A stretch of DNA of 33,343 nucleotides from an archaeon (GTDB lineage Archaea; Hydrothermarchaeota; Hydrothermarchaeia; Hydrothermarchaeales; BMS3B). Numbering within the stretch: position 1 is the first letter of the stretch; each line of letters starts with the position of its first letter. The DNA lies in NCBI GenBank assembly GCA_026989875.1, contig JALSIP010000012.1, positions 1 through 33,343 of the forward strand, given 5' to 3'. The notes under the pieces were generated by a model that made no database searches, was not told the DNA's origin, and saw only the letters and a list, made by a program, of their open reading frames with translations. This document shows positions 1 to 33,343 of this stretch, piece by piece. The position numbers and the translations under genes were made by a program.

Positions 1-596
1 GTTCCTGCCAGGTAGCCGGTGGCAAACGCCACGAGCATGGGGAACCAGAGAGATACAGTTATCCCTGCAACCTCGTAGTGAACCACCGGGGGTATGCGTA
101 TTCTGCGTATGAACTCGGCAGCCCTGCTGTTCTGCCTCTCCTCTCTGCCGTTGCCCGAGAGCAGGTCTCTCAGGATTATCAGGGTAATTGCGGTGAGTAT
201 CACTATGAACATCACACTTATATAGAGGTCAGACGCTGCCTTGCCCATGGTCTCAAAGATGTGCTCGTTTATCTTCACCGCTGCCTGCACACCCGCAATA
301 AGCGCGACGAACATGGTTATAGCGAGCTTCTTGTCCACGTGCCCGAGCTCGCCGTGCGCCCTGGAGCCCACGATAGCCTTGCCGAACTTGTGCGTGATGT
401 TTGAGCCCACCGCAAGTATTCCCGGCACACCCAGGTTCATCATGCCAGGAGTCATGATGAAGGCGCCGCCGCTGCCTAAGAAGCCGCTCAGCGTACCGCC
501 TATAAAGCCCAGCAGCACCACCAGCAGCGCTTTCGTAAGTGGCAGGTCAATAAAGGTAACCTCTATGCCAGATGGCGGGGGTACGAATCCACCCAT
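1..596 (-). CDS. TSUP family (TauE/SafE-like) membrane transporter, C-terminus cut by window edge
   Basis: Minus-strand reading from ATG at 596: MGGFVPPPSGIEVTFIDLPLTKALLVVLLGFIGGTLSGFLGSGGAFIMTPGMMNLGVPGILAVGSNITHKFGKAIVGS...; the GxxSGxLGxGGxxxxTP pattern is typical of TauE/SafE permeases. The frame stays open to base 1. Confidence 0.85.
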   Translation of the reverse strand, partial: MGGFVPPPSGIEVTFIDLPLTKALLVVLLGFIGGTLSGFLGSGGAFIMTPGMMNLGVPGILAVGSNITHKFGKAIVGSRAHGELGHVDKKLAITMFVALIAGVQAAVKINEHIFETMGKAASDLYISVMFIVILTAITLIILRDLLSGNGREERQNSRAAEFIRRIRIPPVVHYEVAGITVSLWFPMLVAFATGYLAG

Positions 597-609
597 CTCT
601 TCACCTCCT

Positions 610-1194
610 TCAGTGCGCCTTTGGCTTTATGCCCAGGTACCTGAGGATGTGCGAAACGGTGTTGCCGTAAAAGAACGCCACCGCAAGCACCGTGCCCAGC
701 ACCAGAGCCACCGAGACCAGACCCCTGTGGGTGAGCACTCCCTTTATCATCCCGAAGGACGTGAATATCACCGCATACAGTGCCAGTGCCGCAGCTCCGT
801 ACATCAGTGAGCTCCTGAGCTCGCTCCGTCGGGGATCCGGAAAGACCACCTGCAGTCCGAGCAGCGACTTCCCCAGCCTCTTCGCCAGCTTTGACTCCGC
901 AAGAAACACAACCTCCGGCTTGAGCGCGTTTATATCCTCTGCCGGGTCACCGTTCACCTTCACCAGCGGCACAACCTCAGCGCCAAGACGCTCAAAAGCA
1001 TCCGCGAGCCTGCTGAGAAGTGCCTCAGCACTCTCCTTCTCCTTCTCCGAGTGCACCCGGTAGAACAGGACCACTCTGTTTCTGATACCTTTTCGGGAAT
1101 TACGGGAAAGCCAGCCTGCGCTAAAAGCTGCCAGCTCCTCAGCATTTCCGCTTTCAACTGCAGTGTTGACCACAACAACAGCATTTCTGTCCAT
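610..1194 (-). CDS. Universal-stress-protein-like domain fused to C-terminal transmembrane helices
   Basis: 194 aa; N-terminal alpha/beta USP-like region, then two hydrophobic helices (YGAAALALYAVIFTSFGMI, GLVSVALVLGTVLAVAFFYG). SD-like GGAGG upstream. Confidence 0.65.
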   Translation of the reverse strand: MDRNAVVVVNTAVESGNAEELAAFSAGWLSRNSRKGIRNRVVLFYRVHSEKEKESAEALLSRLADAFERLGAEVVPLVKVNGDPAEDINALKPEVVFLAESKLAKRLGKSLLGLQVVFPDPRRSELRSSLMYGAAALALYAVIFTSFGMIKGVLTHRGLVSVALVLGTVLAVAFFYGNTVSHILRYLGIKPKAH

Positions 1195-1208
1195 TTATAT
1201 CGCCTCCT

Positions 1209-1712
1209 TCAGCTCTGGTCCAGCGCGGCTGCCGCGCTGAGCCTCTTGATCCTGGAAGACAAGGAAAGCGCTATCCTGTCTGTGAACTTCAGCAGCTTTG
1301 GCTTGAACACCACTACAGGGCACGGAGAGTTCCTGATAATCTCCTCAATCACGCTGCCTGAGAACAGCCTTGAGAGTCCCGCTCTGCCATCTGTGCTCAG
1401 CAGGATTGCAAAGCTCCTGAGCTTCTTCGCCTCCCTGACCACCTCCTCGGGGAACCTGCCGGCTCTGATGCTGTAATCAGCATCAACCCCGTGAGATTCA
1501 AACAGCTCTGCAACCTCCCTCAGCTGCGTCTCCTTTATTCTCATGTCCTCAAGCACAGGCGTTGCCGCGTCCAGGTTGTAAACATCCTCAACATAAAGCA
1601 GCGTAACCCTGCCACCCCCGTTCAGCCTCCCCATCCACTCCACCATGCTGGGGACAGCCTTCTTCAGCACCTCCACATCCGTTACCGCAACCACAACATT
1701 TTTGTGCGGCAT
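1209..1712 (-). CDS. Universal stress protein (UspA family)
   Basis: 167 aa; N-terminal VVVAVTDVEVLKKAV and C-terminal SGSVIEEIIRNSPCPVVVFKP are USP signatures; SD AAGGAGG upstream of the ATG. Confidence 0.85.
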   Translation of the reverse strand: MPHKNVVVAVTDVEVLKKAVPSMVEWMGRLNGGGRVTLLYVEDVYNLDAATPVLEDMRIKETQLREVAELFESHGVDADYSIRAGRFPEEVVREAKKLRSFAILLSTDGRAGLSRLFSGSVIEEIIRNSPCPVVVFKPKLLKFTDRIALSLSSRIKRLSAAAALDQS

Positions 1713-1820
1713 ATTAATTCCTCCTTAGCAAACTTATTGTATCACTCTAAAAGCGCAGAATATTTATTTATTTCCCAAATAATTTGCATAAAATCTTCAA
1801 AATGTCTTCAAAAATCTGGC

Positions 1821-1843
1821 AAAAGATTTACTACAAATCTTTT
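1821..1843. repeat. Inverted repeat AAAAGATTT-ACTAC-AAATCTTTT (9-5-9)
   Basis: Read directly; lies in the AT-rich gap 1713-1870, 28 nt past the stop codon of the 1871-2173 minus-strand gene. Confidence 0.8.
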
Positions 1844-1870
1844 AAACTATTCCAAAATTTCTCCTGAACA

Positions 1871-2173
1871 TCATCTGGTGCTCAGGTAAACAAGTATGGA
1901 CAGTGCGATGGTCTCAAACACATCCGCCACCAAGCGGTAGTGGTCAACAACGCTTGAGACATCCACTCCGAAGACAAACACCTTGACTATGGGGGCTGCG
2001 AGCAGCGTTCTGAAGAACAGTGCCAGAGCGAAGAGCAGAAAACCCAGGGTAAAGGTTGATTTCAGCTCTATGTATCGTCTGAAGAATATCCAGACCAGCA
2101 CGCTGAGCAGTAGCAGGTTTATCACGCTGAAGAAGAGCCTGGCTGTCAGAACCGGGTCATCCATGTGCCTCAA
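1871..2173 (-). CDS. Small (~100 aa) membrane protein with about three TM helices; paralog of 2978-3283
   Basis: Hydrophobic segments; contains FTLGFLLFALALFFRTL, shared with the 2978-3283 product. Resembles small membrane proteins often paired with wHTH regulators in archaea (DUF7521-like, from memory). Confidence 0.7.
   Translation of the reverse strand: MRHMDDPVLTARLFFSVINLLLLSVLVWIFFRRYIELKSTFTLGFLLFALALFFRTLLAAPIVKVFVFGVDVSSVVDHYRLVADVFETIALSILVYLSTR
2003..2050. repeat. Exact 48-nt direct repeat, copy 1 (inside 3-TM gene 1871-2173)
   Basis: cagcgttctgaagaacagtgccagagcgaagagcagaaaacccagggt; identical to 3110-3157. Confidence 0.95.
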
Positions 2174-2190
2174 AAAAGAGTGCTGGGGAT

Positions 2191-2200
2191 TAATATATAA
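2191..2200. promoter_or_regulatory. TATA box, possibly shared by the divergent genes 1871-2173 (-) and 2232-2525 (+)
   Basis: TAATATATAA in the 58-bp divergent gap; spacing suits a leaderless or short-leader transcript in both directions. Confidence 0.5.
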
Positions 2201-2231
2201 GTTTTATTGTACATAGTGTGCACAGGTAACC

Positions 2232-2525
2232 ATGAACCGGAAACTGCTGTGGTGGATTTTCGGAGTTACAAGAGGCGGAGTGGTAAGAGCGAAGATAGTC
2301 AAGATGCTTCATGAGCGTCCGAGCAACGCCAACCAGCTCGCTCAGAAGCTGAAGATGGACTACACCACCGTACGCTACCACCTCAACATCCTGCTGAAGC
2401 ACGGCATCGTGGAAACCTCGGAGCACACCTACATAGTCATGTACTTCCTTACCGACAGGATGCTGGAGCACTGGGATGAGTTTCTGAAGATTTACGAAAA
2501 GGTTACAGGAGGTGGGAAGGATTGA
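2232..2525 (+). CDS. Winged-helix HTH (ArsR-like) transcriptional regulator; paralog of 29612-29896
   Basis: MNRKLLWWIFGVTRGGVVRAKIVKMLHERPSNANQLAQKLKMDYTTVRYHLNILLKHGIVE: classic archaeal wHTH. Confidence 0.85.
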   Translation: MNRKLLWWIFGVTRGGVVRAKIVKMLHERPSNANQLAQKLKMDYTTVRYHLNILLKHGIVETSEHTYIVMYFLTDRMLEHWDEFLKIYEKVTGGGKD

Positions 2526-2977
2526 AGGTGCTTGTGCCCACTGACGGCTCCTGGGCGGCATACTCTGCCGAGAGGTATGCGGTTGAGCTGTGCAGGAAGT
2601 ACGGAGGCAAGGTTATTGCGCTGCACGTTTATGACCCCGAGCTCAGCCTTGAAACCTGGAAAGCCAAGCTCATGCGGGAGCTTCTCAAGCGGGTGCAGAC
2701 AGACTCAGATGCCCTTGAGATAGTTGACCGGGTTAAGAAGCTCGGGGAGGATGCTGGCATTGAGGTTGAGAGTGTTATAATCAAGGGGAAGGCAAAACCA
2801 TCGGATGAGATAATAAAGTACGTGAGGCAGCGCGGCGATATTGACCTGATAGTCATAGCCCCCACGGGCAAGAGCCACCTGTTCAAGCTTTTTCTTGGCA
2901 GCACCACCGAAGCTTTAATACGGGAGCTTGGAAAGCTTCTAAGCGTGCCCGTGGTTATAGTGCCCAAGCGGGACTGA
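2522..2977 (+). CDS. Universal stress protein (UspA family), TTG start overlapping the upstream stop
   Basis: KVLVPTDGSWAAYSAERYAVELCRKYGGKVIALHVYD ... GSTTEALIRELGKLLSVPVVIVPK. Confidence 0.9.
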   Translation: MKVLVPTDGSWAAYSAERYAVELCRKYGGKVIALHVYDPELSLETWKAKLMRELLKRVQTDSDALEIVDRVKKLGEDAGIEVESVIIKGKAKPSDEIIKYVRQRGDIDLIVIAPTGKSHLFKLFLGSTTEALIRELGKLLSVPVVIVPKRD

Positions 2978-3283
2978 CTACCTGGTGCTTATGTACAGAA
3001 AGATGGATAGCGCCACCAGCTCAAACACATCCGCAATTAAGCGGTAGGGGTCAACTATCGTGTGGGTTTCCTGGGACAGGAAGACCAGGCGCAGAATGGG
3101 AGAGGCAAACAGCGTTCTGAAGAACAGTGCCAGAGCGAAGAGCAGAAAACCCAGGGTGAACTCTGACCTCACCTCCAGGTACCTTTTTGTGAATATGTAG
3201 ATGAGGAAGGTGAGAATCCCGAGATTTGCAATGCTGAGAATCATTCTTGCCGCCCATATAACATCCACCGCCATGCCTTCCAC
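2978..3283 (-). CDS. Small (~100 aa) membrane protein with about three TM helices; paralog of 1871-2173
   Basis: 101 aa; aligns over its full length with the 1871-2173 product (FTLGFLLFALALFFRTL; ...VDPYRLIADVFELVALSIFLYISTR). Confidence 0.7.
   Translation of the reverse strand: MEGMAVDVIWAARMILSIANLGILTFLIYIFTKRYLEVRSEFTLGFLLFALALFFRTLFASPILRLVFLSQETHTIVDPYRLIADVFELVALSIFLYISTR
3110..3157. repeat. Exact 48-nt direct repeat, copy 2 (inside 3-TM gene 2978-3283)
   Basis: Identical to 2003-2050. Confidence 0.95.
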
Positions 3284-3387
3284 CCTGCATCTGCTTTTTG
3301 TCGGCGGTGTAACTTAAACTTTTCTCCAGAACTGGCAGCAAATCTATTTATGCAATGAGCGACACAGTCTTCACGGGAGGTGAGGAT

Positions 3388-5331
3388 ATGGGAGAGAATT
3401 TAGTTCTAAGAGAAAAGCGTGAGATAGAAGGTAGAAGCGACTCTGACAAAACCATAGACCCGGCAAATCTGGAGATGTTTGAAATCGCCAGAAAGGCGGG
3501 CATGGAAACAGCCTTTGACCGCCTGCTAAGGCAGGAGCCCAAGTGTCCCTACTGCTTCACCGGCGTGAGCTGCAGGAACTGCGCCATGGGTCCGTGCAGG
3601 ATAACTGCAAAGGCTGACAGGGGGGTTTGCGGTGCAACCGCGGACGTGATGGTGGCGAGGGGGCTGCTCAGGAACACCTTAGCTGGCACAGCATCGCATG
3701 TTGACCACGCCAGACATGTGGCGCTTGCGCTGCTGCATGCAGCAAGGGGTGAGGCACCCTACAGGATAAGGGACGAGGCGAAGCTGCGCCGCCTCGGAGA
3801 GACGCTGGGCATAGAGGGCGCCGGCAGCATGCCTGTGGAAAAGCTTGCAGAGGCTGTGGCTGTACTGGCGCTGCAGGAGATAGGTGCCACACACGCCAAC
3901 GGCGGCAGGTGGCTCAGGATGCACGCAACAGAGGAGCGTTTAGAGACCTGGAGCAGGCTGGACGTGCTTCCGGAGGGTGGCATGCTGCCTGTGCTGGAGG
4001 GGATGCACAGGACCAGCATGGGCAATGACGCAGACCCCGTCAATCTGGTGCTGGGCTGCATAAAGGCAGGCATAGCCGACGGCTTTTACGGGCTGCACAT
4101 GAGCACCGACCTGCAGGACGTGCTCTTCGGCACACCGAAGCCAAAGCTCAGCCAGGCTGGAATGGGCGTGCTCAGGGAGGACTGCGTGAACATCGCCTGC
4201 CACGGGCACGTGCCGGTGCTGAGTGAGAAGATAGTGGAGGCAGCAGAGGCTCTTGAGGAGGAGGCGAAAAAGGCTGGAGCAGCGGGCATAAACGTTGTGG
4301 GTATATGCTGCACGGGGAATGAGATTCTTGAGAGGCAGGGCATCCCTGCGGTGGGCAACGAGCTTAACTCTGAGCTGGTTATAGCCACAGGCGCCCTGGA
4401 TGCGGTGGTTGTGGACTATCAGTGCATCTTCCCGGCTCTGGTACCTGCTGCAAAGTGCTTCCACACGAAGATAATAACCACCGCCCCCACGGTGAAGATT
4501 CCCGGAGCTGAGCACGTGGAGTTTGATGAGCGCAGGGCAGATGAGGTGGCGAGGGAAATCGTGCGGAGAGCGATTGAAAACTTCAGGAGCAGGGACAGGA
4601 GCAGGGTTCACATCCCCGAATTCAGGACCCGGGTGCTTGCCGGCTTCAGCGTTGAGGCTCTGCTGGAGGTGCTCTCAAAGCTCAACAGCAGCGACCCCCT
4701 TGCCCCGCTGGTGGAGGCGATATCCTCCGGGGACGTAAAGGGGGCAGTGGCGATAGTTGGATGCAGCAACCCCCGGGTGCCTCATGACATGATGCATGTG
4801 GAGCTTGCAAAAGAGCTGGTGAAGCGTGATATACTGGTGCTCGCCACAGGCTGTGCCGCCCATGCTCACGCAAAGACGGGGCTGATGAAGCCTGAAGGTG
4901 CAGAAATGGCAGGAGAGCGTCTCAGAAGGGTGCTGAAAGTGCTGGGCGAAGCCGCCGGCATGGGAAGCCTGCCCCCCGTGCTCCACTTCGGCTCCTGCGT
5001 TGACAACTCCAGAATCAGCCAGCTCCTGAAGGCTCTCGCTGAGAGGCTGGGAGTGGCAATAAAGGACCTGCCCGTCGCGGCAAGCGCGCCCGAGTACAAC
5101 ACCGAGAAGGCTCTGAGCATAGGCACCTGGGCGGTGGCGCTAGGCATAACCACCCACGTAAATCCGCTGCCCCGAATCACGGGAAGCGAGGTGGTCACGA
5201 GCTTGCTGACCGAGAAGGCAGAGGAGCTGCTGGGTGCGAGATTTCTGCACAGCCCTGATCCCGTGGAAGCTGCTGACATGCTTGAGGAGGTTATACTGGA
5301 GAAGCGCAGAAAGCTCGGGCTGGAGGGATGA
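3388..5331 (+). CDS. cooS: Anaerobic Ni-CO dehydrogenase catalytic subunit (CooS type)
   Basis: ORF 3355-5331; C-cluster motifs CHGHVPVLSE, GICCTGNE, VVDYQCIFP, VGCSNPRVPHD, ATGCAAHAH, FGSCVDNSRI, all with conserved Cys/His ligands; B-cluster CRNCAMGPCRI...RGVCGA. GGAGGTGA at 3376-3383 favours ATG 3388; ATG 3355 is the alternative. Confidence 0.95.
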   Translation: MGENLVLREKREIEGRSDSDKTIDPANLEMFEIARKAGMETAFDRLLRQEPKCPYCFTGVSCRNCAMGPCRITAKADRGVCGATADVMVARGLLRNTLAGTASHVDHARHVALALLHAARGEAPYRIRDEAKLRRLGETLGIEGAGSMPVEKLAEAVAVLALQEIGATHANGGRWLRMHATEERLETWSRLDVLPEGGMLPVLEGMHRTSMGNDADPVNLVLGCIKAGIADGFYGLHMSTDLQDVLFGTPKPKLSQAGMGVLREDCVNIACHGHVPVLSEKIVEAAEALEEEAKKAGAAGINVVGICCTGNEILERQGIPAVGNELNSELVIATGALDAVVVDYQCIFPALVPAAKCFHTKIITTAPTVKIPGAEHVEFDERRADEVAREIVRRAIENFRSRDRSRVHIPEFRTRVLAGFSVEALLEVLSKLNSSDPLAPLVEAISSGDVKGAVAIVGCSNPRVPHDMMHVELAKELVKRDILVLATGCAAHAHAKTGLMKPEGAEMAGERLRRVLKVLGEAAGMGSLPPVLHFGSCVDNSRISQLLKALAERLGVAIKDLPVAASAPEYNTEKALSIGTWAVALGITTHVNPLPRITGSEVVTSLLTEKAEELLGARFLHSPDPVEAADMLEEVILEKRRKLGLEG

Positions 5332-5341
5332 GGTGGCGGAG

Positions 5342-6199
5342 CTAAGCTGGCGCCGCCTCCCTCACAGCCCTCCTTCTTGAAGTGTATGCTAAGTGCACCG
5401 CCGGCAGAGCCACTGCTAAGTAGGCTGCATGCACCAGCACCCTGAGCCACTCTGCCTTGACAGTATAGCCGAAGAGCACCGCAAAGATGCTGCCGACGAT
5501 TCCCTTGTGGTGCAGGGGTGAAGTGCTGCTTATGCCCAGATCATAAGCGGGCTCTCCCAGCCAGCCGAGCTCGTACCCCTGCTCCTCCGCATACTCAACC
5601 AGCTCATGCGTACCATAACCCGCGAGTCCGCCTGCAATCAGCACCAGCATTATGCTTGAGTAGTAGAAGAACCTCCTCAGCGGGAACTTCATTCCGAGAG
5701 AGAAGATGCCGTAGCTCAGCAGCAGCGCGAGAGCAACTCCTGCGGCGGCACCTGCGCTGGTGGCTGCGAAATCTCTCGCTGCAAAGGGGGTCAGGAAGAG
5801 CACCGTTTCTATCACCTCTCTGACGACGAAGATGTAGGCTACCAGCGCAATTGCCAGCCTGCTTCTGCTGCTTCTCACCTTCTCCTCAACATCACGGTGA
5901 ATCTCGCTTCCCTTAGTCGCCATCCAGTAAACCATGTAGGTGAGCACTGCCACCGCAAGCAGGGAGGCAACACCCTCAAAGAGTGCCTTGCTGCCTTCTT
6001 CCAGACCGCCATATATCAGCGCCACCATTAGCGCTATTGCCGCTCCCGACGTCAGAGCAGCAGCGCTGCCATATGCAACGCTCTTAACATGCCCCTCTCT
6101 GCCGGTTCGGCGAAGGTACATCACCAGTATGGACACCAGGAGAAATGCTTCAAAGGCTTCCCGGAAGGTTATCACGAACTGCCCGAGCATCTTCATCAC
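5342..6199 (-). CDS. FTR1-family high-affinity iron permease
   Basis: N-terminal FVITFREAFEAFLLVSILVMYLRR (REXXE-type motif) and second FVVREVIETVLFL motif; multi-TM. GTG at 6199 or ATG at 6196. Confidence 0.88.
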   Translation of the reverse strand: MMKMLGQFVITFREAFEAFLLVSILVMYLRRTGREGHVKSVAYGSAAALTSGAAIALMVALIYGGLEEGSKALFEGVASLLAVAVLTYMVYWMATKGSEIHRDVEEKVRSSRSRLAIALVAYIFVVREVIETVLFLTPFAARDFAATSAGAAAGVALALLLSYGIFSLGMKFPLRRFFYYSSIMLVLIAGGLAGYGTHELVEYAEEQGYELGWLGEPAYDLGISSTSPLHHKGIVGSIFAVLFGYTVKAEWLRVLVHAAYLAVALPAVHLAYTSRRRAVREAAPA

Positions 6200-6204
6200 C
6201 TATC

Positions 6205-6218
6205 TTAGGGTAACCTAA
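6205..6218. promoter_or_regulatory. DtxR/IdeR-type iron-box palindrome TTAGGGTAACCTAA
   Basis: TTAGG-N4-CCTAA read directly, 5-9 bp upstream of the FTR1 start. Confidence 0.7.
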
Positions 6219-6230
6219 TTAGGAGTATAT

Positions 6231-6244
6231 TTAGGTTTCCCTAA
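6231..6244. promoter_or_regulatory. Second iron-box palindrome TTAGGTTTCCCTAA
   Basis: TTAGG-N4-CCTAA; with the 6205 site it brackets an AT-rich TATA-like stretch (AGTATATTT, 6223-6233). Confidence 0.7.
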
Positions 6245-6275
6245 CAAAGCAGCGTATCCTCCCAGGTGAGACCCG

Positions 6276-6575
6276 TCACCACATCCTCACCATCTGTGCA
6301 TGCGGCACTCCCTGCACCTCAAGCACATTCTTCCTGTCAATCACCCCCGCCCTTATACCCACTCTCACCGCCTCTCTGCCCGTCAGGTTTGCGATGGTGG
6401 CTTCTCTGAGCACCTCCAGCACCTCGCTCTCGGTGAGCCTCTCACCTCCGTAGAACTCCTCACGCACATCCAGCACCACCTCTCCCTCCTCAAACACCTG
6501 TCCGAGAAGCTCCTCATCGCACACTGCCACGAGCACCTCCATCTCCACCCGGTACACCTTTGCCCAGTACCTCAC
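6276..6575 (-). CDS. DUF424-like archaeal protein
   Basis: VRYWAKVYRVEMEVLVAVCDEELLGQVFEEGEVVLDVREEFYGGERLTESEVLEVLREATIANLTGREAVRVGIRAGVIDRKNVLEVQGVPHAQMVRM matches the DUF424 pattern. GTG start at 6575, just after the upstream stop. Confidence 0.75.
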   Translation of the reverse strand: MRYWAKVYRVEMEVLVAVCDEELLGQVFEEGEVVLDVREEFYGGERLTESEVLEVLREATIANLTGREAVRVGIRAGVIDRKNVLEVQGVPHAQMVRMW

Positions 6576-6576
6576 G

Positions 6577-7263
6577 CTACACCCTTCTGAACCTTCCGAT
6601 CTTCGGCTCATATATCTCGCCATCCCCCAGCAGCTCATTCAGCACGCTCTCCAGCACGCTCTCCTCAAGTCCGCTCTCCTGCAGCAGGGTTATGTACTTA
6701 ACTCCCTCGCCGTCATCCAGCTCCTCTATGAGGTTGAGCACCAGCATTTTCGGGTCAGCCTCTCCATTCTCCGGCACCTCCTCCTCCACCACCTCTATGC
6801 TCTCCTCCACCGGCTCCTCCGTAGCCTCCTGCTCCATCACCGTGCTCTCCTCTGCCTGCTCCGGGAGGCTGTGCTTCTGAATAGCTATCTCCAGCTTCCT
6901 CACCAGCTCCCAGTTCGGGTCATCCACCCTCCACACGCACTCGGCGAGCACGTAAACCTCGCCCTCGTACTCCCTGGGCTTTCCTATTACATCTGCGGTA
7001 TCTCCGACGCTGAGCTTCATAAGCGGCTCAACCTCCCTGAAGGCACGCACCGCTATGGTTGCGGTTCCATCATCTACGGTAACGCTTGCGAACTTGCCGT
7101 CCTCGCTCACAAACTTGCTCACCACCAGCCCCATCAGTCTCACCCTCCCCGCTCTCACGCCCTGCTTAGTGAGCACGTAATTGGCTTCCTTTGAGCCGCT
7201 GCGCACGAAGCTGCCCTCAACCACATCCCTGACCTCAAGCTTAACCGCGGTCTCTCGCTCCAT
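6577..7263 (-). CDS. RPA-associated OB-fold protein (COG3390-like)
   Basis: VRLMGLVVSKFVSEDGKFASVTVDDGTATIAVRAFREVEPLMKLSVGDTADVIGKPREYEGEVYV: OB-fold single-strand-binding signature; acidic linker and C-terminal wHTH-like region. Confidence 0.75.
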   Translation of the reverse strand: MERETAVKLEVRDVVEGSFVRSGSKEANYVLTKQGVRAGRVRLMGLVVSKFVSEDGKFASVTVDDGTATIAVRAFREVEPLMKLSVGDTADVIGKPREYEGEVYVLAECVWRVDDPNWELVRKLEIAIQKHSLPEQAEESTVMEQEATEEPVEESIEVVEEEVPENGEADPKMLVLNLIEELDDGEGVKYITLLQESGLEESVLESVLNELLGDGEIYEPKIGRFRRV

Positions 7264-7272
7264 CCCATCACC

Positions 7273-9309
7273 TCACGCGGTCTTGAAGTGCTCATGCTTG
7301 GGCTCAAAAATATCCCCGCTGTCGTGCAGCTTCTTCAGTATCTCATCAACCTCACCCCTGGATATGCCCCTCCTCTCAGCCTCCTCCAGAATCTCAGAGC
7401 GCTTTGCCGTGCCGTACTCCTCCTCCAGCTCCCTTACTATGCTCAGAACCTCGCGAATCTTGTCCCGCTGGGACTTGGTAACCCCCACGTATATCTTGTC
7501 AATATCCACCCTGCCGGTCTCAAAGTCCAGCCCCGCCTGGGAGAGGCTGAACTTTATCAGCTCAATCGCACGCTCCGCATCCTCAGCGGTAACCACCCTG
7601 CTGAGCCTCACCCTCGCCCTTGCCCTGGCAAGCCTCACAATCGCCCAGAGCTGTCTGGCTGTAAGCGGAATCGGCACATCCTCGCTCTGCTGCGCCACCT
7701 CCCGCATCTCCACATAGAAGTCCTCAATCACCTGCCTTGCCTCCTGGCTAAGCTCCGGGAAGACGTTCTGTCTGGCATAGGCGATGTACTTCCGCAGCAT
7801 CTCCGGGGGTATAGGCGGCTGGAGCGACTCTGGAGAAGAGGCGGTGTCCAGGATGTGCCTGGCAACCTCCCTGGTCTTTGACAGGTCATCCCTCACGAAG
7901 AAAATCAGGTCAAATCTTGACAGGATGGTTGGCGGGAGGTTAACCTGCTCGGAAATCGGGCGATACTCATCAAACCTGCCGTACTTTGGATTGGCAGCCG
8001 CAAGAATTGCGCACCGTGAGCGGAAGGTTGCAAGAATTCCTGCCTTAGCGATGCTCACGCTCTGCTGCTCCATTGCCTCGTGCATAGCCGACCTGTCCCC
8101 CGGCTCCATCTTGTCAAACTCGTCAATGCAGGCTATTCCCCTGTCAGCCAGCACCAAGGCGCCTGCCTCAAGGCTCCAGCCCCCATCGCCGAACTCATCC
8201 TTAACGGCGGCAGCCGTCAAGCCCGCGCCGCTGGTGCCCTTTCCGCTTGCGTAAACTCCTCTCGGTGCGAGCTCCTTGGCAACGTACTGCAGGATTTCGC
8301 TCTTACCCGTGGCGGGCTCGCCCATGATTATTATGTGCGAATCCCCTCTTATCCTGCCCCCGTCAGGCAGCTCAATAGCCGGGGATGAGAACAGCTGGTA
8401 CATTATCGCCTCCTTAATCTCCTCGTAGCCGTAGATGTGCGGGGCGATGCTCCTTATAATCTTGCTGTAAATCTCGGGGTCACCTGCCAGCTCAAGGATT
8501 TGCCTCTCATCCTCCTTTGTTATCTGCACCTCCTCAAACTCTATCTCCACGGGGTTGAAGTTGTTTGCCTCAATAAATATCTCAACCACCCTGGACTTGG
8601 CGCCGCCGCTCTTTCTCAGGCCTGCTCTCAGCACCCCTATAATCTCCACCGAGTCACCCGGCGTCAGCCTGCCCGTCAGGTCGTCCTCAAGCATCACGAT
8701 AATCTGCTTCGGGTGCTCGCCACCCCGCAGGTCCTCCAGGTTCTCCTGCACCAGAATCTTCTGGGAGTCAACAAACTCCGAAGCTTCAACATCAAGCTTG
8801 AAGGGTCCGCGGTTCTCGCATCCCGCGCATAGGTACGGCTCCCTCAGGCTCTCATCCCTCTGCTTTATCCTGTTCACCTCCCCGCACTTCCTGCACTCAA
8901 ACGCCGCCACCACCAGCTTCGGGCGCACATCCGTTGCCTTTCGCACGATTCCCTCCACCGAAATCAGCTTGCCCACATTCTCGCTCCTTATATCCCTTAT
9001 GGGCAGCCTGCAGGTGCTGGGCAGGTTGGTGAAGCGCACATTCAGCACCGCTCTCCCCCTGCCCACGGGCTGCTCAATTCTTGAGCATGCCCTCTGGGCA
9101 GCAGGCATGGCGATGTCAGGTGAGTTTATCACCAGGTCTGCCAGCTCTATGTCATACCTGTCAAGCACCTCAAAATCAACCACCACGCTTCTGGTTTCTG
9201 GGTAGCCGTGCACCACCTCCAGTATCCGGGAGTGGTAGTATGCCCTGAAGAACCTCTCAAACCTGTCCTCAAGCTCCTCCGCCGCCTCAACCACTCGCTC
9301 CATTGTCAT
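7273..9309 (-). CDS. mcm: MCM replicative DNA helicase
   Basis: 678 aa; zinc-binding CRKCGEVN...CAGCENRG, Walker A GEPATGKSEIL, Walker B CIDEFDKM, Arg-finger LSRFDLIF, C-terminal wHTH. No intein. Confidence 0.97.
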   Translation of the reverse strand: MTMERVVEAAEELEDRFERFFRAYYHSRILEVVHGYPETRSVVVDFEVLDRYDIELADLVINSPDIAMPAAQRACSRIEQPVGRGRAVLNVRFTNLPSTCRLPIRDIRSENVGKLISVEGIVRKATDVRPKLVVAAFECRKCGEVNRIKQRDESLREPYLCAGCENRGPFKLDVEASEFVDSQKILVQENLEDLRGGEHPKQIIVMLEDDLTGRLTPGDSVEIIGVLRAGLRKSGGAKSRVVEIFIEANNFNPVEIEFEEVQITKEDERQILELAGDPEIYSKIIRSIAPHIYGYEEIKEAIMYQLFSSPAIELPDGGRIRGDSHIIIMGEPATGKSEILQYVAKELAPRGVYASGKGTSGAGLTAAAVKDEFGDGGWSLEAGALVLADRGIACIDEFDKMEPGDRSAMHEAMEQQSVSIAKAGILATFRSRCAILAAANPKYGRFDEYRPISEQVNLPPTILSRFDLIFFVRDDLSKTREVARHILDTASSPESLQPPIPPEMLRKYIAYARQNVFPELSQEARQVIEDFYVEMREVAQQSEDVPIPLTARQLWAIVRLARARARVRLSRVVTAEDAERAIELIKFSLSQAGLDFETGRVDIDKIYVGVTKSQRDKIREVLSIVRELEEEYGTAKRSEILEEAERRGISRGEVDEILKKLHDSGDIFEPKHEHFKTA

Positions 9310-9328
9310 ACTTCTGACATCCTCGCTA

Positions 9329-9973
9329 TTAACGTTTCCTCAGCAGGGGTGTGAGAAGGATGCCGGCGGCAAAGCCACCTGCATGGGCGAAGTAGGCAAC
9401 GCCGCCCTCGCTCACCTGCTCTAAGCTCACGAACCCCGCCAGCACCTGCAGCAGGAACCAGAAGCCCAGCACCAGTGCCGCAGGGAGGTAGACCACCCTT
9501 ATTATCACCCCCAGGAAGAGCAGCGTTTTCACCCTCGCTCCCGGGTAGGTGATGAAGTATGCTCCAAGCACCCCTGCAATTGCGCCGCTTGCCCCCACTC
9601 CCGGAATCTCCGAGTCCGGATTAGCCGCAATCTGGGCAAGCATGGCGGCAATGCCCGAGGTGAAGTAGAAGAGCACGTACCTTCGCCTTCCCATTGCATC
9701 CTCCACATTGTCCCCGAAGACGTACAGGTAGAGCATGTTTCCGAGGAGGTGCAGGAAGCCCGCGTGGATGAACATGGAGGTTAGCAGCGTGTGCACCGCC
9801 TCCCCTCTGCTCAGCCTTGCCGGCACCGCTCCGTAGGTGTAAACAAACTCCTCAAGCCTGCCCTGGCTCCACAGGCTGAGCTCATATACGAACACCGCCA
9901 GGTTCGCAAGTATCAGCAGCCACGTTACAACAGGCTTGCTTCTTGCGGGGTTGCGGTCGCCTATGGGTATCAT
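9329..9973 (-). CDS. Rhomboid-family intramembrane serine protease
   Basis: GVGASGAIAGVLGAYF (catalytic Ser) and YFAHAGGFAAGI (catalytic His); multi-TM. Confidence 0.93.
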   Translation of the reverse strand: MIPIGDRNPARSKPVVTWLLILANLAVFVYELSLWSQGRLEEFVYTYGAVPARLSRGEAVHTLLTSMFIHAGFLHLLGNMLYLYVFGDNVEDAMGRRRYVLFYFTSGIAAMLAQIAANPDSEIPGVGASGAIAGVLGAYFITYPGARVKTLLFLGVIIRVVYLPAALVLGFWFLLQVLAGFVSLEQVSEGGVAYFAHAGGFAAGILLTPLLRKR

Positions 9974-10653
9974 CTGCGCACCTGCCTGAGCTCTCTGAAG
10001 GCACGGTATGCGTCGCTCTTCCTGAAGCTCTTCAGCCCCAGCCTCACCAGAAGCGGGGGTGCGAACTCAAAGGGTATGTTGAGCAGGAAGAGCAGTGCAA
10101 GCACGAGCGCCGCTTCCCCTCCACCCGTGCGCAGCGCAGCCACCAGCCCCAGGAAGCTCCCCAGCACACTTCCCGCGATACCCGAGAGGTGCAGGGCTGC
10201 CCTTCTTGCGGGTGTTGCCCGCAGGTAGGTGCCGTAGTGTATCTTCAGCGTTGGCTCAATCCTTGCGGGACCGTTAAGGAAGTAGTAAAGAAAGCCTATG
10301 CCGAGCAGCCTGCCGGCGAGGATGTGGAAGAGGGTGTGCATCGTGCTCATGAGCATGAGCGTGGCGAGCAGGAACAGCGCCACCTGTGCGGCGCCCTCAA
10401 GCTCCGCAGCCAGCCTGAAGAGTGGGATGGAGAGCATCAGGGGCAGCAGCATCATCGCGGTGCCAGCTCTCAGGCTCATGCTGCGCCTCCTGAACCTTCT
10501 TGCATCTATTTCCGCAATCCTGTCCCCGTAAATCCGTGCAAGCTCCGGCTCAGCCTTCACCCGCTCCACCAGCCTCCAGAAGCGTGCCGCGCTGAAGTTC
10601 CTCTCAAGCTCCTCCAGCTCCCCTTCCAGATGCATGCATGAGTATTTCTTCAC
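9970..10653 (-). CDS. Membrane protein resembling a degenerate M50/site-2 protease; function unknown
   Basis: 227 aa, multi-TM; MHTLFHILAGRLLGIGF resembles the HExxH helix with Glu replaced; LLNIPFEFAPP at the position of the N-P..DG motif. Overlaps the rhomboid start by 4 nt. GTG 10653 or ATG 10635. Confidence 0.45.
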   Translation of the reverse strand: MKKYSCMHLEGELEELERNFSAARFWRLVERVKAEPELARIYGDRIAEIDARRFRRRSMSLRAGTAMMLLPLMLSIPLFRLAAELEGAAQVALFLLATLMLMSTMHTLFHILAGRLLGIGFLYYFLNGPARIEPTLKIHYGTYLRATPARRAALHLSGIAGSVLGSFLGLVAALRTGGGEAALVLALLFLLNIPFEFAPPLLVRLGLKSFRKSDAYRAFRELRQVRR

Positions 10654-10673
10654 GGCAGGTTATTAAGTTGAGC

Positions 10674-11258
10674 ATGGAAGAAGCGGCACTCACCCCACTG
10701 CAGGTTTACGTGCTGCTGCACCTCAGGCGTGCGAACACAGACTATGCAAAGGGTATAGCCAGAAAGCTCGGTCTCAGACAGGAAGAGGTTGTGCCCGTGC
10801 TGGCGCAGCTTGAGCGTATGCATCTGGTGGAGCGCTCTCCCGGGTCTGCGATAAAGAGGAGCGAGGCAAGGTTCAAGCTGGCGCATGAGGTCAGGAAGCA
10901 CCACCTGTACTACACCCTCACCCGCGGGGGCAGGCACAAGGTGCGCTCGTTGCTCGGGGCTGGAATCCAGCGCTACCTGCGGGAGCGCTACTCTGCGGAA
11001 GCTCCGGACGTGCTGGAGGTGCTCCGGCGCTCTGGCTGCGAGAATCACCTCGTGACAGCCAGGCTGGTGTCCATGCCGGGTGAGCAGGCAAAAGAGCTGC
11101 TTGAGCGCATGAGGCGGGAGAAGCTGGTGGAGGCGTGCACCGCAAAGGTTCTGAAGCGCAAGCACAGGAAAGCCAAGGCAAAGAAGGAGACCAGAACCCA
11201 CCACACCTACTACAGGCTGAGCAGGATGGGCGAGCTTCTGCTGCGGGGCGTGCTTTAG
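10674..11258 (+). CDS. DUF2250-like protein with two tandem winged-HTH domains
   Basis: ORF 10638-11258; LTPLQVYVLLHLRRANTDYAKGIARKLGLRQEEVVPVLAQLERMHLVER...HHLYYTLTRGGRHKVRSLL, then a second copy ending HHTYYRLSRMGELLLRGVL. Start 10674 or 10638. Confidence 0.65.
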   Translation: MEEAALTPLQVYVLLHLRRANTDYAKGIARKLGLRQEEVVPVLAQLERMHLVERSPGSAIKRSEARFKLAHEVRKHHLYYTLTRGGRHKVRSLLGAGIQRYLRERYSAEAPDVLEVLRRSGCENHLVTARLVSMPGEQAKELLERMRREKLVEACTAKVLKRKHRKAKAKKETRTHHTYYRLSRMGELLLRGVL

Positions 11259-11260
11259 CC

Positions 11261-12943
11261 TTACGGGTGGGCATAGCATGCCACGATTCGCTCTCCAGTG
11301 GCGTCTATGCGCACGAACCCGTACCTCTCAAACTGCACCACGCTGCCAGCCGCAACCTCCCGTAGCCCTGGCTCAGCGGCGCCTCTGCGTCTCCCCTCCG
11401 CCCTGAGCACCTCCACCTCCACATTCTCCCCAGCCGGCACCCAGTGAATCAGCCTGGCTCCGAGCCTCTTCGCCTCCTCCAGCTCATAGCTGTGGAACTC
11501 AGCCAGCACGGGCTCTCCGGGCTCGGCAACCCTGATGTTGAAACCCTCCATAAGCCTCACCACCTCCCCCTGGCGAAGAGCCCCGGCATCCCTCTTAGCT
11601 ATCAGCACCTCCACCCGGTTTTCGCTGCCCTTAAGCACCAGCTCCCTGTGCCCCCTCTCGGGGTAGTCCGGGTGGAGCCTCACCTTAGCGCTGAAGCTCT
11701 CAATCCCCTCCACCCACACCCTCACAGGGGACTCCACAAAGAAGTAGCGATTCGCCTCCGGCTCAACCAGCTGCCTGTTGTATGCGAAGAGCACCTTCCA
11801 GCTAAAGCTTATATCGCTCTGCTTCACCCCCGCCTCAAGCACCGCCCTGCGCACCGCCTCTGCCCTGAAGCCCCTCCTCGCAAGCGCCCTCAGCGTTCCG
11901 AGACGCACATCATCCCAGCCAGAGTACATTCCTGCCTCAATACCCCGCCTGATTTCCGAGGTGCTCAGCCTCACCCCCTCAATCTTCATTCTGCCGTAGT
12001 GAATGAACTCCGGCATTTTCCACCCGAAAAACCTGTAGATGTAAGCCTGCTTGCGGGTGTTCACGATGTGGTCCTTGCCCCGCAGCACGTGGGTGATGCC
12101 GAGCAGGTGGTCATCCACCGCCACAGAGAAGTTCATCAGCGGGTAAACCCTTGCCCTGACCCTGGGGTGGGGTGCCTCGGAGATGCGCATTATCGGAAAA
12201 TCCCTCATCGCCGGGTCGCTGAGCTGCATGCCCGTTTTCAGCCTCACCACCGCCTCACCCTCGTGCAGCTCAGAAAACATCCTGCGGTACTCCCTCAGGT
12301 TGTCCTGCACGCTGCTCTGCCTGTGCTCGCACTCCTCCCCCCTGCGCCGCAGCTTCCTGAAGTGCTCCGCATCGCACGAGCACACGTAGGCGTTGCCCAT
12401 CTCTATCAGCCTCTGCGCATGCTCGTAGTAAACTTCAAGACGCGAGCTCTGCACCACCAGGCGGTGCACCTCAACCCCCAGCCAGTTCAGGTCCTGCGGT
12501 ATCATCTCGTAAGCCGGCGGGTACACCCTTGCGGGGTCTGTGTCCTCTATGCGCAGTATCAGCTCTCCCGAGTACCTTCTCACGTACTCATCATTCAGCA
12601 CCGCCGCCCTGGCATGCCCCAGGTGCAGCGGTCCGCTGGGGTTGGGGGCGAAGCGCATCACCACCCTTCCCTGCGCCGCTCCCGGGAGCTCCGGCAGCCC
12701 CTGCGTGCGCCTCTCAGCTACCCGTACCTCCTCCAGCCCCTCCGTCTCCCTGGCGAGCTCCTCCCTGCTCAGGGCATTCACCTCCTCCACCACCCTCTTC
12801 ACCACCTCCACCACCTCTCTCCCCCTGCTCCTGAGCTCCGGGTGCTCAGCCATCACCTTTCCCAGCACAGCCTTCCAGTCAGCCTTTCCGTACTTCCTTG
12901 CATTCAGCAAGGCGTGCCTTCTGGCAGCCTCAAGGTAGCTCAC
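11261..12943 (-). CDS. gltX: Glutamyl-tRNA synthetase (archaeal type)
   Basis: 560 aa; VVMRFAPNPSGPLHLGHARAAVLNDEYVRRY, LRIEDTDPARV, RMKIEGVRLSTSEIRRGI. Confidence 0.96.
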   Translation of the reverse strand: MSYLEAARRHALLNARKYGKADWKAVLGKVMAEHPELRSRGREVVEVVKRVVEEVNALSREELARETEGLEEVRVAERRTQGLPELPGAAQGRVVMRFAPNPSGPLHLGHARAAVLNDEYVRRYSGELILRIEDTDPARVYPPAYEMIPQDLNWLGVEVHRLVVQSSRLEVYYEHAQRLIEMGNAYVCSCDAEHFRKLRRRGEECEHRQSSVQDNLREYRRMFSELHEGEAVVRLKTGMQLSDPAMRDFPIMRISEAPHPRVRARVYPLMNFSVAVDDHLLGITHVLRGKDHIVNTRKQAYIYRFFGWKMPEFIHYGRMKIEGVRLSTSEIRRGIEAGMYSGWDDVRLGTLRALARRGFRAEAVRRAVLEAGVKQSDISFSWKVLFAYNRQLVEPEANRYFFVESPVRVWVEGIESFSAKVRLHPDYPERGHRELVLKGSENRVEVLIAKRDAGALRQGEVVRLMEGFNIRVAEPGEPVLAEFHSYELEEAKRLGARLIHWVPAGENVEVEVLRAEGRRRGAAEPGLREVAAGSVVQFERYGFVRIDATGERIVACYAHP

Positions 12944-14244
12944 ACCCTCACCCTCTGTCCGTTCCTCAGCAGGAAGACCTCGCGATTTATCGTGTATCCC
13001 AGAGACTCGGCGAGCTCCGCGTAGCTCGCCTGCATCTCCAGGGTGCCGTGGGTGGGTATGACCTTCTCCGGCTGCAGCATCTTCAGCAGGTCGTAGTGGT
13101 CCTCTTTTGAGGCGTGCCCCGAGACGTGCAGACCTTTGAACAGCCTTGCTCCCTGCAGCTTCAGCTTGGTCTCCACCGCATACCTCTGCGCCACATTTAT
13201 GGGGTTGGGTATTATGTCGGCTGAGAACAGCACCTCATCCCCCTCCTCAATCCTGTAGTCCACCTTCTGGTTTGCTATGCGGGTCAGGAGGGCATCCGGC
13301 TCGCCCTGGTGTCCTGTCACTATCAGCAGGTACCTGTGCTTCTCCTTCGCCACCCTGCGCAGCACCTTCTTTATTGCATTCTTGCTGCCGTAGATGTGGG
13401 TGTTCTCCGGCAGGTCCACGATGCCCTTGCGCTCCGCTATTCCCACGTACTTCTCCATGCTCCTGCCCAGCAGCACGGGCTCACGGTCCAGCTTCGTTGC
13501 TATGTCCACCACGCTTTTAAGCCTGGCTATGTGGGAGGAGAAGGTGGTCACGATAAGCCCCTTCTCACCGCTGCTCTTCAGCAGCGTATCCTCCAGCAGC
13601 GTTCTCGCCACCTGCTCCGAGGGTGTTCGTCCATCGTTGGAAACCCGGGTGGTCTCTATTATGAGTGCCTTCAGCCCCTCCCTGCCAAGCTCGCGTATTC
13701 GCCTGTAGTCCGGCTTCTCCCCTATCACCGGGTTGTCATCCAGCTTGAAGTCATTCAGGTAGGCTACGCTGCCCTCGCGGGTGTGCACCACCAGAAACAC
13801 GGTGTCGGGGATGCTGTGGGTTATGCGCACGAACTCTATGCTCATCTCCGGTATAAGCTGCAGCACCTCCCCCGCCTCAAGCACGTACAGCGGGTTCTGC
13901 GCCCTCCCACGGAGCTCACGCCTCACCAGCTCAATGGTGTAGGGCGTGCCTATTATAGGCGCCTCAGGAAACTTGCCCGCCAGCAGCGGCACCGCTCCAA
14001 TGTGGTCAAGATGTCCGTGGGTGAGCACTATTGCGCGGACGTTGCCGTATTCGCCGTTCATAGCTGGAATAATGCCACGCTGGGCGAGTTCCTCGTGGGA
14101 CAGCTTGGATATGTCCGTGTCCTCGTGAATAAGCACCCTGTCCAGGCGTATGCCCATATCCACCACAATAGAATCATCACCGCAGGTTATTACCGTCATG
14201 TTCCTGCCCACTTCCTCGTAGCCGCCAACCGCATGAATCTCCAT
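12940..14244 (-). CDS. rnj: RNase J (beta-CASP metallo-beta-lactamase exonuclease)
   Basis: MEIHAVGGYEEVGRNMTVITCGDDSIVVDMGIRLD; LTHGHLDHIGAVP; IVTGHQGEPDALL; GHASKEDHYDLL; PTHGT. ATG at 14244; stop overlaps the gltX start (ATGA). Confidence 0.93.
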   Translation of the reverse strand: MEIHAVGGYEEVGRNMTVITCGDDSIVVDMGIRLDRVLIHEDTDISKLSHEELAQRGIIPAMNGEYGNVRAIVLTHGHLDHIGAVPLLAGKFPEAPIIGTPYTIELVRRELRGRAQNPLYVLEAGEVLQLIPEMSIEFVRITHSIPDTVFLVVHTREGSVAYLNDFKLDDNPVIGEKPDYRRIRELGREGLKALIIETTRVSNDGRTPSEQVARTLLEDTLLKSSGEKGLIVTTFSSHIARLKSVVDIATKLDREPVLLGRSMEKYVGIAERKGIVDLPENTHIYGSKNAIKKVLRRVAKEKHRYLLIVTGHQGEPDALLTRIANQKVDYRIEEGDEVLFSADIIPNPINVAQRYAVETKLKLQGARLFKGLHVSGHASKEDHYDLLKMLQPEKVIPTHGTLEMQASYAELAESLGYTINREVFLLRNGQRVRV

Positions 14245-14248
14245 CCAA

Positions 14249-15295
14249 TCACCCCAGCATGCCTCTTGCGCTGAGCCACTCCCTGCACCTGCCCAGCACC
14301 ACCGCCTTTGAGCGGCTGAGCTCTTCAACATCCCGTGAGCCGCTCAGAAACATGGCTATCCTCAGCTCCCTCTCGTAGGTGCGCAGCACCTCCATCACGC
14401 CCTCCGCCCCCTTCACCGCCTGTCTGAGCAGGGGCAGCGCAACCCCGCAGGCACGGGCACCCAAGGCAAGCGCCTTGGCTATGTCAACACCGCTTCTCAC
14501 GCCGCCCGTGGCGAAGACGGGTATAGCTACGGAGCGTGCGCACTCCACTAAGCTAACCACCGTCGGGATGCCCCAGCTCAGGAAGTTCTTAGCGAGCTGC
14601 TCTGTTCCGCGGTAGCTCTCCACCACAGCAAAGCTCGTCCCTCCTGCGCCTCCCACATCTATGGCAGAGACGCCCGCCTCCTGCAGCCGCAGGGCATCCT
14701 CGGCGCATATTCCCGAGCCCGTCTCCTTGACTATGACAGGCACATCAAGAGCCTCGCACACCTCCGAGATGCGCTCAAGCACGCCCGCAAACTGGGTGTC
14801 GCCCTCCCGCTGCACCGCCTCCTGCAGCGGGTTCAGGTGCAGGGCTATGGCATCAGCCTCAATCATCTCCACCGCGCGCTGCGCCTCCTTGGGGGTGAAC
14901 CCCCTGCAGAACTGCACGGCGCCAAGATTTGCTATGAGAAAGGCATCCGGAGCATGCTTCCTCGCCACCGTGAAGCTCCTCACAAGCTCCCTCTTCTCAA
15001 TCCCCGCACGCTGGCTGCCCACGCCCAGCGGGATGTTCAGCTCCTGCGCAGCTATGGCGAGGTTGCGGTTGATTTTCTCAGCCTCCGGATGACCGCCGGT
15101 CATTGCGGCTATGAAGAGGGGCATGCTGACCTCCCTGCCCATAAAAGAGGTTCGCAGGTCTATGCTCTCTGCATCAACCTCCGGCAGTGCCCGGTGCACC
15201 AGCACAACATCCTCAAATCCCGCGCTGACCGCAGCCTCAACACTTTCATTCAGGCATATACGTATGTGGTCAAGCTTCCTTTCTGATATGCTCAT
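14249..15295 (-). CDS. fni: Type 2 isopentenyl-diphosphate delta-isomerase (FMN)
   Basis: [16 protein letters not shown]...VHRALPEVD...[36 protein letters not shown]...VKETGSGI...[11 protein letters not shown]. Confidence 0.96.
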
Positions 15296-15300
15296 CCAAT

Positions 15301-16074
15301 CTACCTCTTCACAATTGTTCCTCTAACGCTCTCCCCTGATAAAGCTTTCCTAAGCCTCCCCTCTTCAAGCGCATTTATTATCAGCGAGGTGTATCCGTGT
15401 TTTGCGAGCTCCAGGAGCTCCTCCAGCTTTCTGCGCATCCCTCCCGTGGCATCCCCGCCCTCCAGGCTCAGCTTCAGCCTGTGCGCCTCACGGGGTGTTA
15501 TTTCCGGCACCAGCTCAGCCCCTGGCTTATCCGGACGGGCAGTGTACACCCCGTCAACATCGGTGGCGAGCACGATTCTCTCCGGCTTCAGCTCAAGAGC
15601 GAGCACCCGCAGCAGCGTGTCTCCCGAGAGGATGCAGGCGCCGAGCTCCGAGTCCTGCGCCACATCTCCGCACAGCACCGGCACGAGCCCGTGCTTCAGC
15701 AGCCATCTCACGGTGCTGAGCTCCAGCCCCTCCAGCCTGCCACCAGAGCACTTGGCAATTGCCGACGTCTGGACACCGAAGGCGCTGACGCCGGCATCAA
15801 GCAGGCACCCCACCACCAGGCGGTTTAGCTCTGCCATCGCATGCCGTGTAAGCGCAACCCCTCTGAGCTGGTGCTCCGAACTGAGCCCCCTGTGCAGGCT
15901 GTATTCCAGGGCAAGCGGATGACCGAAGCTGCCTCCGCCGTGCACCACCACCAGCCCTTCCCTCTCAGCCGCCGGCAGAATCTCACTGGCAAGCCTGCGC
16001 ATCACCCTGTGCCTGAAGCTGAAGGGCACCTCCTTGCGGGTTATCAGGCTGCCGCCGAGCTTTAGCAGAATCAT
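15301..16074 (-). CDS. ipk: Isopentenyl phosphate kinase
   Basis: MILLKLGGSLITRKEVPF; VVHGGGSFGHPLALEYSLHRG (diagnostic His); ATDVDGVYTARPDKPGAELVPEI; DATGGMRRKLEELLELA. Confidence 0.95.
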   Translation of the reverse strand: MILLKLGGSLITRKEVPFSFRHRVMRRLASEILPAAEREGLVVVHGGGSFGHPLALEYSLHRGLSSEHQLRGVALTRHAMAELNRLVVGCLLDAGVSAFGVQTSAIAKCSGGRLEGLELSTVRWLLKHGLVPVLCGDVAQDSELGACILSGDTLLRVLALELKPERIVLATDVDGVYTARPDKPGAELVPEITPREAHRLKLSLEGGDATGGMRRKLEELLELAKHGYTSLIINALEEGRLRKALSGESVRGTIVKR

Positions 16075-17006
16075 TCCAGTACCACACCTTCACTGCTTAT
16101 CTCGGTGCTGAAGGCACCGGAGACAGAAGAAAGCGCCTCCAGCACCTCTGAATGTCTCGTCTGCGCAAGAGCCACCATGCATCCTCCTCCGCCGGCGCCC
16201 GTGAGCTTTGCACCCTCCGCTCCAGCAGCTCTCGCCGCACTTACTAAGCGGTTGAGCTCCGGGGTTGAGACCCCGAGAGCCTCTAAGAGGTGGTGGTTGA
16301 TGTTCATGAGCTCGCCTATGCGTGCCACCCTGCCTGCACTCATTTCCCGCCTCGCCGCAACGGTTGTGAGCCCTATTGCCTCAAGCAACCCCCCCACCAC
16401 CTCCGGATACCTCCCGTAGAGCTCCCTCACCCTGCGAATCTGCTCTGCTGTCCGCCTCTTCCTGCGGGTATCGCCCACCACCAGCCTCAGCGGCGGTGCG
16501 TCAATCCTCTCGTAGCCTTCAGGCTGAATGTAGAGCACTCCGCCGTGGGTGGCGACTGCGGTGTCGGTTGGCGATGCTGCACCCTGCACCCTGAGCTCAA
16601 CCCTGTGCCCCAGCTCTGCCAGCTTTTCCTGCGAGACCTCCACGCCGAGCATGGAGAGAACCGCCAGCAGCGTGGCAACACTCACCGCGGCGCTTGAGCC
16701 CAGCCCCGCTGCCTCGGGCAGCTCCGAGGTGATGCGAAGCTCCACACCAGCACGCTCGCCCGCCTCCCTGAAGGCGAGCTCCACAGCCTCAGCCACGTAC
16801 CTGAACCTGCCGCTGCCACGGGTGAGGCGGTGCTTCCTGCCCCTCTCCACCACCGTTATGCCCTCACCCCGCCGCTCGGCGCTCACCCTCACACGCCTGC
16901 CTATGGCGCACACTATGGCGGGCTTGCGGTAAACCACGGCATGCTCGCCGAACAGTATAACCTTCCCCGGGGCGGATGCGGTTGGCATACCTCTAATAAC
17001 TCGCAC
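16071..17006 (-). CDS. mvk: Mevalonate kinase (GHMP)
   Basis: TASAPGKVILFGEHAVVYRKPAIVCAIGRRV; SELPEAAGLGSSAAVSVATLLAV; KLTGAGGGGCMVAL. Confidence 0.96.
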   Translation of the reverse strand: MRVIRGMPTASAPGKVILFGEHAVVYRKPAIVCAIGRRVRVSAERRGEGITVVERGRKHRLTRGSGRFRYVAEAVELAFREAGERAGVELRITSELPEAAGLGSSAAVSVATLLAVLSMLGVEVSQEKLAELGHRVELRVQGAASPTDTAVATHGGVLYIQPEGYERIDAPPLRLVVGDTRRKRRTAEQIRRVRELYGRYPEVVGGLLEAIGLTTVAARREMSAGRVARIGELMNINHHLLEALGVSTPELNRLVSAARAAGAEGAKLTGAGGGGCMVALAQTRHSEVLEALSSVSGAFSTEISSEGVVLE

Positions 17007-17014
17007 GCTCCCGT

Positions 17015-17968
17015 TTATAAATCCACCCTTATTCCGAGTATTTCCCTCGCACCCCCGTGCACAGCCTCTGCAATCTCCGCGCTCCCCCTGGCTGCGCTGT
17101 AGGCGTCTATCCTGAGCACGGGCGCCACTTCCCTGAGCCTCTTCCTGAGCATGGTGAAAACCGCCTCATGAGCACCCGCGGCACCTGTGAGCACCACCGC
17201 CTCCGGCTCCACAAGAGCCGTGAGCGAGCGAATCTCCATCTCAACGCTCAGCAGCAGCGCCTCAAGCGCAAGCTTCGCCCTCTCATCCCCGGGCACGAGA
17301 ATCTCATCAAAGTCTGAAAAACTCCGTATCTTCACCACACCTGCCTGAGAGAACGCCTCATTTGCGCTGAGCTCGCCCCTGTCAATTCTCCGCATAGCCT
17401 CCAAGTCAAGGGGTCCGTGCAGCATTCCAATCGCCCCCAGGCAGGCGTCAATTGCTCCGGTGATTCTCCCCCTGTCAACCGCCACGCTCACCGTATTTGA
17501 GCTCACATCGCTCACTATAAAGCTCTCAGCCCCCATCTTCCGCCTGACCTTCAGGTATGCATCGTAGGCGATGCTCACCTTCTCCGCGCTTGCCATGTGC
17601 GAGTAAAGCGCCCGCATGCGTGCGTCCAGGCACTCCAGGTTTCTGTGCAGCCCCGGTATGACCACCGCCCTCAGCCTGGAGGTCAGCTCATCGTAGGCGC
17701 GCTCACCGCCGCCCGTGCGCTCGCCCGCATCACCCGGAGCCACACCCCTGTTCCTGACCTTCTCCGCGGGCATTATTGAGGTGAGCGCATCCCCCATGCC
17801 GTGGGTGATGCCCGCAAGCACGATTTGCGAGAGCTCCACGTGGCGCTCAATCTCCCGCAGCACACCCCTCTCCGCAGCCACCCTGCGAGGCACGGCAAAG
17901 CCTGTTTTTTCGGGAATCAGGTAGAAGCGAATCTCCCTGGTGCCGTGGTCCATTCCCAGGAAGCTCAT
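17015..17968 (-). CDS. UPF0285 / methanogenesis marker protein 12-like (ASKHA fold)
   Basis: MSFLGMDHGTREIRFYLIPE; LAGITHGMGDALTSIMPAEKVRNRGVAPGDAGERTGGGERAYDEL; SDVSSNTVSVAVDRGRITGAIDACLGAIGMLHGPLDLEAMR. ATG 17968, 1 nt after the pheA stop. Confidence 0.75.
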   Translation of the reverse strand: MSFLGMDHGTREIRFYLIPEKTGFAVPRRVAAERGVLREIERHVELSQIVLAGITHGMGDALTSIMPAEKVRNRGVAPGDAGERTGGGERAYDELTSRLRAVVIPGLHRNLECLDARMRALYSHMASAEKVSIAYDAYLKVRRKMGAESFIVSDVSSNTVSVAVDRGRITGAIDACLGAIGMLHGPLDLEAMRRIDRGELSANEAFSQAGVVKIRSFSDFDEILVPGDERAKLALEALLLSVEMEIRSLTALVEPEAVVLTGAAGAHEAVFTMLRKRLREVAPVLRIDAYSAARGSAEIAEAVHGGAREILGIRVDL

Positions 17969-17969
17969 C

Positions 17970-19040
17970 CTATGCACCAGCCGGGTAGCTTCCCAGCACC
18001 CTGAGCATTGCCACCCTCCCCCTCAGCACCTCCAGCAGCTCCTCAATCTCCCTGCTGCTCCGGTGTCCCTCAAAATCAATGAAGAACAGGTAGTCCCCCA
18101 GCGCTTTCCTGGAGGGTCTTGACTCTATTCTCGTGAGGTTTACGCCCCTCTCTGCAAACACCTCCAGCACCCTGTAAAGCGCACCGGGTCTGTCCCTGAG
18201 CGCCAGCACCACCGACGTCTTATCCCTCCCCGTGGGCGGATGATCGCTTTCCGAGACTATGAAGAACCTGGTCTGGTTTCCGCCGACATCCTGCACATTC
18301 TCCCTCAGCACCTCCAGCCCGTATATCTCGGCAGCCCTCTTAGGAGCTATGGCGGCGGCGTCTCTGAGCTGCCTCTCCCGGATTTCCCTGCACGCATCGG
18401 CGGTGCTGGCGGTGTTAACCGTGCCTGCGCCCATGCTGGATATAAAGCTGCGGCACTGGGCAAGTGCCTGGGGATGTGACATAACCCTGCGCACCTGCTC
18501 CATTCTCACCCCCGGCAGAGCCAGCAGGCAGTGCCTCACATCCAGCACCACCTCAGAGTATATCCTAACGCTGCTCTTCATCAGCATCTCCAAGGTCAGT
18601 GCCACGCTGCCCTCTACCGAATTCTCCACCGGCACCACCCCGTACTCCACCTCCCCCCGCTCCACCAGCTCAATCACATCCTGAATCGTCGGCACAGCCA
18701 CCAGCTCCGGAGAGCGCATGAACCTCAGCGCAGCCTCCTCCGAGAAAGTCCCCCTCGGTCCGAGTATCGCCACCTTCCCCTGCCTCTGGGCACGCTTGCT
18801 CTCCAGTATAATCCTCCCAAAGATGTCCCGCACGAAATCCCGGCTGAGCTCGCCAGCATTCTCCAGCGCACGCTCAATAACCCTGCGCTCCCTCTCCGCA
18901 TCCTCTATGCCCATGCCCAGCGCAGCCTTCTGCCTGCCGAGCTCCTTAGCTATCCTGAGCCTCTCCTGCAGAAGCCTGAGAATCTCCCGGTCAATGCGGT
19001 CTATCTCCCTTCTCAGCTCCTCAATGCCCATTTCAACCAC
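17970..19040 (-). CDS. pheA: Fused chorismate mutase / prephenate dehydratase / ACT domain (P-protein)
   Basis: N-term ELRREIDRIDREILRLLQERLRIAKELGRQK (CM); GPRGTFSEEAALRF, VPVENSVEGSV, MSHPQALAQC (PDT); RPGALYRVLEVFAERGVNLTRIESRPSR (ACT). Confidence 0.95.
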   Translation of the reverse strand: MVEMGIEELRREIDRIDREILRLLQERLRIAKELGRQKAALGMGIEDAERERRVIERALENAGELSRDFVRDIFGRIILESKRAQRQGKVAILGPRGTFSEEAALRFMRSPELVAVPTIQDVIELVERGEVEYGVVPVENSVEGSVALTLEMLMKSSVRIYSEVVLDVRHCLLALPGVRMEQVRRVMSHPQALAQCRSFISSMGAGTVNTASTADACREIRERQLRDAAAIAPKRAAEIYGLEVLRENVQDVGGNQTRFFIVSESDHPPTGRDKTSVVLALRDRPGALYRVLEVFAERGVNLTRIESRPSRKALGDYLFFIDFEGHRSSREIEELLEVLRGRVAMLRVLGSYPAGA

Positions 19041-19057
19041 TTTTCTGCGGATGTCGC

Positions 19058-20191
19058 TTAAAAATTTTGGGGCACTGGATACGTGCCACGCATCACCAGC
19101 CTCCTGAGCCAGCCGAGCTTCTTCATGACCTCTGCCCTGCTTCTGCCGCTGGCAACTAAGGTGGCGAGGGGCTCACCCCTCTCAATCACCGCGTTCCTCA
19201 CGGGCACATCCCTGCAGACGCCAAGCAGGCAGCTGCGCAGCAGCAGCCTCCGCGGGGCGAAGAGCGTCAGCCTGGCGCACACCCTCTCAGGCTCGGGCAT
19301 TCTTTCAGGAATCTCCCCCTCGGTGGCTGCTATGTGCGCCTCAACGATGTTTATGCCGTAGGCACCCTCCACGGCGTCTAAGCTGCCCTGGAAGCGGGGG
19401 TTCAGCTCCAGGAAGTGGTATCTGCCGCTGCCCTCAACCAGGTCAACGCCGCACCACCCTCTGAGCCTGAAGGTGCACACCACCTCAGCCGCCATATCAA
19501 GCGCCTTTTCTGAGCATGCATGCGGGGCGATGTTTCCTGCATACCCGAACCTTCCCGAGCCTGCTATGCTGTGCAGGTTCTGGGTAACAGACACGGGGAT
19601 GCACTCGTCCCCCTTTGCAAGCAGCGAGACGCTCACCACCCTGCCCGGAATGTACCTCTGGATGATGTGCTCCCCCCGCACCGGCGGAATGTCCTCCGGT
19701 TTCCTGAGCAGCACCACTCCCGCACCCCCCGCCCCGGTGGAGGGCTTGAGCACCAGGGGATACCCCATCTCCTCAGCCACGGCTGCTGCCTCCTCCCTGC
19801 TCCTCACCACCCTGCTCTCAGGCACCTCAACATCCCTGCGCCGCAGCACCTCAATCTGGCGGCGCTTGCTGCTCAGCTCAATCATCCTGAAACCGCTCAT
19901 GCCGGCAAGCTTTCTGTCCCTGAAGGGCAGGGGGCTGGTGAGGATTATCCTCTCACCCTCCAGCCTCTTCAGCAGCTCCACCAGCTTCTCCCCGGAGTAG
20001 AGCTCCGCCACCCTGCCGCAGCTCCTGTAGGGTCTCTGCCTGACTATGGAAAGGTGCTCCTCTGCCATAAGCCTGGTGTCGCAGTCACCGAAGTGCTCGG
20101 CTGTTGAAACCCTGTAGCCGGAGCGCCTGGCAGAGGCGACCGCCGGGCGGGTGTGCACCCCGGCTATTAGCAGCTTCTCACCTCTCCTCAA
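19058..20191 (-). CDS. ATP-grasp family ligase, substrate unknown
   Basis: ORF to 20218; YPLVLKPSTGAGGAGVVLL, HIIQRYIPGRVVSVSLLAKG, FLELNPRFQGSLDAVEGAYGINIVEAHIAA. Probable TTG start at 20191 (upstream part overlaps trm56). Confidence 0.75.
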   Translation of the reverse strand: MRRGEKLLIAGVHTRPAVASARRSGYRVSTAEHFGDCDTRLMAEEHLSIVRQRPYRSCGRVAELYSGEKLVELLKRLEGERIILTSPLPFRDRKLAGMSGFRMIELSSKRRQIEVLRRRDVEVPESRVVRSREEAAAVAEEMGYPLVLKPSTGAGGAGVVLLRKPEDIPPVRGEHIIQRYIPGRVVSVSLLAKGDECIPVSVTQNLHSIAGSGRFGYAGNIAPHACSEKALDMAAEVVCTFRLRGWCGVDLVEGSGRYHFLELNPRFQGSLDAVEGAYGINIVEAHIAATEGEIPERMPEPERVCARLTLFAPRRLLLRSCLLGVCRDVPVRNAVIERGEPLATLVASGRSRAEVMKKLGWLRRLVMRGTYPVPQNF

Positions 20192-20687
20192 CCCTTTTGC
20201 CCCTCCGCATCGGCACAACCCTCAGCCTGCCGCCGAAGTCCCTGTGAAGCTCCCTGCCCTCAAAGTACCTGTCCAGAAACACGGCGAGAGCCGCAACCTC
20301 GCTGTGGGGCTGGTGTCCTATGGCGATGTTGTAGTCAACCAGCTCAAAAACCTCCGCCGGCACCTTCTCAGCTCCAACCACCACCAGCACATCGCCCCCA
20401 GCCGAGCGTATCTCCTCAATCCTGTCGTCAATGTGCTCCCCGTACATGGTGAGATGCACCTTTACCCCGTTCCACCTCCTGAGGTAGCCGCGCCAGTTCT
20501 CCTCCACCTCTATGCTGAAGCTCCCGCCCCAGGCTCTGCAGACCCCGGCGATGCTGCTCTGAAGCCGCTCGTCCCTGCAGGTTAGCACCATCCTGCTGGC
20601 TCCGAAGGCTCTGGCAACTAAGGCTAAGTGCGTGCTCACCCTCCTGTCCCTGCTCAGCCTGTGACCCAGCCTGAGAACAGCTATCAT
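20178..20687 (-). CDS. trm56: tRNA (cytidine-56) 2'-O-methyltransferase (aTrm56)
   Basis: VLRLGHRLSRDRRVSTHLALVARAFGASRMVLTCRD; VKVHLTMYGEHIDDRIEEIR; VVVGAEKVPAEVFELVDYNIAIGHQPHSEVAALAVFLDR. Confidence 0.92.
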   Translation of the reverse strand: MIAVLRLGHRLSRDRRVSTHLALVARAFGASRMVLTCRDERLQSSIAGVCRAWGGSFSIEVEENWRGYLRRWNGVKVHLTMYGEHIDDRIEEIRSAGGDVLVVVGAEKVPAEVFELVDYNIAIGHQPHSEVAALAVFLDRYFEGRELHRDFGGRLRVVPMRRGKRVEER

Positions 20688-20750
20688 CCCCCTGTAGCTG
20701 CTGCCTCACCTCATCCAAGAATTTATATTCTCCGGGAGCAAGTTTGAGTT

Positions 20751-21041
20751 ATGGAGTATGATGAGAACTTCAGGCGCAGGTTTCCGCACCTCTCAAAGGA
20801 GATTGAGGAGTGCGCGTGGGTTACGGTGAAGCACCGTGAGCAGGGGTTCAGCGGCTATGAGCCGGGGGTTATGGACTTTCTCAGCAGATGCTCCACCGAT
20901 GAGGAGGCGCTTGAGGTGGTGCGCTACTTAGAGAAGAGGGGTGAAATCACCGAGAAGCTGGCACTGAGCCTCAGAGTGAAAATAATAAAGAATGGTGTCA
21001 GAAGCCTGTGTCCGAAGCGTGAGTGGGGTTTTTACAAATAA
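20751..21041 (+). CDS. DUF2095-like archaeal protein
   Basis: FRRRFPHLSKEIEECAW...YEPGVMDFLSRCSTDEEALEVVRYLEKRGEITEKLALSLRVKIIKNGVRSLCPKREWGFYK; TATA-like TTTATATT ~25 nt upstream. Confidence 0.7.
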   Translation: MEYDENFRRRFPHLSKEIEECAWVTVKHREQGFSGYEPGVMDFLSRCSTDEEALEVVRYLEKRGEITEKLALSLRVKIIKNGVRSLCPKREWGFYK

Positions 21042-21189
21042 ACCGCAGCATTCATCGTGAGTGGACGCGTTAGAAAACGTCATAAACTTTCTCACCTGTA
21101 TGGATGGTTCGGAATGCCACCGCATGGCGGCGCATGAAATGGTTGCATCAGAAAGGTTAATATATGCATACCGCCCTCATCTCTGTGTG

Positions 21190-22512
21190 ATGCACACCGA
21201 AGAGCTGATTTGCAGAATCAGAAGCAGAAGTGCCAGAGTTGCCGTGGTGGGGCTGGGTTACGTTGGTCTTCCCACCGCTGCCGTGCTTGCGGATGCCGGC
21301 TTCAGGGTGGTGGGGGCGGATGTCAAGAGGGAGGTGGTTGAGGCAGTAAATGCCGGGCGCCCGCACATCTCTGAGCCCGGGCTTGAAGAGCTGGTGCGCA
21401 GATGCAGGAAGGCGGGCAGGCTCAGTGCGGTAACCTCTGCCAGGAAGGCGTGCGATGGTGCTGATATTGCTGCTGTGGTGGTGCAGACCCCCTTAGACGA
21501 TAGGGGTGAGCCGGAGATGCAGCCCCTGCGCAGCGCTCTTAGGGAAGTGGCGGAGGCTCTGAGGAGGGGGATGCTGGTGGTGGTTGAGAGCACGCTGCCG
21601 CCGGGGGGGATGAGGGAGGTGGTGGTGCCCGAGCTTGAGGGCTGCAGCGGACTGCGTGCGGGCAGAGACTTCCTGCTCGCCTACTCGCCAGAGAGGGCGA
21701 TACCCACCAGAACGCTGCAGGAGATACGCACCAACTCCAGGCTCGTGGGAGGCGTGAATCAGGAGAGCGCCAGAGCTGCTGCGGAGCTGTACTCCTGCAT
21801 AACCTCGGGGGAGGTGCACACAGAGCACATGGATGTGGTGGAGATCGTGAAGCTGGTTGAGAACACCTTCAGGGACGTTAACATAGCCCTGGCGAACGAG
21901 CTTGCGGTGTTCTGCGAGGCTCTGGGCGTGGATGTGGGCAGGGTGATTGAGCTTGCAAACAGGCATCCCAGGGTTAATCTGCACATGCCGGGTGCTGGCG
22001 TGGGGGGTCACTGCCTGCCCAAGGACCCCGTGTTTCTCATAGGGAAAGCCAGAAAGCACGGGCTCAGGCTGGAGCTGATTGAGGCTGCCAGACGGAGGAA
22101 TGAGAGCATGCCCGTGCATGTGCTTCAGAAGGTTGAGAAGGCGCTGGAGGGCAGGTCAAAACCCAAGGTTGCGGTGCTGGGGGTGGCTTACAAGGGCAAC
22201 ACCGACGATACCAGGCACAGCCCGGCTGAGAAGGTTATAAAGGCTCTGCTGCGCAGGGGTGTGGAGGTTCACTCCCATGACCCCTTTGCAAAGCAGGACT
22301 TCGGCGGCAGGTTCACCAACAGCATGGAGGAGGCGGTTAGAGGTGCGGATGTGGTGGTCATAATGACCGACCACGATGACTACAGGAGGATGAGCACCGC
22401 GGAGCTTAAGAGGTACCTGAAGCGGGATGCGGTGATAGTGGACGCCAGAAGGGTGCTTGACAGGAGCGAGGTGGAGAGGGAGGGTCTCAGGTACTCTGGA
22501 GTGGGATGCTGA
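21190..22512 (+). CDS. Nucleotide-sugar dehydrogenase (UDP-GlcNAc/ManNAc or UDP-Glc dehydrogenase family)
   Basis: VAVVGLGYVGLPTAAVLADAGFRVVGADV; VVESTLPPGGMREVV; NTFRDVNIALANELAVFCEALGVDV; GAGVGGHCLPKDPVFLI; LGVAYKGNTDDTRHSPA. TATA-like TTAATATATG (21157-21166) favours ATG 21190. Confidence 0.92.
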   Translation: MHTEELICRIRSRSARVAVVGLGYVGLPTAAVLADAGFRVVGADVKREVVEAVNAGRPHISEPGLEELVRRCRKAGRLSAVTSARKACDGADIAAVVVQTPLDDRGEPEMQPLRSALREVAEALRRGMLVVVESTLPPGGMREVVVPELEGCSGLRAGRDFLLAYSPERAIPTRTLQEIRTNSRLVGGVNQESARAAAELYSCITSGEVHTEHMDVVEIVKLVENTFRDVNIALANELAVFCEALGVDVGRVIELANRHPRVNLHMPGAGVGGHCLPKDPVFLIGKARKHGLRLELIEAARRRNESMPVHVLQKVEKALEGRSKPKVAVLGVAYKGNTDDTRHSPAEKVIKALLRRGVEVHSHDPFAKQDFGGRFTNSMEEAVRGADVVVIMTDHDDYRRMSTAELKRYLKRDAVIVDARRVLDRSEVEREGLRYSGVGC

Positions 22513-22553
22513 TTTAATAATCTTTGCAGATGTAATACTCCCGGATTCTACTG

Positions 22554-22583
22554 AACCCATGAGCAGGCTGATGCTCGTGGGTT
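22554..22583. terminator. Stem-loop AACCCATGAGCA-GGCTGA-TGCTCGTGGGTT followed by a pyrimidine-rich tract
   Basis: 12-bp stem with one T-G wobble, 6-nt loop, 3' TCCCCTCCCCCC; between 22512 stop and 22649 start. Terminator role inferred. Confidence 0.5.
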
Positions 22584-22648
22584 TCCCCTCCCCCCACCTC
22601 CTCCCTACCTGAAAGTATTTATTTCTGCCACGTCTAAGGTTGTGTGGG

Positions 22649-23593
22649 ATGAGGCTGATACTGCTGCTGCTCGGGCTGCTGCTGTTCTCCGGCTGTGCAG
22701 GCGGAAAAAGCGCTGAGCTCATGGATTATCCCGATGCCCACAGCTACGCTGCGGTTGTAACCATAGACACCGAGGTGGCGGGGGCTGAGGAGATTTCGGG
22801 AGTTGCGGAGGCGCTGCGGGATATGGGCATGAACGCCACCTTTTTTGTGGTTGCTGGATACTACACATCCGGGGAGAAGGCTCTTGAGCCTCTTCGTCAG
22901 TTTGAGGTTGCGAACATGGGATGGAATCAGAGGGAGTGGCAGAATGCAAGCCATGAGGAGCGCAGGCAGCAGGTGCTCAGGGCGCACGAGTGGTTCTCTG
23001 AGAGGAACTTCAGCGTGCGGGGCTTCAGGGCGCCCTACTACAACACCAGCGGCGAGGTGCTGCAGGTGCTCCGCAGGCTGGGATACGTGTATGACTCCTC
23101 CTTCTACTACGGGATTAAACCCTACATGGTGGACGGCATACTTGAGCTGCCTCCCAGCACCAACTACGACATATTCTGGGACCGGGACAAGCTGAGAATC
23201 GCAGGGATGGCAGCCTACCTGACCTTAGAGCGCGCCGGGGATGAGGGCGGCGTGTTTGTGTTCACCACCCACGCTGCAACCGCCTACAGGAGCCTGCAGG
23301 ACTTCAGGAGCTTCCTGCTTTACCTGAAGGAAAGTGGCGCCTGGGTGACCAGCGCGGGAGAGCTTGCGGAGTGGTACCTTGCCAGACAGAAGCTGGAGCT
23401 CAGCTTGGAGGGTGACGAGCTGGTGCTCAGGAATCGTGGCTCAAAGCCTGTCAGGGGTGCCACGGCGGCTGTGACGGGTGCCTCTGACGCGGTGGGGGCG
23501 GAGTACAGGGTGCTCAGAGATGGCAGGCTGTACGTGGTCTTCCCGGAGGTGCCTCCCGGAGGGGAGCGCAGGGTTAAGGTGGTGTGGAGATGA
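22649..23593 (+). CDS. Lipoprotein with polysaccharide (NodB-like) deacetylase domain
   Basis: Lipobox signal MRLILLLLGLLLFSGCAGG; TIDTEVAGAEEISGVAEALRDMGMNATFFVVAGYY; VRGFRAPYYNTSGEVLQVLRRLGYVYDSSF; C-terminal beta-rich region. Confidence 0.85.
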   Translation: MRLILLLLGLLLFSGCAGGKSAELMDYPDAHSYAAVVTIDTEVAGAEEISGVAEALRDMGMNATFFVVAGYYTSGEKALEPLRQFEVANMGWNQREWQNASHEERRQQVLRAHEWFSERNFSVRGFRAPYYNTSGEVLQVLRRLGYVYDSSFYYGIKPYMVDGILELPPSTNYDIFWDRDKLRIAGMAAYLTLERAGDEGGVFVFTTHAATAYRSLQDFRSFLLYLKESGAWVTSAGELAEWYLARQKLELSLEGDELVLRNRGSKPVRGATAAVTGASDAVGAEYRVLRDGRLYVVFPEVPPGGERRVKVVWR

Positions 23594-24423
23594 GCAGGAT
23601 TGGTGAAAGGTTTGAGATGCTCAGGGAGAGGGGTGAGGGGGCGCTGGTGGGCTACCTCACCCTTGGCGACCCAACGCCGGAGGATTCGCTGAAGCTCGCC
23701 AGAGCGCTTGCTGAAGAGGTGGACGTGCTTGAGCTGGGGATACCCTTCTCAGACCCCATCGCCGACGGAAAAACCATTCAGGGTGCCACCGACAGGGCGC
23801 TGCGCGCGGGCACAACACCGGAGCACTGCTTCAGAATCGCAGAGGCTCTCAGGGCAGAAGGCACAGAGATACCGCTGGTGTTCATGACCTACTACAACAT
23901 AGTGCTTCAGTACGGAGAGGAGAGGTTCGTGGAGAGGTGCCGCAGGGTGGGGGTTGACGGGATTCTGGTCACTGACCTGCCGGTGGAGGAGGCGGAGGGA
24001 CTGCGCAGAATCTGCAGGAGGCACGGGGTGGACATGATTTTCCTCATCGCTCCGACGACCACGGAGAAGAGGGTGCAGAGAATAGTGAGGAAAGCCTCTG
24101 GCTTCCTGTACTTAGTGTCGCTGCTGGGCACAACAGGCGCAAGAGACAGGCTCAGCGAGCTTACCATAGAGAAAACGCGCTGGGCAAGGCGGTTTGCTGA
24201 CAGAATCCCTCTTGCCGTGGGCTTCGGAATATCAAAGCCTGAGCACGTGAGGGCGGTGCTGGATGCGGGTGCGGATGGCGTGGTGGTGGGGAGCGCCTTT
24301 GTCAGGCTGGTGGAGAGGTACGGTGCAGAGGCAGCACCCCATCTGGTGAGGCTTGCACGGGAGCTTAAGGGCGGCACGCTTTTGGACGTTAGGCTTGCGG
24401 GTGCAGAGAAGCAGGGGCTGTAG
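23590..24423 (+). CDS. trpA: Tryptophan synthase alpha chain
   Basis: ALVGYLTLGDPTPEDSLKL; ELGIPFSDPIADGKTIQGATDRAL; VFMTYYNIVLQYG; DGILVTDLPVEEA; VGFGISKPEHVRAVLDAGADGVVVGSAFV. Confidence 0.97.
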   Translation: MSRIGERFEMLRERGEGALVGYLTLGDPTPEDSLKLARALAEEVDVLELGIPFSDPIADGKTIQGATDRALRAGTTPEHCFRIAEALRAEGTEIPLVFMTYYNIVLQYGEERFVERCRRVGVDGILVTDLPVEEAEGLRRICRRHGVDMIFLIAPTTTEKRVQRIVRKASGFLYLVSLLGTTGARDRLSELTIEKTRWARRFADRIPLAVGFGISKPEHVRAVLDAGADGVVVGSAFVRLVERYGAEAAPHLVRLARELKGGTLLDVRLAGAEKQGL

Positions 24424-24487
24424 GGTAGCCTGGTCATCCTCGCGGCTTTGGGAGCCGTGGACTCCGGTTCAAATCCGGGCAGCCCCA
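24414..24487 (+). tRNA. tRNA-Pro (anticodon TGG), 5' end overlaps the last 10 nt of trpA
   Basis: GGGGCTG...CAGCCCC acceptor; anticodon arm GCGGC-TTTGGGA-GCCGT; T arm TCCGG-TTCAAAT-CCGGG; discriminator A; CCA not encoded. Confidence 0.95.
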
Positions 24488-24497
24488 TAGCAAACAC

Positions 24498-25556
24498 TCA
24501 TACACCAAATCTGAGCAGCGCTGCAAGCCCGCCAATCGCCTCAAGCCGCTCACCCGCCTCGTGCTCTGTGCTCACTATGAGCACCTTTGCCCTCACCCCC
24601 TTAGCCCGCTCAATCAGCGAGTCGCTTTCTGGGCTCCTCCTCAGGAAGGCATCGCTTATGAGCAGCACCTCCACCGCGCCGTAGTCTATGGCTCTGCTCA
24701 CCTCCTCGGTGCCGTAGGCTGCCAGCCCATCCCTGGCAAGCTCCGCATAGAAGCGCTCCACCAGCGCCGTCTCTTCCGAGATTCTGCTCTCCTCTAAGAT
24801 GCGCTCTATCACGCGGCGCTTCAGAACCTCCTGCACGGCACTTCTGCCGCTGCAGCCCGTGCCCTCGGTGTGGCAGCGCTTCGCCAGCTCGGGATGGCGC
24901 TCTTTAATCACTTCCAGAAGCGAATCCTTCCAGAACCCTGGACCAGCGAGCACAACCGCCTCAACAGCCTCCTTTTTCACCACCTCTGCAATCTTATCTG
25001 CGGCTTCCGCATAGAACCTCCTCACACCTGCCTCGTGCTCCTTCGCATACCGCTTGCCAGAAATGCTTGCCGAGACCCTTGCCACGTAGTCTACGCCGTA
25101 CCTCCGCACTATGGCGAGCTCTGCCTCACCCTCCTCCACCGCCACTATTAGCACCTTAGCCTCCCTTGAGGCTTTCTCAGCTTCTGCCAGGCGCTCCAGG
25201 TGCCACCTCCTCCACACCTTCTTCTGAACAGTTACGACATCACCCGGCTTGAGCTCAATGGTCTGGTGGGAGCCGAAGGAGACCAGCTCCTCAGGGCCTG
25301 AAATGATTTCACCCGTAATCCTGAGACGCATCGCATAGCTCGTGAACTCCACCTGCTTCACCCGTATCCCGAGAAACATGCGCACCCTCTCCCCCCTGTC
25401 CGCACGGGTGCGCTCCTCATCTCTGATCCTGCGATAGGCGGTGCCGTACACCGCATCCCCCTCCTCTATTATGCTCTTCAGATACCAAAGGTCATCTACG
25501 CTCTCAGGACGGAGCTTTATCCTGCCATCCCTGAGGTCCCGGTGGAGGATTTTCAT
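24498..25556 (-). CDS. pelA: mRNA surveillance protein Pelota (Dom34)
   Basis: MKILHRDLRDGRIKLRPESVDDLWYLKSIIEEGDAVYGTAYRR...; central eRF1-like AVVLAGPGFWKDSLLEVI; GTEEVSRAIDYGAVEVLLISDAFLR. ATG 25556. Confidence 0.95.
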   Translation of the reverse strand: MKILHRDLRDGRIKLRPESVDDLWYLKSIIEEGDAVYGTAYRRIRDEERTRADRGERVRMFLGIRVKQVEFTSYAMRLRITGEIISGPEELVSFGSHQTIELKPGDVVTVQKKVWRRWHLERLAEAEKASREAKVLIVAVEEGEAELAIVRRYGVDYVARVSASISGKRYAKEHEAGVRRFYAEAADKIAEVVKKEAVEAVVLAGPGFWKDSLLEVIKERHPELAKRCHTEGTGCSGRSAVQEVLKRRVIERILEESRISEETALVERFYAELARDGLAAYGTEEVSRAIDYGAVEVLLISDAFLRRSPESDSLIERAKGVRAKVLIVSTEHEAGERLEAIGGLAALLRFGV

Positions 25557-25662
25557 GCCTTTAATTAGCGGGTGGGAGAAGATAAAGCTTAGCGGTTCGC
25601 TGTGGTATGGGCACAGGCAGGCACATATATGCTTTCCAATGCTCACATCCTGTTAAAAGGCA

Positions 25663-27012
25663 ATGGTGCTGCTATACTACCTCGGCACCATCCTGCTGAG
25701 CACGGGGGTGCTCCTCCTGCTTCCCGCAGCTTCAGCACCGCTCCTCGGCGAACCCCGTGCGCTGCCCGTGTTCCTGGCTCCTGCCCTGCTCTGCATCTTC
25801 TCCGGCTGTTTTCTGCGTGGGCTCTCATCTGCAGGGGTGCCAGAGCGTCTTACTGCATTTAAAGTGGCAGCACTCGGCTGGCTTCTGGCAGCGTTTGCGG
25901 GCAGCCTGCCCTACCTGCTATTCCTGCATTCAGGGGTTGTGGACGCCTACTTTGAGGCTATGTCGGGCTTCACCACCACAGGCATTAGCGTGCTGAATCC
26001 CGGGCAGATGCCCAGGAGTCTGGTATTCTGGCGTAGCCTGACAGAGTGGGCAGGGGGCGTGGGCATTGTGGTGCTGATGCTCGCCTTCTTTCAGCCTGTG
26101 GGGGCTGCGGTCAGGCTGTATCCAGCCGAGGCAAGAAGCGAGCGGCTTGAGCCGAGTATGCTGAGAACCACCTGGAAGATACTGTACATCTACGTCACCC
26201 TCACCCTGGCAGCGATTCTGGTGCTGTACCTGAGCGGTGATGGCGTTTTCAGGGCGGTGAACCATGCCCTCACAGCGGTATCCACGGGAGGGTTCTCAAT
26301 CACTTCAGGAGGATTCGCAGATTCTCCATATGCCACGAGGCTTGCGATTATACCCTTCATGCTGGCAGGGGGCATGAGCTTTGCGCTTCACAGCCGGGTG
26401 ATGGGAGGGGAGTTCAGGAGGTTTATCACCGACCAGGAGGTGCTGGGGATTCTTCTGGTGGTGCTCCTGCTCTCGGGTGCCCTGCACCTTCTGGGCGTGA
26501 GTCTGCTGGATGCTGTGTTCACAGCGGTCTCTGCCATAACCACCACAGGCTTCACCACCCTGGACATCTCAGGCATGAGCGACACCGCAAAGTATCTGCT
26601 GCTTCTCGTGATGCTTGTGGGCGGCTGCACAGGCTCAACCGCAGGCGGAATAAAGATGTTCAGGGCGCTGGTGGTTTTGAAGAGCGCTGAATGGCACCTC
26701 CGCAGGTTTGTGGCACCCAGAGGCGAGCTGCTTCCCCTGAGGCTGAGGGGAAGGAAGACAGAAGAGGAGGTGCTCGCAAGCCTAACCTTCGTGCTCCTGT
26801 ACTTAGGCACGGCTGCTGCCGGGGTGCTTGTTTTCATGCTGCAGGGGCACAGCATGATGGAGGCTGCCTTCACCGTGCTCTCCGCCCAGGGAAATAACGG
26901 ACTCACCGTGCTCTCAGATTACACTGCGCCTGAAGAGGTGCTCATGATACTGCACATGTGGATGGGCAGACTTGAGCTCATCCCCGTGCTTGCCCTTCTG
27001 ATGCGGGAGTAG
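25663..27012 (+). CDS. trkH: TrkH/KtrB-family potassium transporter membrane subunit
   Basis: FEAMSGFTTTGISVL, LTEWAGGVGIVVLML, ALTAVSTGGFS, AVSAITTTGFTTLD, GGCTGSTAGGIKMFRALVVL. Confidence 0.93.
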   Translation: MVLLYYLGTILLSTGVLLLLPAASAPLLGEPRALPVFLAPALLCIFSGCFLRGLSSAGVPERLTAFKVAALGWLLAAFAGSLPYLLFLHSGVVDAYFEAMSGFTTTGISVLNPGQMPRSLVFWRSLTEWAGGVGIVVLMLAFFQPVGAAVRLYPAEARSERLEPSMLRTTWKILYIYVTLTLAAILVLYLSGDGVFRAVNHALTAVSTGGFSITSGGFADSPYATRLAIIPFMLAGGMSFALHSRVMGGEFRRFITDQEVLGILLVVLLLSGALHLLGVSLLDAVFTAVSAITTTGFTTLDISGMSDTAKYLLLLVMLVGGCTGSTAGGIKMFRALVVLKSAEWHLRRFVAPRGELLPLRLRGRKTEEEVLASLTFVLLYLGTAAAGVLVFMLQGHSMMEAAFTVLSAQGNNGLTVLSDYTAPEEVLMILHMWMGRLELIPVLALLMRE

Positions 27013-27014
27013 CG

Positions 27015-27938
27015 CTACCCCCTCACCACAACCACCGGCTTGGTAGCCTGGCATATCACCCCGCCGGTGACGCTGCCTATGAGAAACCTGCTGATGTGCC
27101 CCATGCCCCTGGTGCCCATGACCACCATCCCGTACCCCCCGCGCTCCATCTCGCCCAGAATCTCCTTCACCGGGTCGCCTGAAACCACCCTCACATCGTG
27201 CTGGCTTTCAGCGGGTAGAAGGGTCCTCAGGTGCTCCTCAGCAGCGGCTGCATACTCGGAAATCAGCCTGCGCTTCTCCTCATCACCCAGACCGCTGAGC
27301 GATGAGAAGTACCTCACTGCGGGCTCGTTGACCACGTGGAAGAGCTGCAGGCTGGCGCCGAGGCGGGATGCCAGGCTGGAGGCTGCCTCTATAACCGCCT
27401 TTGAAGCACCTGAGTGGTCCAGGGGGACGAGGATGCGCTTTACCTCCCCGGGGAACTCGGAGCGAGGGCCGACCACCATGACAGGCATGCGGGCGCTCCT
27501 CATCACCTTGTCCGCGGTGCTCCCGAGCGCAACCCTGCTGCCCAGGCGCAGCGAGCCCATTATTATCATCTCCGCCCCCCAGCTCTCCGCCTCCCTGACG
27601 ATCTCCACAGCAGGTTCGCCCTTGCGCACCGCGAAGCCCACCCTGAGCCCCTCGTGGGGAATGTTGTCCACCTCCTCTCTGATGTGCTCCAGAGTCTCCG
27701 CGGCGCTGCGGTCTATCTGCTTTTCAAGCCGCCTCGCCAGCTCACCGACCTCGCAGGCGCCCTTCCTGCAGGAGAGCACCTCGTCCATCTTGGTGAACTC
27801 CTCAAGCTCTGTGGTGTCAGCAACGTAGAGCACCCTGAGCTCTTCGGCGCCGAGGCGTGCCGCAAGCCCCACGGCATGCGCAATAACCCGCCTGGAGTGC
27901 TCGGAGCCGTCGGTGCTCACGAGAAGCCTCCTCATCAC
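27015..27938 (-). CDS. Tandem universal stress protein (two USP domains)
   Basis: 307 aa; RRLLVSTDGSEHSRRVIAHAVGLAARLGAEELRVLYV...GSTADKVMRSARMPVMVVGP and KRILVPLDHSGASKAVIEAASSLASRLGASLQLFHVV...GMVVMGTRGMGHISRFLIGSVTGGVICQATKPVVVVRG. Confidence 0.95.
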   Translation of the reverse strand: MMRRLLVSTDGSEHSRRVIAHAVGLAARLGAEELRVLYVADTTELEEFTKMDEVLSCRKGACEVGELARRLEKQIDRSAAETLEHIREEVDNIPHEGLRVGFAVRKGEPAVEIVREAESWGAEMIIMGSLRLGSRVALGSTADKVMRSARMPVMVVGPRSEFPGEVKRILVPLDHSGASKAVIEAASSLASRLGASLQLFHVVNEPAVRYFSSLSGLGDEEKRRLISEYAAAAEEHLRTLLPAESQHDVRVVSGDPVKEILGEMERGGYGMVVMGTRGMGHISRFLIGSVTGGVICQATKPVVVVRG

Positions 27939-28855
27939 GCACCTCCGAGAGCGCCCCCTGTAAGGGCGTTCTTTATCATGAGCGCACCCACGAAGAGCAT
28001 GAGCACCCCGAAGACCTTCTTGAGGGTGGAGGTGGGTAGATGCCTGTTCAGCCTGGCGCCTATGAAGGTGCCCGCTATGCCGCCTGCCATCAGGAGACCG
28101 CCTATAACCGGGTCAACGTAACCACCCATGAAATAGGTTGCGGTGCCAACGGTGGCTGAGGCGATTATCTGGGTGAGGTCTGTGCCCACTGCCACCTTCA
28201 TGGGAATGCCCAAGAACACCAAACCTGGAACCAGCAGGAAGCCGCCGCCCACGCCCAGAAGCCCGGAGGAGAAGCCCACCGCACCGCCCAGCATGAAGAC
28301 CTGGGGCAGGTTGATGGTGTACTCGGCTATCTTTGTCTTCCTGTATATCTTCATGGGCACAGGCAGCACCATGCCAACATGCAGAAATCTGGCGAGGTGA
28401 TGGAGGGTGCGCCCGATGCGGGTTTCACGGGCTGCAGAAGCTGCGTGCTCGCTGGTTTCGGAGCCTGAGCGCATGAACTTGAGGGCTATGAGGATTACAA
28501 AAACACCAAACACCACCTTGAGCACGGTATTGGGCACGTGCTGCGCAAACCTGGCACCCACAAAAGCCATGGAGGAGCCCGAGACCATGAGTATGAGCGC
28601 CAGCTTCAGGTCAGAGGAGCCGTACCTGTAGTGCTGCAGTGCACCGGAGGCTGCTATGCCTGTGACCTGAAAGAGGCTGGTGCCTATTGCCATCTTTATG
28701 GGCAGCCTGAGGTAGAGGGTGAGAAAGGGCACGATGAGCGTGCCTCCTCCAGCCCCGAGCATGCCGGTGATGCAGCCCACAAGCACGCCGTAAAGCAGCA
28801 CCAGCAGCACATTCACGTCTATGTTTGAGAAGGCAGAGTGAATCACAAAGACCAT
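27935..28855 (-). CDS. TSUP family (TauE/SafE) transporter
   Basis: LYGVLVGCITGMLGAGGGTLIVPFLTLYLRLPIKMAIGTSLFQV ... GGAVGFSSGLLGVGGGFLLVPGLVFLGIPMKVAVGTDLTQI. Confidence 0.94.
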   Translation of the reverse strand: MVFVIHSAFSNIDVNVLLVLLYGVLVGCITGMLGAGGGTLIVPFLTLYLRLPIKMAIGTSLFQVTGIAASGALQHYRYGSSDLKLALILMVSGSSMAFVGARFAQHVPNTVLKVVFGVFVILIALKFMRSGSETSEHAASAARETRIGRTLHHLARFLHVGMVLPVPMKIYRKTKIAEYTINLPQVFMLGGAVGFSSGLLGVGGGFLLVPGLVFLGIPMKVAVGTDLTQIIASATVGTATYFMGGYVDPVIGGLLMAGGIAGTFIGARLNRHLPTSTLKKVFGVLMLFVGALMIKNALTGGALGGA

Positions 28856-28865
28856 GCTCACCACC

Positions 28866-29369
28866 TCATCGCAGCAGCGCTGCACTCAGAAGAGACTTCA
28901 CGGGCATTCTGTCAATTATCATGCTGTAAAGGCTGCTTCTGGTGTTGTAGGGCATTAAAATCACGGGAGCATCACACTTTTTAGCCAGTCTGCTTGCAGG
29001 AATGCCAAAGGGCACAACACCCACCGCGTTCGTCTCCCTCACAGCCTTAGATGCCTCAAGAACAGGGTCACCTATGCCGGCAATGCCAGTGCACCTGACA
29101 CCCTGCTTCCTGCAGAGCTCCCTGAGAGCGTCAACAACCGCCTGCGCCCTCTCAATGCAGCCTTCGGTGATGAATTTCTTCCTTTCATGCACTGTGAAGA
29201 ACTCATCATCAGCGAGACAGGCATTCTTTACAGTTTTCCTGTTCGCAACACATACCGCATAAATATCTGCTCTGAATCGCTTGACCCAATCAACCGCATA
29301 TTTTGAAATTGAATTCACCGTATCATACGCTTTTAAATCAATTGCAAATACGACAGTGGGGGTTCCCAT
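28866..29369 (-). CDS. Universal stress protein-like
   Basis: TPTVVFAIDLKAYDTVNSISKYAVDWVKRFRADIYAVCVANRK...GIAGIGDPVLEASKAVRETNAVGVVPFGIPASRLAKKCDAPVILMPYN; SD GAGGTGG upstream of ATG 29369. Confidence 0.7.
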   Translation of the reverse strand: MGTPTVVFAIDLKAYDTVNSISKYAVDWVKRFRADIYAVCVANRKTVKNACLADDEFFTVHERKKFITEGCIERAQAVVDALRELCRKQGVRCTGIAGIGDPVLEASKAVRETNAVGVVPFGIPASRLAKKCDAPVILMPYNTRSSLYSMIIDRMPVKSLLSAALLR

Positions 29370-29433
29370 GTTATCCACCTCGTTCAGTGTATGATGGTGG
29401 ATAAAACACGCATAATACTTATTTTTTATCCGA

Positions 29434-29453
29434 AAATCATTTCAAAATGATTT
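29434..29453. promoter_or_regulatory. Palindrome AAATCATTT-CA-AAATGATTT, candidate operator
   Basis: 9-2-9 perfect inverted repeat in the AT-rich divergent gap between a USP gene and a wHTH gene. Confidence 0.55.
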
Positions 29454-29611
29454 AAAAGTCAGATAAACGTCATTTACATGATTTTTACATCTCTTTTCAC
29501 ACATTTCCCAAACTAATCCAGTTACAGTTAAATTTTTATTTGCAATCTTTTAGTGTTAGCTGTGTAAAACTGGCAGGCAATAGTGGTAATTCCATGGAGA
29601 TTTAAGGGGAT

Positions 29612-29896
29612 ATGAACAAAAAGCTGCTATGGTGGATATTTGCAGTAACCAAGGGTGGCACGGTCAGAGCAAAAATCGTGAAGAGGCTCAGAGACAGGCC
29701 ATCCACCACAAGCCAGCTTGCAAGAGAGTTCAATCTGACATATCAGGACATAAGGTATCATCTCAGAATTCTGAAGGAGCACAATCTGGTTGAATCAAGC
29801 AACACTTCCATTGCGGTTTACTTTGTGACAGATGAAATGGAGAGGAACTGGGATGAGTTCATGAGAATCCTGAAGGCTATCAGGGGCTCTGAGTGA
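29612..29896 (+). CDS. Winged-helix HTH (ArsR-like) regulator; paralog of 2232-2525
   Basis: MNKKLLWWIFAVTKGGTVRAKIVKRLRDRPSTTSQLAREFNLTYQDIRYHLRILKEHNLVE; shares the KLLWWIF.VT.GG.VRAKIVK N-terminus. Confidence 0.87.
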   Translation: MNKKLLWWIFAVTKGGTVRAKIVKRLRDRPSTTSQLAREFNLTYQDIRYHLRILKEHNLVESSNTSIAVYFVTDEMERNWDEFMRILKAIRGSE

Positions 29897-29958
29897 GGTG
29901 TCCTGCAGGCTCTGCATATTCACCTGCCACTGGATGCTCAGAATTACGCGTGGGTTTT

Positions 29959-29980
29959 CTAACCTTTCGTTATAAAAACT
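29959..29980 (+). promoter_or_regulatory. Promoter of the grpE-dnaK-dnaJ operon with HSR1-like half palindrome CTAAC-CTTTC-GTTAT overlapping the TATA box
   Basis: CTAACCTTTCGTTATAAAAACT read directly; compare CTAAC-N5-GTTAG reported for Archaeoglobus fulgidus HSR1 (one mismatch). Confidence 0.5.
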
Positions 29981-30040
29981 TTAATCTCGTTATGCCGGGT
30001 TCAGGAGTTAGCTTACGTTGTTTCTTGTCCCGGTGGTGGT

Positions 30041-30559
30041 ATGAGCGAGGGCTCGGAGTGTGAGGCAAGGGTTAAGGAGCTGGAGGAGGAGCTTGCCAGA
30101 ACAAGGGAAGAGCTGGAGAAAGCGAGGGGTGAGGCTGAGAGCTACCTGAACCGGCTGCGCTACCTGCAGGCAGACTTTGAAAACTACCGCAAACGCATGC
30201 AGCGGGAGCGCGAGGAGCTTGTGCGCACCGCCTCGGAGCGGGTGGTTACCAGGCTCCTGGAGGTGCTGGACAGCTTTGAGCTTGCCCTTGAGAGTGCAAA
30301 GCGCACCAGAGGTAAGAGGGCTCTGGTGGAGGGTATGCAGCTCATCTACACCCAGCTTCGCGGGATTCTTGAGAAGGAGGGCTTAAAGGAAATCCCCTGC
30401 GAGGGTTGCTTAGACCCCTACTACCACGAGGCTGTGGCGGTGGAGGAGAAGGAGGACTGCGAAGATGGCGAGATTCTTGAGGTGCTGCAGAAGGGCTACA
30501 CCTTAAACGGCAAGGTTATCCGCTACGCCAAGGTTAAGGTGGCTAAGAGAGGTGGTTGA
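30041..30559 (+). CDS. grpE: Nucleotide exchange factor GrpE
   Basis: [77 protein letters not shown]. Confidence 0.95.
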
Positions 30560-30560
30560 C

Positions 30561-32486
30561 ATGGCTAAGGAGCGCATCCTCGGTATAGACCTGGGCACAA
30601 CCAACTCCTGCATGGCGATTATAGAGGGGGGCGAGCCCACGGTAATCCCCAACGCAGAAGGCGGGCGCACCACCCCCAGCATGGTGGCTTTTACCACCAA
30701 GGGCGAGCGCTTAGTGGGCATGGCGGCGAAGAAGCAGGCAATCGCCAACCCGGAGCGCACGGTCTTCTCAATAAAGCGCTTCATGGGCAAGACCTACGAC
30801 GAGGCAATAGAGGATGTGAAGCGCATGCCCTACAGGGTTGTGCGCGGACCAAAAAACGACTGCAGGGTCAGGATAGACGACAGAGAGTACACCCCGCAGG
30901 AAATCTCGGCGATGATTCTGAAGAAGCTTAAAGAAGACGCGGAGAACTACCTGGGTGAGAAGATAACCAAGGCTGTTATAACAGTGCCAGCCTACTTCAA
31001 TGACTCCCAGAGGCAGGCGACCAAGGACGCTGGCAGAATCGCTGGCTTAGAGGTGCTCAGGATAATCAACGAGCCCACCGCTTCCACGCTTGCCTACGGC
31101 TTCAACAAGGACGAGGAGAACCGCATCCTCGTGTACGATTTAGGCGGGGGAACCTTTGACGTGAGCATTCTTGAGACGGGTGAGGGGGTGTTTGAGGTCA
31201 AAGCCACCGCTGGAGACACCCACTTAGGCGGGGACGACTGGGACCAGAGGATTATAGACTGGCTGATTCAGGAGTTTAAAGAGCAGGAGGGCATTGACCT
31301 GAGCAAGGACAGGATGGCGATGCAGCGCCTGAAGGATGCGGCAGAGCGCGCAAAGATTGAGCTTTCAGGGCTCAAGGAGACGGAAATCAACCTGCCCTTC
31401 ATAGCTGCCGGCGAGGACGGGCAGCCCAGGCATCTCAGCGTCACTCTGACGAGGGCGAAGTTTGAGGCTATGACCAAAGACCTGCTGGAGCGCACCGTTC
31501 AGCCAATGAAGCAGGCTCTCAGCGATGCCAAGCTCTCGCCAGAGGACATTGACAAGGTCATTCTTGTCGGGGGAGCTACGAGAATGCCCATGGTGCAGCA
31601 GCTGGTGAAGGACTTCTTCGGCAAGGAGGCGTACAAGAACATTAACCCCGATGAATGCGTTGCCATAGGCGCGGCGGTGCAGGCGGGCGTGTTAGCCGGC
31701 GAGGTGCGAGACCTCCTGCTGCTGGACGTGATTCCGCTTTCGCTGGGTATTGAGACTCTTGGAGGAGTGTTCACCAAGCTCATAGAGCGCAACACCACCA
31801 TACCCACCCGCAGGAGCAAGGTCTTCACCACTGCAGCAGACAACCAGACAAGCGTTGAAATCCACGTGCTCCAGGGCGAGCGTCCAATGGCGCAGGACAA
31901 CCACAGCCTCGGGCGTTTCATCTTAGATGGCATTCCTCCAGCTCCGCGCGGCGTGCCCCAGATTGAGGTCACCTTTGACATAGATGCCAACGGCATCCTT
32001 CACGTCTCTGCGAAGGATTTGGGAACAGGAAAGGAGCAGAGCATCAGGGTTACAGCTACCACCAACCTGAGCGAGGAGGAGATTCAGCGCATCCTAAGGG
32101 AAGCCAAGGAGCACGAGGAGGAGGACCGCAGGCGGAAGGAGCTGGTGGAGGCGAAGAACGAGGCTGACTCGCTGCTCTACACCTCCGAAAAGACCATAGA
32201 GGAGTTCAGGGATAAGGTGCCGCAGGAGAAGGTTGAGGCGGTGAGGAAGGCGATTGAGGAGCTTAAGGAGGCGGTGAAGGGCGACAACATCCAGGAGATT
32301 AAGAGCAAAACCGAGGCTCTGCGAAAGGCGGTGAGCGAGATAGGAGCTGTGATATACCAGCAGGCGGCTCAGCAGGCACAGGCGCAGCAGGCGCAGGGGG
32401 AGCAGGCGCAGGCGGCGGGCAGCGGTAACGGGCAGGGCGAGAAGGTTATAAACGCGGAGTATGAGGATGCAGAGAAGAAGAGCTGA
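30561..32486 (+). CDS. dnaK: Chaperone DnaK (Hsp70)
   Basis: [73 protein letters not shown]-terminal Q/A-rich tail. Confidence 0.98.
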
Positions 32487-32491
32487 GCTGC

Positions 32492-33343
32492 ATGGCTAAG
32501 AGGGACTACTACGAGGTTCTCGGGGTGCCGAGGAATGCAAGCCAGGAGGAGATTAAGAAAGCCTACCGCAGGCTGGCGCTGAAGTACCATCCCGACAGGA
32601 ACAAGAGCAGGGAGGCGGAGGAGAAGTTCAAGGAGATCAGCGAAGCCTACGCGGTGCTCTCTGACCCGGAGAAGCGCAGGCTCTATGATATGTATGGGCA
32701 CGCTGGTATAGATGAGCGCTACTCGCAGGAGGACATCTTCCGCTCGGCACGCTTTGATGACATCTTCGCGGACCTGGGCTTCGGTGGCATAGACAGGCTC
32801 TTTGACCTCTTTTTTGGCGGTGCTAAGCATGCTCCAAGGCGCGGCGCTGACCTGCGCTTTGACATGGAGATTACCCTTGAGGAAGCTGCAAAGGGCGCGG
32901 AGAAGGTGGTGAGCTACCGCCGCCTTGAGACCTGCTCGCACTGCGGCGGCAGCGGCGCAGAGCCAGGGAGCGGTCTCAGAACCTGCCCCGCCTGCGGGGG
33001 TGCCGGGAGAGTGGGTTTCACCCAGCGCACGCCCTTCGGCACCTACTCGCAGTTCACCACCTGCTCGCAGTGCGGCGGCTCCGGAAGCGTCATCGCCAAG
33101 CCGTGCAGCACCTGCGGCGGCTCTGGCAGGGTGGAGAGGCTGCGCAGGCTCAGTGTTAAGATTCCTCCGGGCGTTGACTCGGGGGCAAGGCTGCGCTTGG
33201 CTGGGGAGGGTGAGGCAGGGGAGAGGGGGGCACCTCCGGGGGATCTGTACATCGTAATTCACGTGAAGGAGCACGAGCTCTTTAAGCGTGCCGGTAAGGA
33301 CCTTTACATAGAGGTGCCGATAACCTTCTCCCAGGCGGCGCTG
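32492..33343 (+). CDS. dnaJ: Chaperone DnaJ (Hsp40), C-terminus cut by window edge
   Basis: [38 protein letters not shown]; zinc repeats [32 protein letters not shown]; frame open at window end. Confidence 0.97.

Follow-up and report, generated by a model that had tools for sequence, protein, structure and literature searches.

A winged-helix regulator and a three-TM protein paired across archaea suggest a simple membrane-coupled genetic switch

Two paralogous loci in a Hydrothermarchaeota contig

When a small winged-helix (wHTH) regulator is encoded among small membrane proteins, universal stress proteins (USPs) and a transporter, do these genes form one membrane-sensing unit, and which of them belong to it? 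The question was raised by a 33,343-nucleotide stretch of DNA (the window), which is the whole 33-kb contig G000:C12 of a Hydrothermarchaeota MAG; the host is a deep-sea archaeon. An earlier sequence-only reading had described seven adjacent genes at the start of the window, and all seven ORFs were found in that place and order.

The first gene on the negative strand, TSUPa (3 to 596), encodes a TSUP (TauE/SafE) transporter whose 3' part is missing because the window is the entire contig. Its partial product matched TauE (PF01925) at 59.9 bits against a cutoff of 32.6, and G004, G005, G007-G010, and G001 each have a full-length ortholog within the same gene order. UspTM (610 to 1194, negative strand), conserved in relatives, had been described as a USP fused to TM helices. 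Its N-terminal half is indeed USP-like (hhalign against the USPs of these loci; probability, 91%; E value, 9e-7) and two TM segments are present, but the protein did not reach the Pfam USP cutoff (PF00582). Usp1 (1209 to 1712, negative strand), a free USP with a C-terminal extension and with orthologs, passed this cutoff at 58.7 bits; beside it lies 3TMa (1871 to 2173, negative strand), the gene of a small three-TM protein. The positive strand carries wHTHa (2232 to 2525), an HTH_5 match, and Usp2 (2522 to 2977; PF00582, 76.5 bits), and the identities previously given to the TSUP, the wHTH and these two USPs all hold. The coupling proposed for wHTHa and Usp2 is plausible, since the two ORFs overlap by 4 bp (TTGA). 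The last of the seven genes, 3TMb (2978 to 3283, negative strand), is a paralog of 3TMa (54% identity). The following order is kept in relatives beyond chance: the 3TM gene is divergent from wHTH-Usp2, and its side of the locus carries Usp1-UspTM-TSUP-Usp.

The short divergent intergenic region between 3TMa and wHTHa (2174 to 2231) contains a conserved TTAATATATAAG. When the upstream regions of orthologs were compared, a TATA-like core was found to be conserved in type A loci, to which the start of the window belongs; no common operator could be argued from this comparison. The region is a candidate overlapping bidirectional promoter.

A second, paralogous wHTH/USP/TSUP locus (27015 to 29896), absent from the sequence-only reading, lies near the other end of the window. 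Its negative strand encodes the tandem USP-USP protein UspUsp (27015 to 27938; PF00582 in two stretches, 163.7 bits), the transporter TSUPb (27935 to 28885; PF01925, 186.9 bits), and Usp3 (28866 to 29378), a divergent protein that is USP-like by an iterated USP profile only and falls below the PF00582 cutoff. Divergent from Usp3-TSUPb-UspUsp is wHTHb (29612 to 29896, positive strand), which is 55% identical to wHTHa. This type B locus is also present in G014 and G001, and Usp3-TSUPb-UspUsp, whole or in part, in G009 and G004. No 3TM gene adjoins wHTHb in the window or in the examined stretches of G001 and G009. In the tree, 3TMb groups with the 3TM of the G014 type B locus (support, 90/71) and is therefore probably the partner of wHTHb at 29.6 kb, not a member of the seven-gene start locus in which it had been placed; it may serve wHTHb despite their separation. 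The likely partner of wHTHa is 3TMa.

For the ATP motif of USPs, G-X2-G-X9-G(S/T), a reading of the sequences shows the first Gly replaced in both Usp2 (A-P-T-G-X9-G-S) and Usp1 (S-T-D-G-X9-G-S); UspUsp carries it complete in its second domain (GTRG-X9-GS).

The wHTH/three-TM pair across archaea

The regulator half of the pair belongs to a familiar fold. In Pfam, wHTHa matched HTH_5/ArsR (PF01022) at 41.1 bits against a cutoff of 22, and its AlphaFold model (mean pLDDT, 92.9) found MarR/ArsR-type structures in the PDB, CzrA and HlyU among them. Matches to wHTHa were present in 19 of the 23 genomes of the phylum (E ≤ 0.001), the weakest of them reflecting general HTH similarity. Neither wHTHa nor wHTHb contains any cysteine, and so neither has metal- or thiol-sensing ones. 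The wHTH scored 36.2 bits with the NCBIfam metalloregulator model NF033788 (cutoff, 55) and 36.5 bits with the SdpR subfamily model NF033789 (cutoff, 100). The arCOG03067 ArsR proteins of thaumarchaea (PMC5847659) may be its relatives.

The membrane half has no such name. No entry in Pfam, NCBIfam or the PDB describes the three-TM family, and in this respect the locus is as underdescribed as had been supposed. A profile of the family found no match among PDB sequences, and a fold search with the model of one member, which has three long helices and one short helix, returned nothing significant. Single members gave weak Pfam matches to DUF7649, DUF2569 and ECF, which were scattered and inconsistent and were rejected as family assignments. 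Among the Pfam/NCBIfam hits of 49 family members (E ≤ 0.1), there was no match to the SdpI family. Some haloarchaeal small membrane DUFs may be relatives. The predicted topology is N-out/C-in; the loop between helices 1 and 2 is conserved and K/R-rich (2.96 K+R), and the loop between helices 2 and 3 is variable.

The pairing of the two genes is conserved in many archaeal lineages, far beyond the window in which it was noticed. Outside Hydrothermarchaeota, the wHTH gene lies directly upstream of the 3TM gene on the same strand in all 28 testable loci. The same was found in 40 of 44 loci of a second set that partly overlaps the first, often with a 4-bp overlap. In type A loci, the window included, the two genes are divergent and not in tandem. 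The wHTH tree and the 3TM tree each divide into groups A, B and C, and the position of the pair is conserved over the long term in type A and type C loci. Its distribution is patchy, and one methanogen-like genome holds as many as six copies. Literature searches returned no description of the pair.

Neighboring transport and redox genes

Within Hydrothermarchaeota, a TSUP gene was found no more than 5 kb from 12 of 23 wHTHs of the family, as opposed to 0.51 expected, although these are not independent counts because the type A loci are orthologous; counted by context instead, the association is about 3 of 8. USP genes share these loci with TSUP. Both paralogous loci of the window keep the wHTH divergent from the USP/TSUP genes, with different TSUPs (TSUPa and TSUPb are about 29% identical). 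G014:C64 is a third case of a wHTH with USP/TSUP, and G044 carries the arrangement too. A TSUP gene 2.7 kb from the pair in L132 was judged incidental. The association with TSUP is thus above chance in the phylum, but USPs and TSUP stand outside the archaea-wide unit: the association is limited to Hydrothermarchaeota and G044, outside which the pair has other neighbors. A role of these genes as targets would therefore not be general, and a universal seven-gene module is not supported.

Type C loci illustrate a different context. They lie beside genes for extracytoplasmic thiol redox and for the assembly of cytochrome c (thioredoxin-like, DsbD_TM/CcdA, CcmF, and PCYCGC), and most type C three-TM proteins have a Cys pair in the extracytoplasmic outer loop. 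In relatives, a SulP gene (2.6e-90) and a Na/sulfate symporter gene adjoin the locus; the window's own genome encodes a TSUP-USP-USP fusion and contains dsrA above the cutoff. Neither this fusion nor the coupling of TSUP/USP with wHTH-3TM was found in literature searches. The SulP and symporter genes, the fusion and dsrA lend support to the sulfur or anion response that had been suggested. TSUP substrates vary and do not follow from sequence, and from the context the regulated output in the window is probably anion (sulfite/sulfate-type) transport.

A proposed membrane-coupled switch

The best explanation of these data is that the three-TM protein serves as the membrane sensor or tether for a regulator with the ArsR fold, which would in turn control anion transport associated with USPs; the sensing and the control of targets are inferred. 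That the wHTH and three-TM proteins form a two-protein membrane-coupled regulator has, in our estimate, an even chance of being right; wHTHa-3TMa and wHTHb-3TMb would be two such pairs. The three-TM protein would be inserted N-out/C-in, and its conserved cytoplasmic loop (Y..xKSxFTLG) would contact the wHTH. A signal read by the variable outer loop or by the membrane part would cause it to release the cysteine-free wHTH or to capture it at the membrane, switching the divergent promoter of the USP/TSUP genes and of the wHTH-Usp2 unit. The USPs may act as nucleotide-dependent modulators of the transporter.

A classical repressor is a less likely but serious alternative. The wHTH would sense a cytoplasmic ligand and repress the 3TM gene, whose product would be a small transporter, a channel subunit or a membrane-protective protein without a part in signaling. 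Archaea are known to have wHTH regulators, such as YtrASa (PMC6746942), by which genes of membrane proteins are repressed, and a wHTH-then-3TM tandem with overlap is typical of such pairs. However, the wHTH, with about 97 aa, has neither a ligand domain nor a cysteine metal site, and the outer loop of the three-TM protein varies with the neighboring operon, as that of a sensor would. Monomers of about 100 aa with variable loops also look like poor candidates for transporters. A unit consisting of the pair alone, with USP and TSUP as coincidental neighbors inherited together, agrees with the change of neighbors outside Hydrothermarchaeota and G044; we consider it improbable given the same divergent arrangement at two loci with dissimilar TSUPs, its recurrence in G014:C64 and G044, and the excess over the expected count. 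Least likely is a toxin-antitoxin-like pair, in which a small membrane toxin is silenced by the wHTH. Small two-gene operons with a patchy, multicopy distribution would fit it, but not the long-conserved position of type A and C loci, nor the divergent or separated genes of Hydrothermarchaeota with wHTHb as an orphan. Makarova 2009, moreover, left Xre-HTH/membrane-protein pairs out of the type II systems because type II toxin-antitoxin systems were not known to include a membrane component (PMC2701414).

The preferred membrane-coupled regulator resembles SdpR/SdpI of Bacillus subtilis, in which the product of the next gene captures an ArsR-type autorepressor at the membrane in response to a signal (PMC1626106). 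As there, the archaeal pair outside the phylum consists of an ArsR-type wHTH gene followed by a membrane-protein gene in one two-gene operon. The likeness is one of logic and not of homology: membrane capture would be shared, but the archaeal three-TM protein does not match SdpI, the wHTH is under the SdpR cutoff, and no toxin ligand is known. As in ToxR, CadC and archaeal ArnR, transcription control would be tied to a membrane-embedded part; those proteins combine DNA-binding and TM parts in one chain (PMC10269533), whereas here the two are separate ORFs in the window and in relatives. The winged-helix fold, the HTH_5 match and the CzrA/HlyU structures recall ArsR/SmtB metalloregulators, from which the wHTH differs in its lack of cysteines and its score below the metalloregulator cutoff. 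TSUPa, TSUPb, Usp1, Usp2 and UspUsp are clear Pfam members; the differences from known TSUPs and USPs are the genomic coupling with wHTH-3TM and the existence of a TSUP-USP-USP fusion. In KdpD, a USP domain is a nucleotide sensor in transport control (c-di-AMP/K+ uptake; PMC4686210); a USP as a nucleotide-binding controller near ion transport is proposed here too, but no histidine kinase is present.

More tentatively, and at somewhat less than even chance, we propose that such two-gene switches, absent from family databases, are widespread in archaea. A conserved wHTH would be combined with a three-TM sensor that is matched to the neighboring operon through its outer loop. For example, an extracytoplasmic Cys pair would read thiol redox where the neighbors are genes of cytochrome c assembly, and versions free of cysteine would control sulfite/sulfate transport modulated by USPs.

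To our knowledge, few routes from a membrane signal to transcription have been characterized in archaea. A pair kept across archaeal lineages, with a membrane half nameless in Pfam and NCBIfam, makes a direct candidate for one that is both simple and general, and the data suggest a membrane-coupled genetic switch that has not yet been named. Concrete candidate signals come from the association with TSUP, SulP and USP in putative sulfate reducers and from the thiol-redox link of the Cys-pair version. Experiments may be feasible in some of the carriers, apparently methanogens or Thermococcus-like genomes.

The seven genes at the start of the contig

The window spans the whole of C12, one of 120 contigs in a 1.44-Mb genome. 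All seven genes described by the sequence-only reading were found in place: TSUPa (3–596, minus strand, interrupted by the contig start), UspTM (610–1194, minus), Usp1 (1209–1712, minus), 3TMa (1871–2173, minus), wHTHa (2232–2525, plus), Usp2 (2522–2977, plus, overlapping wHTHa by 4 bp) and 3TMb (2978–3283, minus). Pfam confirmed TauE, two USPs and the ArsR-type HTH; the window's 3-TM proteins matched nothing in Pfam or NCBIfam. UspTM, read as a USP fused to TM helices, resembled USPs by profile-profile comparison only. Within a named collection, the closest relatives are Candidatus Hydrothermarchaeota MAGs, which encode wHTH proteins up to 99% identical.

Usp1 and Usp3 (28866–29378, minus) carry conserved C-terminal extensions past the USP fold, which might bind the membrane or a transporter. 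3TMb is directly adjoined by genes for a CooS-type CO dehydrogenase (739 bits) and then an FTR1-family iron permease (3355–6199); in the relative G004, the start of a CooS gene, interrupted by the contig end, likewise adjoins the locus.

A conserved wHTH/3-TM pair

Both proteins were searched over 23 genomes of the phylum, and a 3-TM profile over 394 relatives; genes around the resulting loci were called and annotated with local profiles. Among 30 loci outside the phylum, a family wHTH gene lay immediately upstream of the 3-TM gene on the same strand in all 28 free of contig-end cuts. A second, partly overlapping set showed this arrangement at 40 of 44 loci, and in many of these the two genes share 4 bp; of the four loci that departed from it, two were contig ends and one was divergent. 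The proposed pairing of a wHTH with a small membrane protein is thus conserved. Carriers outside the phylum appear to be Nitrososphaeria-, Methanobacteriota- and Thermococcus-like, and one genome holds up to six copies. No Pfam or NCBIfam family consistently fitted 49 3-TM members, and the PDB held no match by sequence or fold.

Family genes occur in three contexts (A, B and C) in Hydrothermarchaeota, which separate in trees of both proteins. 3TMb clusters with its type B counterpart in G014 (90/71), apart from 3TMa, and wHTHb (29612–29896, plus) with type B wHTHs (99/98). Since both fall in type B groups, 3TMb, the second 3-TM gene of the sequence-only reading, is probably the displaced partner of wHTHb; with proteins this short, the trees give moderate support.

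Locus types and the TSUP association

In type A, 3TM is divergent from wHTH-Usp2 and is followed on its side by Usp1, UspTM, TSUPa and often one further Usp. This layout was found, whole or partial, in the window genome (G000), G001, G004, G005, G007, G008, G009 (over two contigs) and G010. In G005 (by Pfam scan) and in G007, G008 and G009 (by synteny and a search for SulP), the wHTH-Usp2 side runs on to a SulP sulfate permease, further USPs and a sodium:sulfate symporter. Directly beside one type A locus (L075, 8435–13578), SulP-STAS permease and Na/sulfate symporter genes enclose USP genes, a layout repeated in three more relatives.

In type B, wHTHb is divergent from Usp3-TSUPb-UspUsp. The window holds this paralogous second locus (27015–29896; TSUPb, 27935–28885, and the tandem USP protein UspUsp, 27015–27938, both minus). 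It also occurs in G014, where its 3TM is in tandem, and in G001, where Usp3 was not called; in G009 and G004 contigs end within it, leaving parts. A TrkH-like K+ transporter gene (25663–27012) is convergent with the window's type B locus, and a complete grpE-dnaK and partial dnaJ (30041–33343, named from sequence) lie directly downstream of wHTHb. Type C comprises wHTH-3TM or a lone 3TM beside thioredoxin-like, PCYCGC, DsbD_TM/CcdA, CcmF and multihaem cytochrome genes. G044, the sole genome of its phylum in the set, has four 3TMs, two of which flank TSUP and USP genes.

The suspected co-occurrence exceeded chance: a TSUP gene lay within 5 kb of 12 of the phylum's 23 wHTHs, as opposed to 0.51 expected from TSUP density. 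The type A loci are orthologous; counted per context, the association holds in about 3 of 8, with a chance probability of 4e-4 assuming 2% per context. TSUPa shares only about 29% identity with TSUPb, and therefore loci A and B are not a recent duplication.

Sulfur, thiols and a putative switch

A 661-aa TSUP-USP-USP fusion in the window genome (L161, 5903–7885, on contig C120) suggests that TSUP and USP function jointly. Similar long ORFs occur in G003–G009 and G019. DsrA scored above its cut-off in G000 and 12 other phylum genomes, and sulfate-reduction potential has been reported for the phylum (PMC6775978, PMC6759336); this makes a sulfite/sulfate-type substrate plausible.

The 3-TM model (pLDDT 84) has helices at residues 7–37, 40–59, 61–68 and 76–99. 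Loop 1-2 is basic and conserved (mean entropy, 1.88 bits) whereas loop 2-3 is acidic and most variable (3.01 bits), so that an N-out/C-in topology is predicted. The outer region contains two cysteines in six of nine type C-like proteins sampled, one in the other three, two in one G044 protein, and no pair in the type A and B proteins examined. Proteins with a predicted extracytoplasmic pair are encoded at L084–L093 and L130 (8475–8762); those of type C adjoin thioredoxin-like, DsbD_TM, CcmF and PCYCGC genes. The simplest reading is that 3-TM is a sensor whose outer face is fitted to its operon. As the wHTH is cysteine-free and has no space for a ligand domain, its signal would likely come from the 3-TM partner. 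SdpR/SdpI offers a precedent for an ArsR-type repressor being captured at the membrane (PMC1626106). The short divergent region (2174–2231), with a TATA-like core conserved in type A orthologs, would be the control point of this putative switch.

The earlier observation is confirmed and its interpretation partly supported; wHTH/3-TM binding, 3-TM sensing and target genes are proposals. The pair is a variant of regulator/membrane-partner systems already known in kind. What is new is an undescribed, archaea-wide wHTH/3-TM pair, its use twice with USP/TSUP genes on one contig, and a cysteine-pair 3-TM version in thiol-redox operons.
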